The notes under the pieces: generated by a model
What the model saw: only the letters and a program-made list of their open reading frames with translations
Database searches by the model: none
What the model was told of the DNA's origin: nothing
Translations under genes and position numbers: made by a program
Part shown: piece after piece, positions 1 through 64,000 of the stretch
How positions within the stretch are numbered: the first letter of the stretch is position 1
Layout: each line of letters begins with the position of its first letter
Assembly: GCA_001443375.1 (NCBI GenBank)
Contig: LDXM01000002.1
Span: forward strand, 1 to 64,000
Length of the DNA stretch: 64,000 bases
Source of the DNA: Chloroflexi bacterium CSP1-4
GTDB lineage: Bacteria > Chloroflexota > Limnocylindria > Limnocylindrales > CSP1-4
Direction: 5' to 3'

Positions 1-2
1 AG

Positions 3-89
3 GACGCCTTCATCTTCGAGCCTCGAGGGACCATCAAGATCAAGGGCAAGGGCGAACTGGCCACCTACTTACTCGTGGCGCGGCGCTGA
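3..89 (+). CDS. C-terminal fragment of a class III adenylate/guanylate cyclase-like protein (5' end outside window)
   Basis: Frame reads DAFIFEPRGTIKIKGKGELATYLLVARR*, similar to the KGKG(E/I)xxTYxL tail of class III cyclases. Confidence 0.5.
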   Translation, partial: DAFIFEPRGTIKIKGKGELATYLLVARR

Positions 90-93
90 CGCC

Positions 94-378
94 ATGCAGT
101 CCAGGGAGCTGATCTTGCGCAACCCGAGCGGTCTCCACGCCCGGCCGGCGGCACTCTTCGTCGAGGTCGCGAGCAGGTTCGGCGCCCGAATCACGGTCGA
201 GAACCTCGATCGAGGATCGCGCACGGTCGACGCGAAGTCGATCCTGCTGCTGCTGACCGCCGGCGTCCAGCGCGGCCACCGGATCCGGATCGCGGCCGAC
301 GGGCCCGACGAGGTCGAGGCGCTGCGGGCCCTCGAGGAGCTGATCGAGGCCGGCCTGGGCGAGCCGGCCGAGGGCTGA
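94..378 (+). CDS. ptsH: HPr family phosphocarrier protein
   Basis: GLHARPAALF active-site motif; AKSILLLL Ser46-like region; next to PTS EI. Confidence 0.9.
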   Translation: MQSRELILRNPSGLHARPAALFVEVASRFGARITVENLDRGSRTVDAKSILLLLTAGVQRGHRIRIAADGPDEVEALRALEELIEAGLGEPAEG

Positions 379-386
379 GGGCGCCC

Positions 387-2162
387 TCAGGCGAGGGCGC
401 CCGCCCGGAGAGCCTCGAACCTGGCCCGCACCGCGACGGCGGATGGCTCGCGGAGTGCCTCACCGGCGGCCATCCGCATCTCCGCGAAGTCGCTCCCGCG
501 GATCGTCCGCCTGACCTCGGGCAGGCTTCCCGCCGACATGCTCAACCGGGTGATCCCGAGCCCGACCAGCGCCAGCGCGGCGGTGGCGTCGCCTGCCATC
601 TCCCCGCACACCGAGAGCTCGATGCCGGCCCGCTCCGCGGCCTCGACGGATCGAGCGACGAGACCGAGGAGCGCCGGATGGAGCGAGTCCTGGTAGCGCT
701 CGAGCTGCGGGTTGCCCCGGTCGACGGCCAGCGTGTACTGGAGCAGGTCGTTCGTGCCCAGGCTGCCGAAGGCGATGCGCCCGAAGTACGAGTCGGCGAC
801 GAGGATCGCCGAGGGGATCTCGAGCATCACGCCGAGGGCGACCTCGCCGTGCGCGATGCCGTCCGCCTCCAGCCCGGCCCGGGCCCGTTCCGCCAGCTCC
901 AGGAGCGTGGCGGCGTCGGTCGCATCGGCGATCATCGGGGCCATCACCTTGACCTGTCCGTGGGCCGCGGCGCGATACGCGGCACGCAGCTGGGTCACGA
1001 AGACCTCCGGCCGGACCGCCGCGAGGCGCAAGGCGCGGACGCCCAGGAAGGGGTTCGCCTCCGGCTCGATGGGCAGGTAGGGGATCGGCTTGTCGCCGCC
1101 GACATCGAGCAGCCGGATCGTGACCGGGTGCGGCGCGAAGGCCGCGACCACGCGCCGGTATGCGTCGAGCTGCTCGTCCTCGCTGGGCGGCGTGGCGCGC
1201 TCGAGGAACAGGAACTCCGTGCGGAAGAGGCCGACGCCCCGGGCGCCGAGGGCGACGCTCCGAGCCGCCTCGTCAGGCGTGCCGATGTTGGCGAGGAGGA
1301 ACACCTCGACGCCGTCGCGGGTCACCGCCGGCAGCGCCGCTTCGGCCAGGCCGCGCGAGGCCGCCGCGTCCGCGGCCGCGGCGCGAGAAGCCAGCCGCTC
1401 GGCGACGGCCACGTCCGGATCGATGAAGACCTCCCCGGAGTCGCCGTCGATGGCGAGGACCGGGGCTCGACCCTCCAGGTGGGCACCGGCGGCGGCATCG
1501 GCGAGCGCGACGAGCAGCCCGGCCACACCGACCACCGCGGGGATCCCGTAGGCGCGCGCGAGGATGGCCGCGTGGGCGGTCTTGGAGCCGGCCTCGAGCG
1601 CCAGGCCAAGGAGCCGCTGGCGGGGCAAGGTCGCAGCCAGCGAGGGCGCCAAGTCGTGCGCGACGACGATGGCAGCCTCGTCCAGGCGCGGCACGTCGGC
1701 CTCCGGCCGTCCCGCCAGGTGCCGCGCGACTCGCGCCGCGACGTCGATGAGATCGGCCGCCCGGGCCGCCAGGAGTTCGTCGCCCAGGGCGCGGAGCTGG
1801 TCGGCCAGCTCGCCGGCCGCCCCGAGCGTCGCTGCGATGGCATCCTCCCCGCGCTCCCGGATGCGCTCGGCGCTCAGCGTGGCCAGCGCGGGATCGCGGG
1901 CCATCGCCGCCTGGGCGTCGAAGATGGCCCCCTCGTCGGGATGGCCCGAACTCGACACCCGCTCGGCAAGGCGCTCCAGGTCCCCGGCCGCCGCTTCGGC
2001 CGCCGCGGCGAGCCGGGCGATCTCCCCTTCGGCCTGCCCCGGATCGATGCGGCCGCCAGCCGGCGGAGGCTCGGGCGCCACGAGGATCCAGGGTCCACGG
2101 GCGATCCCGGAAGAGGCCGCCGTGCCGGTAAGCGACTGCACCGGCCCATTCTGCCTTGCCAT
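387..2162 (-). CDS. ptsI: PTS enzyme I (phosphoenolpyruvate-protein phosphotransferase)
   Basis: GSKTAHAAILARAYGIPAVVG phospho-His motif; LFRTEFLFLER; LLDVGGDKPIPYLP; FGSLGTNDLLQYTLAVDR; start MARQNGPVQ chosen inside the longer ORF. Confidence 0.93.
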   Translation of the reverse strand: MARQNGPVQSLTGTAASSGIARGPWILVAPEPPPAGGRIDPGQAEGEIARLAAAAEAAAGDLERLAERVSSSGHPDEGAIFDAQAAMARDPALATLSAERIRERGEDAIAATLGAAGELADQLRALGDELLAARAADLIDVAARVARHLAGRPEADVPRLDEAAIVVAHDLAPSLAATLPRQRLLGLALEAGSKTAHAAILARAYGIPAVVGVAGLLVALADAAAGAHLEGRAPVLAIDGDSGEVFIDPDVAVAERLASRAAAADAAASRGLAEAALPAVTRDGVEVFLLANIGTPDEAARSVALGARGVGLFRTEFLFLERATPPSEDEQLDAYRRVVAAFAPHPVTIRLLDVGGDKPIPYLPIEPEANPFLGVRALRLAAVRPEVFVTQLRAAYRAAAHGQVKVMAPMIADATDAATLLELAERARAGLEADGIAHGEVALGVMLEIPSAILVADSYFGRIAFGSLGTNDLLQYTLAVDRGNPQLERYQDSLHPALLGLVARSVEAAERAGIELSVCGEMAGDATAALALVGLGITRLSMSAGSLPEVRRTIRGSDFAEMRMAAGEALREPSAVAVRARFEALRAGALA

Positions 2163-2228
2163 GGGCGATCGGGGCGCGCCATACTGGAGCTGCGTCCACC
2201 GAGGGAGTCGGATGGAGGGTTGGAGTCG

Positions 2229-2759
2229 ATGGGGGACAGCGTCGGGGGCGACGGCGCGCGAGGCACCCTGTCGGACCTGCTGCCCACAGTGGCGATCCGG
2301 CTCGGGGCGTCCGCCGACGACTGGCGTGCCGCCGTCCGGGTGGCGGGCGACGCACTCGTGGCGAGCGGCGCGACATCGGACGCCTACACGGGCGAGATGA
2401 TCGCCACCGTCGAGTCCCTCGGTCCGTACATCGTCATCGCGCCGGGCGTCGCGCTGGCCCATGCGCGCCCGTCGCCGGCCGTCCACCGGGCAGGTCTGAG
2501 CCTGGTGACCCTCGTGACCCCCGTCCCCTTCGGACACCGCCAGAACGACCCCGTGCGCCTCGTGATCGGCCTCGCGTCGCCGGACGCCGAGGGGCACGTG
2601 AACGCCCTGGCGACGCTGGCTGACTTCATCGCCGACGACGACCGCCGGAGCGCGCTGCTCGACGCGCGCGATGCGGCGTCCGTCCGACACCAGATCGCGG
2701 CCTATGAGGCCCGGGAGGTCGTATCGAACGTCAAGGGAGAGGAGGGAGTCATCGCGTGA
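2229..2759 (+). CDS. PTS EIIA component (ascorbate/mannitol type)
   Basis: GVALAHARPSPAV phospho-His motif; followed by EIIB and EIIC; start MGDSVGG chosen inside the long ORF 678..2759. Confidence 0.85.
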   Translation: MGDSVGGDGARGTLSDLLPTVAIRLGASADDWRAAVRVAGDALVASGATSDAYTGEMIATVESLGPYIVIAPGVALAHARPSPAVHRAGLSLVTLVTPVPFGHRQNDPVRLVIGLASPDAEGHVNALATLADFIADDDRRSALLDARDAASVRHQIAAYEAREVVSNVKGEEGVIA

Positions 2760-3034
2760 AGATTCTCGCGGTCTGCGGCATGGGGCTCGGCAGCGGGCTC
2801 CTGCTGCGGATGCAGGCCGAGAAGGCCCTCAAGCAGCTCGGCGTGCAGGCCGACGTGGAAGTGTCCGACATGGGCTCGGCCCGCGCCCTCTCGGCGACGG
2901 CCGACCTGATCATCACCTCCGAGGAGCTGGCCCAGCAGCTCGGCAACGTCAAGCCCCGCGTCGTCACGATCACGAACTTCGTCAACCTCGCGGAGATGGT
3001 GGCGAAGCTCGAGGAGGCGCTCAAGGACCGATAA
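2756..3034 (+). CDS. PTS EIIB component (UlaB/SgaB-like)
   Basis: MKILAVCGMGLGSGLLLRM Cys phosphorylation loop; GTG start overlaps the EIIA stop. Confidence 0.88.
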   Translation: MKILAVCGMGLGSGLLLRMQAEKALKQLGVQADVEVSDMGSARALSATADLIITSEELAQQLGNVKPRVVTITNFVNLAEMVAKLEEALKDR

Positions 3035-3088
3035 GCGATCGAAGCAGGTGCGCCGGCCCAGCCCGGCGTAGAGGGAAGGAGTCAGAAC

Positions 3089-4522
3089 GTGGATCAGATC
3101 GGATACGTCGTCGAATTCCTCGCCAAGGAGGTGTTCGGCAAGCCCGCCTACCTTGTCGGGCTCATCACGCTCATCGGGCTGATCGCGGCCCGCAAGACCA
3201 CGGGCGAGGTCATCGGCGGCGCCCTCAAGGCGACGCTGGGCTTCGTCGTCCTTGGCATCGGCGCCGGCGCGGTCGTCGGCGCCCTCAACCCGCTGGGCGA
3301 GCTGATCAAGGGCGCCACCGGGGCGGAGGGCGTCGTCCCGACCAACGAGGCGATCACCGCCATCGTCACGGCGAACCCGGACTACGCCACGAACATCGCC
3401 TACGCCATGTTCTTCGGCGTGCTCCTGTCGCTCGTCATCGCTCGCCTGACGCCGCTGCGCTACGTCTTCCTCACCGGCCACCACATGCTGTTCATGGCCA
3501 CGGTCCTCACCGTCGTCCTGCTCAGCGCCAAGGTGACCGACTGGCTGGCGATCCTGACGGCGGCCCTCGGGCTGGCGACGATGATGGTCATCATGCCGGC
3601 CTTCGCGCATCCCTGGATGAAGAAGGTGACCGGCAACGAGCCGGTGGCCATGGGCCATTTCGGGACGCTCGGCTACATCGCGGGGGGCGCGGCAGGCCAG
3701 CTCTTCAAGGGGTCGAAGAGCACCGAGGAAATCAACTTCCCGAACAGCCTGCGGTTCCTGCGCGACCCGATGGTGGGCACCGCGGTCGCGATGATCTTCA
3801 TCTACCTCCTGCTCTCGATCATCTTCCTCTTCCGGGCGCCGGAGGCGACGGTGGCCGAGCTGGTCGGCTCGGGTGACATCGGGGGCGTGCTGGGCATCCT
3901 CGCCACGCAGTTCGGCCAGGCTCTCGTCTTCGGCGGCGGCGTCGCCGTCATCCTGCTCGGCGTCCGGACGATCCTCGGTGAGATCGTGCCGGCCTTCGCC
4001 GGCGTGGCCGAGAAGATCGTCCCGGGCGCGGTCCCGGCCCTCGACTGCCCGGTCTCGTTCCCGTACGCGCCGAACGCCGTGATCATCGGCTTCCTGGCCA
4101 GCGTGGTCGGGGGCCTGCTCGGATTCGGCATCCTGGCGGTCTGGCTCGGTGCGGCCTTCGCCCTACCGCTTATCCTGCCCGGGATGATCCCCCACTTCTT
4201 CACCGGCGGTGGGGCGGGCGTCTTCGGCAACGCGACCGGCGGCCGCGCCGGTGCCATGGCCGGGGGCTTCGTGAACGGCCTGCTCATCACGCTGCTGGCG
4301 GCATTCCTGGTGCCGACCATGAGCGCCATTGGTTTCCCCGGCACGACCTTCGGCGACACCGACTTCCAGTGGTTCGGTCTCGTCGTGGGCAACGTCGCGC
4401 GGATCGGCGATATCACCGCCGCGCTCGGGGTCGTCGTCGTGTGCGCGATCCTCATCCTGATCGCCAGCTGGTGGCAGCGCCGCTACGTCGAGACGGGTTG
4501 GGTCCCGGGCGGCCAGTCCTAG
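3089..4522 (+). CDS. PTS EIIC component, ascorbate-type (UlaA/SgaT-like)
   Basis: 477 aa polytopic membrane protein in EIIA-EIIB-EIIC order. Confidence 0.88.
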   Translation: MDQIGYVVEFLAKEVFGKPAYLVGLITLIGLIAARKTTGEVIGGALKATLGFVVLGIGAGAVVGALNPLGELIKGATGAEGVVPTNEAITAIVTANPDYATNIAYAMFFGVLLSLVIARLTPLRYVFLTGHHMLFMATVLTVVLLSAKVTDWLAILTAALGLATMMVIMPAFAHPWMKKVTGNEPVAMGHFGTLGYIAGGAAGQLFKGSKSTEEINFPNSLRFLRDPMVGTAVAMIFIYLLLSIIFLFRAPEATVAELVGSGDIGGVLGILATQFGQALVFGGGVAVILLGVRTILGEIVPAFAGVAEKIVPGAVPALDCPVSFPYAPNAVIIGFLASVVGGLLGFGILAVWLGAAFALPLILPGMIPHFFTGGGAGVFGNATGGRAGAMAGGFVNGLLITLLAAFLVPTMSAIGFPGTTFGDTDFQWFGLVVGNVARIGDITAALGVVVVCAILILIASWWQRRYVETGWVPGGQS

Positions 4523-4571
4523 AACTCCGACCATCGATACGGTCGCTCGCCGACCGATCGACGACCAGGAT

Positions 4572-4604
4572 CCGAAGGCCCGGGCAGCGCGCCCGGGCCT
4601 TCGG
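4572..4604 (+). terminator. Perfect 14-bp inverted repeat (stem-loop) between EIIC and second HPr
   Basis: CCGAAGGCCCGGGC-AGCGC-GCCCGGGCCTTCGG; no U-tract follows, so attenuation or RNA processing is possible. Confidence 0.55.
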
Positions 4605-4620
4605 CACAGCAGGGGCTGAG

Positions 4621-4896
4621 ATGACCTCGCACGACCTCGTGTTCCGCGACCGGTACGGCCTCCATCCCCGGGCGGCGATGCGGATCCAGCAGACGGCCGG
4701 CGCGTTCCGCTCCCGGGTCACGATCCAGAGCGTCACCGCCGGCGGCGCTCCGGTGGAGGCGCGAAGCATGATCTCGCTGGTCAGCGCGGGGATCCGGCAG
4801 GGCGACACGATCCGGCTGGCCGCCGAGGGAGAGGACGAGGCGGCGGCCGTCGCGGCGCTCCGGGCGCTGATCGAACAGGGGGTCTGTCACCCCTGA
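4621..4896 (+). CDS. HPr-like phosphocarrier protein (second copy)
   Basis: MTSHDLVFRDRYGLHPRAAMRIQ: catalytic His in GLHPRAA context; ARSMISLV Ser-site region; downstream of EIIC. Confidence 0.82.
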   Translation: MTSHDLVFRDRYGLHPRAAMRIQQTAGAFRSRVTIQSVTAGGAPVEARSMISLVSAGIRQGDTIRLAAEGEDEAAAVAALRALIEQGVCHP

Positions 4897-4915
4897 GCGT
4901 CGGCGAGCGCTCGGC

Positions 4916-6130
4916 TCAGGGCCGCGTGGGAACGCGCAGCAGCGCGCTCCCCAGCCGCAGGCCCGCCCCGGCCAGCTCGTGCTCGAGGCCCCGGCTGAGC
5001 CAGTAGCGTTCGAACAGCACCTTCCCCGCGTGCCAGGTCCGACCCGGACGACGAAGGACGACGGCCGGGTCCGGGGTGGCGAAGAAGTCACCGGCGGCGA
5101 AGCCCGCCACGCCGTTGCCGAGCTCCACCCAGCAGTAGCCGTGGCCGTCGAAGCGGCCGGCCGCGGTGCCACTCCCCAGCCGCGCGGCGATCTGCGCGGC
5201 CACGACCTCGGCCTCGGCGTGCGCGAAGACGCCAGCCTTGGGCAGGAGCTTGCCGTTGGCGAGGGTGATGGCGGTCACGTCGCCGATGGCGAAGACGTTC
5301 GGGGCGCTGGTCTCGAGCGTCTCGCGCTCGACCGGGATCCAGCCCGACGGCCCGGCCAGGCCGGAGGCGGCGACGGCCGCGGGCGGCCGGTGGGGCGGCA
5401 CCGCGGCCAGCAGGTCGAAGTCCACCGCCGACCCGTCGCTGAAGCGGACCTGGCGCGCTCCTGCGTCGTAACCCTCGACCGGGTGCCCGGGGAAGTAGCC
5501 GATGCCGCGCTGGGCAAGGAGCCCGATCACGGCCTGACCGAGGACGGGTCCCGCGACCGGCATCGGCGCCGGCTCGGGCGTATGAAGCTCGATCGTGCTC
5601 CGGTCTCGGAGGCCCCGACGGCGCAGCTCGGCGTCGATGAGGAAGGCGGCCTCATAGGGCGCCGCGGGGCATTTGAAGGGCAGCCCGCTGACGGCCACGA
5701 CGATGCGGCCGCCGGAGAAGCTCGCGAGCGCACTCGCGAATCGCTCGGCCCCGGCGAGCGTGAAGAAGTCGTGGGCCGCGTCGGCGTAACCGGGGACAGC
5801 CTCCGGGGCGAGGTCGGCGCCGAGGGCGATGACGAGCGCATCCCCGCTCAGCTCGCCGGCGTCGGTGGCCACGCGCCTCGCGCTCGGATCGAGCCCGCGA
5901 ACCTCGCTGCGGACGATCTCGATCCCGGGTCGGAGCATCTTGGCCAGCGGGCGCGAGATCGCGGCCGGCCGGCGCTGGCCGACCATGAGCCACAGGAGCG
6001 ACGGCGCGAAGACCTGCTCCGCCTCGCGCTCGACGAGGATGATCCGGTGCCGCCGATCGAGACGCCCGCGCAGCGCATCGGCGGCGGTCGCGCCGCCGAT
6101 CCCGCCCCCCAGGACCAGGATCGTCGCCAT
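4916..6130 (-). CDS. NAD(P)/FAD-dependent oxidoreductase, sulfide:quinone reductase-like
   Basis: GGGIGGATAAD Rossmann motif; VSGLPFKCPAAPYE; TSAPNVFAIGDVT. Confidence 0.85.
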   Translation of the reverse strand: MATILVLGGGIGGATAADALRGRLDRRHRIILVEREAEQVFAPSLLWLMVGQRRPAAISRPLAKMLRPGIEIVRSEVRGLDPSARRVATDAGELSGDALVIALGADLAPEAVPGYADAAHDFFTLAGAERFASALASFSGGRIVVAVSGLPFKCPAAPYEAAFLIDAELRRRGLRDRSTIELHTPEPAPMPVAGPVLGQAVIGLLAQRGIGYFPGHPVEGYDAGARQVRFSDGSAVDFDLLAAVPPHRPPAAVAASGLAGPSGWIPVERETLETSAPNVFAIGDVTAITLANGKLLPKAGVFAHAEAEVVAAQIAARLGSGTAAGRFDGHGYCWVELGNGVAGFAAGDFFATPDPAVVLRRPGRTWHAGKVLFERYWLSRGLEHELAGAGLRLGSALLRVPTRP

Positions 6131-6349
6131 GGTCGGCCTCCCCTTGCTGCACCTGCCGCAACAGAACGACATGGAGGCTACGGCGGAACGGACGCTACGG
6201 GCAACCGCAGGCGGCCGACAGGGCCGAAGGTCATCTGACGGCCCACGCCGATGTACGATCCGAGTCCCCAGCAAGGTGCGACCCTGAGTGTCTCCGCGAC
6301 CGCGTCCCCGTGCGAGGATCGACCGACCCCGGCCACGTCGGGCCGCTCG

Positions 6350-7060
6350 ATGAGCGTCCCGATGCGCTTCGACCTCTACCTCGAGTCCGGCCCCCGCCGG
6401 CGCAGGACGATGGTGCACGTGCTGGCCCTGCCGGGCTGCATCGCCACGGGCCCGACGACCGAAGAGGCGATCGAGAACGCGCCGTCCGCCATCCGCGCGC
6501 GGCTCGAGTTCCTGCGCCGCCACGGCGAGCCGGCGGCCGACCCCGAACCGCTCGAACTCGTCGTCGCCGAGCACGTCACCGAAGGCGTCTGGCTGGGCAA
6601 CGGCGCGGCGTTCTTCGAGCCCGATCGCGAACCCCTGGGCGCGGAGGAGGCGTGGCGCCAGGTGACGTGGATGGCCTGGGCACGCGAGGAGTTGATCGCG
6701 GCCGCGCGAGCGCAGCCGGGCGCGCTCATGGCCGCACCGGCCGGCGGCGGCCGGGCCGTCGGGGCGATCCTGCACCACGTGGCCGACGCGGAGCGCTCTT
6801 ACTTCACGTCGATGCTGGGATCGGTGCCCGGCCTGAACGCCGCCCTGACCGCCGTCGAGCGGTCCGGCGACGAGATCTGGGAGCCCCTGGCGCGGGCACG
6901 AGGCCTGATCGTCGAGCGTCTCGCCCTCATGTCCGACGAAGAACTGGCGCGGCTGGTGCAGAAGGGCGGCGAGCCGCGCTCCACGCGGCGGATGCTGCGC
7001 CGCATGCTCGAGCACGAGTGGGAGCACACGCTCGAGCTCCGAGCCCGCCTCGAAGCCTGA
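6350..7060 (+). CDS. Fusion protein: N-terminal HicB-like domain and C-terminal DinB-like domain
   Basis: HVLALPGCIATGPTTEEAIENAPSAIRARLEFLRRHGE (HicB-like) then AVGAILHHVADAERSYFTSML...RRMLEHEWEHTLELR (DinB-like); start MSVPMRFDLYLE, could extend to 6251. Confidence 0.7.
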   Translation: MSVPMRFDLYLESGPRRRRTMVHVLALPGCIATGPTTEEAIENAPSAIRARLEFLRRHGEPAADPEPLELVVAEHVTEGVWLGNGAAFFEPDREPLGAEEAWRQVTWMAWAREELIAAARAQPGALMAAPAGGGRAVGAILHHVADAERSYFTSMLGSVPGLNAALTAVERSGDEIWEPLARARGLIVERLALMSDEELARLVQKGGEPRSTRRMLRRMLEHEWEHTLELRARLEA

Positions 7061-7197
7061 GCCTCGCCGCGCCGCCGCCACACGCTCGAACCTCATCTCG
7101 GCGCTCAGCAGCGCCAAGGAGTTCGCCATCGCGGCCCGGTCGCACATGCCCGCGTGGTCCTTGCTAGGCTGCCCAGGATGATCGGGGCGAAGATCGC

Positions 7198-7824
7198 ATG
7201 ATCGCCGAGGGCCACACCCGCCAGGTCGGGATCCTCGTGTTCGACGAGGTCGAAGTGCTCGACATGGCCGGGCCGTTCGAGGTCTTCTCGGTCGCCTCAC
7301 GCCTGATGCTCCGGCAGCGACCCGCCGAGCCGCCGCCGTTCGGCGTCGCGCTCGTCTCGGCCGATGGCGGAACGGTCCGCGCCCGCGGCGGCCTGCGCCT
7401 GACGCCGGACCGATCGATCACCGACGCGCCGCCGTTCGACATCGTCGTCGTCCCGGGCGGGATCGTCGACGCGCCAGAGCGGGACCCGATCGTCACTTCC
7501 TGGGTCCGGGAGCGCTGGACTTCATCCGCGGTCGTCGCCTCGGTATGCACGGGGGCCTTCGTGCTCGCCGCCGCCGGGCTCCTCGACGGCCTCAAGGTCA
7601 CCACCCACCGGGAGGACCAGGCGGTCCTCGCTCGACGGTACCCGGCCGTTCGCGTGGTGGGGGACCGGCGCTGGGTGGACCACGGTCGGATCGCCACGTC
7701 CGGCGGGATCAGCGCGGGGATCGACCTGAGCCTGCACCTCGTCGGGCGGTTCCTCGGCATCGGGCACGCCCGCGCGACCGCACACCAGATGGAGTACGAC
7801 TGGCGCGAGTCACCCGCTGGCTGA
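7198..7824 (+). CDS. DJ-1/PfpI (GATase1-like) family protein
   Basis: GILVFDEVEVLDMAGPFEVFSVA; SVCTGAFVLAAAGLLDG nucleophile elbow; GGISAGIDLSLHLV. Confidence 0.88.
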   Translation: MIAEGHTRQVGILVFDEVEVLDMAGPFEVFSVASRLMLRQRPAEPPPFGVALVSADGGTVRARGGLRLTPDRSITDAPPFDIVVVPGGIVDAPERDPIVTSWVRERWTSSAVVASVCTGAFVLAAAGLLDGLKVTTHREDQAVLARRYPAVRVVGDRRWVDHGRIATSGGISAGIDLSLHLVGRFLGIGHARATAHQMEYDWRESPAG

Positions 7825-8160
7825 CCTGCGGGGTGTCCCCCGAGTGGTGGGCTCGGAGGACGGCTCCTGACGCCGACCGACCGAGCGGCGCCGCGGCGAG
7901 CTCATGGAGCAGGATCCCCGAGATCGACCGGGCGGGCCTATGCATGTCGGCCGGTCATGCGGGCGGCCGAGCCCACGCTCGTCCACCGCTCGATGAGGCC
8001 TCATCGCGAGGTGGTTCAGCGTGGAATCGAGGGCTCGGATGCCGGGGGGGCATGCGGCTGGTCACCCCGTACACGGCATTCCCAAACGCCGGCCGGTCGC
8101 GCACACTGGTGGGCATCTCGCCCTGCCGCCAGGCAGATGGGAGACGAACGGGGCTGGCCG

Positions 8161-9971
8161 ATGCGTAGTCTCCAGCGACTGAGCCTCCGCTTCAGGATCG
8201 CCGGCGGCGTCCTCGCCGGGCTGGTGGTCCTCTTCTCCTTCTTCGGCTTCCTCGCCCTCCGTACGATCGACCTGAGCATCGACGTCGCGCTCGAGGATCG
8301 CCTCCGCCTGGCGCAGATCAGTGCCGCGTCTGTCGATGAGCTCCTGGAGCACACCGCCCGGCAGCTCGAGAGGACGGCCGCCTTCGTGGCAGCCGGGCCG
8401 ACAGAGGAGGAGGAAGGGCAGGCCGCGCACGTCTACGATCTGCTCAGTGAGTTCGATCGGATCGTGCGCCTGAGCCCGGAGGGCCGCGTGCTATGGATCG
8501 TCCCGCCGCGGGCCGACGACGCCGGCTGGCCCTTCACGGAGGACGCGGCGGTCCGGGCGGCGCTCGGTCGCACAGAGACCAGCATCGTCGCGCCCTCACG
8601 GGGGATCCCGCGAATGGCCTGATCGCGATCCTGGTCACGCCGCTCGATGGGCAAGACCGCTCCGCCGGCTTCCTGGCCGGGGAGCTCCGCGCCTCGCACG
8701 CCGACGTCAACCTCCTCTCGCTCCCGCAGAACGAGGGCTCGGTTCGCTCCGAGATCGTCGATGCGGCCGGCTACATCGTCGCCGCGTCCGGCACCGGAGA
8801 GCTCGAGCGGCCGGACGAGCACGTCGCGATCCTCGCCCCGATGATCGCCAGCGGACGACCCGGGACGACGATCCACCACCTGGGGGACGGCGCCGACCAC
8901 CTCGTCGCCTTCTACCCCTTTCGATCGCGCCCGGGTGGCGTCGTCGTCGAACAGACCGAAGACGCCGCGCTCGCGATCCCCCGGGAGATGCAGCGGACGA
9001 TGCTCGTCTACGGTATCGGCGCGCTCCTCATCGCCTCGGCCGCCGCCTGGCTCCACGCCCACTCGGTCGTGCGCCCGATCCGGCGCCTCACGGGGGATGC
9101 CGCGCGAATGGCCTCCGGCGACCTGGAGAGCCCGATCGCGGTCTCCCGCGACGACGAGATCGGGGAGCTGGCCCGCCGCTTCGACGAGATGCGCGTCAAG
9201 CTGAAGGCCTCCCTCGAGGAAAGCGCCCGCTGGGCGGAGGAGCTCGAACGCCGTGTCGACGAGCGGACACGCGAGGTGGAGGAGAGGAACCGTGAGCTCA
9301 GCGCCCTCAACCGGATCCGGCGGCAGCTCCTGGCCAAGACGATCTCCGCCCAGGAGGAGGAGCGCAAGCGCCTGGCGCGGGAGCTGCACGATGACTCGGC
9401 GCAGACGCTGACCGCCGTCCTGATGACGCTCAAGACGGCCGAGGACGCGCTCCCCGCCGCCTCCCACGGCGCGCGGCAGGCGATGGACCGGAGCCGCTCC
9501 CAGCTCGAGGTGGCACTGCGCGAGATCCGCAAGGCGATCGTGGATCTGCGACCGAGCGCCCTCGACGACCTGGGTCTCGCGGCCGCGGTGCGCTCGTACG
9601 CCGACGAGCATCTGCGCCCGCTCGGCATCAAGGTCGCCCTCGAGATCGGCGGCGACGAGCAGCGCGCCACGGGCGCCGCGGCGACCGCGATCTTCCGGAT
9701 CGTCCAGGAGGCCGTCAACAACGTCGCCCGGCACTCTGGCGCCCGGCGGGCCAGGATCGCCCTCGAGTTCGGTCCCTCGGCCGTCCTCACCGTCGTCCAG
9801 GACGACGGCGCCGGCTTCGATCCAGAGAGTTTCCGGCAGCCCCACGAGAGCGGGCGCGGCCTCGGCCTGCTCGGCATGCGCGAGCGCGCCGAGCTCTTCG
9901 GTGGCGACGTCGAGATCGAGTCCGGCGCCGGGCAGGGGACGTCCGTCCGCGTCCGGATCCCCTACCCGTAG
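8161..9971 (+). pseudogene. Sensor histidine kinase (HisKA_3/NarX-like) split by an apparent frameshift
   Basis: N-terminal TM/sensor half in one frame (8161..8622), remainder with HAMP, ELHDDSAQTL and HATPase in another (8493..9971); junction near the GGGGG run 8600-8604. Confidence 0.8.
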
Positions 9972-9982
9972 GAGGGCACGCC

Positions 9983-10642
9983 GTGGAGGGGATCAGGGTC
10001 CTGATCGCCGACGACCACACGCTCGTGAGGGAAGGGCTGCGCGCCCTCCTGGAGGGGCAGGGTGGCTTCGACGTGATCGCCGAGGCCTCGAACGGGCGCG
10101 AGGCGGTCGATCGCGCGATCCAGATGCGGCCCGACGTCGTGCTCATGGACATCGGGATGCCGGAGCTCGATGGCCTCGCGGCGACGCGGCGGATCACCAA
10201 GGTCAATCCGGCGATCCGCGTCCTCGTCCTCACCGTCCACGAGACCGAGGACTACTTCTTCCGTGTCCTGGAAGCCGGCGCCCACGGCTTCCTGGTCAAG
10301 GACGCCGCCTCGACCGAGCTGGTGGCGGCCGTGCGAGCCGTCCACCACGGCGGCGTCTACCTCCACCCGCCGATGGCGAAACGCCTCGTCGAGGAGTACC
10401 TGCAGCGGATCGGCAGCGGCGAGGAGCGTGCCGCCCACGCCATGCTGACGCCGCGCGAGCGCCAGATCCTGGCGCTGATCGGCGCCGGCCACACCAACCA
10501 GGAGATCGCCGAGCAGCTCTCGCTCAGCGTCAACACCGTGCAGGCGCATCGGAGCCACATCATCGACAAGCTCAACCTCCACAGCCGTGCCGATCTGATG
10601 CGCTACGCGGTCCGCGTCGGTCTGCTGCGGGAGCCTCGCTAG
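9983..10642 (+). CDS. NarL/FixJ-type response regulator
   Basis: IRVLIADDHTLVREGLRALL receiver; LTPRERQILALIGAGHTNQEIAEQLSLSVNTVQAHRSHIIDKLNLHSR HTH. Confidence 0.95.
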   Translation: MEGIRVLIADDHTLVREGLRALLEGQGGFDVIAEASNGREAVDRAIQMRPDVVLMDIGMPELDGLAATRRITKVNPAIRVLVLTVHETEDYFFRVLEAGAHGFLVKDAASTELVAAVRAVHHGGVYLHPPMAKRLVEEYLQRIGSGEERAAHAMLTPRERQILALIGAGHTNQEIAEQLSLSVNTVQAHRSHIIDKLNLHSRADLMRYAVRVGLLREPR

Positions 10643-10759
10643 CCCGGCGCCCGGCGGGTCCCACTTCGGGGTGACGCCGAGCGCCGGCGGTGCCGCAGCA
10701 TCGCGGAAAGACACTAGTGCGAGGCGCTTCTTTTCCTTCGCGTCTGCTCAGTTGGCCTG

Positions 10760-11788
10760 ATGTGCCCGCCGACTGGCGAGGTGGACGATGGTCCCGAGAT
10801 GGACCTCGAGGAATCCGAGCGGGCGACGGCGGACCGGGACGTTGATCCCGGGGAGGCGATACCTCCGTACGCCGTGACGGACGGATCGCAGTTCGGCCGG
10901 CGCCGCTTCCTGCGGGTCCTCGGACTCGGGACGCTCGCCGTGGTTCCGCTGCCGATCCTGCCGGAGCTGATGCGCGCCGCGGGCCTGGCCGAGGGCCAGC
11001 CCGAGCCGGTCCACGGCATCGGTGAGCCGGCGCGCACGCGCGACGGGCGGATCCGCCAGTGGACGATGATCATCGACCTCCGCTCGTGCGACGGCTGCCA
11101 GAGCGTCGGCCAGCCGCCGCGCTGCACCGCCGCCTGCATCGAGGGCCACTTCGCGCCCGAGCCGATGGAGTGGATCGAGGTCTACGAGGCGGATCTGCCG
11201 GGCGGCGGCACGCAGTTCATCCCGACGCCCTGCCAGCAGTGCCAGAACCCGCCCTGCGTCAACGTCTGCCCGGTCGGCGCCACCTTCTCCACCCCGGAGG
11301 GGACGGTCCTGATCGACCAGGACCGGTGCATCGGCTGCCGGATCTGCATGGCCGCCTGTCCCTACGATCGGCGCTTCTTCAACTGGGGCGACGCGCCGAT
11401 CCCGCCGGAGGCGTTGCTGGCCGATTACTCGCCCGAGCACCAGGTCCCCGCCAAGAAGGGGACGGTCATGAAGTGCGACTTCTGCCCCGACATGGCGCGC
11501 ACCGGGACGCTCCCCTATTGCGTCCAGGGATGCCCGAACCGGGCCATCTACTACGGTGACCTCGAGGAGGACGTCGCCACCAACGGCAGGGTGGTCGTGT
11601 CGGCGTCACGCTTCCTGGCGGAGAACGACGCCTACCGGCTGAAGGAGGACCTCGGCACCAAGCCGCGCGTCTACTACATCCCCGGCCACGGCGAGGCGGT
11701 CGGGCGCGACGTCTTCACCCCCGACCGGCAGCCGACCGAATGGCCCTGGATGGAATGGGCCGAGGGGGCCGTGACATGGCAGCGCTGA
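10760..11788 (+). CDS. Tat-exported 4Fe-4S ferredoxin-type electron-transfer subunit (HybA/DsrO/TtrB-like)
   Basis: RRRFLRVLGLGT twin-Arg signal; Cys motifs CDGCQ..CTAAC, CQQCQNPPCVNVCP, CIGCRICMAACPY, CDFC..CVQGCP. Confidence 0.9.
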   Translation: MCPPTGEVDDGPEMDLEESERATADRDVDPGEAIPPYAVTDGSQFGRRRFLRVLGLGTLAVVPLPILPELMRAAGLAEGQPEPVHGIGEPARTRDGRIRQWTMIIDLRSCDGCQSVGQPPRCTAACIEGHFAPEPMEWIEVYEADLPGGGTQFIPTPCQQCQNPPCVNVCPVGATFSTPEGTVLIDQDRCIGCRICMAACPYDRRFFNWGDAPIPPEALLADYSPEHQVPAKKGTVMKCDFCPDMARTGTLPYCVQGCPNRAIYYGDLEEDVATNGRVVVSASRFLAENDAYRLKEDLGTKPRVYYIPGHGEAVGRDVFTPDRQPTEWPWMEWAEGAVTWQR

Positions 11789-13137
11789 GCGAGTGGCACG
11801 GGCGCCTGGAGGAGACGGCACTCGCGCCTGTCAGGCGGACCGGCTTGCGCTACTGGGCGCTCGTCGCCTTCCTGCTCGCCGTCATCGGCTGGGGCGCCTA
11901 CGCCTACTCGGTCCAGCTCCGCGACGGCCTCGTCGTGACCGGGATGCGCGACCGGATCTCCTGGGGCCTCTACATCGCCACCTTCGTCTTCTTCATCGGC
12001 ATCAGCCATGCCGGCACGCTCATCTCGGCGATCCTGCGCGTCTCACAGGCACGCTGGCGGACGCCCGTGACGCGGATGGCCGAGTTCATCACCGTGGTCG
12101 CGCTCGTCTGCGGTGCCTCCTTCGTCATCATCGACCTGGGTCGCCCCGACCGCGTCCTCAACGTCTTCATCTACGGCCGGTGGCAGTCGCCGATCATCTG
12201 GGACGTGCTGGCCATCACCACCTACCTGACGGGCAGCATCACCTACCTCTTCGTCCCGATGATCCCCGACCTGGCCCTCTTCCGGGACCGGCTGGCCGGT
12301 CGCACCTCCCGCTGGCGAGGTTGGCTCTACCGCGTCCTGGCGATCGGCTGGAACGGCAGCGCCGCGCAGCGGCGCTCCCTCGCCTCCGCCATCGGCGTGC
12401 TGATGATCCTGATCATCCCGATCGCCGTCTCGGTCCACACCGTCGTCTCGTGGATCTTCGCCATGACCTTGCGGGTGCCCTGGAACAGCGCCCTCTTCGG
12501 GGCCTTCTTCGTGGCCGGGGCGATCTTCTCGGGGATCGCCATCCTGATCATCGTGATGGCGATCCTGCGCCGCGCCTACCACCTCCACGAGTACGTCACG
12601 GAGAAGCACTTCGTCAACCTCGGCTTCCTGATGGCCGCCTTCGCGGCGATCATGATCTACGCCAACATCAGCGAGCTGCTGGTCCACGGCTACAAGCTCG
12701 AGGAGGGGGTGGAGTTCCATTTCCGCCAGATCTTCCTGGCAGAGTTCGCCCCGCTCTTCTGGTTCTATCTCCTGGGCGGCCTCGTCGCCCCGATCGTGAT
12801 CGCCCTGCTCCCCGCGACCCGGAACATACGCGGGATGGTCGTGGCGTCCGTCCTGGTCACGTTCGCGATGTGGATCGAGCGGTACGTCATCGTGGTGACC
12901 GGACTGCACGTCCCGCTTATGCCCTACGAGCCGGCCAGCTACGCCCCGACCTGGGTCGAGTGGTCGCTGCTGGCGGCGGGACTCGCCCTCTTCGCCCTGC
13001 TCATCACCGTGTTCACCAAGGTCTTCCCGATCATCGCGGTCTGGGAAGTGGCCGAGGATCACGAGGCGATGGTCGGGGCACCCGGCGCCGCCCGGCGCGC
13101 CGCCCGACCCGCCGCCCTGGAAACCCAAGACGTCTAG
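11776..13137 (+). CDS. NrfD/PsrC-like integral membrane quinone-interacting subunit
   Basis: Polytopic; ISWGLYIATFVFFIGISHAGTLISAILR; overlaps the end of the FeS gene. Confidence 0.88.
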   Translation: MAALSEWHGRLEETALAPVRRTGLRYWALVAFLLAVIGWGAYAYSVQLRDGLVVTGMRDRISWGLYIATFVFFIGISHAGTLISAILRVSQARWRTPVTRMAEFITVVALVCGASFVIIDLGRPDRVLNVFIYGRWQSPIIWDVLAITTYLTGSITYLFVPMIPDLALFRDRLAGRTSRWRGWLYRVLAIGWNGSAAQRRSLASAIGVLMILIIPIAVSVHTVVSWIFAMTLRVPWNSALFGAFFVAGAIFSGIAILIIVMAILRRAYHLHEYVTEKHFVNLGFLMAAFAAIMIYANISELLVHGYKLEEGVEFHFRQIFLAEFAPLFWFYLLGGLVAPIVIALLPATRNIRGMVVASVLVTFAMWIERYVIVVTGLHVPLMPYEPASYAPTWVEWSLLAAGLALFALLITVFTKVFPIIAVWEVAEDHEAMVGAPGAARRAARPAALETQDV

Positions 13138-13153
13138 CAGGAGAAACCGGCCC

Positions 13154-13732
13154 ATGAACGTGATCACTCGGCGCACCGTCCGGACCGCGATCGGCTTCTT
13201 CGCGGTCGGAGTCCTTGCCCTCGCCCTGGCAGGCCCAGCCATCGCCTCGCACATCCACGTCCGCGCCACCGTCCCCAGCGAGATGACGGTCGGCGAGATG
13301 GTCCGCATCCCCGTCGCCCTGCAGGAGGCAGACGGCGCGCCACTCCGGGGGACGACCGTCGTCTTCTATCTGCACGCAGTCTTCGCGGGCGTCACCGGAG
13401 AAGCCGAGATCGGCCGGGCGGTGACCGACGAGAACGGCGTCGCCACCCTCGCCTACAGGCCGCGCCTGGCCGGCCACCACGAGCTTCGCGTGGAGTACGT
13501 CGCGCCCGCCGAGGGCGAGGTCGAAGTGGTCAGCACGGCCTTCGACGTCACCGGCGGCGAGCAGCTCTACCGCTCCGCGCCCGGCATCGACGTCCCGGGC
13601 CTCAACGTCGGGCTCCTCATGGCGGTGGTCACGACCGTCTGGTCGATCCTCCTCTGGGTAGCGCTCCGGCTCGTTGCGATCTCGCGCGCGGGCAGTGAGG
13701 TCAGGACACCCGGGCCCAGTGGGGCACGATGA
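13154..13732 (+). CDS. Secreted/membrane Ig-like protein with C-terminal TM helix
   Basis: Signal peptide; beta-rich ATVPSEMTVGEMVRIPVALQEADG...; C-terminal hydrophobic helix; operon context. Confidence 0.65.
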   Translation: MNVITRRTVRTAIGFFAVGVLALALAGPAIASHIHVRATVPSEMTVGEMVRIPVALQEADGAPLRGTTVVFYLHAVFAGVTGEAEIGRAVTDENGVATLAYRPRLAGHHELRVEYVAPAEGEVEVVSTAFDVTGGEQLYRSAPGIDVPGLNVGLLMAVVTTVWSILLWVALRLVAISRAGSEVRTPGPSGAR

Positions 13733-14211
13733 GCCGTTTCTTCGTCCCCCTCGTCTTCGTCGGGGTCATCAGCGGCCTCGCGTTCGGCCTGATCGTCGGC
13801 GTCATCGCGCGCAGCCCCGAGACGCACGCCAACGTGCGGCCGGAAGGCTTCGACCGGACGCCGATCATCTACGTGGGCGAGGAGATCCCCTTCGCGGGCA
13901 TCGGCCTGGCCGACCCCTGGCTCGTCACGGATGTCGATCAGGCCGCGCGCGGCCGGCTCCTCTTCCTGAGCAACAGCTGTGCCGCGTGCCACGGCCTCGG
14001 CGGCCAGGGGGGAGTCGTCGGCCCCGACCTCGACCCCGGCGAGCTGACGCTCTCGGAGCTCCGGCGCGAGGCCCGATCCGGTCCGAAGGGGATGCCCAAC
14101 TTCATGGAGGAGGTCATCAGCGACGACGATCTTGAGGCGATCTACGCCTTCCTTGAGGCGACCCGACAGGGAACCTCCATCACATCCGACGGGTTCACGT
14201 CGACCCCCTAG
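13729..14211 (+). CDS. Membrane-anchored c-type cytochrome
   Basis: N-terminal TM; CAACHGLGG heme motif; GPDLDPG; GMPNFMEEV. Confidence 0.88.
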   Translation: MSRFFVPLVFVGVISGLAFGLIVGVIARSPETHANVRPEGFDRTPIIYVGEEIPFAGIGLADPWLVTDVDQAARGRLLFLSNSCAACHGLGGQGGVVGPDLDPGELTLSELRREARSGPKGMPNFMEEVISDDDLEAIYAFLEATRQGTSITSDGFTSTP

Positions 14212-14225
14212 CAGGAGGAACAGAG

Positions 14226-15143
14226 ATGGGAACGCTGCGCACCAGGCTCCTGGCCGGGATCGCCATCGCCGGCCTCGCCGCCGCGGCCTGCACAGCCGCC
14301 GCCACGCCGACGCCGACCGAGGCACCCACCGCCGCACCGACCCCGATGCCGAGCCCGAGCCACGAGCCCGGCGGCGACGTGATCGCCTTCGAGGCCGCCT
14401 CCGCCACGATCGCCGTCGATGGCGACACTTCCGACTGGAGCGCCATCGAGGGCGCGACGGTCAAGCTGGAGCAGATCCGCCTCGCCAATCTTCCCCCGGC
14501 GCAGGCGGCCGAGATCAAGTTCGGGCCCCTCGACCCGGTCGACGTGACATTCAAGGTGGCCAATGACGGCAAGAACGTCTACGTCCTCCTCGAGGTGCCC
14601 GGCGACTTCGACTACGACCCGGCCAACCACAACCTGTCGGCCTCGGTAGCCGTGATGTTCCGCGTCGACGAGCCGGCCGCGCCGCACATGGGCGCCGAGG
14701 AGCCCGAACTCGACAAGAGCCTCGGCATCGTCGACATCTGGCACTGGGAACTCGATTGCGGCCCAGGCGCCGTGTCGGGCGGCAAGGGCATCGCCGGTGG
14801 CGACGATCCCGCCTGCAACCTCGACGACGAGTACTCCACCACCCCGGAGAACCGCAAGGACGACGGCGGGGGCGACGTCGTGAACGCCGCCGCCGAGAAC
14901 GGCCTGACCGGAGTCTGGGAGCACACCGGGCGAGCATCCGGCGCCGGCGCGGACGGCACCTGGATCTTCGAGATCTCCCGGCCGCTCCAGACCGGGGATC
15001 CGCAGGATGGCCAGTTCGCCAGCGGCAGCACGGCGTACGTCGCGCTCGCCTTCTTCGACCCCAACGAGGGCCCCGAAGGATGGAGCGACGCCGGGCACCT
15101 GCAGAGCGCCTACAGCGGCTGGATCGAGGTGACCCTGAGGTAG
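14226..15143 (+). CDS. Lipoprotein with ethylbenzene-dehydrogenase-gamma-like heme-binding domain
   Basis: Lipobox LAAAAC; IAVDGDTSDWSAIEG...; VDIWHWELDCG; WIFEISRPLQTGD; operon with cytochrome c and NrfD. Confidence 0.72.
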   Translation: MGTLRTRLLAGIAIAGLAAAACTAAATPTPTEAPTAAPTPMPSPSHEPGGDVIAFEAASATIAVDGDTSDWSAIEGATVKLEQIRLANLPPAQAAEIKFGPLDPVDVTFKVANDGKNVYVLLEVPGDFDYDPANHNLSASVAVMFRVDEPAAPHMGAEEPELDKSLGIVDIWHWELDCGPGAVSGGKGIAGGDDPACNLDDEYSTTPENRKDDGGGDVVNAAAENGLTGVWEHTGRASGAGADGTWIFEISRPLQTGDPQDGQFASGSTAYVALAFFDPNEGPEGWSDAGHLQSAYSGWIEVTLR

Positions 15144-15178
15144 CCGCCCACCCGGTCATCCGCACTCACCGCCGAAGG

Positions 15179-15215
15179 CCCCCGCGCCCCTGGGGACATC
15201 CCCGCGGCGCGGGGG
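15179..15215. terminator. Nested GC-rich hairpin between convergent genes
   Basis: CCCCCGCGCC ... GGCGCGGGGG (10-bp arms) enclosing GGGG-ACAT-CCCC; between 15143(+) and 15255(-). Confidence 0.5.
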
Positions 15216-15254
15216 GCGGCTCTCTCGGAGGTGCTGGGCGGGCAGACGAACCCC

Positions 15255-15662
15255 TCACCCCACGAGCTCGACGCCGGCCCGCTCACATGCTCGCCTGAGC
15301 CGGTCGTCGACGGTGGCCAAGGCGAGCCCGCGCCGCGCCGCAAGGGCGAGGTAGGCGGCGTCGTAGGCGGTCAGATCGAGCTGGCGCGCCAACTCGGTCA
15401 CCTCGCCCAGCGCAGCGTCCAGCGGGACCCCCTCAACCTGCACGGGCAGCGATACCAGCAACTCCCGGACGTGCGACAGGTCGGCCAGAGCGAGGCGACC
15501 TCGCCGCTCCGCGGTGCGGAGACCGTTGGCGACCTCGAGCGGCCAGATCGCCGGGGCCAGAGCCTCGTCGTGCTCGAGTCGATCGAGGACATGATCTGCC
15601 AGCTCGGATGCCTCGTCGGCGAAGCACCAGGCGAGGGCCACCGAGGCGTCCACGACGAACAC
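15255..15662 (-). CDS. vapC: PIN-domain toxin, VapC family
   Basis: MFVVDASVALAWCFADE; LTAYDAAYLALAARRGLALATVDDRL. Confidence 0.9.
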   Translation of the reverse strand: MFVVDASVALAWCFADEASELADHVLDRLEHDEALAPAIWPLEVANGLRTAERRGRLALADLSHVRELLVSLPVQVEGVPLDAALGEVTELARQLDLTAYDAAYLALAARRGLALATVDDRLRRACERAGVELVG

Positions 15663-15901
15663 TACCGGCGGCCCTCGTCGATGAGCTCGCGGAGTGACAG
15701 CCCATCGCGTGGGTGGGCCCGGCGGAAGGCACGTAGACCGGCGATGGCCTCGTGCGCGGTCAGCGTCGGGCGCGTCGAGGCCGGCGCGAGCACCGCGATC
15801 GCGACGCCGTGCTTGGTGATCGTGATGGCCTCCCCGTTGGCCACCTCGTCGAGCAGCCGGGGAAGGTGGGTCTTCGCTTCGTAGGCGCCGATTCGCCGCA
15901 T
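15662..15901 (-). CDS. vapB: Phd/YefM-type antitoxin (VapB-like)
   Basis: RIGAYEAKTHLPRLLDEVANGEAITITKHGVAIAVLAP; one-base overlap with the toxin gene. Confidence 0.9.
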   Translation of the reverse strand: MRRIGAYEAKTHLPRLLDEVANGEAITITKHGVAIAVLAPASTRPTLTAHEAIAGLRAFRRAHPRDGLSLRELIDEGRR

Positions 15902-15912
15902 GACTCCTCCAT

Positions 15913-15954
15913 CTGGTCTGAGACCAGTCTACTTGCGGATAACGGCGAGTGCAA
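15913..15954 (-). promoter_or_regulatory. VapBC promoter and palindromic operator
   Basis: Minus strand TTGCAC (15949-15954), 17-bp spacer, TAGACT (15926-15931); palindrome CTGGTC-TGA-GACCAG (15913-15927) overlaps the -10; GGAGGAG upstream of ATG at 15901. Confidence 0.6.
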
Positions 15955-16225
15955 CAACCGGGCGCTGCAGATTGCTCTCACGGGACCGGGCAGTGGCTGC
16001 GCGACCGCTCGATCGCCTGACCGGATCTCGAACGCGCCCCCACTCGAGGGAGCCGAGGTCCGGCCGTCCACGAGCAGGCTAGCAAGGACCGCGACACCTC
16101 GCCCGCCGAGTCGCGGCCGGCGAAGCCGCTTTCCGCGACTCTCCGAGGTCCTGTCTGTGGCATCGTTGTGGAGCCGCGGGCTCAGGCAGATGGTGACCGA
16201 AGCTCGACGGGGAGGACACGATCCG

Positions 16226-16777
16226 ATGGCGCGCACGTGGCTGTCGATCCGCATCGATCTGGTTGAGGGCCATGGGGAGCACCTGTGGCCCCGCCCCGGC
16301 CGCATCTTCGCGGCGGCCCGGAGCCATACCTTCGCCCAGCTGGCGCGAGCCACCGACGACGCCTTCGCTCGCTGGGATAGGGCCCACCTGCACGAGTTCC
16401 GCCTCGCCGACGGGACGCGCTTGACGGCGCCCCACGTGGACTGGGAGGACCTGGGTCCCGCGATCGACGACCGCCAGGCTCGACTCAGCCGCCTGGGACT
16501 CGGCGAACGGTTCGTCTACGTCTTCGACTTCGGCGACGACTGGACCCACCTCTGTACCGTCGGCCCTACGCGCGTGGACCCACTCGAGACGCTCGGGATC
16601 GTTCCGGACGAGCCACTCCCCTACTTCGGCTGGGGCGACATTCCCGACCAGTACCGGCGCCGCTGGGACGGTGACGACGGCGAGTCTCGGCAACCCGAGG
16701 ATCCCGAGCTTGCTGACCTGCCGCCCCTCCGGCCATGGTGGGGCCCGCGCGACCGTTGGCGCGGCCAGCTGGGGTGA
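16226..16777 (+). CDS. Plasmid pRiA4b ORF-3-like family protein
   Basis: RFVYVFDFGDDWTHLCTV and IPDQYRRRWDGDDGE resemble this family. Confidence 0.7.
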   Translation: MARTWLSIRIDLVEGHGEHLWPRPGRIFAAARSHTFAQLARATDDAFARWDRAHLHEFRLADGTRLTAPHVDWEDLGPAIDDRQARLSRLGLGERFVYVFDFGDDWTHLCTVGPTRVDPLETLGIVPDEPLPYFGWGDIPDQYRRRWDGDDGESRQPEDPELADLPPLRPWWGPRDRWRGQLG

Positions 16778-17045
16778 GTCTGTGTGGGACGGGTGCCGGC
16801 GTCTGACGCTCTTCGCGCCTGGTCGCACCTCCCCGTTTGCCCATCTCCGGGCTGGATTGCGCCCTCGAGGCGTTCGTCGCCATCACTCCACTGTGGCGCC
16901 GGCGGGCGCCCGGTTGGAGCGCAAGAACCTGTCGTGGCCCCAAGACGTTCGACAGTCGGGTTGACGGTTCGCCGACCGGCAGGGCATCCTCTCCGCAGGC
17001 GACAGGTGCCCATCGCCCGTTCTCGACCGCCCGAGCCGCAACGCC

Positions 17046-19199
17046 ATGGGAGCCAGCCGCATGTCCAAGCGCCGTCCCCGAACGACCGTTCGGGTCCTGC
17101 TCGCCGCGCTGCTCCAGGCCAGCCTGATCGGCTCGGCCGGCGCGTCGGTCGTCTCCGCCCAGGTCCCGCTGGTCCCGCTCACGACCGACCAGGTGAGCCA
17201 TCGCCTCGCCCGCGAGGTCTTCGGCTATCTCCCCTACTGGGAGCTCGATGGGGGGATGGACGCCTACTTGCGCTATGACCTGCTCTCGACGATCGCCTTC
17301 TTCGGGGTCGGTATCAACTCGGACGGCTCGCTCGACACGACGACGTCGGGCTACAGGGCCTACATGAGCGACCTCGCCACCCAGATCATCGAGAAGGCGC
17401 ACGCATACGGCATCCGGACGGTCATCACGTTCCAGTCGTTCGGGACGACGAAGAACGCGGCGTTCCTCTCGAACGCTGCCGCCCAGGCAACGTTCGTCGA
17501 ACAAGCGATCGCGCTCATGGCACTGCGCGGTGCCGACGGCGCGAACCTGGACGTCGAGGGTCTCCAGGATACGTACTTCCCGGCCTATGGCGCCCTGACC
17601 GGAGCCCTCAGGAGCGCGGCGATGGCGGTCAACCCGATCGCCACGATCAGCGTGGCTACCAATGCCAACACATCGGGAGCGAAGATGGCCGCCGTCGCCG
17701 TCGCGAACGGCGCCGATCGGGCGTTCCTCATGGGCTACAACTACCGGACGTCAGGCAGCAACCCGGTGGGCTCGATCGATCCGCTCGTGCGCGCCGGGGG
17801 CGGGCTGAGCCTGTCGACGAGCCTCGATCTCTACGCCTCGTACGGCGTGCCGCTCGACCGCGTCCTACTCGGGATCGGGTATTTCGGCCGCAGCTGGCCG
17901 ACGGTATCTGCCGACCTGCGCGCGGCGCGCCAGACGAACACGTCCTTGTACGGCAGCTCTCAGGTCTTCTATCCGCGGACCCTGCCGGCCTCGGCCAACG
18001 CTGCGACCTTCGACTACGACCCGGTCGAGCAATCGGCCCGACTGACGAAGTTCGACACAGGCCGCAACACCTGGGTCCAGACCTACTACAACGACCCCGC
18101 GACACTGGCGGCGAAGATCGGGCTGACCAACCAGCGGAACCTCGCCGGCATGGGGATCTGGGCCCTCGGCTACGATCGTGGCCAGCCGGGTTACTGGGAG
18201 GCCGTGGCCGATGCCTATGCCGCGCCGAAGATCACCTCGGTCACGGTGATGCCGGCGACGCCACCGCCGAACACGATCCCGACGCCCGGCCTGACGAACT
18301 CCTCGAACGTCCTCGTCGACACGACCTGGCAGGACGGCGGGGCCCAGACGACGGAGATCCAGTTCTCGAACGACGGCCTGACCTGGTCTGGCTGGCAGCC
18401 GATCGCGCCGTCCCTCCCGTGGGCGCTGACGCAAGGCGCCCCGGACGGCCCGCGGGCCGTGTACGTCCAGATCCGGGGAATGAACGGGGCCGTCTCGCAG
18501 GCGGCGACGGCTGCGGTCGTCGTCGACACGACCGGGCCGATCGCGAACGCACCGTCTGCCGCCATTCCGGTTCGCACGACCGCCGGAGCGACGGGGCCCG
18601 GTGACGTCCCGGTGAAGATCGCCTGGAACGCCACCGACGCGACGAGCGGCGTGTCGTCCTACCTGCTGGAGATGAGCCTCGACGGCGCTCCCTACGCTCC
18701 CCAGGCACTGCCGTCGTCGGCCGGGGCGGCCGCCGCGATGACCTTCAGCACGGGTCACGACTACCGCTTCCGGGTCACGGCGACCGATCGCGCCGGCAAC
18801 GTGGGCCCGCCGGCTGAGAGCGCGCCGATGAGCGTCGCGATCGTCCAGGAGTCGGCATCGGCCGTCCGGTACTCGGCCAGATGGCGAAAGGTATCCTCGA
18901 GCAACGCCCTCGGCGGGACGCTGAAGTACGCAACGGTCAGCGGGTCGACCGCGACGTTCAGGTTCACCGGCTCAGCGATCAGCCTCGTCGGACCGCTCGG
19001 GCCGGGGCGCGGGGCCGCGAAGGTCCTGATCGACGGCGTGGCTGCCGGCGCGTTCAACGAGTATGCGAAGTCCGGGCGGTCGCGTCAGGTCGTGTATTCA
19101 AGGACGGTCGCGCCCGGCCCGCACACGATCACGATCAAGCTGGCCGGCACCGCCGGCCACCCGCGGGTCGATCTGGACGCGTTCGTCGTCCTGAAGTAG
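17046..19199 (+). CDS. Secreted glycoside hydrolase family 18-like protein with C-terminal Ig/FnIII-like module
   Basis: VFGYLPYWELDGG; GADGANLDVEGL (DGxDxDxE-like, catalytic E kept); MGYNYRTSG; GMGIWALGYD. Confidence 0.85.
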   Translation: MGASRMSKRRPRTTVRVLLAALLQASLIGSAGASVVSAQVPLVPLTTDQVSHRLAREVFGYLPYWELDGGMDAYLRYDLLSTIAFFGVGINSDGSLDTTTSGYRAYMSDLATQIIEKAHAYGIRTVITFQSFGTTKNAAFLSNAAAQATFVEQAIALMALRGADGANLDVEGLQDTYFPAYGALTGALRSAAMAVNPIATISVATNANTSGAKMAAVAVANGADRAFLMGYNYRTSGSNPVGSIDPLVRAGGGLSLSTSLDLYASYGVPLDRVLLGIGYFGRSWPTVSADLRAARQTNTSLYGSSQVFYPRTLPASANAATFDYDPVEQSARLTKFDTGRNTWVQTYYNDPATLAAKIGLTNQRNLAGMGIWALGYDRGQPGYWEAVADAYAAPKITSVTVMPATPPPNTIPTPGLTNSSNVLVDTTWQDGGAQTTEIQFSNDGLTWSGWQPIAPSLPWALTQGAPDGPRAVYVQIRGMNGAVSQAATAAVVVDTTGPIANAPSAAIPVRTTAGATGPGDVPVKIAWNATDATSGVSSYLLEMSLDGAPYAPQALPSSAGAAAAMTFSTGHDYRFRVTATDRAGNVGPPAESAPMSVAIVQESASAVRYSARWRKVSSSNALGGTLKYATVSGSTATFRFTGSAISLVGPLGPGRGAAKVLIDGVAAGAFNEYAKSGRSRQVVYSRTVAPGPHTITIKLAGTAGHPRVDLDAFVVLK

Positions 19200-19303
19200 G
19201 CAGTCGATCCGGCCACGCCTGCCGGCCGCCCAGCTGTCGCCTACTGCACTATCCGGCTGCGAACACGGGAAACGCCCCCGGTCGTCGGGCTGGCGCGCGC
19301 CGA

Positions 19304-19531
19304 CTACTTCGCGCGCCGCTTCTGGGCGGGGATGACCCGGGCGCTCCCGGCGGTGGGCCAGAGCGTGCTCTCGTGCCCGTCGTCCCAGAGCACCCGATAG
19401 TGCGTCCCGTAGGGGGCCACGATGACCTCGAGGATGTCGCCTTCCCGGGCGGGCTGGCCCACCTTCTCCGACTCGACGACGATCCGGTCGCGGGTCTTGC
19501 CGACCATCCCGATCACCTCCCTGCCCGGCAT
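19304..19531 (-). CDS. DUF1918-like domain protein
   Basis: DRIVVESEKVGQPAREGDILEVIVAPYGTHYRVLWDDGHESTLWPT. Confidence 0.75.
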   Translation of the reverse strand: MPGREVIGMVGKTRDRIVVESEKVGQPAREGDILEVIVAPYGTHYRVLWDDGHESTLWPTAGSARVIPAQKRRAK

Positions 19532-19785
19532 CTCGCCCCGGACCACCGCGGACGTCCGCCCGCGTGAGGTCGAGACACCGCCCGATCGTGCCACCGATGA
19601 CGGCATCCGGCCAGTGCCGGCCGGCCCAGGCCGATCGCGGCCAGCTCAGGCTGCTGCCTCCGCATCGTAGTCGGTGAGCTTGACACCAGTCGGGGGGCCA
19701 CCCCGATTCGGCGAATGCCGTAGGCTGACCGCCAGCAAGCCCGCGGCTCCGTCCCGTCACCCAGCGTCCCCGCACGAGAGCATCG

Positions 19786-21960
19786 TTGCCCAGACTGCCG
19801 AGGCCCCTCGCCGCCCCGACATTCGCCCTGGCGCTGATCGTTGCGGGCGCGCCGCTCTCGCTCCTCCCGGCGAACCCCGTCTCCGCGGCCGTGGTCGCCG
19901 CGTACACCTCAGCCGGCCGCGAGCCGCTCGCGCCAGGCGTGGACCACGACTGGGGTCGGCTGTCGACGACGGCCGGCAGCCAGGCGGTCAACCTCGTGGA
20001 GGTCGATCAGTCGAATCCGGCGATCTTCTTCGAGGCTTCCCTGTCCAACGGTCGGGTGACGGGCCTCGAGCGCACGAGCAGTCAGGCGATCAGCCGCTCG
20101 GTCGAGGGCCACCGGGTCATCGCCGCGATCAACGGTGACGTGTGGGCCGGCTTCTCGAATGACATGGAGGACGCCCCCAACGGACTCCACGTCGAGGCGG
20201 GCGAGCTCGTGACCGCCAGGACCACCGGCCGGCCGACCTTCGGCGTCGGTCCGGACGGTCGTCCGATCCTGGGCTCGCCTCTCGTCAGCATCATGCTCGG
20301 CACGACCTCCGCCGGCCAGTTCGTCATCAACCGGGTCAACCAACTGCGGCGCGCCGGCGATGTCGTCCTGTACACCCCGCACTTCGACAGCCGGACGAGC
20401 AGTGCCGCCTCCGGGATCGACGTCGTCATCAGCGGGCTGGCGCTGCCGCTGCGGCCGTCGGGCACGTGGACCGGGTTCGTGTCGACCGTGAGGCCGGCCG
20501 AAGGGGGTTGGCCGATCGACCCTGGAACCGTCGTCGTCACGGTGCCGGCGTCGTCAACGCTCGGCACCTTGCTCCCGGGCGAACCAGTGACCCTGTCGAC
20601 GACCATCACACCGGGCTGGGAGTCGATCCAGCAGGCAGTCGGCGGGCGCGAGTGGATCATCCGCGATGGGGTCGTCAGCATCACGCCGCATCCGCCGAGC
20701 GCCGACGAGATCCATGCGCGGAGCGCGATCGGCCTCACCGCCGATGGGCGCATGATCCTGGCGACCGTCGGTGGGCGTGAGGTTGGCGGACGCGCAGGGG
20801 TCCTGCTCTCCGAGCTGGCCGAGCTGATGCTCGAGCGTGGGGCCGTCTCGGCGATCAACCTCGATGGCGGCGGTTCCTCGTCGCTCGCCATCCGCCGGGC
20901 GGGAACGGACGGCCCGGTCCTCGTCAACCGGCCGTCCGACGGCTTCGAGCGGCCGGTCACCAACAGCATCCAGGTCATCAGCAGCATGCCCACCGGCCCG
21001 CTGTCCGTCCTCAACGTTCAGCCCGGGTCGCGGAGCGTCTATCGGAACAGCACGATCGATTTCAAGGTCAGCGGGATGGACGCGGGCTACAACCCGGTTC
21101 CGCTCGCGTCGGGCCCGGTGAGCTGGTCGCTGAGCGCGCCGATCGGAACGATCGATGCAGACGGCCACTTCGTCGCCACTGACCCAGGCACCGGGCAGGT
21201 CGTCGTAACCGCCGACGGCGTCACCGGCACCGCCCCGATCACCGTGCTCGCCGATACGACCGCGCCCGTGGCGAAGACGCCGCGCGTCACCCTCCCGGTT
21301 GACCGAGGGATCGGCACGGGCGTGCCGGTCACGGTTGCCTGGGACGCCGCAACCGACGACGGATCGGGGGTGGCGTCATACGAGCTCCAGCGCAGCGTGG
21401 ACGGCCATGCCTGGACGACCATGCCGAAGGCGTCGCCCTCGGCACGCACCGCGGCGCTCACCCTTACCCGCAACCGGACGTACCAGTTCCAGGTCCGAGC
21501 CGTGGACGTCGCTGGCAACGTCGGAGCCTGGAAACCGGCCGGCGCCTTCCGCCTTGCCGTGGCTCAGGAGGCCACCCGCGCCCTGTCGTTCGTGCGGGGC
21601 ACCTGGAGCCGGACCACCTCGGTGTCGTACGACGGCGGTGCCGCCCGATCGACGCGCACGGTCGGCGGCATCGCGCGTTTCACCTTCACCGGCAACTCGT
21701 TCGCCTGGGTCGCCGCGAAGAGCCCGGTACGAGGGGTCGCGCACGTTTACGTCGACGGGACGTTCGCGGGCAATGTCGACACCTACCGGCCAACCCCGGC
21801 CGCCCGACTGATGGTCTTCACCCGAACCTGGTCGGCCTCGACCCGTCACACGATCGAAATCCGCGCGGTCGGGACGTCCGGCCATCCGAGGGTGGATCTC
21901 GACGCGTTCGTCGTCCTGACGCCGGTCGCAGCCACGACGCCGCCACCTCCGCCGCCGTAG
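19786..21960 (+). CDS. Secreted phosphodiester glycosidase (NAGPA-like domain) with C-terminal Ig/FnIII-like module
   Basis: AINGDVW; RSAIGLTADGRMILATVGG; AINLDGGGSSSLAIR; TTG start at 19786. Confidence 0.85.
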   Translation: MPRLPRPLAAPTFALALIVAGAPLSLLPANPVSAAVVAAYTSAGREPLAPGVDHDWGRLSTTAGSQAVNLVEVDQSNPAIFFEASLSNGRVTGLERTSSQAISRSVEGHRVIAAINGDVWAGFSNDMEDAPNGLHVEAGELVTARTTGRPTFGVGPDGRPILGSPLVSIMLGTTSAGQFVINRVNQLRRAGDVVLYTPHFDSRTSSAASGIDVVISGLALPLRPSGTWTGFVSTVRPAEGGWPIDPGTVVVTVPASSTLGTLLPGEPVTLSTTITPGWESIQQAVGGREWIIRDGVVSITPHPPSADEIHARSAIGLTADGRMILATVGGREVGGRAGVLLSELAELMLERGAVSAINLDGGGSSSLAIRRAGTDGPVLVNRPSDGFERPVTNSIQVISSMPTGPLSVLNVQPGSRSVYRNSTIDFKVSGMDAGYNPVPLASGPVSWSLSAPIGTIDADGHFVATDPGTGQVVVTADGVTGTAPITVLADTTAPVAKTPRVTLPVDRGIGTGVPVTVAWDAATDDGSGVASYELQRSVDGHAWTTMPKASPSARTAALTLTRNRTYQFQVRAVDVAGNVGAWKPAGAFRLAVAQEATRALSFVRGTWSRTTSVSYDGGAARSTRTVGGIARFTFTGNSFAWVAAKSPVRGVAHVYVDGTFAGNVDTYRPTPAARLMVFTRTWSASTRHTIEIRAVGTSGHPRVDLDAFVVLTPVAATTPPPPPP

Positions 21961-22230
21961 CCCACACCGACACCCTCGGCATCGGGGGCGGTGCTGGTCG
22001 GTGCCGGCGACAACGCCTGAAGAACGGCTCGGCCGCGGATCAAGGGGCTGCCATGACCCGACCTGGGGCCCGTTCCGCGACCGGACCCACCCGGTCCCCG
22101 GCAACCACGAACCGGCGTCGCTGGATGCGGTGCTTGGGCTTGTCCTACTCGGCTGAGGTTCGCGGTCTGCCCATCGCGGTCGGGCATTCTTGTGCCGGCC
22201 GTGCCAGCTTCGTCGACACGATCCACCGAC

Positions 22231-22251
22231 ACGATGGCATGCGTAGGCTCA
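22231..22251 (+). repeat. 21-bp dispersed repeat, copy 1
   Basis: ACGATGGCATGCGTAGGCTCA, identical at 27159-27179; followed 2 nt later by ATCGTG in both copies. Confidence 0.8.
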
Positions 22252-22294
22252 GAATCGTGGGTGACCGCCCAGGAGCGCCATCCTGAGGCGCCTC

Positions 22295-23020
22295 GTGTGC
22301 GAGACTCGTCGCGTGGCGCACTTCCGCTATGACCCGGGCATCATCGAGCGCTTCCCGGCGGTCGTCGGCGGCGTCATCCACGCCACCGGCGTCCACAACG
22401 ACCCGACGCCGCCCGGACTCGCCGCAGCCTTCCACGACGAGACGCGCGCGGTACGCACGCGGATCGGCGAGACGCCCCTCAGCGAGCTGCCCACGCTGGC
22501 GGCCTGGCGCAAGGTGTTCCGCGGCTTCGGCGTCGATCCGACGCAGTACCGCTCGGCGGCCGAGGCACTCCTGCGGCGCCTGACGAAGCAGGGCGAGCTG
22601 CCGTCCATCGGGACGCTGGTGGATCTCGCGAACCTCGTGAGCATCCGCTACGCGCTGCCCGTCGCGATCTTCGACCAGCGCGGGATCTCCGGCGGCACGA
22701 TCGTCCGGTTCGCCCGCGGTGACGAGCGCTGGGTCGACCTCGGCTCGAGCCAGACCGCGCACCCGGAGCCCGGCGAGGTGATCTTCGCCGATGAGGCGGA
22801 CGTCGTGAGCGCCCGCCGCTGGTGCTGGCGGCAGAGCGCCGGGAGTGCCGCGCGAGAGGACACGACCGAGATCCTCGTCACGGTCGAAGGCCATCATGGA
22901 ACGGCCGACCGCGACGTGACGCGGGCGCTCGCGGACCTGGAGGCACTCCTCGTGACCCACGCGGCGCCGGCCACGATCCGCAGCGCCGTGCTGAGCGCCG
23001 GGGACGCAGCGTTCGAGTAG
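22295..23020 (+). CDS. B3/B4 (PheRS beta-like tRNA-binding) domain protein
   Basis: GVHNDPTPPGL; AWRKVFRGFGVDPTQYRSAAEALLRRLTKQGELPSIGTLVDLANLVSIRYALPVAIFD. Confidence 0.85.
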   Translation: MCETRRVAHFRYDPGIIERFPAVVGGVIHATGVHNDPTPPGLAAAFHDETRAVRTRIGETPLSELPTLAAWRKVFRGFGVDPTQYRSAAEALLRRLTKQGELPSIGTLVDLANLVSIRYALPVAIFDQRGISGGTIVRFARGDERWVDLGSSQTAHPEPGEVIFADEADVVSARRWCWRQSAGSAAREDTTEILVTVEGHHGTADRDVTRALADLEALLVTHAAPATIRSAVLSAGDAAFE

Positions 23021-23609
23021 CGCACGCCGTCACCAACGGCACCGTGCCACCGGCCGCGGTCGCCTGGGGTGGCCCGGGGGACACCAAGGGACGGCGCGGC
23101 CGGCTAGTCACGAGGTACGATCATGCTGGTGCGAGAACCCCGTCGCCATCCCTCAGGCTGTCACGACGCAGCGAATCCGCCGAGCGGGGGCGCTACCGAA
23201 GGATCCAGACGACCGAGCGGGAGCCGCCCGAGGCGAGACTTGTCTGGCCGACGGCGACGAGGCCCGCCGGACCCATCGCGAGACCCGACAGGCTGGTCCT
23301 GCGGTGATCCGCTGTTGGGCTCGTCCGCCGTAGACGTCGCACAGCGCCGACTCCGGCGCCGGGTGGGGACTGGCGCCAGCGAAGCTGACAGTATGCGCAC
23401 GTTCGACGGGGAGGGCGCCGCGGTCGGGGACATAACAGTCGACGATGGGATGGCCCTGCCCGGGATCAGTGGCGCCGGAGCTCGACGAGAGGTCGGCAAC
23501 CACGACACCACCAGCGCCCCGATCAGGACATCGCGCCAGGACGCCGGGACGGCTCCCGGGGCGCCGGCACCGGGCCCGTCCGCCACGAGGGCCACGGGTC
23601 CGGCCTCCG

Positions 23610-26600
23610 TCACGGCGCGGGCGCGGCCGAGGGAAGCGGACTCGGGCTCACGCCCACCAGGAGCTGCAGCTGGCGGAGCGCCTCCTCGACCAGCCGGATC
23701 TCCTCGCCGTAGCGGGCGAAGTCGCCGTCGCGCAGCGCGGCCTGCGCCAGCTCGAAGTGGAGGTTGGCGTAGTCGATCAGCCCCTGGAGATCGCCGGCCG
23801 GCGGGGTGGTCCCCGGTCCGGGCGACGGCCGGGGGGTGGGCACCGGTCCGGGACCCGGCGATGGGGTGGGCCCGGGTGAGGGACCCGGACCCGGGCCCCC
23901 GCCCTCGATCTCGAGGAGCTGACGGAGCGCGTCGCCGAGCGTCTCGGCCCAGACGACCTCGCTCGGCGAGGCGACGACGATCCTCTGGAACTGCGGGAAC
24001 TTCGCGGCGGTGGACTGGAGGTAGACCGGCTGGAGGTAGATGATCGAGTCCTGGACCGGGACCACGATGAGGTTGCCCCGGATGACCGTCGAGCCGGCCT
24101 GGCTCCAGAGGGTGATCTGGGCGCTGATCACTGGGTCGGCGTCGATCTGGGCTTCGATCTGGGCCGGGCCGAAGATCGTCGTGTCGGCCGGGAAGCGGTA
24201 CACGCGGACCTGGCCACGGTGCGGGTCGTCGTTGCGGGCGGCCGCCCAGGCGATCATGTTCGGGCGCCCCTGGGCGACCATCGGCTGGAGGAGCAGGAAC
24301 TCGTCGTCCGCCTCACCGGGCATCCGCATGATCACGTAGTACGCCTCGCTGGGGAGGCTCTGCTCGCTTCCCTGCCCCAGCGGCGTCGTCCAGAGGTCCT
24401 GCTGCTGGAAGAAGGTCAGCGTGTTCTCCACGTGGTACCGGCCGTACATCGCCGTCTGGACGTTGAACAGCTCCTCCGGGTAGCGGAGGTGGGGAAGGAG
24501 ATCGGCCGGCATCTCGTCGAGCGGGCGGAACAGGCCGGGGAAGATCCCGCCGTAGGCCTGCACCAGCGGGTCCGAGGGATCGGCGACATAGAAGCTCATC
24601 CGCCCGTCGTAGGCGTTCATCACGATCTTCACGCTGTTGCGGATGTAGTTGAAGGGCGCCCGGTCCAGCCCCGTCCGCACGAAGCTCGTCGGGAAGAACG
24701 ACTGGGCGTGCGGGAAACGATCCGAGACCGTGTAGGCGTCGGCGATCCAGACCAGGCGGCCCTCGGCGGTGACCACGAGATACGGGTCCTTGTCGTAGCG
24801 CAGGAACGGCGCGATCCGCGGCAGCCGGTCGAAGAGCGATCGACGGAAGAGCAGCTGGCTCTGGTTGGTGACCTGGTCGCTGATTAGCAGGTTGAGGTCG
24901 CGGAAGCGAAGAGCGAAGAGCAGCCGCTCGAGGGTCCGGTCCAGCCGGATCCCGGTGGTCCCGGACCAGCGGGTCTCGATCGCCTGTTCGCCGCCCGCTT
25001 GCTGGCTCCCCTGCGGGAAGTCGAACTCGGGCTGCTTCGCGCCGACGATGACATAGTCGATCGTCGGTCGCTCGCCGAAGTAGATCCGGGGCTCCGTGAC
25101 GACGGGCGCCCCGTCGGACGAGACCGGCGGCAGGTTGCGGATGAACAGGCGCGGCTCGCCGTTGCTGACGACCTCGTTCACCGGGACCATCGCCAGGCCG
25201 ATGCCGTGGGTGTAGATGATCCGCTCGTTCAGCCAGCCGATCGCGTTGGGGTTCTTCTCGAGGGCCAGCTCGCGGGCCGAGAGCATCACCTGGCGGCGCT
25301 CGCCGCCGATGTCGTAGCGGTCCGTGTCCACATCGAAGAAGTCGTAGTACTGGCGGACCGTCTGGAGCTGGTCGAGCGTGTCGCCCAGCGGCCGGTAGTC
25401 CCACAGCCGGGCGTTGCCGAAGGTGGCCGCCTCGTCGGCGATCTTCTCGGCGGTCAGGGCCTGGTCGCCCTTGTAGTCGCGGGTCTCCCAGCCGTCCAGC
25501 CCGAAGGCGAGGCGGGTCATCGCGATGTTGTTGCCGATGTATCGCTCTTCCTTCTGGTAGGGGTTGGGATCCACCGTGAAGCGCTGGATCGCCTCCGGGT
25601 AGAGGGTGCCCAGGACGAGCGACGCGCTGAACCAGATCAGGACGGCCATGACCAGCGGCACCACCCAGCGGGTGAACGCCCCGCCCACGAGGAAGGCCGC
25701 GGTGAGCGCCGAGATGACGGTCAGGACGTCGCGGCCGAGGAAGCGGGCGGCCTCGTCGGTGTAGCTCACGCCGCTGGCGACACCGTTGGCGGTGTAGGCG
25801 AACTCGAACTTGTCGAGCTGATAGCCGGCAGCGGTCGAGAGCAGGTAGAGCCCGCCGAGCACGGCCAGGTGGACGCGGACCGGTGTCGTGAACACCTCGC
25901 CGCCCCGCACCGCCGAGGCCAGGTAGCGGGCGAACGCGATCGCCAGCGCACCGAGGACCAGGCCGTTCAGCGCTCCCTGGACCAGCCGGAGAAAGGGCAG
26001 GTCGAACAGGAAGAAGCCGATGTCGCGGCCGAACACGGGGTCCGGCCACCCGAAGGCCACCTGGTTGCGCCAGAGCAGGATCGTCTCCCAGTCCGAGGCG
26101 ATGCCGCCGGCGATCAGCAGGGCCGCGAAAAGGCCGAGGGCGATCAGGATCGGGGTCGCCATCGGCGTGAGGTCCGGGATCTCCGCGACGGTGGGGCCCA
26201 CCGGGCGCGGACCGGCCGGACCACGACCGAACGGGTCACCCGGACCGAAGCCGCCCGGACCGAAGCGCCCGCGCTCGGCATTGCGGGCCGCCTCCGACAT
26301 GCGCTCGAAGAAGCCGCGGATGGCGCCACCCTCGCCACCGCCCGTGGGAGCGAGTCGCCCGGCCAGCCAGAGGTTGCCGAGCAGGACGACCGCGGCCACG
26401 ACGATGCCACCGGCGAACAGGAGGACCGAGGCGCCGAGCCGGGGCCAGAAGACGCTCTCGTAGCCGACGCTGGAGTACCAGATCGCGTCGGTCCACAGGT
26501 CCAGGCCGAAGCTAAGCAGCCCGAAGATGAAGAGCGCGGCGAGAAGCAGGAATGTTAGCCAGAATCGCCGGACGGCTCGCCGCAGCCCGCCCCTGGCGCC

Positions 26601-26795
26601 GCCGTCGTCGTTCGGGCCACCTCGGCGCATGCTCGGGGGACGTCCTCCGCCGGCGCCGCCCCCGCCCCGCCGAGCTGGCCTGGGTGGCGGCTCCTCCTGC
26701 CCGTCCGCGTCGTCGGGGGCGCCCGGCTGGTCGCCGCTCGCCGGGGCCTGTCGGCGCCGGAGGTCGTCCCTGAACTCATCGAACATGTCGCGCAT
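23610..26795 (-). CDS. UPF0182 family large membrane protein
   Basis: 1061 aa with N-terminal TM block; RYIGNNIAMTRLAFGLD; YTHGIGLAMVPVNEV; Pro/Gly-rich linker near C-terminus. Confidence 0.93.
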   Translation of the reverse strand: MRDMFDEFRDDLRRRQAPASGDQPGAPDDADGQEEPPPRPARRGGGGAGGGRPPSMRRGGPNDDGGARGGLRRAVRRFWLTFLLLAALFIFGLLSFGLDLWTDAIWYSSVGYESVFWPRLGASVLLFAGGIVVAAVVLLGNLWLAGRLAPTGGGEGGAIRGFFERMSEAARNAERGRFGPGGFGPGDPFGRGPAGPRPVGPTVAEIPDLTPMATPILIALGLFAALLIAGGIASDWETILLWRNQVAFGWPDPVFGRDIGFFLFDLPFLRLVQGALNGLVLGALAIAFARYLASAVRGGEVFTTPVRVHLAVLGGLYLLSTAAGYQLDKFEFAYTANGVASGVSYTDEAARFLGRDVLTVISALTAAFLVGGAFTRWVVPLVMAVLIWFSASLVLGTLYPEAIQRFTVDPNPYQKEERYIGNNIAMTRLAFGLDGWETRDYKGDQALTAEKIADEAATFGNARLWDYRPLGDTLDQLQTVRQYYDFFDVDTDRYDIGGERRQVMLSARELALEKNPNAIGWLNERIIYTHGIGLAMVPVNEVVSNGEPRLFIRNLPPVSSDGAPVVTEPRIYFGERPTIDYVIVGAKQPEFDFPQGSQQAGGEQAIETRWSGTTGIRLDRTLERLLFALRFRDLNLLISDQVTNQSQLLFRRSLFDRLPRIAPFLRYDKDPYLVVTAEGRLVWIADAYTVSDRFPHAQSFFPTSFVRTGLDRAPFNYIRNSVKIVMNAYDGRMSFYVADPSDPLVQAYGGIFPGLFRPLDEMPADLLPHLRYPEELFNVQTAMYGRYHVENTLTFFQQQDLWTTPLGQGSEQSLPSEAYYVIMRMPGEADDEFLLLQPMVAQGRPNMIAWAAARNDDPHRGQVRVYRFPADTTIFGPAQIEAQIDADPVISAQITLWSQAGSTVIRGNLIVVPVQDSIIYLQPVYLQSTAAKFPQFQRIVVASPSEVVWAETLGDALRQLLEIEGGGPGPGPSPGPTPSPGPGPVPTPRPSPGPGTTPPAGDLQGLIDYANLHFELAQAALRDGDFARYGEEIRLVEEALRQLQLLVGVSPSPLPSAAPAP

Positions 26796-26822
26796 CCAAG
26801 CCAGTCTACCCGGCCGGCGGCA

Positions 26823-27071
26823 TCACAATTCCGCGAGCGCCCCCACGGCCCCCCGGAAGGCCGCCAGAACGGCCGAAGCGAGTTCCGTCGGACGAAGCGT
26901 CGCCGTGCGCGCCGGCTCCCACTTGAACGCGGCCCGGGCGGCGGCCGGCACGCTCCATGGATCGGCCGGGGCGTCGGGCGGGACGAGCGGGGCGAGACGG
27001 ATCGCCATGCGGCCGTTCTCTTCCAGGATGAGCCCGGAGCTGGGCGACCAGCGGCGGGCGGTGGCCATCAT
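26823..27071 (-). CDS. Hypothetical protein
   Basis: 82-aa ORF, co-oriented with neighbours, no recognised motif. Confidence 0.35.
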   Translation of the reverse strand: MMATARRWSPSSGLILEENGRMAIRLAPLVPPDAPADPWSVPAAARAAFKWEPARTATLRPTELASAVLAAFRGAVGALAEL

Positions 27072-27158
27072 GGAGCGACGGCTGAGATCCGAGCCGACCG
27101 CCGATGTGGTCGGTGCCGGCCGGCGATCAGACCGAGGTTAGGGCGCCCTCTCCCCCAT

Positions 27159-27179
27159 ACGATGGCATGCGTAGGCTCA
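27159..27179 (+). repeat. 21-bp dispersed repeat, copy 2
   Basis: ACGATGGCATGCGTAGGCTCA identical to 22231-22251. Confidence 0.8.
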
Positions 27180-27252
27180 ACATCGTGCGAGCGACAGGAG
27201 CGGCAACCGACGAGCGGAGCGGTGGTGGACACGGCGCTGAGGCCGGCCACAT

Positions 27253-27648
27253 TCAGTGTCCATCCCGCGGTGGGCCACCAGGCCTGATCGTCCTCAGCGT
27301 GAGGATGTGCGCCGTCACCGCAACCGCGATGGCGGCGAGCAGGAACCTGAGCCAGACGGGGTCAACGGCAAGGATGCTGATCCCGATGAAGAGCCACAGC
27401 ATCGCGATGGCGAAGATCTTGACGTTCAGCTTGATGGCCCGCCGGTCGCGATAGTCCCTGATGTACTCGCCCAGGAGGCGGTTGTTGACGAGCCAGTCGT
27501 GCAGGCGCGCCGAACCGCGGGCGTAGCAGGCGGCCGCCAGCAGCAGAAACGGGGTGGTGGGCAGCACCGGCAGGAATATGCCGATGATGCCCATGGCGAG
27601 CGCCACGGTGCCGCAGATGACGAGTGCGGCCCGAGTGCCCTTCCTCAC
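27253..27648 (-). CDS. DUF454 (YbaN-like) inner membrane protein
   Basis: GIIGIFLPVLPTTPFLLLAAACYARGSARLHDWLVNNRLLGEYIRDYRDRRAI. Confidence 0.92.
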   Translation of the reverse strand: MRKGTRAALVICGTVALAMGIIGIFLPVLPTTPFLLLAAACYARGSARLHDWLVNNRLLGEYIRDYRDRRAIKLNVKIFAIAMLWLFIGISILAVDPVWLRFLLAAIAVAVTAHILTLRTIRPGGPPRDGH

Positions 27649-27884
27649 GACAAGACCTTCGCTCGGATGCGAGGCGGCCCCAGCGCCGCCGGACTCGGCC
27701 GGCCTCCGCGAGTCCCCGAGCCGAGGCCGCTGGCGATGGTGCCCACGGGTCGACGCTCAGCCGGAGCGGGTCGGTGTCGCCAGTGGCTCGGCGCGGTCCC
27801 GGCGGCCAACGTGCGGGCCACGGACCGGAAGCGCGGCGACCGAGTCGTAAGCAGTCAGGCCGTATCGCTCTCCGTCGCGATCGT

Positions 27885-29075
27885 TCACGAATCGGTGACG
27901 CGATAGACCGTTCCGGTGGCGGCGTCGGTCAGGTACAGCTCGCCCGCCTGGTCCTCGCCGAATGAGGTGATGAGCGCGTCCGTGGTGAGCGCCCGGGTCG
28001 GGGTCGTGCCGCGAACGGCACCACGGTCGATGTACCAGACCTCGCCCGAACAGTAGTCGGCGAAGAGGTACGCGCCGACGAGGTCCGGGTACGCGGACCC
28101 GCGGTAGACGTACCCGCCGGTGATCGAGCAGCGTCCCCTGGCATGACCGTACTCGGTCACGGGCAGCGTCTTGCCGGTTCGAGAGCAGCCGGTCGACGGC
28201 GCGTAGCAATGCGCGCCCTCCATCACTCGCCAGCCGAAGTTCAGGCCACGGCCGGCGTTGCGACCACGGACAGCGAGGGCTCGGTCGACCTCCTCCCAGG
28301 CGTTCTGCCCCACGTCCCCGATCCACAGATCGCCCGTGACCCGGTCGAACGAGAAGCGCCACGGGTTGCGCAGGCCGTAGGCCCAGATCTGGTCGATGCC
28401 ACTGCGCCCGACGAAGGGGTTGGTCGGAGGGATCCCGTACGGCAGCGAGCCGGTCCGCTTGTCGACGTCGATGCGCAGGAGCTTGCCGAGCATGACGTTC
28501 TTGCTCTGCGCCCGATCGCCCGGATCGCCGGCACTGCCGCCGTCGCCGAGTCCGATGTACAGGTAGCCGTCGGGACCGAACGCGATATGGCCGCCGTTGT
28601 GATTCGCGTATGGCTGACGGACGCGCAGGAGCGTCCGGCCGCTTCCGCCATCGACTCGGTCGGGGTTCGAGGCCATCACGCGATACTCGCGCACGACGCT
28701 GTTACCGTTGACATCCGTGTAGCTCAGGTAGAGCTTGCCGTTGGTCTTGTAGCTCGGATGGAAGGCGAGCCCGAGGAGGCCCTGCTCGCTGCCGGTCGAG
28801 ACCGAGGAGCTGAGGTTGACGAACGGTGCAGCCACCAGGCTCCCGTCCTTGACGATCCGGACCTTGCCGGTCTTCTCGACGACGAACAGGCGACCCGAGC
28901 CGTCGCCCGCGTGGGTGACCAGCAACGGCTCCGACAAGCCGGTGACGACGGACGTCAGCCCGAGGTGGATGTTGGCGGGGACGACGGCTCCGCTCGCGGC
29001 GGTCGGAGTCAGCAGTGCGCCGGCGAACAGGATGGCGAGGGTGCGCCGCAGGGCGGCGCGGCGAATCGAAGTCAT
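27885..29075 (-). CDS. PQQ-dependent sugar dehydrogenase (glucose/sorbosone dehydrogenase family), secreted
   Basis: LTSVVTGLSEPLLVTHAGDGSGRLFVVEKTGKVRIV; HNGGHIAFGPDGYLYIGLGDGGSAGD; GLRNPWRFSFDRVTGDLWIGDVGQNAWEEVD. Confidence 0.93.
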   Translation of the reverse strand: MTSIRRAALRRTLAILFAGALLTPTAASGAVVPANIHLGLTSVVTGLSEPLLVTHAGDGSGRLFVVEKTGKVRIVKDGSLVAAPFVNLSSSVSTGSEQGLLGLAFHPSYKTNGKLYLSYTDVNGNSVVREYRVMASNPDRVDGGSGRTLLRVRQPYANHNGGHIAFGPDGYLYIGLGDGGSAGDPGDRAQSKNVMLGKLLRIDVDKRTGSLPYGIPPTNPFVGRSGIDQIWAYGLRNPWRFSFDRVTGDLWIGDVGQNAWEEVDRALAVRGRNAGRGLNFGWRVMEGAHCYAPSTGCSRTGKTLPVTEYGHARGRCSITGGYVYRGSAYPDLVGAYLFADYCSGEVWYIDRGAVRGTTPTRALTTDALITSFGEDQAGELYLTDAATGTVYRVTDS

Positions 29076-29168
29076 GCCCGAAGCATGGGGTGCGACGTCA
29101 AGTCGTATCGCCTCCATCCGCCGCATGCTGTCACGTGACCCAGCGGCGGGCGACGTGGATGGGACTGA

Positions 29169-29191
29169 TCGGGGCGAGAGGATTTGAACCT
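29169..29191 (-). repeat. tRNA-Pro 3'-end fragment; candidate att repeat (left)
   Basis: TCGGGGCGAGAGGATTTGAACCT identical to 50936-50958 at the 3' end of tRNA-Pro; rest of the tRNA absent. Confidence 0.8.
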
Positions 29192-29366
29192 ACCCGTCCC
29201 ACGCCTTTGGTTGTGCTGCCCGACTGGATCACAGACAAGCTTGAACCGCGTTTCACGGGATCGATTGGAATTCGCAGGGACCAGTTCGGCCACGGCCATC
29301 GTCTTGATCACGCACGAACGCCATGTACTTCCCATCGGGATGACTGGCGTGGGCATGATCGACTCA

Positions 29367-30305
29367 TCAGGCGTTTGCCAGTTCGCGCACTGGCTCCTGC
29401 ACCCAGGCGAGGCCGTTCTTGAAGTAGCCCAGGCTCTCGGCCTTGGCCTCGGCTGTCGTGTCGGGCGACAGGACCCGGCCGAGAAAGCCCTCAATGTCCT
29501 CGAAGTAGCGCTTGTAGAGGTAGAAGGCGTAGAAGCGTTGATCGACCTCGTAGTTGAGAAAGGCGCGTTGGTAGAGGGGCAGGAAGGCGGCCGCCGCCTG
29601 GGGCGTGGTCAAGTGGAACCAGGTGTCGCGCTCCGGTGGCGCGAGCAAGACGTCGTCCCAGTCGATGAGGTAGAGCCGACCGGACGTGTCGCGAAGGATG
29701 TTGCCGGGCGCGTCATTGTGGGTTACCACCATCGGCGCGTCATCGATCCGGGCCAGCTCACCGAGCAGCCGCTTGTAGCGGTTAAGGTCGCCCTCCAGCT
29801 CGCGCTCAATCAGCCGAATCTCCCGGTGGAACTCCTGTTGTGACGGCTCCACGAAGGTGCCTCTCAAGATCTGGTCGAGTTGGCGCTCGAACAACCGCAG
29901 TGTCGGGTCTTCGAAGGTCTCGCGCCCTGCCGGAACGGTGATTCGGGCCCTGTGGACGTGCGTAAGCAGGTCGACGTAGGCCTCAAGTGGATAGTCGAAC
30001 GTCTGCTCGCCGTCGATGAATGTGTAGACCACGAGGATGTCGCGGTCGAGGGTCACGCTGAGCGCACCCGACGTCGTCGGCATCGGGTAGCTCATCTGCC
30101 GGATGCCAAGGTCGTGCAGCTCCTTCTGGACCGGCAGCGCCTTCTCGATGTTCGCCGAGTAGCGTGAGATCGGGGTCAGCTTCGCGAAATAGTTCGGGCC
30201 GTCGGTCTCGACGATGTGGGTCTCGGCGACAAAGCCGCGCGGCCCGGGCCGGATGCTCGTGGCTTTGAGGCGGTAGTGGTGCCGGAGGAGCTCTTCGAGG
30301 TTCAT
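29367..30305 (-). CDS. Aminoglycoside phosphotransferase/choline kinase-like protein
   Basis: VVTHNDAPGNILRDTSGRLYLIDWDDVLLAPPERDTWFHL; start MNLEELLRHHYRL. Confidence 0.85.
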   Translation of the reverse strand: MNLEELLRHHYRLKATSIRPGPRGFVAETHIVETDGPNYFAKLTPISRYSANIEKALPVQKELHDLGIRQMSYPMPTTSGALSVTLDRDILVVYTFIDGEQTFDYPLEAYVDLLTHVHRARITVPAGRETFEDPTLRLFERQLDQILRGTFVEPSQQEFHREIRLIERELEGDLNRYKRLLGELARIDDAPMVVTHNDAPGNILRDTSGRLYLIDWDDVLLAPPERDTWFHLTTPQAAAAFLPLYQRAFLNYEVDQRFYAFYLYKRYFEDIEGFLGRVLSPDTTAEAKAESLGYFKNGLAWVQEPVRELANA

Positions 30306-30373
30306 GCGGGATCGAACACTACACGGCAGAAACCGCCCTACGTTCTCGCCTCGATCGTCACACGCGCCACGCG

Positions 30374-30895
30374 TTGACGACCACAGCGATCGCCGTGCAG
30401 ACTCGAGCAATGGAGCGCCCAAAGCCGTTGCCGGTCCTGCCGCCCGATGAACTCGGCCTGCGTCGCGCACGGCGGCTCTTGGCGGACTTCCGCACGCCCT
30501 GGCGCGACCCAGCGATCCCGGACCGGCTGCGTGAGGAAGCGCTGCGCGAGCGACGGGGGTCGCGTCGGCCCTGGGCGCTATCACGAGCGGACTGGTGGTC
30601 GCCCCGCTCGGGGACCGAGCGAGGGCCTGGCTCGTCGCTCGCCATGGAGTCCCGCGCGACGGCCAGGGCCACGGGACGATCCGCCGCAATCTGGGACCGC
30701 TACGGGGTCGTGGGGTTGGGCCTGCTCGCACCACTGCTCGTCGGGGCACCGCTGGGGACCGCCCTGGGCCTCCTCCTGGGCGCGCCCGTGCGACGCCTCC
30801 TGCTCTGGGTGAGCGTCGGCATCGTGCTCTGGAGCGCCCTGCTCACGGCCGCCGGGGCCCTCGGGCTGGCCGGCTTCGAGACGCTACGCGGATGA
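30374..30895 (+). CDS. Hypothetical membrane protein
   Basis: C-terminal hydrophobic helices RYGVVGLGLLAPLLVGAPLGTALGLLLGAPVRRLLLWVSVGIVLWSALLTAAGALG. Confidence 0.5.
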   Translation: MTTTAIAVQTRAMERPKPLPVLPPDELGLRRARRLLADFRTPWRDPAIPDRLREEALRERRGSRRPWALSRADWWSPRSGTERGPGSSLAMESRATARATGRSAAIWDRYGVVGLGLLAPLLVGAPLGTALGLLLGAPVRRLLLWVSVGIVLWSALLTAAGALGLAGFETLRG

Positions 30896-31051
30896 CGGAG
30901 AACGGTTCCCGGGGCGGCGATGCTCGCCAACTCGCCGCGGAACTGCAGCGTCGTGTGGCCCGTGCAGGCGGGGACGGCGCGACCAACTGGGCCTACGGCG
31001 AGCGCCCGACGTATCGCCGACTGGTTGACAGCCTCGATCCGACCGGACCGG

Positions 31052-32002
31052 TCATGCCGTCTGGGCCGCCACCTCCCGGACCCGGCGGGCCATCCACGCG
31101 ATGACCGCCACACCGACCACGATGAGCAGATAGCCGCCGAGCGGCCCGCCGTCCGGTAGGGCGCCCTTGGAGATCGCGGCGAACGCGGCCGTGATCACCG
31201 CCCCGACCACGAGGACGCTCGTCACGATGTTGGCAGGCGCGCGCTGGAGCGCCGCGTACCAGGTCGCGACGTAGCCGAACAGGAGTCCGCCTGTCAGCAG
31301 GACCCAGGCCCAGCCGGTCAGGCCGAGGGTCCCGATCGCACCGAGCTTGCCGGTTGCCGCCAGGAAACCGAACAGGACGATGAGCCCGAAGCCGAGCCGC
31401 GCGGCGCCGGCGACGCTCGGTGGAACGCCACCCGACAGGAGCCGCTTGGCGATGACGACCTCGATCGACCAGAGCAGCGTCGCCGCCGCGATCATCGTCT
31501 CGCCGGTGCCCCAGACGATCCCGGTCGGCGGCACGATGATCGCCTGGCCGACGAGGAGGACCGCGAACGCGGCGATCTGCGGCCAACCGAGCCGCTCGCC
31601 GAGGAACGGGATGGCGAGGAGGGCGACCCAGATGAACAGCGTCTTGTGGATGAACGCGGCGGAGGGCGCGCTCGCCTGGGCGAGACCCGTGAAAAACAGC
31701 AGGAAGGGGATGCTGCCGCCGATGACGCCGAGGATGAGGAGGCCGCCCCACTGGCGTGGCCGGAGCGCCCGGGCCGCTGTCCCACCGCCAGCCCTCGCCG
31801 CGAGGCCGACGAGGAGCCCGGCCGCCACCGCGTTCTTCAGCGTCGTGAAGACCGCGGGGTCGGGCACCTGCTTCACGGCGAAGCTGTTCAGGTAGATGGC
31901 GAGACCGCTGATCACGGCCGTGGCGAAGGCGAGGCCGACACCCCAGGAGACCGTCTGTGGCAGCGCCTCGAAGCGCGCCGCGAGGCTCGACCGTGAAACC
32001 AT
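31052..32002 (-). CDS. EamA/DMT-family transporter
   Basis: Polytopic; LNSFAVKQVPDPAVFTTLKNAVAAG; AAFIHKTLFIWVALLAIPFLGERLGWPQ. Confidence 0.88.
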   Translation of the reverse strand: MVSRSSLAARFEALPQTVSWGVGLAFATAVISGLAIYLNSFAVKQVPDPAVFTTLKNAVAAGLLVGLAARAGGGTAARALRPRQWGGLLILGVIGGSIPFLLFFTGLAQASAPSAAFIHKTLFIWVALLAIPFLGERLGWPQIAAFAVLLVGQAIIVPPTGIVWGTGETMIAAATLLWSIEVVIAKRLLSGGVPPSVAGAARLGFGLIVLFGFLAATGKLGAIGTLGLTGWAWVLLTGGLLFGYVATWYAALQRAPANIVTSVLVVGAVITAAFAAISKGALPDGGPLGGYLLIVVGVAVIAWMARRVREVAAQTA

Positions 32003-32113
32003 TGCAGACTCCTTTCTCTCCGTGTCTCCGCGTGCTGTCGTGTCCGTGTGCGCTGGTGGCACTACCGTGTCGATGTCAACATCGCTCACGTGGCCCGGCC
32101 GCCTCGGTGTCCA

Positions 32114-32902
32114 TCAGATCGTCTCGTTCGCGATCGCGAGGTGGTGGCGCGACCACCGCTCGAGGGCAGATCGCTGCGCGTCCGTGATCACCTCGCAGAC
32201 CCAACCCCAGTGGATCGAGACCCAGTCGCCCGGCCGCGCGTCGTCGGCGAAGCCGCGGCCGTCCACCTGGCGGGCGATCCGCTCCTCGCGCGGCGGGTCG
32301 AGGGCGAGGCGTCCGTCGCGGAGCACGAGCGGAGAGCGCTTGGCGACGAGCTCGCCCCCGTCGGCCCGAACGACCCGACCCCAGCTCACACGACAGCCGT
32401 CCATCGTCGCGAGGCTGTGCTCGAGCTCGCCGACCCGGCTGTGAACATCGAGAACATGGAAGCTGTGGTGGGGCCGGGCGCCCGCGGGCGCCTTGCCGAG
32501 GACGAGCTCCCGGCTCCGGCCCTGAAGCTGGCGCCCGAAACGCTCGCGGAGCGAGTCGTACAGCTCGCTGACCTCGACCCGCTCGAGGAGCGGGCTGCCG
32601 AGCCAGTAGGCCTCGACGACCCGGACGTCGAACGGGTCACGGATCCCGTTCGCCCGGGCGATGAGCTGGAGGTACGGGAGGGCGCCGGTGAACGACCGCA
32701 GGAGCGGGGCGAGCCCGCCGTCGTCGACCCGCTCGACAGCATGATCGAAGAGCGTCCGGTTGACGTCCGCGCCGCAGTAGCGAAGCCGGTTCGGCATGAA
32801 CGCATAGCGGATGAACCGGAGCGTGCCGGCAAGCGGCGCTGCCGGGGGCTCGAGAGCGATCCCGGCGGGAGCGGTCTCCGAGGACCTCGGCGAGACCGTC
32901 AT
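32114..32902 (-). CDS. Hydrogenase-operon-associated protein (DUF6390-like)
   Basis: FIRYAFMPNRLRYCGADVNRTLFDH; HSFHVLDVHSRVG; overlaps hypC start. Confidence 0.65.
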   Translation of the reverse strand: MTVSPRSSETAPAGIALEPPAAPLAGTLRFIRYAFMPNRLRYCGADVNRTLFDHAVERVDDGGLAPLLRSFTGALPYLQLIARANGIRDPFDVRVVEAYWLGSPLLERVEVSELYDSLRERFGRQLQGRSRELVLGKAPAGARPHHSFHVLDVHSRVGELEHSLATMDGCRVSWGRVVRADGGELVAKRSPLVLRDGRLALDPPREERIARQVDGRGFADDARPGDWVSIHWGWVCEVITDAQRSALERWSRHHLAIANETI

Positions 32903-33132
32903 CGGCTCGCCTCCTCGAGCATCGCCTCGAGCCCGGCGTAGAAGCCCAGGACCATCTCGACGTCCTCCGGGTCCATCCGCTCCAGCGCCTGGCTCGCGTA
33001 GACGACGACGTGCTCGCCGACCGCAAGATCGTCGAGGCCCGTCGCATCGACCCACGTCGGCCGGCCGTCGTAGTCGACCTGGACACGGGTCCCCTCGACC
33101 CGCAGGACGCGGCGCGGGATCGCCTGGCACAT
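32899..33132 (-). CDS. hypC: HypC/HybG/HupF hydrogenase maturation chaperone
   Basis: N-terminal MCQAIPRRVLRVEG; 78 aa; operon context. Confidence 0.9.
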   Translation of the reverse strand: MCQAIPRRVLRVEGTRVQVDYDGRPTWVDATGLDDLAVGEHVVVYASQALERMDPEDVEMVLGFYAGLEAMLEEASR

Positions 33133-33137
33133 CGCCG

Positions 33138-33668
33138 CTACCCGGCGACCGGGGTGGCGCCTGCCGGCGCGGTCGCAACGGCGAGAGCCTGCTCGGCCAA
33201 CCGGCGGACCTGTCGCGCCGCGATGGCCACGGCGCGAGCGACCGGTTCGCTCAGTCCCTCCCCGTGCGTCTCCGCGTCGAGCGGCTGGCAGCCGACGAGG
33301 CGGACGGTCCCCGGCAGCACGCCCAGCGACCGGGCGAGGAGCAGGATCCGGTACGGCTCGGCGAGATGGAGGTTGGAGAAGAGCGCCCGCCACGCGTCCG
33401 GATCCATCTCGGACGGCTCCGGGATCTCCGGCTCGAGGACCCAGACCGTGCCGGGTGCCTCGCCCCGATCGACCGCATCGACGACGATGAGCGCGTCATA
33501 GCGATCGATCAGCTGGTGGACGACACTCATCCCACCGATCCCGGTCTCGATCAGGTCCACGCCTCCGGGCAGGGGGTCGCGGTCTAGCACCTCCGCGACC
33601 CGGACGCCGAACCCGTCATCGCCTCGGAGAACATTGCCGACGCAGGCCACCAGGATGCGCCCCGTCAT
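33138..33668 (-). CDS. [NiFe] hydrogenase maturation endopeptidase (HyaD/HoxM family)
   Basis: VACVGNVLRGDDGFGVRVAEVL; LIETGIGG; ALIVVDAVDRGEAPGTV. Confidence 0.9.
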   Translation of the reverse strand: MTGRILVACVGNVLRGDDGFGVRVAEVLDRDPLPGGVDLIETGIGGMSVVHQLIDRYDALIVVDAVDRGEAPGTVWVLEPEIPEPSEMDPDAWRALFSNLHLAEPYRILLLARSLGVLPGTVRLVGCQPLDAETHGEGLSEPVARAVAIAARQVRRLAEQALAVATAPAGATPVAG

Positions 33669-34621
33669 GACCTGCCGCCCCGGAGTACCCCGATCCGGAT
33701 CTCCGCGCCCACGACGGCAATGGGCATGACACCGAGACCGGAGCCCTCCGCGTCGAGCCGGCGTCCGCCGCGGATGTCGAAGCGGCAGCCATGCCACGGG
33801 CAGATGAGCGTCGAGCCTTCGAGCCGCGCTCCCGATGCGAGCGGCAGCGGGGTACCTGGACACACGTCCCGATAGGCGTAGAAGTCCCCGTCGAGGCCGA
33901 CCACGAGGACGCCCAGCCCCTCGACCGCGACACCGCGGACCGTTCCGGGCAGGACCTCGGCGACCGGCATGGCCGACCGCCAATCGAGGGTCGGACGCTC
34001 AGGCCGCCTGAGGTTGTCGATCTGGATGAGCCCTGGCGGGCTGGCGGGCTGCGCGGACGGGCTGCGGACATGGACGTGGCCGGGGCGTTCGGGCACGATC
34101 TCCACCTCCATCCGCTCGAAATCGGGCAGGCCGTCGCGGAGGGCCTGCTCGATGACGTGACGGAGGGTGGCCGTCGAGCCGACGCACCCCGCGCAAGCGC
34201 CGGCCAGCCGCACCGTCACGACGCCGCCCACCGCGTCGAGTACGGCCAGCTGTCCCCCGTGCGACTCGATGTACGGTCGGGCCGCCTCGAGAACCGCCTC
34301 CGCCCGCAGCCTGTCGCCGTCGTCGCCCAGGTCGTACAGATCGAACAGGAGGCGGACCTCCGGATTGATCAAGACGCGCTCGCGAAGGTCGGCCTCGCGG
34401 AGAACGGCGTCAAGTCGCCGCAGGCCCGCGCGGTGAACGATGTCGACGGCGCGAAGGAGGTCCACGAGCAGTCCCTGGACGCGCTCGTCGGCATCGGACT
34501 CGACGGTTGCGACGAGCTCGGTCAGGCGCTCGACGGCATCGGCGACGGCGGCCGGAAGCGCATCGGCCGCGAGCGGAGCGGCCGGCGCGAGATCCGCGAC
34601 CGCCTCCGCCCTACGCGCCAC
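33665..34621 (-). CDS. NifU-C-domain/Rieske-domain fusion protein, hydrogenase-associated
   Basis: LAGACAGCVGSTATLRHVIEQAL (NifU CxxC) and LICPWHGCRFDIRGG (Rieske-like); GTG start at 34621. Confidence 0.85.
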   Translation of the reverse strand: MARRAEAVADLAPAAPLAADALPAAVADAVERLTELVATVESDADERVQGLLVDLLRAVDIVHRAGLRRLDAVLREADLRERVLINPEVRLLFDLYDLGDDGDRLRAEAVLEAARPYIESHGGQLAVLDAVGGVVTVRLAGACAGCVGSTATLRHVIEQALRDGLPDFERMEVEIVPERPGHVHVRSPSAQPASPPGLIQIDNLRRPERPTLDWRSAMPVAEVLPGTVRGVAVEGLGVLVVGLDGDFYAYRDVCPGTPLPLASGARLEGSTLICPWHGCRFDIRGGRRLDAEGSGLGVMPIAVVGAEIRIGVLRGGRS

Positions 34622-35033
34622 GAGCCGCCTCCGGCCGGTTCGGGCACGCGTCCGCGTGGTGCCGCGGATCCTGGCACCAGCAGCCGGGGCCGCATTCGCC
34701 GTGCCCCGCACGGGTCATCGACGCGAACTCGTCGTCGAAGCTGCGGGCACCCTCCTCCGAGCCGCGCTCCGTGAGGAGGAACCGGCGTGGCGACCGATCG
34801 GCGGCGACGACGAGGCCACCCGCAGCCAACCGCTCGAGCTGGACGGCGACCATGGCCGGCTCCGCGGCGAGGAAGCGGGCCAGCTGGCTCGCGTCGACAT
34901 CGGCGGCGATCCCCTCCCCGCGCATCCAGTAGAGCGCCTGGAGGATCTCGGAGCGCCAGAAGAGCTCGTTGAGCGCCTCCGCTCCGGAGCCCGCCGGTAC
35001 CGCCTCGGCCCGACCGTTGCGCCCCGCGATCAT
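34611..35033 (-). CDS. Winged-helix-like protein with Cys/His-rich C-terminus, hydrogenase-associated
   Basis: LNELFWRSEILQALYWMRGEG...QLERLAAGGLV; tail GHGECGPGCWCQDPRHHADACP. Confidence 0.65.
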   Translation of the reverse strand: MIAGRNGRAEAVPAGSGAEALNELFWRSEILQALYWMRGEGIAADVDASQLARFLAAEPAMVAVQLERLAAGGLVVAADRSPRRFLLTERGSEEGARSFDDEFASMTRAGHGECGPGCWCQDPRHHADACPNRPEAARGA

Positions 35034-35578
35034 GCCAGCCACTTCTCGACCTCGCGCCGCACGAGCGTCTCGACGGCGGCGAGGGCGACCTGGACCGGCT
35101 CGCTGACGACCGGTCCCCAGTCCTCGTCGCGGGGCTCGACCTCGATGACGGTCACGCGTGGAGGGAGGGCCTCGAATCGGCCGAGGATCGCGAGGAGGGC
35201 GTCGAGGCTGATCAGGCCGGTGACCGCCTCGGCGACCCATCCCTGGATCTCGTCGTCGGACCGGCGCGATGGGCGGTACGGCGCGCACCGGACGGTCCCC
35301 GGAGCGTCGCCCCGACGGACGCCCGCGACGAGGATCATGGCGTCGTAGGGCTCGGCGGCCTGCAGGGCATGGAGGACGTGGACGGCACCCGCGCTCAGGT
35401 CTTCGACGTCGACGCCGGCCGGCCAGTCGAGGCATGCCAGGCGCTCCACGAGGAGCGGTCCAGCCGACAGGTCACGCAGGTTCGTGTAGCCGACCCCGCC
35501 CACCAGCACGCGCCGCCCACGAACCGCCGCGCCCGGGACGGCGTCGGCTGACGGGGCTGCGACGCTGCCCAGGCCCAT
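35030..35578 (-). CDS. Second hydrogenase maturation protease-like protein
   Basis: VLVGGVGYTNLRDLSAGPLLVERL; AMILVAGVRRGDAPGTVRCAPY; overlaps next gene. Confidence 0.75.
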   Translation of the reverse strand: MGLGSVAAPSADAVPGAAVRGRRVLVGGVGYTNLRDLSAGPLLVERLACLDWPAGVDVEDLSAGAVHVLHALQAAEPYDAMILVAGVRRGDAPGTVRCAPYRPSRRSDDEIQGWVAEAVTGLISLDALLAILGRFEALPPRVTVIEVEPRDEDWGPVVSEPVQVALAAVETLVRREVEKWLA

Positions 35579-37456
35579 CTAGTCGTCCAGTTCGCAGGCG
35601 CAGGTCGTGACCTCCTGGACGATCGTCTTCGCCCCCGCATAGACGTGGGTCGTGCAGGGCATGCACGGGTCGAAGCTGCGGATCGTGCGCAGGATGTCGA
35701 TGGCCTTGAAGTCGTCCGGGCTGTCGAACCGCTCGAGGATCGGCGTGTTCATCACCGCCTCCTCGTACGGGCCGGGCTTACCGAACGGATCCGGCGGCGA
35801 CGCGTTGGTCGTCGAGGGCGTGTTGATCTGGTAGTTCTCGATGAGGCCGCCGTCGAGCACGAGGTGATGGGCCAGGTAGCCCCGCCCGGCGCCCCAGAAC
35901 CCGACACCGATCCGCCGGTCGCGCGGGACGACGAAGTCGGCCGAGACCCTCGTCTCGCCCTTCTTGATGAGGTCGTAGCCGGCGAGGAGGTTGTTCAGGC
36001 AGACGAGGGCCGAGTACGCCTGGGCGAACGCCCGGGCCCGGTTGCGCTCGACCGCGTTGTTCTCCTCGGGCACCTTCCATTCGAGGGTCATCTCCGGGAG
36101 CGCGCCCTTCGGGAGCGTCATCCGCATGCTCGTGCCGGTAGGCTCGATGAACGGGTTGGCGGGCATCTTGCGGGCGACGGCGGTGATCCACATCCGCGCG
36201 TAGGCGCCGGCCTCGAGGACCTCGCGATCCCAGCGCGGCGACGTCGCCCAGGTGTACTTCTCCTTCCAGCTCCGGCCGGTCGGCGCCGGCAGGGTCTGCT
36301 TGTTCCAGGGGTGGTGCGGGCTGAGCGGGTTGCCGAGCGGGTCGGTCGGAAAGGCGGGCGTCCCATTCGCCCACGGCTCGTAGTAGGAGTGCTCGACGAA
36401 TTCCTCGAGGCCTAGATTGATCCGCTGCAGATCGGTCGTCCGGAGCTCGCCGGCGACCATCGCGCCCGGCGTCGCCCAGCGCGCCTCACCCCACTTGTCG
36501 GCGTTGGCGTAGGTCGCGTCGTAAGCCTCATGGTGCTCCCAGATCCCGAGGTCGATGAAGCTCTTCGGTCGGCTGCCGATGCGGTGGAAGCCGGGATTCG
36601 CCGCGTACAGGAACTCCGAGATGTCGTCCCAGATCAACGCCATCCGCTTCGAGTGGTCGAGCAGCTCGAACAGGCGGATCTGGTACTCGTTGAGTGTCTG
36701 GGTGGTGATCGTCGTGCTGATCCCGCCGGGGACGATCGTCTGTGGGTGCGGGTACTTGCCCCACACGAGGACGCACATCTCGCGGGCGCGCCGGGTGACC
36801 TCGAACGCTTCGAGATAGAGCGCACCCGACAGCGGGGTGAGCGCGGTCATGATCTCGGCGACCGTGCGGAAGCCGTGGACAGCACCATGAAGGGTCGGTG
36901 CCGTCTCCGCCGCCGTCCACAGCTCCGGGTTGGTCGCCTTGACGACCGGCTCGGAGTAGTCCGGCCCGGCCAGCAGGAACAGGTGGAGCGGGTGGTCGTA
37001 CAGGAACTCGGCCGCCTGGCCGAGGTTCCGGACGATCGTGCCCATCGGCGGCGGGGCGACCCCGAACGCCATCTCGATCGCCTCGGCGGCACAGTTCGAG
37101 TGGACGCCGCCGCACACGCCGCAGGCGCGGCTGGAGATGAAGATCGCGTCGCGCGGGTCGCGGCCCTTGAGGATGACCTCGTAGCCCCGGAACAGGGTCG
37201 CCATCGAGTGGGCGTCATGGACGGTCCGGTTCTCGAGGTCGACGACGGCGTGGAAGGCGAGCGCGCCCGCCACGCGCGTCACCGGGTCGATGCTGATCTC
37301 CTTGATGTGACCGTTGCGTGCCAGGAGCGCCTCCATCCGGGCCTGGCGGTCGGCGGTCTCGGTGCTGGCGGAGTACACGTACGGGTCGGCTGCCCCCTCC
37401 CGGAGATGGGCCTTGCCCGCCTCGTCGAAGACGACCGGCAGGTTCTTGAAGCACAT
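35579..37456 (-). CDS. [NiFe] hydrogenase large subunit, group 1 (1h/1l-like; subgroup uncertain)
   Basis: L1 RACGVCGGVHSNC, L2 DPCMPCTTHVY; 625 aa. Confidence 0.95.
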   Translation of the reverse strand: MCFKNLPVVFDEAGKAHLREGAADPYVYSASTETADRQARMEALLARNGHIKEISIDPVTRVAGALAFHAVVDLENRTVHDAHSMATLFRGYEVILKGRDPRDAIFISSRACGVCGGVHSNCAAEAIEMAFGVAPPPMGTIVRNLGQAAEFLYDHPLHLFLLAGPDYSEPVVKATNPELWTAAETAPTLHGAVHGFRTVAEIMTALTPLSGALYLEAFEVTRRAREMCVLVWGKYPHPQTIVPGGISTTITTQTLNEYQIRLFELLDHSKRMALIWDDISEFLYAANPGFHRIGSRPKSFIDLGIWEHHEAYDATYANADKWGEARWATPGAMVAGELRTTDLQRINLGLEEFVEHSYYEPWANGTPAFPTDPLGNPLSPHHPWNKQTLPAPTGRSWKEKYTWATSPRWDREVLEAGAYARMWITAVARKMPANPFIEPTGTSMRMTLPKGALPEMTLEWKVPEENNAVERNRARAFAQAYSALVCLNNLLAGYDLIKKGETRVSADFVVPRDRRIGVGFWGAGRGYLAHHLVLDGGLIENYQINTPSTTNASPPDPFGKPGPYEEAVMNTPILERFDSPDDFKAIDILRTIRSFDPCMPCTTHVYAGAKTIVQEVTTCACELDD

Positions 37457-37459
37457 CGT

Positions 37460-37747
37460 TCAGGCCTCCTGCGGCACCAGCGCGGCGAGTCTTTGGTCCG
37501 CCGAGGCGAGAACGCCGGCCACGGCCTCGGCTCCCTCGGTGATCTGGGTCAGCGCCGTCGCGGTCGTAGGCAGCTCCGTCTTCAGGATCGCCGTCTCCGC
37601 CTCGATGGCGCGGACGCCCATCGCGACCTTGGCGATGGTCGCATTGATCCCGCTCAACGACCGCCGGATGCGATCGAGCATCAGGACGAGGACGCCCAGG
37701 AAGAGCCACAGGGCGAGGCCGGACAGGATGGTCAGCAGGAGCTCCAT
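37460..37747 (-). CDS. Small single-TM helical protein, hydrogenase operon (4th of 4)
   Basis: MELLLTILSGLALWLFLGVLVLMLDRIRRSLSGINATIAKVAMG...; helix-rich soluble tail. Confidence 0.75.
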   Translation of the reverse strand: MELLLTILSGLALWLFLGVLVLMLDRIRRSLSGINATIAKVAMGVRAIEAETAILKTELPTTATALTQITEGAEAVAGVLASADQRLAALVPQEA

Positions 37748-38052
37748 CAAGCGCGTCCTCCAGCCAGTGCGCGCCTCACGGCCGCGACTCTCCGGGCGAT
37801 CGAGGCGCTCGTCGCGGCGAGCGCTCCGGCGCCGGCGGCGAGCCGTCCGACGACCGGCACGACCCCCTCGAGCGCCGCGATGATCGCGGTGTTCTCGACG
37901 ATCCCCACGGCGGCCGGAAGGGCCACCTTGGCGAGTCGATCGATCTCGCGGGCGTGATGCACGACCCGGACGATCTCGAGGACGGCGATCGCCGTCAGCA
38001 CGAGGGCCCCGAGGAGGGCGATCCACCAGGCAATGACGATCGCGACGTCCAA
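37747..38052 (-). CDS. Small single-TM helical protein, hydrogenase operon (3rd of 4)
   Basis: MDVAIVIAWWIALLGALVLTAIAVLEIVRVVHHAREIDRLAK...; overlaps next ORF by one base. Confidence 0.75.
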   Translation of the reverse strand: MDVAIVIAWWIALLGALVLTAIAVLEIVRVVHHAREIDRLAKVALPAAVGIVENTAIIAALEGVVPVVGRLAAGAGALAATSASIARRVAAVRRALAGGRA

Positions 38053-38061
38053 TTCGATCTC

Positions 38062-38370
38062 CTACGCGACTTCGCGCGCGCTGAAGCGCCGCTCGCCCAT
38101 GGCGCCAGCCAGCTCGTCGTCGGCGACGTCGAGATGCTCGGCGGTCTCGGCGAGGGCCGCGGCAACCTGACCCAGTCCGTCGTTGAGAGCCGTCACGTGA
38201 TCCGACAGCGGCGCCGTCTGGCGTTCCACGACCAGGAGGCCGTCGGCGATCCGGCCAAGGCTCCCGGCGACGCTCCAGAGCGCCCGCCCGATGACGATCA
38301 GACTGACCGCGACGACGATGACCAGGACCGCGGCATAACCGACGCTCAGCGCCGTCAACAGCTCGATCAT
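38062..38370 (-). CDS. Small single-TM helical protein, hydrogenase operon (2nd of 4)
   Basis: MIELLTALSVGYAAVLVIVVAVSLIVIGRALWSVAGSLGRIADGLLVVERQTAPLSDHV... Confidence 0.75.
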   Translation of the reverse strand: MIELLTALSVGYAAVLVIVVAVSLIVIGRALWSVAGSLGRIADGLLVVERQTAPLSDHVTALNDGLGQVAAALAETAEHLDVADDELAGAMGERRFSAREVA

Positions 38371-38669
38371 CCTGTGCCCCCCCGACCCAGCGCCTCGGGC
38401 AGCCGGGCGAGCCGGTCGTCCATGGACATCGCGACGGTGGCGATGTCCTGGGCGGTGCGCAGGATCTCGGTCGCGGTCTCGTTCGTCTTCTGGAGCTGCC
38501 AGATCTGGACCGTGTTTGTGGCGATCGCCGTTCCGGCGCCCCACACGGCCTGGGCGTGCGCGTCGATCCGCTCCGCGGCACGGGCGATCCAGATGAGCAG
38601 CGCGGCCACGACGAGGACCACTACGAGGGCGATCCCGAGGGTCACGATCCAGAGCGTCGTGGGATCCAT
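38367..38669 (-). CDS. Small single-TM helical protein, hydrogenase operon (1st of 4)
   Basis: MDPTTLWIVTLGIALVVVLVVAALLIWIARAAERIDAHAQAVWGAGTAIATNTVQIWQLQKTNETATEIL... Confidence 0.75.
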   Translation of the reverse strand: MDPTTLWIVTLGIALVVVLVVAALLIWIARAAERIDAHAQAVWGAGTAIATNTVQIWQLQKTNETATEILRTAQDIATVAMSMDDRLARLPEALGRGGTG

Positions 38670-38688
38670 GGTGGGCGCCTCCTGATGG

Positions 38689-39906
38689 CTACCGGTCCTT
38701 GGCCGCCGTGCCGGAGTGGCGGATCCAGTCGTAGCCGACGTGGATCAGGCGATCGACGAATGTCGGGCGCGGCGGCGCGCCCCAGCCGCTCGGGACTTCG
38801 CCCGCGCGGTCCCAGCGAGCTGTCCGGTCGCGGTCCCGCTCGCTGACCCGGCGGAGGGGCCGGATGAACAGGCCGGTGAGCTTGGCGCCGGTGGCGGAGA
38901 ACGTCGAACCGGGCGGCTTCTTGTAGAAGGGCGCGAAGCGGTCCGGGAAGCCCGGCATCGTGCAGCCGATGCACACCCCGCCGACGTTCATGCAGCCGCC
39001 CACGTGGTTGATCGCGCCGCGGCTCGTGATGTTGCAGTTCACGACCGGGCCCCAGCAGCCGATCTCGACGAGGCACTCCTTGTCGCCATACGCCTCGGCG
39101 AACGTGCCCTCCTCGTAGTAGCCGGCCCGGGTGCAGTTCCGGTGGACGGTCTCGCCGAACAGCCAGGCCGGCCGGCCGAGCTCATCGAACTCGGGCAGCG
39201 GCCCGACGCCCTGCAGGAAGAGCAGCACGGCGGCGACCGTCTCGGTGAAGTTATCGCCGACCGGGGAGCAGCCCGGGATGTTGACGACCGGCAGGCCCAG
39301 GGCGCTCCGGTAGTCCTTGCCCAGGAAGTCCATCATGCCCATGGACCCGGTCACGTTGCCGAACGCCGCGGGGATTCCACCCCACGTCGCGCAGGTGCCG
39401 ATCGCGATGACCGCAGCGGCCCCGGGTGCGAGCCGGCGGACCCACTCGGCGGACGGGACCTGGCGCAGCCGGCCGTCGACCTCCTCCTCGCCGACCGCCG
39501 ACCAGTACCCGCCGGAGCCAGCCGCGAGCGACTCGTCGGCGAGCGATCCCTCGTAGACGATGACGTACGGGTCGCCGAGCTCGCCGCGCCAGGCCCGCCA
39601 CATCGGCTCCATGTAGGCTGCGCCGGCCTCGAGCTGGACGGCCGTGTGATGGAGGAAGACGAGTGGGATGGCCGGGAGCGAACCGGTCAACAGGCTCTCG
39701 ACGGACGGGGTGGTGGCTCCCAGGACGGCGATCGAGCAGCCGTCGCAGCTCATCCCGGCGAGCCAGAAGACGTGCACCCGGTCGAACGGTCCGATCTTCG
39801 TCCGCGGCCCGCCCCCGGCCGCGACGATGGTCGCCCAGGCCTCCTGGCTGATGCCCGCGACGTTGCCGACCTGCGAGACCGGTTGCCCGGGTGGGGCGAT
39901 CACCAC
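38689..39906 (-). CDS. [NiFe] hydrogenase small subunit, group 1 (1h/1l-like; subgroup uncertain)
   Basis: FWLAGMSCDGCSIAVLGATTPSVE; AIGTCATWGG; NIPGCSPVGDNF; HRNCTRAGYYEEG; GGVCIGCTMPGFPDRFAPF; no obvious Tat signal. Confidence 0.93.
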   Translation of the reverse strand: MVIAPPGQPVSQVGNVAGISQEAWATIVAAGGGPRTKIGPFDRVHVFWLAGMSCDGCSIAVLGATTPSVESLLTGSLPAIPLVFLHHTAVQLEAGAAYMEPMWRAWRGELGDPYVIVYEGSLADESLAAGSGGYWSAVGEEEVDGRLRQVPSAEWVRRLAPGAAAVIAIGTCATWGGIPAAFGNVTGSMGMMDFLGKDYRSALGLPVVNIPGCSPVGDNFTETVAAVLLFLQGVGPLPEFDELGRPAWLFGETVHRNCTRAGYYEEGTFAEAYGDKECLVEIGCWGPVVNCNITSRGAINHVGGCMNVGGVCIGCTMPGFPDRFAPFYKKPPGSTFSATGAKLTGLFIRPLRRVSERDRDRTARWDRAGEVPSGWGAPPRPTFVDRLIHVGYDWIRHSGTAAKDR

Positions 39907-39926
39907 TGGATGCCTCCTCTCGGCGG

Positions 39927-40730
39927 TCAGCCGGCGCTCGGCGCCGCCGACCCGGCGCGGGCCGCGATCGAGTCCGCGAGCGCCGCGATCGCCACCACTG
40001 CCGGACTCGTCGGGTCGTGGTCGACGAGGGCACGACCGCGCCGGTCGGCTTCGGCGACTCGCTCGTCGTACGGGACGATGCCGAGGATCTCGAGGTCGTG
40101 GCTATCCGCGTAGGCGTAGATGGCCGCGCGGTCGCGCTCGTCCCGCACCTTGTTGGCGATGACCCAGACCCGCTCGATCCCCAGCTCCCGGGCAAGCGGG
40201 ACGACCCGACCCGCCGTCTCGAGCGAGCGGTAGTACGGCTCGGTGACGACCAGCAGAGCGTCGACGTTGCGCACGGTCCCTCGCGACAGGTGCTCGATCG
40301 ACGCCTCGGAGTCGAGGATCGTGACCTCATCGGACGGGCGATCGGCCAGCTGCTCCATGACCTCGCGGACCATCCCGTGCTGACCGCAGATGCAGCCCTG
40401 GCCCGCTCCGAGCAGGCCGGTCATCGTCAGGACCCCCACCCGATCCGGCGCTTCGACCCCGAACTCGGCGAGAACCTCGTCGAGCGGGCGGGCGAGATGG
40501 GCGTGGGCCTGGCCGCCGTTGTCTGTCCGCTCGTCGAGGATCGCCTCGCGCGGAACGCGTCGGAGTCGGGTCGCCTCGTCCGCTGGCACCCCGAGCGCCG
40601 CCGCCAGGTTGGGGTTCGGATCGCCGTCGAGGGCGTTGACGCGAAATCCTCGGCGCGCGTAGACGCGGGCGAGCGTGGCGGCGAGGGTCGTCTTGCCCGA
40701 GCCGCCCTTGCCGGTGAGCGCGATCCTCAC
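39927..40730 (-). CDS. CooC-like P-loop ATPase (MinD/ParA superfamily; nickel-insertion type)
   Basis: MRIALTGKGGSGKTTLAATLARVYARRGFRVNALDGDPNPNLA; GCICGQHGMVREVM CxC motif; GTG start at 40730. Confidence 0.85.
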   Translation of the reverse strand: MRIALTGKGGSGKTTLAATLARVYARRGFRVNALDGDPNPNLAAALGVPADEATRLRRVPREAILDERTDNGGQAHAHLARPLDEVLAEFGVEAPDRVGVLTMTGLLGAGQGCICGQHGMVREVMEQLADRPSDEVTILDSEASIEHLSRGTVRNVDALLVVTEPYYRSLETAGRVVPLARELGIERVWVIANKVRDERDRAAIYAYADSHDLEILGIVPYDERVAEADRRGRALVDHDPTSPAVVAIAALADSIAARAGSAAPSAG

Positions 40731-41182
40731 GTCGGACCGCCCACGGAGGCTGTCGCGCGCGCCGTCAAGGACCGGGCCACGATGCTCGGCCCCGCGGCGA
40801 GTCGGCTGTATCGGGCGAGGAAGGAATCGAGCACCGCCCGGTTCTGCTCGAGCGTCCGCGCCCAACCGTCGAGCAGATCCCATCCGTCCGAGGTCAGCGC
40901 GTAGATTCGCCGCGCAGGGCCCCTGCGGGGCAGCTCCCACTCCGAGGAGACGAGCCCATCGCGCTCCATCTGGCGGAGCGACTTATAGACACTTGCGGGA
41001 TCGGCGACCTCGAATCCGAACGGGCGCAGCCGGTCGATCAGCTCATAGCCGTGGGCGGGCGCCTCAGATAGCAGGAGGAGCAGGCACGGCCGAGCGAAGT
41101 TCTTGGGCTGGCCCCCGTCGCAGCGACAATCGTGCGCGGCCTCAGCGGCCTCCGCGGCCTCCAGAACGGGCAACTCCTGCAC
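40727..41182 (-). CDS. PadR-family transcriptional regulator with N-terminal Cys motif; start uncertain
   Basis: CRCDGGQPKNFARPCLLLLLSEAPAHGYELIDRLRPFGFEVADPASVYKSLRQMERDGLVSSEW. Confidence 0.85.
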   Translation of the reverse strand: MQELPVLEAAEAAEAAHDCRCDGGQPKNFARPCLLLLLSEAPAHGYELIDRLRPFGFEVADPASVYKSLRQMERDGLVSSEWELPRRGPARRIYALTSDGWDLLDGWARTLEQNRAVLDSFLARYSRLAAGPSIVARSLTARATASVGGPT

Positions 41183-41282
41183 GGGTCGCTCCAGAATCGG
41201 GTGCGACGCCGGACTAAGGTCGTCGCGCAGATATAGGGCAGCGTCCCAACAACGGCATGGTAGCGACCAAGTCAATACTCGC

Positions 41283-41327
41283 CAAGCGCGATCTCTCGAA
41301 GCGCGATCTCTCCAAGCGCGATCGGCC
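41283..41327. repeat. Three tandem ~15-bp units upstream of the PadR/hydrogenase operon
   Basis: CAAGCGCGATCTCTC / GAAGCGCGATCTCTC / CAAGCGCGATCGGCC. Confidence 0.7.
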
Positions 41328-41346
41328 CCGCAAGCGGCCGCCCGTG

Positions 41347-42279
41347 TCAGCGCCGCGGCGGGAGGGAGTCGTTGATCGCGTCCGCGACGAGGTTCAAACC
41401 GATCACCACGAGGATCAGCGCCGCGCCCGGGAAGAACCACAGCCACCAGGCTACCCGCAGGAAACCCTGCGCCTGGCTGGCGAGGTAGCCGAGACTGATC
41501 GCATTCGGGTCGCCGAGCCCGAGGAATCCGAGGCTCGCCTCGACCAGGATGACCTGGGCGATGAGGAGCGCGAAGTAGACGATCGTCGCCGGCAGTGCGT
41601 GGGGCAGCATGTGGCGGAGGAGGATCCGCAGTTCGCTGCAGCCAAGGGCGCGCGCCGCCTCGACGAATTGCCGCTCCCGGACCGACAGGATCTCGGCCCG
41701 GACCACGCGGGCGAGGAGCACCCACGAGGTGAGCGCCAGGACCAGGACGATCCGGTCGAGGCCGGGACCGAAGAGCGCGATCACCATCATCGCCAGGAAG
41801 AATCGCGGCAGGACCTGCCAGAACTCGCTCAGGCGCATGAGGAGATCGTCAAGCCGGCCGCCGCGCGCCCCAGCCGCCGCCCCGACGCCAACGCCGAGGG
41901 GCAGCACGATGAGTCCCACGAGCAACGCGACGAGGACGGTCGTCCGGACCCCGTACACCAGCCCGGACAGGAGGTCGCGGCCGAGGTCGTCGGTCCCCAT
42001 CCGGTAGGCCGCCGAGGGCGGGGCGAGTGGTGGCCCGACCGGCACGAGCGGGTCCGCCGGCGCCAGGACGTCGGCGAGAGCCGCGACGACGAGGAACCCG
42101 AGGACGATCAGCAGCCCGAGCCAGCCGGTGGCCGTGCGGACTCGACCGCGGGACCGTCGTCGGTCCGAGGTCGCGACACGACGCTCGGCGTCTGTCGCGC
42201 GCGGCCACGCCGGGGCCTCGGCGGCCGGATGGCCTGCCGCAGGCTCAGCGATAGCGGATGCGCGGGTCCAGCCGAACAT
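41347..42279 (-). CDS. ABC transporter permease, DppC/NikC family
   Basis: YRMGTDDLGRDLLSGLVYGVRTTVLVALL; EAARALGCSELRILLRHMLPHALPATIVYF. Confidence 0.92.
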   Translation of the reverse strand: MFGWTRASAIAEPAAGHPAAEAPAWPRATDAERRVATSDRRRSRGRVRTATGWLGLLIVLGFLVVAALADVLAPADPLVPVGPPLAPPSAAYRMGTDDLGRDLLSGLVYGVRTTVLVALLVGLIVLPLGVGVGAAAGARGGRLDDLLMRLSEFWQVLPRFFLAMMVIALFGPGLDRIVLVLALTSWVLLARVVRAEILSVRERQFVEAARALGCSELRILLRHMLPHALPATIVYFALLIAQVILVEASLGFLGLGDPNAISLGYLASQAQGFLRVAWWLWFFPGAALILVVIGLNLVADAINDSLPPRR

Positions 42280-43210
42280 ATGCGAGATCGGTCATGACGT
42301 TGGCGAAGACGACGCTCAACCCGACGACCAGGAAGATCCCCAGGACGACCGGGATGTCCCGGGCCTGGACCGATGAGAGCAGGAGTCGCCCGATCCCCGG
42401 CCAGCCGAAGACCATCTCGACGAGCACGGCCCCCGAGAGGAGATGGCCGACCCGACCGCCGATGACGGTCAGGACCGGCAGCATCGCCAATGGCAGGGCG
42501 TGGCGGGTGAGGACCCGGCTCTCGGGGAGACCCTTGGCCCGGGCCGTGCGGACGTAGTCCTGGCGGAGCTCGTCGAGTAGCCCGATCCGCGTCAGCCGGG
42601 CGATCGCCGCCACCTCCCCGGCGGCGAGCACGGCCATCGGCAGGAGGAGGTGCCTGGCGACGTCGGCGATCGCGCCGAGCCCCGTCGCCGACGAGCGTGG
42701 ATCGGTCATCCCGCCGATCGGGAACCAGCCGGCATGGAGGGCGAGCGCGAGCAGCGCCAGCTGGGCGAGCCAGAATGCCGGCGTCGCAAGCAGCGTGAGG
42801 GCGGCGAGGTTGATCGCCACGTCCGGCCCACGACCGGCGTGCGAGGCGGCGACCACGCCCAGCGCGATCCCGATCAGTGTCGACACCACGAGCGCCGAGC
42901 CCGTCAGCAGAAGGGTCGCAGGCAGGCGCTCGAGAACCACGTCGAGCGCGGGCCGACCCAGCACGTAGGACACCCCGAGGTCCAGGCGTGCCACGTTGGC
43001 CACGAAGACCCCGAGCTGCTCGGCGAGGGATCGATCAAGGCCGAACTTGGCCCGCATTTCGGCGTAGTACGCGGCATCGCCGTGCTCGCCGGCAAGCGCC
43101 ACGACCGGGTCGCCCGGCGCAAGGTGGATGAGCAGGAAGCTGACGAGAAGGATCCCGGAGACCGCGAGCGGGACCTGGAGCAGGCGCCAGGCGAGGTAGC
43201 GTCCGGTCAC
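42245..43210 (-). CDS. ABC transporter permease, DppB/NikB family
   Basis: FLLIHLAPGDPVVALAGE; YVRTARAKGLPESRVLTRHALPLAMLPVLT; VEMVFGWPGIGRLLLSSV. Confidence 0.93.
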   Translation of the reverse strand: MTGRYLAWRLLQVPLAVSGILLVSFLLIHLAPGDPVVALAGEHGDAAYYAEMRAKFGLDRSLAEQLGVFVANVARLDLGVSYVLGRPALDVVLERLPATLLLTGSALVVSTLIGIALGVVAASHAGRGPDVAINLAALTLLATPAFWLAQLALLALALHAGWFPIGGMTDPRSSATGLGAIADVARHLLLPMAVLAAGEVAAIARLTRIGLLDELRQDYVRTARAKGLPESRVLTRHALPLAMLPVLTVIGGRVGHLLSGAVLVEMVFGWPGIGRLLLSSVQARDIPVVLGIFLVVGLSVVFANVMTDLAYVRLDPRIRYR

Positions 43211-44880
43211 GGCCGACAGGTCGCCGCTTCGGCGAACTGGGCATATGGCGCGAAACCCATGCAGGCCAGGCGGTACGCTCGAGTTCCCGCCGTCTCGACG
43301 AGCCAGACGTACGGCTGGTCCTTGACGACCTGCTCCTGGATCTGGCGGTAGATCTTCGCGCGCGCGGCAGCGCCGAACGTCTGCTGGGCTTGATCGAACA
43401 GCGCGTCGACCTCGGGGTTCCGGTACGCGGCCGCGTTCGAGAACGGAATCGGACCGATCTGCGACGACACGAACATCCGTCGGACGCCGATCTCCGGGTC
43501 CGTCCCGTTGCAGTAGGAGATGATGTTGGTGTCGAAGTCGCGAGCCTTGAAGACCGTGTCGGCGAAGACCGGTGGATCGAGCGGCTTGAGCGCCACATCG
43601 ATACCGACCGTCCCGAGCTGCGCCCGGAGGAGCTCGCCGTAGCGGGCGAACGACGGGAAGTGGAGGAAGTCGATCTTGAGCGGCGTGCCGTCGGCCACGC
43701 CGGCGACCCCGGACGCAGTCCGGATCCCACCGTCGGCGGCCTTCCAGCCCGCCTCGTCGAGCCGGGCGGCGGCAGCCTTCGTGTCGAACGCGGGCATCGC
43801 CAGCCCGGTCGCGTGCGCCCAGGCAATGCCGCTCGAAATCGGCGCCTCCGCGACCCGGCCCTCGCCGAACAGGATCAGGTCGACGTACTGCTGGCGATCG
43901 ATGGCGCTGGCGATCGCTCGCCGGACCCGAACGTCCTGCAGGATCGGCCGGTCGAGGTTGAAGCCGACGGTCATGATGCAGTTCGAGCCACCCGGGTTGC
44001 GGTCGGTCCGCACGAACTTCAGGTTCGGGTCACTCGCGAGGCGCTGCTGATCGGGTCCGGGGAGGCCCCACAGCCAGTCGACCTCGCCCTTCTCGAGCGC
44101 GATGACCTGGCTGCCGGCATCCGGCATGATGCGCATGACCACTGCGTCGAGCTTCGGCAGGCCAGGCTTCCAGTACGCCTCGTTTCGCGCGAGCTCGATC
44201 TCGGTGCCCGGCGCGTACGATACGAACTTGAACGGGCCGGTACCGACCGGCGCGAGGTTGGCCGGGTTCTCTGACGGGTCGCTCCCCTCATAGATGTGCT
44301 TCGCGATGATCGGTGCCTCGGTCACGTCAAGCTGCTGGAGGAGCGGCGCGTACGGGTGCTTGAAGCGGAACACGACGGTCGAGGCATCGGGCGTCTCGAT
44401 CGCCTCCAGGGCCGGACCCACCGAGGCACGGGTCCGAGAGTGGAACTTCAGGAGAACCTCGTCGAAGGTGAACTTGACGTCCGCCGAGGTGAACGGCCGG
44501 CCGTCATGCCAGGTGACCCCTTGTCGGAGCTTGAATCGGTAGACCTTGCCGTCCTCCTCGACGACCCAGCTTTCGGCCAGCTCGGGGATCGGCTCGAGGT
44601 TCGGGCCGAGGCCGACGAGACCGTTGTACAGGAGCTCGCTGGCGGTGTGCGTGGCGCCGCTCGTCGTGGTCGCCGGGTTGAGCTGCCCCGGGTCGGCGCC
44701 GATCGCCACGACGAGCGTCCCGCCGCCGCCAGCCGTTGGGGGAGCACTGGTCGCCGGCGCCGGCGACACCGCCGGCGACGGGGTTACCGCCGGCGCGCAG
44801 GCACCGATGACGGTGGAGAGGAGAACGGCGAAGACCAACGACCGCGTGCGCACATCACCCTCCATCGAAGACGCCGTCAC
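43207..44880 (-). CDS. ABC transporter substrate-binding protein, family 5 (peptide/nickel type), lipoprotein
   Basis: Lipobox VIGACAP; ELAESWVVEEDGKVYRFKLRQGVTWHDGRPFTSADVKFTFDE; VRRAIASAIDRQQYV. Confidence 0.93.
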   Translation of the reverse strand: MTASSMEGDVRTRSLVFAVLLSTVIGACAPAVTPSPAVSPAPATSAPPTAGGGGTLVVAIGADPGQLNPATTTSGATHTASELLYNGLVGLGPNLEPIPELAESWVVEEDGKVYRFKLRQGVTWHDGRPFTSADVKFTFDEVLLKFHSRTRASVGPALEAIETPDASTVVFRFKHPYAPLLQQLDVTEAPIIAKHIYEGSDPSENPANLAPVGTGPFKFVSYAPGTEIELARNEAYWKPGLPKLDAVVMRIMPDAGSQVIALEKGEVDWLWGLPGPDQQRLASDPNLKFVRTDRNPGGSNCIMTVGFNLDRPILQDVRVRRAIASAIDRQQYVDLILFGEGRVAEAPISSGIAWAHATGLAMPAFDTKAAAARLDEAGWKAADGGIRTASGVAGVADGTPLKIDFLHFPSFARYGELLRAQLGTVGIDVALKPLDPPVFADTVFKARDFDTNIISYCNGTDPEIGVRRMFVSSQIGPIPFSNAAAYRNPEVDALFDQAQQTFGAAARAKIYRQIQEQVVKDQPYVWLVETAGTRAYRLACMGFAPYAQFAEAATCRP

Positions 44881-44887
44881 CCCGCGT

Positions 44888-44940
44888 CTGCGAAGTCGCA
44901 GCGTATCCGTGAGAGCGCGGGGCCACTAAGTGCTGGCCCC
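44888..44940. promoter_or_regulatory. Two palindromes upstream of the substrate-binding protein gene
   Basis: CTGCGA-AG-TCGCAG (44888-44901); GGGGCCA-N8-TGGCCCC (44919-44940) containing CACTAAGTG. Confidence 0.45.
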
Positions 44941-44991
44941 CTCTAGGTGGCCTGCTCCGGGGAATGCGCGGGCCGCCGGACGGCGCCGGCG

Positions 44992-45480
44992 TCAGTCGGT
45001 CATCAGGTTCTCGCCCACGGCGTCGCGCCACCGGCCCGCGTCCACGAACGACAGGAAGGCCTCCCCGACGGGACCGAACCGGCGATCCGGCGGGTACACG
45101 AGGTGCCGGTGCCGGCGGAGAGGAAAGCCTGTCACCGGGAGCTCGACCACGACCCCGAGACGTAGTGCGACCGAGACGGCGTAGCGCGAGAAGATAGCGA
45201 CCCCCAGACCCCGAGCCACGGCCCGCTTGATCGCGGCGCTACTGGCCAGGTCCATCGCGACCTGTACCGGGCGTCCGGTCTTGGGGAGAGCCTCCTCGGC
45301 GGTCTCGCGCGTCCCCGAGCCGGGCTCGCAAAGGATGAACGGCTCATCCGCGAGGCGCGCCAGCGAAACACGACGGGCACCGGCCAGCGGATGCCCTGGT
45401 GCCGCGATGACGAGGTCCACGTCCGACGCAAGACCGAGCTGACCAGTCAGATCGAGGCGGCCTTTCGGTTGCGTTGGTCG
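44992..45480 (-). pseudogene. LysR-family regulator remnant (substrate-binding domain only, no HTH)
   Basis: DLVIAAPGHPLAGARRVSLARLADEPFILCEPGSGTRETAEEAL...AIKRAVARGLGVAIFSRYAVS; upstream sequence is not LysR-like. Confidence 0.6.
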
Positions 45481-45570
45481 GGGCGAGAGGCATAGCCCCG
45501 CGACCAACGACCTTCCGATCACGATGCGGCTCGCCGAGCCACCGGAACCGCACGAGCTGGACCGGAGCGC

Positions 45571-45816
45571 ATGACTCGCCAGCGCTCTCACGACCCCGCC
45601 GGACGCGCCACGGATCGTGAGGTCGGCGTGGTTGCGGCAGTCCTCGTTGCCGGGTCGGAGAAGGCCGCCGCCCACCGACTCGGGCTGTCGCACTCGACCG
45701 TGAAGCACCACCTGGCGAACGCGCGGTACAAGGTGGGGGCGGCGACGACCGCGCAGCTCGTGTGGATCCTGGCGCCGCGGCTGCCCGATCCCGAGGGTGT
45801 CCAGACGGACGACTAG
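45571..45816 (+). CDS. Short LuxR-type HTH protein or regulator fragment
   Basis: TDREVGVVAAVLVAGSEKAAAHRLGLSHSTVKHHLANARYKVGAATTAQLVWIL. Confidence 0.5.
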   Translation: MTRQRSHDPAGRATDREVGVVAAVLVAGSEKAAAHRLGLSHSTVKHHLANARYKVGAATTAQLVWILAPRLPDPEGVQTDD

Positions 45817-45821
45817 CGGGT

Positions 45822-45892
45822 CTGCCGGAATGGATCCGAACCTGTGACCTTCGGCCCCGAAGGGCCGACGCTCGATCCACTGAACTTCCAGG
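45822..45892 (-). pseudogene. Degenerate tRNA-like sequence
   Basis: Minus strand has AGTTCAGTGGATCGAGC (D-arm-like) and CAGGTTCGGATCC (T-arm-like), but the acceptor and T stems do not pair well. Confidence 0.35.
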
Positions 45893-45969
45893 CGCGCGGG
45901 CAACGACCAGACCGGGCTTGCGCCTGTTAGGCCTTCGGCTTCTGGTGTTCGAAGGAGGTTCGGGCAACC

Positions 45970-46845
45970 TCATGGCTCGATCCGGACGCTGTCGACGATC
46001 GCTCGCAGCTCGGCAAGATCCTCCGCGGGCGAGCCGGGGGACCCTTCCGCCGCGATCATCAGACGCGTCCCTTCGACGTCGACGATCCAGAACTCCTCCC
46101 GGTAGCCAGGCCCCGTGTAGCCATAGAACGCGTCCCCTGGTTCGGCGGTGTCGATGAACCCGACCCAGCTCTTGAGGTTGCCTTCGACGCATCCGGTGAA
46201 ACGGAGGTCGTTTCCCGTTCCATCGACCGGCAGGTCGGGCACGGTCCATTCCAGATGCTTCCCGCTGTAGCCATCGATGGTCACGTCCCTCGTGGGCGCC
46301 GTCACCTGGAACGGAGCCAGGTCCGCCAGCGCTTCCGCCAGGTCGTCGACGCTCGGCCCGACCGGTGGATCGGCCCATGAATGGTCGCGGCACCCATCAC
46401 TCACCAGGTTCGTCACGGTGGTGATGCTCACGCCGACGTGTGAGGGGTTGCCTGGGCAGCCACTGGCCGAACAAGCCGTTCCCTGATTGGCGAACTTGGC
46501 AGCGCCGATCCACATCGACCATCCCTCGGCGGGGATCTGGTACACCACGCGGAGAGCGGTGGCGGGGTCGCCGTCGGGGTCGATGAAGTACGTTCCGGGC
46601 TCGAGTGGAGCGAACGGCTCGATCTCCATGACGTCCAGGACCGACGGCGTGGAGCTTGGTGTCGGGGCGGAGCTCGGCGTCCGCGTCGGGGTCGACGGTG
46701 GGCTGAGCGTCGGGTTCGTCGTAGCTCCCGGGGCGGAACTCCCGCAGCCCGAAACGATGCCAACGACGAGTGCGATGGCCAGGGTCGCTCGCGCAACCGC
46801 TCGTGCGGCAAGCGTGAAGTGGGTCGCCGTTACCCTCGTGTCCAC
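45970..46845 (-). CDS. Lipoprotein, unknown function
   Basis: GIVSGCGSS lipobox; Thr/Pro/Ser-rich linker; 291 aa. Confidence 0.65.
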   Translation of the reverse strand: MDTRVTATHFTLAARAVARATLAIALVVGIVSGCGSSAPGATTNPTLSPPSTPTRTPSSAPTPSSTPSVLDVMEIEPFAPLEPGTYFIDPDGDPATALRVVYQIPAEGWSMWIGAAKFANQGTACSASGCPGNPSHVGVSITTVTNLVSDGCRDHSWADPPVGPSVDDLAEALADLAPFQVTAPTRDVTIDGYSGKHLEWTVPDLPVDGTGNDLRFTGCVEGNLKSWVGFIDTAEPGDAFYGYTGPGYREEFWIVDVEGTRLMIAAEGSPGSPAEDLAELRAIVDSVRIEP

Positions 46846-47114
46846 TCTAGCCCCGCCGGGTCGATCAGCGCGTCGCGCAGTGAGTCGTAGGAAAGGCTGA
46901 GGTTTCTCAGCTGCTCTTCGAGCGGTGCACCGCTGAGCGCGTGGGCTTGGCTGCCGTCGTCGCAGGCGTGGTCGGGCTGTGCGATGACGATCGTGCTCGC
47001 GTCTCGCGGCGCAGCGACCGCGGTCATGGTTGACAAGGCCCCATCGCAGAAGGACGCGAAGTCACCGCGAATGGTCACCCCATAGGAGCCGTCGGGCATC
47101 GCCGTCACCTCCAT
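46830..47114 (-). CDS. Hypothetical protein
   Basis: 94-aa ORF overlapping both neighbours in the same orientation. Confidence 0.45.
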   Translation of the reverse strand: MEVTAMPDGSYGVTIRGDFASFCDGALSTMTAVAAPRDASTIVIAQPDHACDDGSQAHALSGAPLEEQLRNLSLSYDSLRDALIDPAGLEWTRG

Positions 47115-48643
47115 CGTGAGATGGCTGCTATCAGGTTGCCGGTCGGTCGCCTTCCAGGTGCCGGTGAAGTCAACGGGTTGACCGGGGTGATCGTGGGATT
47201 CGCCGGCGCTGGAGCCGCGCTGGTGTTCGCCCCATTCCCTGCTGGCTCTGAACCGGAGATCCAGACTGCTGGCCTGTTGTCGGACTCGCCGCCGACGATG
47301 AAGTCAGACCCCCATGCTGCGGCCACATTGGCCTCCGCACCGGTCGGAGCCCCGAACCGATCGTCGACGGGCAGTCGTGACCAAGAGCGTCCGTCAGGCG
47401 ACGTCCAGATCACCGTCTCTGCGGATGGGCAATCGAGCATGCAGACGCCGTCGGCCCCGACCGCGATGTACCCGGCAGCCCCTGCAGCGATCGATCTCAG
47501 GTGCATCTCGACCCGCCACCCATCGTCGTTGTGAAGCGCCGGCCAACGAGACGGCCCGAAGGCGTCTTCGGCGACGTGCTCCCATGACCGTCCGTCGGCG
47601 GAGAGCCACACGTCGGCGGAGAGCCACACGTCGGAGGAGTCCTCGACGACGAAGCCGTTGGGCCCTCCCGCCACCGTCGCATACCGCGTAGATTGCGGAA
47701 CAGGCACGCTCGCCCACGAGAGGCCGTCGTTCGAGGCCCAGAGAACGGGCACGAAGGTCCCCGAGTTGTCGTCGTGGATCCAGGAGGACACTCCCCAGGC
47801 GATCAGGTTGCGCCCCGACACGGCGACGCCCAGCATCTCGACGGCGCCCTGCGTCTGGACTCGATCCAGCGGGCGCTCCAGCTGCGACGGCTCGCTTGGA
47901 GCCGGCGGTACATCGGCTAGCGTCCAGTCGGTTCCATCCGTGGAGTACCACGCCTTGTTGTCGCTGCCGACGGCCACGACGCCGGGACCGGCGACGGCTG
48001 CGGCGATCGGCGTACCCGCGCGGAGGTCCGGGTCCATCGCCGAGTCGGCGATGCGCTGCCAGCTCAAGCCGTCTTCGGATGCGAGCACGTCGTTCCCGAC
48101 AAGCAGGAACCTCTGATCCGTGGCAACCAGCGCCGCGCCGTTGTGTCCGACCGGCCCATGCTGATCAGCCGGCACGCGCGTCCAGTCGCGACCGTCGGCG
48201 GAGAAGTACAGCCGGGACTCGTCACCTTCGCCCACTGCCGCGAGTAGGCCACGTGGGCCGGCGGCAACCGCGAATACACCACCCTCGGCCCCCGAGTCGA
48301 TCACCACTCGCCGCCAGGCACCCGGCGTGGTGGGCAGGGCAGGCGGTCGTTCCGGCTGATTCCTTTGTGAGCCGATGTAGACGACGCCGGCGACAAGGAG
48401 CGTAACCATCAGGGACAGCGCCGCGAACACGACGGCCACCCGCGCGAGGCCTTGGCGTCGCACTGCGATGTCCACCGAAAGCCACCTTTCGAGGAACGTC
48501 CACGCGGGCCGCTGCCGCGTGCGACCGGCCTGCGCGACGATGTCAGGGAGGTAGTCGGGCCGCGCCGGGCCGGCTACGTCGCCAAGGGCGGCATGCAGCT
48601 GGTCAGTGGAGAAGGAGCGAGGGGTCGTGTACTTCCGGTTCAT
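47105..48643 (-). CDS. Single-TM protein with extracytoplasmic BNR/propeller-like repeats; possible anti-sigma partner
   Basis: TM VAVVFAALSLMVTLLVAGVVYI; repeated SxDGxxW motifs (FSADGRDWTRV, STDGTDWTLA, SPDGRSWSRL); ATGA-type overlap with the sigma factor gene. Confidence 0.75.
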   Translation of the reverse strand: MNRKYTTPRSFSTDQLHAALGDVAGPARPDYLPDIVAQAGRTRQRPAWTFLERWLSVDIAVRRQGLARVAVVFAALSLMVTLLVAGVVYIGSQRNQPERPPALPTTPGAWRRVVIDSGAEGGVFAVAAGPRGLLAAVGEGDESRLYFSADGRDWTRVPADQHGPVGHNGAALVATDQRFLLVGNDVLASEDGLSWQRIADSAMDPDLRAGTPIAAAVAGPGVVAVGSDNKAWYSTDGTDWTLADVPPAPSEPSQLERPLDRVQTQGAVEMLGVAVSGRNLIAWGVSSWIHDDNSGTFVPVLWASNDGLSWASVPVPQSTRYATVAGGPNGFVVEDSSDVWLSADVWLSADGRSWEHVAEDAFGPSRWPALHNDDGWRVEMHLRSIAAGAAGYIAVGADGVCMLDCPSAETVIWTSPDGRSWSRLPVDDRFGAPTGAEANVAAAWGSDFIVGGESDNRPAVWISGSEPAGNGANTSAAPAPANPTITPVNPLTSPAPGRRPTGNLIAAISRWR

Positions 48644-49260
48644 GCGAATCGCTCCGTGGCCGTTGCCGGGACCGGCAACTCGTTCTCGTCGGCGACACTG
48701 ATGCGCATCGCCGCGAGCGCTCGGTTCAGGCGGGATTTGGCCGTCCCGACCGGGATGCCGAGCGTGGCGGCGGTCTCGGGCAGCGTGAGATCGAGGTAGT
48801 AGTGCAGCACGACGACCGCGCGTTGGGCGGGGTCGACGGCCGCGAGCATGCGTTCGACGTAGAGCGTGTCGGCTACCCGGGACGTGGGGTCCGAGACCGG
48901 TGCGTCGTGGAATGGCGTGAGCTCGACTTCGAAGGTTCGGCCGCGCCGCTTTCGAGCGATGTCAAGGCAGGCGTTGACGGTCAGCCGGTGGAGCCAAGCA
49001 CCCAACCTGTCCGGGTCCCGAAGCCCGCGCAGGTTCTTCCATGCCCGAAGCGTCGCCTCCTGGACCGCATCGCGCGCGAGCTCCGGGTCGCGGAGGATCA
49101 GCCGGGCGGCAGTGTCCAGTCGCGCCAGGTGCTCGCCGACGAGCATCCCGAAGGCCTCATGATCGCCTTGGCTCGCCTGCTCAAAGAGACGCGTCAGGTC
49201 CACGGTGTCCTCATGTCTCGCCGCGGCGAACGACCGCGGATACCCATATTGACTCGCCAT
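48640..49260 (-). CDS. ECF-family RNA polymerase sigma factor
   Basis: ARDAVQEATLRAWKNLRGLRDPDRLGAWLHRLTVNACLDIARKRRG; LTLPETAATLGIPVGTAKSRLNRALAAMR; start uncertain. Confidence 0.9.
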   Translation of the reverse strand: MASQYGYPRSFAAARHEDTVDLTRLFEQASQGDHEAFGMLVGEHLARLDTAARLILRDPELARDAVQEATLRAWKNLRGLRDPDRLGAWLHRLTVNACLDIARKRRGRTFEVELTPFHDAPVSDPTSRVADTLYVERMLAAVDPAQRAVVVLHYYLDLTLPETAATLGIPVGTAKSRLNRALAAMRISVADENELPVPATATERFA

Positions 49261-49469
49261 CGAACCCGAACGGTTCCCGGCACGGTCGCGCTCGCCGTTG
49301 CCGTGCGACGAGTTGGGCCGGCGCGAGCCGTTCCATGGACCGACTGAGCCCATGCCGGCGCAGTCGGTCGAGGACGAGGAGCACGACCAGGACGATCGTG
49401 AGCGCGGCCGCTGCGCCGATCCGGGCCGAGGAGTAGACATCGGAACGCGAAGCGTGAGGCCAGGGTGGC

Positions 49470-51009
<1,540 letters not shown>

Positions 51010-51312
51010 ACCGAGATTGCCCGCGGCATCGCACCGCGGCGGCCGGAGTATAGCCGAGGTCCGCGAGACGGCCAATCTTCGGGGCCGTCGTGGTGGGTGC
51101 CGCTCCTCATACGCACGGGCCCGGAGCAGTAGAAGCCACGTGACGCCGGGATGTGCCCCCACGCCCCGCAGGCGCTCACGGGGCGTGCGGATGAGGGCGA
51201 TCCGGCGCCCCGGCGCTTCTAGCGTTCCGTGGGCGTGCGTATGAGGCTCCGCTCGGACCGGCTCGGCTCGGCCGGGCCCGGCTCGGCCCAGACCGGCGCC
51301 AGAACCCCTGCC

Positions 51313-52569
51313 CTACGAACCCTCGGCCCTGGCCTGCGCCGCGGCGCGCTCGTCGGCGCGGATGGGCAGCACTGACAGCGCGGCGAGCAGGAACGCCGCG
51401 GCCATCATGGCGAACACGATCCCGAGCCCGGTGGTCTTCCCGAACAGCTCCACGACCACGCCGTAGACGGCGACCCACAGCGAGCCCACTCCGAACGCGA
51501 GCGTGAAGTAGGCCGCGTACGAGGCATCGCGGATGCCCGCCGGCGCGATGTCGGCCAGCAGCGCCTGGAGCTGTGGGCTCTCGGCGAAGTTGAACAGGCC
51601 GAGCAGCAGGATCCCCGCCCATAACCCCACCACGTTCGAGCCGGCGGCCAGGAAGACGGCGAACGCACAAGCGCCCGCGACGTAGACGCCGACGATGAGC
51701 GGCTTCCGCCCCCAGCGATCCGACAGCCAGCCCGCGACGAGCGGCGCGGGCACGCTGAAGACGACGAGCACGGCGTACATGAGCGCCACCGTGGCATCGT
51801 CGAGCCCGACGACCTGCGAGAGGTAGATGGGCACGAAGACGTTGACCACACCGAGCCCGCGCCCGCCGCCGCCGAGGATCGACGAGAGGTAGAGCCAGAG
51901 CAGGTCGCGGTCGCGCCGGATCGTCCGGAAGGCATCGCGCACGCTGCCGTGCGCGCGGGCGGCGGCGCGGTCGGTGCCGGCCTCCTTGACCAGCACGAGG
52001 ATGGCCAGGGCGATGAGCACGGCCGGGATGCCGAACAGGACGACCGTCCAGCGCCAGCCGACACCGGCGATCAGCCACGCCCCGAGGAGCGGGACGGTGA
52101 CGGTGCCCACGTTGCCGCCCGAGATGTGGGCGCTGATGGCGAAGCCGCGCCGGTGGGGCGGGAACTGCTCGGCCAGCAGGCCGTTGCCGACCGGGTGCTG
52201 CGGCGCCCCGCCCACGCGCATGGCGATGTGCGTGGCCGCGAAGGGCAGGAAGCTCGTGGCCGCGCCGAGGAGCACCTGGCCCCCGCCGAAGACGAGCCCG
52301 CCGAGGCCGAGCAGCACGCGCCGCGGCACGTACCGCGTCAGCGACGCGAAGCTCAGCTGCACCATCCCCGAGGCGAAGCTGCTCACCCCGGCCAGGACCG
52401 CGACCGCACCGATCGACACGCCGAACTCGTCGATGATCTTGAGGTAGATCAGCGGCAACAGGACCGCCTGGGCGTGGTTGACGGCATGCGCCGCGGAGAG
52501 CAGCCAGAGCGTGCGCATGGGGCGCACCACGGCGTCGGCGGCGGGCCGCAGGGCGGAAGGGAGGTCCAC
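51313..52569 (-). CDS. MFS transporter
   Basis: Twelve-TM-like; HAVNHAQAVLLPLIYLKIIDEFG; AGWLSDRWGRKPLIVGVYVAG; GTG start at 52569. Confidence 0.9.
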   Translation of the reverse strand: MDLPSALRPAADAVVRPMRTLWLLSAAHAVNHAQAVLLPLIYLKIIDEFGVSIGAVAVLAGVSSFASGMVQLSFASLTRYVPRRVLLGLGGLVFGGGQVLLGAATSFLPFAATHIAMRVGGAPQHPVGNGLLAEQFPPHRRGFAISAHISGGNVGTVTVPLLGAWLIAGVGWRWTVVLFGIPAVLIALAILVLVKEAGTDRAAARAHGSVRDAFRTIRRDRDLLWLYLSSILGGGGRGLGVVNVFVPIYLSQVVGLDDATVALMYAVLVVFSVPAPLVAGWLSDRWGRKPLIVGVYVAGACAFAVFLAAGSNVVGLWAGILLLGLFNFAESPQLQALLADIAPAGIRDASYAAYFTLAFGVGSLWVAVYGVVVELFGKTTGLGIVFAMMAAAFLLAALSVLPIRADERAAAQARAEGS

Positions 52570-52597
52570 GGCCCCGGAGCGTATCAGTTGCGGTGGA

Positions 52598-52625
52598 CGA
52601 CCCGGCAGACCGTGGCACCGGGTCG
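52598..52625. promoter_or_regulatory. Inverted repeat in the divergent MFS promoter region
   Basis: CGACCCGG-N12-CCGGGTCG. Confidence 0.4.
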
Positions 52626-52687
52626 GGGACCGCCCGATTCCCCCACAATGAGCGCTTGGTCGAGATGAGCCAGAAGGAGAACGACCG

Positions 52688-53950
52688 ATGACGGCCAGCG
52701 CGAGAGCGGCAGCCGCGCGAGCGGCCGCTGCCGTGCGCGGCCTGGACCGACCCCTGACGCTGCTCGCCGGCATGGCCTTCGTCACCCAGATCGGCGTCGC
52801 GGTCATGCTTCCCCTGCTGCCGCTCTACGCGACCCAGATCGGCGCCACGCCCTTCGTCCTCGGGCTGCTCACGAGCGCTCACGCCGTCGCGAGCGCGATC
52901 GGCCAGCTGGCGGGTGGCTTCCTCACCGAACGCTTCGCGTCTCGCCGACTCGTGGCCACCGGCATCGGCGTCTACGCCGGTGCGAACATCCTCATCGCGA
53001 CCGCGACCGCAGCCATCCCGCTGATCGCCTTCCGGGCCCTGGCGGGTCTCGGTGGCGGCGTCAACCAGATCGCCGAGCGGCTCTACCTCACCGAGGTCTC
53101 GGAACGGTCCCGGCGCGCCTTCGCGAACGGGATCCTGTCCGCGGCGGGTGCGGCCGGCTCGGTCATGGGCCCGGCGGTGGGCGGCCTCCTGGTCGCCGTC
53201 TCCGACCTGCGCGTGCCGTTCATCCTCGTCGGAGCCACGAGCGCCCTGGCAACCCTCGGCGCCCTCTTCCTGCCGCGCCCGTCGGTGCGCGCGGAGGCGG
53301 GCGTCGAACCACCAGACGCGACACCGCTCGCGGAAACGTCGCCCACTCCCGAGGCCGAACCCGCACACGAACACGGCCGGCGGCCGATCGTCGCTCTGTT
53401 CCTCTCCAACCTCGCGGCCATGGCCGGGTTCGGCGCCTTCATCACCACGTACGCCATCTTCGCGACGGGCAACCTCGGCTGGTCGGCGGCGGAGGTCGGC
53501 ATCGTCTTCGCCATGTTCGGGCTCGGCAGCGTCATCCTCGGACCATGGCTCGCACGACGAGCCGACCTCACCGGTCGAAGGCGGATGGCGGTCCTCGGCT
53601 GCATCCCCGTCGTCTTCCTCCCGGTCGTCATGGCCCTCGGCTTGCCGCGACCCGCCATCTATGCGGTCACGATCATCGCCGGCGGGGGCCTGACGGCCTT
53701 CGAATCGTCGTGGTTCGCGCTTCTCGCTGCGGCGACCGACGAGGGGCGGCGCGGCCGCATCTTCGGCATCGTCACCGCGCTGTCGAGCCTGGGGATCGCG
53801 ATCGGCGCGATGGGTGCCGCTCGGGCCTGGGAGCTCGTCGACATCCACGTGGCGGTCCTGCTTGCGGCCGTGACCTTCGGGCTGGCCGGGCTGGCGATGC
53901 TCGCGCACCCGACGGATCGCATCCCCTCCCCCGCAGCGGCCGGGGACTGA
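52688..53950 (+). CDS. MFS transporter
   Basis: TLLAGMAFVTQIGVAVMLPLLPLYATQIGATPFVLGLLTSAHAVASAIGQLAGGFLTERFASRRL. Confidence 0.92.
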   Translation: MTASARAAAARAAAAVRGLDRPLTLLAGMAFVTQIGVAVMLPLLPLYATQIGATPFVLGLLTSAHAVASAIGQLAGGFLTERFASRRLVATGIGVYAGANILIATATAAIPLIAFRALAGLGGGVNQIAERLYLTEVSERSRRAFANGILSAAGAAGSVMGPAVGGLLVAVSDLRVPFILVGATSALATLGALFLPRPSVRAEAGVEPPDATPLAETSPTPEAEPAHEHGRRPIVALFLSNLAAMAGFGAFITTYAIFATGNLGWSAAEVGIVFAMFGLGSVILGPWLARRADLTGRRRMAVLGCIPVVFLPVVMALGLPRPAIYAVTIIAGGGLTAFESSWFALLAAATDEGRRGRIFGIVTALSSLGIAIGAMGAARAWELVDIHVAVLLAAVTFGLAGLAMLAHPTDRIPSPAAAGD

Positions 53951-53996
53951 CGCCCACCTCGCTACACTCGTGGCTGACGACCCGCAGGAGAGACCG

Positions 53997-54848
53997 ATGG
54001 CCCCCAACCGTCCCGAAACGCGCGAGCGCTGGGCGCTCGTCCTGGGCTCGAGCAGCGGCTTCGGCGCCGCCGCCAGCCGCGCCCTGGCCCGTGACGGCTA
54101 CGGCATCGTCGGCGTCCACCTCGACATGCGGGCGTCGAAGGCCACCGCGGACGCGGTGCGCGACGAGATCGCGGCCATGGGCGTGCCCGTCGTCTTCCAC
54201 AACGTCAACGCCGCCGACGAGGAACGCCGCGGCGAGGTCATCGCCGACATCGCGGCTCGCTTCGCCGAGCGGCGCGCGGCCGGCGCCGACCCGGTCATCG
54301 CCGTCTTCCTCCACTCGCTGGCCTTCGGTACCACCCTCCCCTACATCACGACCGATCCCCAGCAGAAGGAGGTGAGCCAGAAGCAGATCGAGATGACGGC
54401 CGACGTGATGGCCCACTCGATGATCTGGTGGGTGCGCGACCTCTTCCACGCCGGCCTCATCCGCGCCGGGTCGCGCCTCTTCGCCATGACCTCGGAGGGC
54501 GCCCTGAAGAACGTCCCGACCTACGGGCCGGTGAGCGCCGCCAAGGCCGCCCTCGAGTCGCATTGTCGGCAGCTGGCGCTGGAGCTGATCCCGCACGGCA
54601 TCACGGTCAACTGCATCCGCGCCGGCGTCACAGACACGCCCGCCCTGCGGCGCATCCCGGGCCACGAGGAGCTGCGCGACTTCGCCGCCGAGCGCAACCC
54701 GGGCGGCCGCCTCACGACGCCTGAAGACGTCGCCGAGGCGATCGTGGCCCTGGCCTCGCCGCGGCTCCACTGGATGACCGGCAACACCATCGGCGTCGAC
54801 GGCGGCGAGCTGATGGGCACCCGGCAGATCGGTGTCAAGGAGTCCTGA
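53997..54848 (+). CDS. SDR-family oxidoreductase, enoyl-ACP reductase-like
   Basis: VLGSSSGFGAAASRALARDGY; YGPVSAAKAALESHCRQLALELIPHGITVNCIRAGVTDTPA; GNTIGVDGGE. Confidence 0.88.
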   Translation: MAPNRPETRERWALVLGSSSGFGAAASRALARDGYGIVGVHLDMRASKATADAVRDEIAAMGVPVVFHNVNAADEERRGEVIADIAARFAERRAAGADPVIAVFLHSLAFGTTLPYITTDPQQKEVSQKQIEMTADVMAHSMIWWVRDLFHAGLIRAGSRLFAMTSEGALKNVPTYGPVSAAKAALESHCRQLALELIPHGITVNCIRAGVTDTPALRRIPGHEELRDFAAERNPGGRLTTPEDVAEAIVALASPRLHWMTGNTIGVDGGELMGTRQIGVKES

Positions 54849-54870
54849 CGGCCGACCCGCCGGGGCCCCC

Positions 54871-55560
54871 ATGATCGAGCGTCCAGCCCGCCCCGCGCTG
54901 CCGTTCCTCTTCCGGCTGGGCAACCTGGGCATCCGCGTCGCGCTCGCGCTCATGCGCGTGCGGATCCACGTCGAGGGCGTGGAGCACGTGCCCGACGAAC
55001 CCGGCGTCATCGTCGCCTCGAACCACCTCTCGATCGTCGATCCGCCGCTGGTGTGCGTCGTCGTGGCGCGGCTGGTCGGCCGGCGCACGCGCTACATGGC
55101 CAAGGCCGAAGCGCTCGACGCGCCGATCCTGGGCCTCGTGCTGCGGGCCTACGGCGGATTCGGCGTGCGCCGGGGCCGCCCCGACCGCGAGGCGTATCGC
55201 ATGGCGCGCTCCGTGCTGGATGCGGGGGAGTGGCTGGGTGTCGCGCCGGAGGGGACGCGCTCGCGCAGCGCGACGCTCGGCGAGCCGAAGGCGGGTGTCA
55301 CCCTCCTCGCGCTGCGCAGCGGCGCGCGGATCCTGCCCGTGGGGCTGGCCGGGACCGAGCGGACCTGGCCGGTCGGCGCGCGCCTGCCACGCTTCGGGAC
55401 GACGGTCACGGTGCGCTTCGGGCCGCTCTACCGGCCGTCGGAGACGCGCACGGACGGCGGGCCGGCCGATCGCCGTGAGGCACTCCAGGCGAGCAACGAG
55501 GAACTCATGCGCCGCATCGCCGCCCTTCTGCCCGAGGCGTATCGGGGCCGCTTCGGATAG
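54871..55560 (+). CDS. 1-acyl-sn-glycerol-3-phosphate acyltransferase (PlsC-like)
   Basis: VASNHLSIVDPPLV; GVAPEGTRSRS; ILPVGLAGTE. Confidence 0.9.
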   Translation: MIERPARPALPFLFRLGNLGIRVALALMRVRIHVEGVEHVPDEPGVIVASNHLSIVDPPLVCVVVARLVGRRTRYMAKAEALDAPILGLVLRAYGGFGVRRGRPDREAYRMARSVLDAGEWLGVAPEGTRSRSATLGEPKAGVTLLALRSGARILPVGLAGTERTWPVGARLPRFGTTVTVRFGPLYRPSETRTDGGPADRREALQASNEELMRRIAALLPEAYRGRFG

Positions 55561-55603
55561 GGTCGTGCCGAAGTTCCGAGCCGGGGGCCCGACCGGGCGG
55601 ACG

Positions 55604-56971
55604 CTAGAACGCGTCGAGGTAGCGGTCGATCTCCCACTCGGTGACCTGGGTGCGGTACTCGTCCCACTCACGGCGCTTGGCCGCGACGAAGTGGTCGAAG
55701 ACGTGCTCCCCCAGCGCCGTCCGCACGACCTCGTCCTTCTCCAGCTCGTCGAGCGCCTCACCGAGCGTGCCCGGCAGCTCGCGGATGCCGTGCTCCGCGA
55801 TGCGTGCCGCGCTCATCTCGAAGAGGCTCTCCTCGACCGGGTCGGCCAGCTGCATGTCCTTCTCGATCCCGTCGAGGCCGGCGGCGAGCATGACCGCAAA
55901 GGCGAGGTACGTGTTCGAGGAAGGATCGGGGCAGCGGACCTCCACGCGGGTGGCCTCGACGCTCCGCCCGGGCGACGCCTTGGGCACCCGGATGAGCGCC
56001 GAGCGGTTCGTCCGTCCCCAGGTCAGGTAGGTCGGTGCCTCGTAGCCGGGCACGAGCCGCTTGTACGAGTTCACGGTCGGCGCCAGCACGGCGATCATGC
56101 CCCGGGCGTGGGCGAGGATGCCGGCCATGTAGCTGCGCGCCAGGTCGGACAATCCGTACTGGTTCTCCCCGTCGGCGAAGGCGTTGCGCTGCTCGGCCAG
56201 GCTGTACAGGCTCTGGTGCGTGTGCATGCCCGAGCCGTTGATGCCGAAGATCGGCTTGGGCATGAACGTGGCGTAGAGGCCGTGCAGGTTGGCGATCGCC
56301 TTGAGGGCGAACTTGAAGGTGATGGCGTTGTCGGCCGTGGTGAGACCGTCGTCGTACTCGAAGTCGATCTCGTGCTGACCGGCCGCCACCTCATGATGGG
56401 CCGCCTCGACGCGGATGCCAAAAGCCTCGAGCGCATTGACCATGTCCTGGCGGACTTCCTGCGCCAGGTCGGTGGAGAAGTCGAAGTAGCCCGCCTGGTC
56501 GTGCGGCAGCGGCGCGACACGCCCGTCCTCGTCACGGCGGAAGAGGAAGAACTCGAGCTCGGGGCCGGTGTTCCACTTGTAGCCGAGCTTGGCCGCGCGC
56601 TCCAGCTGGCGCTTGAGGATGAAGCGCGGATCCCCCGCGAACGGCTCGCCGCTGGGGGTCATGACATCGCAGATGACGCGCGCCGTGCCCCGGCTGCCCA
56701 GCGGTCCGGCGCCCAGCGTGCCGTGGCCGGGTTGCCAGGGGATCTCCGCGAAGGTGGCCATGTCCGGCCGCAGCCACTGGTCGCTCTCGGCGATGCGCGT
56801 GAAGCCCTCGATAGAGCTGCCGTCGAACCAGGTGCCGTGCTCCACGGAGCCGGCGAGCTGGTGCAGCGGGATCGTCACGCTCTTGACGATGCCCAGGATG
56901 TCCGTGAACTGGAGCTGGACGAAGCGGATGTTGTGCTCTCTCGCCGCCTCGATCTTCGAGAGCGCGTCCAT
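55604..56971 (-). CDS. glnA: Glutamine synthetase type I
   Basis: FTDILGIVKSVTIP; TWFDGSSIEGF; GSGMHTHQSL; KRLVPGYEAP; VEVRCPDPSSNTYLA. Confidence 0.95.
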   Translation of the reverse strand: MDALSKIEAAREHNIRFVQLQFTDILGIVKSVTIPLHQLAGSVEHGTWFDGSSIEGFTRIAESDQWLRPDMATFAEIPWQPGHGTLGAGPLGSRGTARVICDVMTPSGEPFAGDPRFILKRQLERAAKLGYKWNTGPELEFFLFRRDEDGRVAPLPHDQAGYFDFSTDLAQEVRQDMVNALEAFGIRVEAAHHEVAAGQHEIDFEYDDGLTTADNAITFKFALKAIANLHGLYATFMPKPIFGINGSGMHTHQSLYSLAEQRNAFADGENQYGLSDLARSYMAGILAHARGMIAVLAPTVNSYKRLVPGYEAPTYLTWGRTNRSALIRVPKASPGRSVEATRVEVRCPDPSSNTYLAFAVMLAAGLDGIEKDMQLADPVEESLFEMSAARIAEHGIRELPGTLGEALDELEKDEVVRTALGEHVFDHFVAAKRREWDEYRTQVTEWEIDRYLDAF

Positions 56972-57107
56972 CTCCCGCAATTCGATCGTCAACGCCGTCC
57001 TCCTTGCCCCGACAGCCGGTGTGACGCCCGATGCTAGGGCGTCCCGCACGATTGGCGGCCATCGTACCCCATGACCGATCGAACAGGGCGGCCTCGAGGT
57101 CCCAGGC

Positions 57108-58601
57108 TCAGCCCTCCTCTTGGGCAGTTTGCACAAGCCTGGCAGCGAGGGCGAGGACGAAGCGGAGCTCGGGATCGTCGAGGCGCCAGCCGCCGAGGGC
57201 CTCGATGCGCGCCACTCGGTAGGCGAGGGTGTTGCGGTGGATGCCGAGCGCGGCCGCGGCCTCCGCCAGGCCGGGTCGCTCGAGGACGGCCCGCAGCGTG
57301 GACAGGCGCTCCGCCTGCACCTCGGGTCGACCGACCAGGATCGGCGTGAGCAGCGCGCGTGCGTGCCGCACGCCGTCGGGCAGGTTGTGCAGGCTGCCGA
57401 GCAACCGGTATGACGGCAGGCGGTCGGCACGGACGACGAGCGCGCCGGCCGCGTCCAGGGGGAGGTTCGCGGCGGCCTCGAGCGTCGCGCGCGCCTCCTC
57501 CTCGGCCAGCGGCCGATCCTCCGGGCGATGGAACGGCCGCGAGGCGGCGACGGGCCGCCCGGCGGTTTCGGCAACGCGGGAGGCGGCCGTCAAACCGAGC
57601 GGATCCGCCGCTCCCGCCGCGACCACGACGCGCAGCTCGAGGCTGCCTGCGTCGCCGCGCAGGCGGAGGCGCCGTGCCGGCGCGAGTCGGGCCACGCGCT
57701 CACGAAGCCGTTCGCGCTCGTCGAGCGTCGTCTCGGTACCGGCGATGAGCTGGCGCGCCATGAGCACCACCCATGGCGGGCCGTCACCGGGGAGGGCGTC
57801 GGCCCGGCGGCGGGCCTCAGTCGGTCGGCGCCCGGCCTGATCCCGGGCCAGTTCCAGGGCGAGCAAGGCCGCCACGCGGTCGCCGGCCAGTCGCTCCAGC
57901 TCCGTGGCGGGCGGCGCGCCCAGCACGACCAGCGCACCGGACGCTTCGGCCGCGGGGCCGGGAAGCGGCGTGCGCAACGCGACGTGCCGGCGGTTGGCGA
58001 GGTAGCCCGCGGCGTCGGCGGCCGCGCTCGGGACACCGGCCGGGGCGTGCACCGCGACCGCCTGCCCCTCGGCGCCCTCGATGGCCACCGCCCGTCCGAG
58101 GAACGTGGCGATCAGCGCGGCATGGGCGGCCAGGTCGCGGCCCTCGAGGGCCAACGCGGCGAGCCGGTCCTCGAGGTCGGCCGCGCGGCGTTCGAGCTCC
58201 GCGCGCGCGTTCACGAGGTAGCCGATGACCGAGCGCTCCACCTGCGCAGGGTCGGGGCCGGCGAGCCGCCAGGCCGGCAGCTTGAGCTCCGTCGCGCGCC
58301 GAAGGGTGGCCGCGGCGATCGGGTCGGCGTCGCCCTCTCCGACCAGCAGGGCGCCGGCGGCCCCGGCCCGATCGAGGGCATCCACGATCGCCCCCGGCTC
58401 CAGGCCGCCGGCCGCCAGCGAACGCAGGGCCGTCTCGGGCAGGATGGCCAGGTCGCCCCGATCGAGGGCGTCGAAGGCGGGCACGCGCGCTTTCAGGACG
58501 CGCACCCAGACCACATCTCGCAAGGCGGTGGCCCCGCGGGCCGGCGCACCACCGGCGGCGGTCGGGAAGACAGCGCGGCGCAGCTCCTCGAGGTCGGGCA
58601 T
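57108..58601 (-). CDS. PucR/CdaR-family transcriptional regulator
   Basis: C-terminal LGIHRNTLAYRVARIEALGGWRLDDPELRFVLALAARL; N-terminal PucR-like region. Confidence 0.9.
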   Translation of the reverse strand: MPDLEELRRAVFPTAAGGAPARGATALRDVVWVRVLKARVPAFDALDRGDLAILPETALRSLAAGGLEPGAIVDALDRAGAAGALLVGEGDADPIAAATLRRATELKLPAWRLAGPDPAQVERSVIGYLVNARAELERRAADLEDRLAALALEGRDLAAHAALIATFLGRAVAIEGAEGQAVAVHAPAGVPSAAADAAGYLANRRHVALRTPLPGPAAEASGALVVLGAPPATELERLAGDRVAALLALELARDQAGRRPTEARRRADALPGDGPPWVVLMARQLIAGTETTLDERERLRERVARLAPARRLRLRGDAGSLELRVVVAAGAADPLGLTAASRVAETAGRPVAASRPFHRPEDRPLAEEEARATLEAAANLPLDAAGALVVRADRLPSYRLLGSLHNLPDGVRHARALLTPILVGRPEVQAERLSTLRAVLERPGLAEAAAALGIHRNTLAYRVARIEALGGWRLDDPELRFVLALAARLVQTAQEEG

Positions 58602-58625
58602 CGTCGCGCCAGCCTACCCGACGGT

Positions 58626-60005
58626 TCAGCCGGACCGCTGCTCCGGATGGCGGCCGGTGACCCGCGCCAGGTCATCGAGGAGCTGCCCGAACTCCCGCCT
58701 CGCGTCGACATAGCGGTCGGCGAGCATGGCCACCTCGAGCCGGCCGCCGACGAACCGCGCCCAGACGCGGCGGCGCGGGAAGTAGAAGGTGAGCACGATG
58801 CCGCTGATGAGGCTCAGGTAGGCCAGCCAGATGAGCGGCTGGCCGGGGTCCCGCTTGGCCACGATACCGGTGAAGGCGCCGGCCTTGGTCCAGCGGATGG
58901 CGTAGCCGGCCGTGCGGGCCAGATCGGTCGTGCCGCCCAGGGCGACCTGGTCGGCGAAGATCGGCACGAGGCTCCCGTCGTCGTCGATCGTGCCGTCCGT
59001 GCCCACCAGGGTCAGGCGCCCGGCGCCCGTGGCGTCGCGGTCGAGGATCACGAAGACGCCGTACGGCGACCCAGGGAGGGACAGGAGGCCTTGCGGCTTG
59101 CCCAGGACCTGGCCGTCCATGAGCACCGGCGCGTGCCAGACCAGCCGGCCGGTCGGATCGCGGACCTCGAGCGTCTCGGCGGCGCCGAACGTGTTCTGGT
59201 GGAAGACGAAGCCGCCGACCTCGAGCGGGTCGTTGACGCGGATCGTCTTGCGCGCCACCTCGCGACCGTCGCGGTAGACGGCCAGATCGGTGCGGAAGTC
59301 GGCGAAGGAGCCGTCCGGCCGCACCGGCGCCTCGAAGCCGAGGTTCTTCACGAGCAGGTTCCCCGGCGTGCCGACCGGCTGCACCGGCGCGGTCTGCCCC
59401 TCCCCGACGAAGAGCACGGTCTCGTACCCGAACGCCCCGGTCACCCCGCCGCCGATGAGGAAGAGGATCAGGCCCAGGTGGGTGAAGAGTGTGGCCATCT
59501 TGAGGTACTGGTTGCGGTCGCCGTAGAGATGCCGGATCGGCGCGCCGTCGACCTCCGCCTCCACCGCGCGTCGAACCTTGAAACGCCGGCCGCGCAGCGC
59601 CGAGGCGAGCTCGTCGTCGGTCGCCTCGACGGCCGGGAAGGCCGCCCGTTCGGGCAGGCGCAGATCGAAGAAGGCCGCCGGCTGGACGACCCGCACCTGG
59701 CGCACGCCCCGCCACAGCCGCGGCGTCCGGTCGAGCGTGCAGACGACGATGCTCACGACGAGCAGCGTGAGAAGGAAGGTGAACCAGGGGGCGGTGAAGA
59801 TGCGGAAGAAGCCGAGTGCCTCGAAGACGTCCACCAGGGTCGGGCCGATGTTGGCCCCGAGGACCGTGATCGGGTCGTAGCGCAGGTGGAGGTCGGCGAT
59901 CTCCGTCGCGTAGCCGATGGGGTTGTTGCGCAGCGCGTAGGCGGGGATCTGCCGGACCATCGTGCCCACCAGGCCGGCCAGGGCGAGGACGATGATCTGG
60001 AGCAC
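58626..60005 (-). CDS. resB: Cytochrome c biogenesis protein ResB-like
   Basis: MATLFTHLGLILFLIGGGVTG; FVFHQNTFG; WLAYLSLISGIVLTFYFPRRRVWAR; homology appears to extend 5' of the annotated start. Confidence 0.9.
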   Translation of the reverse strand: MLQIIVLALAGLVGTMVRQIPAYALRNNPIGYATEIADLHLRYDPITVLGANIGPTLVDVFEALGFFRIFTAPWFTFLLTLLVVSIVVCTLDRTPRLWRGVRQVRVVQPAAFFDLRLPERAAFPAVEATDDELASALRGRRFKVRRAVEAEVDGAPIRHLYGDRNQYLKMATLFTHLGLILFLIGGGVTGAFGYETVLFVGEGQTAPVQPVGTPGNLLVKNLGFEAPVRPDGSFADFRTDLAVYRDGREVARKTIRVNDPLEVGGFVFHQNTFGAAETLEVRDPTGRLVWHAPVLMDGQVLGKPQGLLSLPGSPYGVFVILDRDATGAGRLTLVGTDGTIDDDGSLVPIFADQVALGGTTDLARTAGYAIRWTKAGAFTGIVAKRDPGQPLIWLAYLSLISGIVLTFYFPRRRVWARFVGGRLEVAMLADRYVDARREFGQLLDDLARVTGRHPEQRSG

Positions 60006-60116
60006 CGCGAAGCGGACGTCGGTGAGCGTCCGCCAGACGGTCGCACGGAGGCGGCCGAGCGGGTCGCCGAGGAAGGATGCCCGGTCCCGACCGAGCGCGA
60101 TGCTCGAGATGGCTGC

Positions 60117-61325
60117 CTACGCGGGGACCGCCGAGCGCGCCGCGGCCAGTCCGTCGGCGACATCGGCGACGAGATCCTCGACGTCCTCCAGTCCCACGGA
60201 GACGCGCACGAGGCCCTCCGAGATCCCCGCCGCGGCCAGGGCCGCCCCGTCGTACTGGCGGTGCGACGTCGTCGCGGCATGGACGGCGAGCGTCCGGATG
60301 CTCCCCAGCGAGGCGGTCCGCTCGGGGATGGCGAGGCCGTCGATGAAGGCGAGGGCGGCGGCGCGTGTCACGAGGTCGATGGCCAGCATCCCGCCCCCGG
60401 CGCGCAGCAGGCGCTGCGCCACGACCGCCTGCGGGTGGCTGGCCAGGCCCGGGTAGACGACGGCGCGCGGCCCCAGCGCGCTCTCCAGGAAGCGCGCCAG
60501 GGCGAGGGCCGTCTCCGAGTGTCGATCCATGCGCACCGGGAGCGTGGCGATGCCGCGCAGCACGAGGAAGGCCGAGAAGGGCGCCACGATGCCGCCGGTG
60601 TCCACCTCGACGGCAGCCACCTCGCGTACCAGGCGCTCCGGCCCGCTGACGGCCCCGGCGATGACGTCCGAGTGGCCGCTCAGCCATTTCGTGGCCGATT
60701 CGACGACGAGGTCGGCGCCCAGCTCGATCGGCCGGCAGAGGTACGGCGAGGCGAACGTGTTGTCGACGACGACGAGGGCGCCGGCGCGATGCGCCCGCTC
60801 GGCCAGCTCGGGGATGTCCACCACCACCAGGGTCGGGTTGCTGATCGTCTCGAGGTAGAGGAGCCGAGCGCCGGGCAGCGCGGCGCTCACCTCGTCCGCG
60901 TCCGTGGCGTCCACGTAGGTGGTCTCCACGCCGAACCTCGCGAAGACACGGTCGAGGAGCGAGCGCGTGCTGCCGTAGACGGCACGCGTGGCGACGATGC
61001 GGTCGCCGGCACGAACGAGGGCGGCCAGCGCGGCGTGGATGGCGGCCATGCCGGAGCCGAAGGCGAAGCCTGACTCCGCCCCCTCCAGCTCGGCGACCGC
61101 GGCGGCCATGGCCGAGGCGGTCGGGTTGTCGAGGCGGGCGTACGTGTAGCCGCTCCCGGCGGCGATGATCGCAGCGAACTCCGCGGCGTCGTTCGCAGCG
61201 AACGTGGCGCTCTGGTAGATCGGCACGGCCGTGGGGTGCTGTTCGACCTTCGGGGAGCGCGTGGCGGCGAGGATGGCGCGAGTCGAGAAGCCGCGGACGG
61301 GGCGGCCGGCGGGCTCGTCGGTCAT
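60117..61325 (-). CDS. Trans-sulfuration PLP-dependent enzyme (cystathionine gamma-synthase/methionine gamma-lyase family)
   Basis: TYARLDNPTASAMAAAVAELEGAESGFAFGSGMAAIHA; VVESATKWLSGHSDVIAGAV PLP lysine motif. Confidence 0.95.
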   Translation of the reverse strand: MTDEPAGRPVRGFSTRAILAATRSPKVEQHPTAVPIYQSATFAANDAAEFAAIIAAGSGYTYARLDNPTASAMAAAVAELEGAESGFAFGSGMAAIHAALAALVRAGDRIVATRAVYGSTRSLLDRVFARFGVETTYVDATDADEVSAALPGARLLYLETISNPTLVVVDIPELAERAHRAGALVVVDNTFASPYLCRPIELGADLVVESATKWLSGHSDVIAGAVSGPERLVREVAAVEVDTGGIVAPFSAFLVLRGIATLPVRMDRHSETALALARFLESALGPRAVVYPGLASHPQAVVAQRLLRAGGGMLAIDLVTRAAALAFIDGLAIPERTASLGSIRTLAVHAATTSHRQYDGAALAAAGISEGLVRVSVGLEDVEDLVADVADGLAAARSAVPA

Positions 61326-61368
61326 GGCCGCGCCATCCTACACCGGGCGGCCGGCGCCGCCCGACGGC

Positions 61369-63060
61369 TCAGGCGGGGCGTTCGTCGACCTCGAGCCGGT
61401 CCTCGTCGATCGACTCCACCGGCCGGGGGCCGCGGATGAAATCGCGCATCGTCCGCTCGAAACGCGGATCGTCGTGATGGAGCACCTCGAAGCGCCTGGG
61501 GCCCTGGGACGCCTTGGCGCGCGGCACGCCGGGGCGCGCCGATGTCGTCGCCGCCTTCGCATGGCGGGCCGCCGCGCTGCCCTTCGGCTTCCCACCCTGC
61601 CGCGCGGCAAGCTTCGCCGCCGCGGGCGCAGCCGCCGCCACGGGTGTCGCAGCGGACGCCACGTCATCGGCGGCCTGGCGCCCCGAGTCGGGATCGGGCG
61701 GTCCGGAACCGCGGCGGTCGAGCGTCCGCCGATCCGCGGCACGTCGATCCGCGGCACGTCGGTCCGCGGCGTTGGCGGGCACCGCCACGCGGGGGCCCGG
61801 CCGGACGGGAAGGCCGGCGACGGTCCGCCGGTCGGCACGGGCGACGCCGGCCCAGACGCGATCCTTGCCGGTTCGCTTCGACTCGTACATGGCCTGGTCG
61901 GCCCGATTGAGCAGGGCGTCCGCCGTCCGTCCGTCGTCCGGGAAGGCGACCACGCCGACCGAGACGGTCGTGCGCAGGACGTCGGCGCCGGCGACGACCC
62001 TGATGCCGGCGATCCCTCGACGCATCTTCTCGGCGACCACGAGCGCGCCGCTGGGATCGGTCTCGGGCAGGAGGACGACGAACTCATCGCCGCCGTAGCG
62101 GGCCGCCGAGTCGATGACGCGGATGCCGCGCCGCACGACTTCGGCCACCTCGCGCAGCATCCGGTCGCCGAAGTAGTGGCCGTAGTGGTCGTTGATCGGT
62201 TTGAGGCCGTCGAGGTCGAGCATGAGCAGGCTGAAACGGCGCTGGGTCCGCCCGGCGCGGGCGATCTCACGGTCCATCACCGCGAACAGGTAGTTGCGGT
62301 TGTAGAGCCGCGTCAGCGGGTCGTGCAGCGAGAGGCGGACGGCGGCGTCGCGAGTTCGCCGTTGCTCGCGCGCCACGACCGAGGCGAGGTACGAGAGGAG
62401 CCAGAGCGCCATCAGGTTGAAACCGAGGCGCTCGATCTGCGGCAACTCCAGCGGCGTGGCGCCCTGGACGAGCAGGAGCGCCAGCAGATAGACCGCCGAG
62501 ATGGCGGCGGCCAGCAGGAAGTTCGCAGTGCCCCCGACGACGAAGGCCGCGGCCGCGGCGATGAGGTAGTAGCCGAAGAAGAAGGGGCTGTCGACACCGC
62601 CCGTGAGGACGATCAGGACCGTGAACAGCGCGATCGCGGTGACGGCCTCGAAGACCAGCACGGCGCCGCCCAGGCGCGAACTGGGCAGGACGTCGTGGAC
62701 CACGAATACGACGATCGCGCCCCCCGCGAGCAGCGCGTAGATGGCCGGCGCGCTCGTCGCCCAGAGCCCGCCGAGAGCGACGATGATGGCCGTGCCGATG
62801 AAGAACCCGTAGCTGACGATGCGCACGACGCGGTCGTACGTCGCTGCGCTGATGCCGGCCCGCGAGGGTGGCGAGCCCTCCGCCCGGGCGGCGGCCTGGA
62901 GGGCGATGTCGATCGGCTCCGGGGGCATCGCGCCGACCCACGCATCGTCGGGCGGCGACGAGCGCCGGCGGACGACCGAGGAGACGAGCACGACCCCCAC
63001 GAGTGCGAGGTTGACCAGGACGGCCACCCCGAGGAGCACGACGAGGAAACCGGTGGGCAC
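61369..63060 (-). CDS. Membrane-bound GGDEF diguanylate cyclase
   Basis: HDPLTRLYNRNYLFAVMDRE; ARYGGDEFVVLLPETD; N-terminal TM helices; GTG start at 63060. Confidence 0.93.
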   Translation of the reverse strand: MPTGFLVVLLGVAVLVNLALVGVVLVSSVVRRRSSPPDDAWVGAMPPEPIDIALQAAARAEGSPPSRAGISAATYDRVVRIVSYGFFIGTAIIVALGGLWATSAPAIYALLAGGAIVVFVVHDVLPSSRLGGAVLVFEAVTAIALFTVLIVLTGGVDSPFFFGYYLIAAAAAFVVGGTANFLLAAAISAVYLLALLLVQGATPLELPQIERLGFNLMALWLLSYLASVVAREQRRTRDAAVRLSLHDPLTRLYNRNYLFAVMDREIARAGRTQRRFSLLMLDLDGLKPINDHYGHYFGDRMLREVAEVVRRGIRVIDSAARYGGDEFVVLLPETDPSGALVVAEKMRRGIAGIRVVAGADVLRTTVSVGVVAFPDDGRTADALLNRADQAMYESKRTGKDRVWAGVARADRRTVAGLPVRPGPRVAVPANAADRRAADRRAADRRTLDRRGSGPPDPDSGRQAADDVASAATPVAAAAPAAAKLAARQGGKPKGSAAARHAKAATTSARPGVPRAKASQGPRRFEVLHHDDPRFERTMRDFIRGPRPVESIDEDRLEVDERPA

Positions 63061-63216
63061 GTGTCGAGGGTACCCCGCCCGACCCTCGGGCGCCAGACTC
63101 GACGACCTGCGAGCCGTCGGGGGCCGAGCGCAGCACGCGAAGTCTCGTCGCCTGCCGCCACCACCCGGTGTGAATCGCGTTGCCAGGCGGCACCAGCCGG
63201 TGGTACCGTCCCGGCC

Positions 63217-63708
63217 ATGACCCAGGCCCGCAAGCCGCTCCCCGCGCGGGGCGGCGAGGGCGACGTCTCGCCCCTCGACAAGCGCATCATCGCGCACCTG
63301 CAACAGGACGGCCGCCGCCCGTTCACGCAGATCGCGTCCGACCTCGGCGTGAGCGAGGCGGCCGTGCGGGCGCGCACGAGCCGGCTCATCGAGCGCGGCG
63401 TGCTCCAGATCGTCGGCGTCACCGACCCGCTCAAGCTCGGCTACGACCAGATGGCGATGATCGGCGTCCGCTGCGAGGGGGACCGGCTGATCCAGGCCGC
63501 CGAGGAGATCGGGAAGCTGCCCGAGGTCATCTACGTCGTGGTCACCGCCGGCGCCTTCGACCTGCTCGTGGAGGCCGTCTGCGAGGACAGCGAGGATCTG
63601 CTGCGCTTCCTGACGGAGAAGCTCCGTCGCGTGTCGGGCGTGCAGTCCACCGAGACGTTCGTCTACCTGCGCATCGTCAAGCAGACGTACCAGTGGGGGA
63701 ACCACTGA
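63217..63708 (+). CDS. Lrp/AsnC-family transcriptional regulator
   Basis: LDKRIIAHLQQDGRRPFTQIASDLGVSEAAVRARTSRLIERGVLQIVGVTD. Confidence 0.92.
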   Translation: MTQARKPLPARGGEGDVSPLDKRIIAHLQQDGRRPFTQIASDLGVSEAAVRARTSRLIERGVLQIVGVTDPLKLGYDQMAMIGVRCEGDRLIQAAEEIGKLPEVIYVVVTAGAFDLLVEAVCEDSEDLLRFLTEKLRRVSGVQSTETFVYLRIVKQTYQWGNH

Positions 63709-63727
63709 CCCAGGACCTGACGGCCCT

Positions 63728-64000
63728 CTAGGGCGTGGCGGTGGGTGTGGCGCTGGGCGACGGGCTCGGTGCCACGGAAGGGGGCGGCGTGGCCGTCGGC
63801 AGCGGCACGGTGACGCGCGCGACGGATCGCTCGGCCAGCGGGCCGACCAGCTCGCCGAGCGCCTCGGCGAGCTTCTTCGCCGCCTCGACCTTCGTGGCGT
63901 CCGGCGGGGCCGGCACGTGGCCCTGCGTGCTCGGGCCCCAGAGGACCGCGATGTTCAGGCCGGCGAAGGTGAAGGCCGGCTGCCCGGCGCCGGGCGCGCC
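63728..64000 (-). CDS. C-terminal part of an uncharacterised protein (5' end outside window)
   Basis: Open minus-strand frame to window end; terminates ...TVPLPTATPPPSVAPSPSPSATPTATP*. Confidence 0.55.
   Translation of the reverse strand, partial: GAPGAGQPAFTFAGLNIAVLWGPSTQGHVPAPPDATKVEAAKKLAEALGELVGPLAERSVARVTVPLPTATPPPSVAPSPSPSATPTATP

Follow-up and report, generated by a model that had tools for sequence, protein, structure and literature searches.

The window, the 64,000-nt stretch of Chloroflexi bacterium CSP1-4 DNA analysed here, carries on its minus strand the genes of a [NiFe]-hydrogenase in the order small subunit, four small open reading frames (the quartet) and large subunit (Table 1). 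The four ORFs, of 100, 102, 101 and 95 codons, were all found where the original prediction had placed them, as a tight and partly overlapping array between the subunit genes. Because neighbouring ORFs overlap at their stop and start codons or lie only a few bases apart, the quartet reads as a single translationally coupled operon; the ATG of the large-subunit gene lies 3 bases past the last of them. The CooC/MinD-type ATPase encoded upstream probably serves in nickel insertion, the established role of CooC. Just 3′ of the large-subunit gene, on the minus strand, lie an ORF at 35030-35578 that resembles a degenerate maturation protease and an ORF at 34611-35435 with a Cys-rich end, both without a Pfam match.

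Table 1 Features of the hydrogenase locus, with positions in the window (families A and B are described in the text)
Feature	Position	Strand	Remarks
CooC/MinD-type ATPase (PF01656)	39927..40940	-	domain match
[NiFe]-hydrogenase small subunit	38689..39906	-	Pfam; no Tat motif, no C-terminal TM
Small-subunit C-terminal helix PTFVDRLIHVGYDWIRHSGTAAKDR	38692..38766	-	conserved in enzymes with A/B arrays, absent from group 1h references
Small TM protein 1, A-type, 100 aa	38367..38669	-	ATG, AGGAGG upstream; orthologue of five-gene member 2
Small TM protein 2, B-type, 102 aa	38062..38370	-	ATG, 4-base overlap with preceding stop; groups with five-gene member 5
Small TM protein 3, A-type, 101 aa	37747..38052	-	TTG start; orthologue of five-gene member 4
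Small TM protein 4, B-type, 95 aa	37460..37747	-	ATG overlaps preceding stop; groups with five-gene member 3
[NiFe]-hydrogenase large subunit, 625 aa	35579..37456	-	Pfam; N-terminus MCFKNLPV
NifU + Rieske [2Fe-2S] protein	33665..34711	-	HucE/HhyE-kind domain make-up; candidate electron relay
ORF containing HycI-type hydrogenase maturation protease	33138..33983	-	
ORF containing HypC/HupF chaperone	32899..33393	-	
ORF containing DUF6390 protein	32114..33178	-	

In a comparison with three relatives the orthologues of the quartet showed 49-76% amino-acid identity per ORF and pN/pS values of 0.42-0.69, and the GC content at the third codon position of the quartet ORFs is 0.86-0.92. Judged by these comparisons, the ORFs are under purifying selection and are kept as a set in relatives. 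A search of Pfam and NCBIfam returned only sub-threshold matches for the quartet, no family being reached. As the original prediction had noted, each protein combines a single N-terminal hydrophobic segment (21-residue mean hydropathy 2.6-3.1) with a helical, heptad-patterned tail. AlphaFold2 monomer models show protein 1 (residues 3-96, mean pLDDT 91) and protein 4 (residues 2-90, mean pLDDT 94.9) each as one helix without a break, and each quartet protein is predicted to form one unbroken helix made up of the TM segment and a cytoplasmic tail. No conserved His or Cys was found in the TM segments or tails of the quartet, which rules out cofactor-bearing subunits.

Protein families A and B: array layouts and predicted shape

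Related loci were gathered by a scan of bacterial and archaeal genomes queried with two conserved large-subunit peptide patterns; the best 80 of 347 loci come from Chloroflexota, Acidobacteriota, Gemmatimonadota, Actinomycetota, Pseudomonadota and others, distant relatives (e.g. Bacteroidota) lying outside this sample. Between the subunit genes of the related loci stand arrays of five, four or two genes for single-TM proteins, and all array proteins found belong to two families, A and B, as defined by HMM and profile-profile alignment by position. Family A comprises members 1, 2 and 4 of the five-gene arrays, members 1 and 3 of the four-gene arrays and member 1 of the two-gene arrays; family B comprises members 3 and 5, members 2 and 4, and member 2, respectively, so that the arrays between subunit genes have the formulas AABAB, ABAB and AB. 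Nearly every member scores with the models of its own family, the other family's models hardly picking it up. The five-gene form occurs in Chloroflexota, Gemmatimonadota, Acidobacteriota and Luteimonas ANT-B3E, and the minimal set of one A and one B was observed between the subunit genes in two Chloroflexia/Thermomicrobiales MAGs (L038 and L039). At loci with adjacent subunit genes, a whole-locus scan with the two family models located A/B genes in two places: ahead of the small-subunit gene as ABAB, or on the opposite strand as AAB plus AB, AAAB or AABAB, the second being the arrangement at actinobacterial loci. Culturable carriers of A/B genes in this collection include Amycolatopsis marina, Blastococcus mobilis and Pseudonocardia kunmingensis. 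Elsewhere in the window's genome a search found no further A-type copy.

Array members are numbered here from the small-subunit gene towards the large-subunit gene, and correspondence of these numbers to the published HylTM names (see below) is not established. In trees of the A and B proteins, which are short sequences with many weakly supported forks, quartet members 1, 2, 3 and 4 are orthologous to five-gene members 2, 5, 4 and 3, and the orthologues are old and position-specific. In Acidobacteriota and others, the ABAB arrays that precede the small-subunit gene likewise have the order 2-5-4-3, and in these trees no 2-5-4-3 array, the quartet included, has a member-1 orthologue. Two old array layouts, 1-2-3-4-5 and 2-5-4-3, appear to exist. 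A CPGCPxC motif, which could bind a metal or cluster, ends many member-2 proteins of five-gene arrays (L055, L067, L069, L094, L095 and others). Within the hydrogenase arrays it is limited to member 2 of many five-gene sets and is missing from the window quartet; arrays standing apart from hydrogenase genes, described below, carry it as CPGCPNC or HCPTC.

Exactly one hydrophobic stretch is present in 300 of the 309 distinct A/B proteins, and positive charge is higher after the TM segment than before it in 288 of the 309, with the opposite in 7. The A/B proteins are predicted from their sequences to be N-out and C-in, with cytoplasmic tails, because positive residues follow the TM segment (positive-inside rule). 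The tails have a mean length of 67-68 residues, about 100 Å if helical. In B tails heptad positions a and d are hydrophobic in 89% and 88% of cases and charged in 0-1%, with Leu predominating at a and Ile/Leu/Val at d; the heptad pattern is weaker in A tails. Each of the four window tails shows periodicity, at 102.5-105.5 degrees (p ≤ 0.014). Parallel tetramers classically prefer Leu at a with Ile at d, as in GCN4 variants, and the B profile resembles designed coiled coils and barrels of 4 to 8 helices in the PDB, a likeness of pattern and not homology.

The hydrogenase and its linkage to the arrays

By Pfam the two subunits are ordinary [NiFe]-hydrogenase subunits. A PDB search with both returned no close structure, the best match being 5aa5, a group 1h enzyme of Cupriavidus necator. 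In a large-subunit tree (quick LG+G4) 83 related enzymes are set apart from those of group 1h used as references, at 100% support; the window enzyme falls in a 99% clade of nine, in which ABAB lies between the subunit genes wherever the context is visible. It shares one superclade with the five-TM loci in this tree, whose references are of group 1h and none labelled 1l; no reference sequence named as group 1l was found in plasmid records. The window large subunit is 42-44% identical to those of group 1h plasmid loci and stands outside the 1h clade. Its gene is parted from the small-subunit gene by the 1.2 kb array, whereas the group 1h genes are adjacent, so that the enzyme does not belong to group 1h.

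Past the PSGW motif the small subunits of the superclade carry a conserved helix (e.g. HFFYEKxQ; VDRLIHVGYDWIRHSG in the window), which is absent from five group 1h small subunits and would be a natural docking element. The small subunits have neither a Tat motif nor a C-terminal TM segment, so the enzyme and the array tails would share one side of the membrane. The expected lack of a cytochrome b anchor was confirmed: the genome has no PF01292 match above the cut-off, and one weak match lies on another contig.

Of the related loci, 50 extend for 5 kb or more upstream of the large subunit, and at least two A/B genes were found at 49 of these, which bears out the conservation beside related hydrogenases that had been set as a test. 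The single exception (L102) has no gene for a small subunit, and the MAG it comes from also holds a complete locus (L073). No A/B genes were found at five group 1h loci or at the other two hydrogenase-like loci of the window's genome. In a class sample of 151 genomes, strong A-type matches (>45 bits) occurred in 8, all with a related large subunit, and in a ninth carrier of such a subunit the contig ends at the large subunit. In a phylum sample of 349 genomes, A-type arrays were present in 7 of 7 with a large subunit of at least 57% identity; a further genome of this sample (G237) has an A-type array and a large subunit that is frameshifted in the assembly. In these sequence comparisons the tie of the quartet to the hydrogenase is strongly supported, because arrays occur at nearly all related loci and at none of the five group 1h loci, and because of the genome-wide co-occurrence.

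The genome of the window also encodes a second [NiFe]-hydrogenase (L028, 8780-10297, contig C9 of G000) nearest to soluble sulfhydrogenase 1 (group 3b-like), with no A/B genes near it. At another locus (L025, genome G057) both kinds stand side by side: the A/B-type large subunit, cut off by the start of the contig, is followed a few kb further on by a second one of group 1h type.

Orphan A/B arrays without an adjoining hydrogenase were found in two Chloroflexota genomes of one family, G354 and G199. The array of G354 (L115, 5124-9218, minus strand) has nine members in the order AABABABAB, several of them of about 200 aa; that of G199 (L117, 7580-9279, plus strand) is AABAB followed by a 554-aa membrane protein without a known family. 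The only hydrogenase in G199 is one of 44% identity on another contig, and in G354 hydrogenase sequence is confined to short fragments at the ends of contigs. The two orphan arrays, which may serve a different partner, rule out a strict hydrogenase-only anchor and call for caution over a function confined to hydrogenases.

Comparison with known systems

Between the subunit genes of group 1l clusters lie five short proteins with predicted TM segments, HylTM1-5 (PMC9561532), known also from the Antarctic soil study that this paper cites. The five-gene arrays found here agree with that account; we found no functional test of the HylTM proteins in the literature. The original prediction had suggested a possibly undescribed form of membrane attachment. 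Its tie to the hydrogenase stands on the locus survey and co-occurrence given above; the form itself is already published, and the match to the group 1l TM proteins means that their existence is not novel, while novelty of mechanism is unaffected. The quartet is almost certainly of HylTM type, a four-member, reordered array of a group 1l-type [NiFe]-hydrogenase: short TM proteins are interposed between the subunit genes in both, but the window has four and not five, in the order 2-5-4-3, without a member-1 orthologue and without CPGCPxC. What is new is the four-gene variant and the recognition of two coiled-coil-rod families across the group 1l-like superclade. Oxidation of H2 at atmospheric levels is a trait of group 1l enzymes and may be one of the window enzyme too. 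Group 1m clusters have adjacent subunit genes and two small single-TM proteins of 82-92 aa (PMC9561532), and are reported from Actinobacteriota. The window likewise has a CooC-type ATPase and a HybD/HycI-type protease; its TM genes, however, lie between the subunit genes and its nearest relatives are Chloroflexota, which places it outside group 1m.

The helical stalk HucM of the group 2a hydrogenase Huc brings menaquinone 94 Å from the membrane; it is a homotetramer of one 188-aa protein, peripherally membrane-associated and without a TM helix (PMC10017518). The likeness to the quartet, known from its genes and monomer models, would lie in a four-chain helical stalk on a scale of about 94-100 Å beside a cytoplasmic-type [NiFe]-hydrogenase. 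The quartet nevertheless consists of four different paralogues of about 100 aa, each with an N-terminal TM helix, and no sequence relation is shown, so that identity with HucM is ruled out. The NifU-Rieske protein encoded in the window has the domain composition of HucE, without which Huc of M. smegmatis does not oxidise H2 (PMC6883350). The group 1g system pairs a cytochrome b (Isp1) with an iron-sulfur protein (Isp2), whereas the quartet has no conserved His pair or Cys motif; a heme-binding, multi-pass anchor of Isp type is ruled out by the single TM segment, the absence of conserved TM histidines and the PF01292 result.

Possible roles of the quartet at the membrane

Taken as a whole, the quartet is best read, with some reserve, as a coiled-coil hetero-oligomer that serves a cytoplasm-facing hydrogenase as anchor or stalk. 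This reading fits because the proteins are predicted to form cytoplasmic coiled-coil rods and the enzyme has no Tat signal, small-subunit TM segment or cytochrome b. The N-out TM segment of each protein would be continued on the cytoplasmic side by an amphipathic helix of some 70 residues, or about 100 Å, and two A and two B helices would join as a parallel coiled-coil bundle standing upright on the membrane. On this bundle the cytoplasm-facing hydrogenase would dock via its small subunit, and electrons would then pass to menaquinone, possibly with the NifU-Rieske protein as relay. By analogy with the HucM tube, the bundle might also guide quinone. That the quartet anchors the hydrogenase or forms its stalk is likely; its action as a quinone conduit is doubtful, and no quinone-site residue could be named. 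The stalk of Huc, which moves menaquinone over a comparable distance, supports the feasibility of such a structure. Several observations count against the proposal as a whole: array sizes of 2, 4, 5 and 9 fit no single fixed stoichiometry, the A-type heptad is weaker, the two orphan arrays have no hydrogenase beside them, and group 1h enzymes reach the respiratory chain without A/B proteins.

The strongest competing explanation, with a probability somewhat short of even, is a bundle that only tethers the enzyme, electrons leaving through the NifU-Rieske protein (HucE/HhyE-like) or another carrier to quinone in the bilayer. Quartet tails devoid of conserved Cys or His marking a cofactor site agree with such an anchor. 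A plain tether, however, should have little use for four or five conserved paralogues that cannot replace one another and whose tails reach about 100 Å. It is rather improbable that the proteins are instead assembly or membrane-organising factors, DUF948-like scaffolds that aid insertion, maturation or clustering and are not stable subunits. DUF948 (PF06103) proteins share with the quartet a single TM segment and a coiled-coil tail, and this family is weakly matched by 14 of 31 B-type members (best 4e-5); the window proteins score 18.0 and 16.5 bits, far below the gathering cut-off of 37.2, and lie outside the family. The orphan arrays away from hydrogenases and the varying position of arrays relative to the subunit genes are also what such factors would lead one to expect, but the tight operon coupling with intersubunit placement in several clades, the near-perfect linkage to the hydrogenase clade and the paired small-subunit C-terminal helix speak against them. 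We give practically no credence to chance or unrelated ORFs, be they over-called small frames in a window of about 71% GC where spurious ORFs are numerous, or toxin-like small TM peptides. Conservation rules this reading out: orthologues keep the same order across many genomes, the heptads are conserved and pN/pS is below 1; nor does an antitoxin-like partner adjoin the quartet.

Extending the anchor or stalk reading, we tentatively consider that the arrays could be hetero-oligomeric coiled-coil tubes whose two, four or five different chains come from A and B as ancient paralogous families, carrying menaquinone about 100 Å to a cytoplasmic hydrogenase; they would be a second, separately evolved stalk besides HucM, common to groups 1l and 1m. 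If so, the orphan arrays would serve other membrane partners.

In oligotrophic desert soils no other hydrogenase lineage is reported to be as abundant as group 1l, and we found no account in the literature of how the group 1l enzymes meet the respiratory chain. The A/B families also point to a common ancestral system for the small TM proteins that have been noted in group 1l and, separately, in group 1m. The two conserved rod families, in four- and five-member sets, together with the extra small-subunit helix, lead to a model, open to test, of how the enzyme is attached to the membrane and possibly supplied with quinone.
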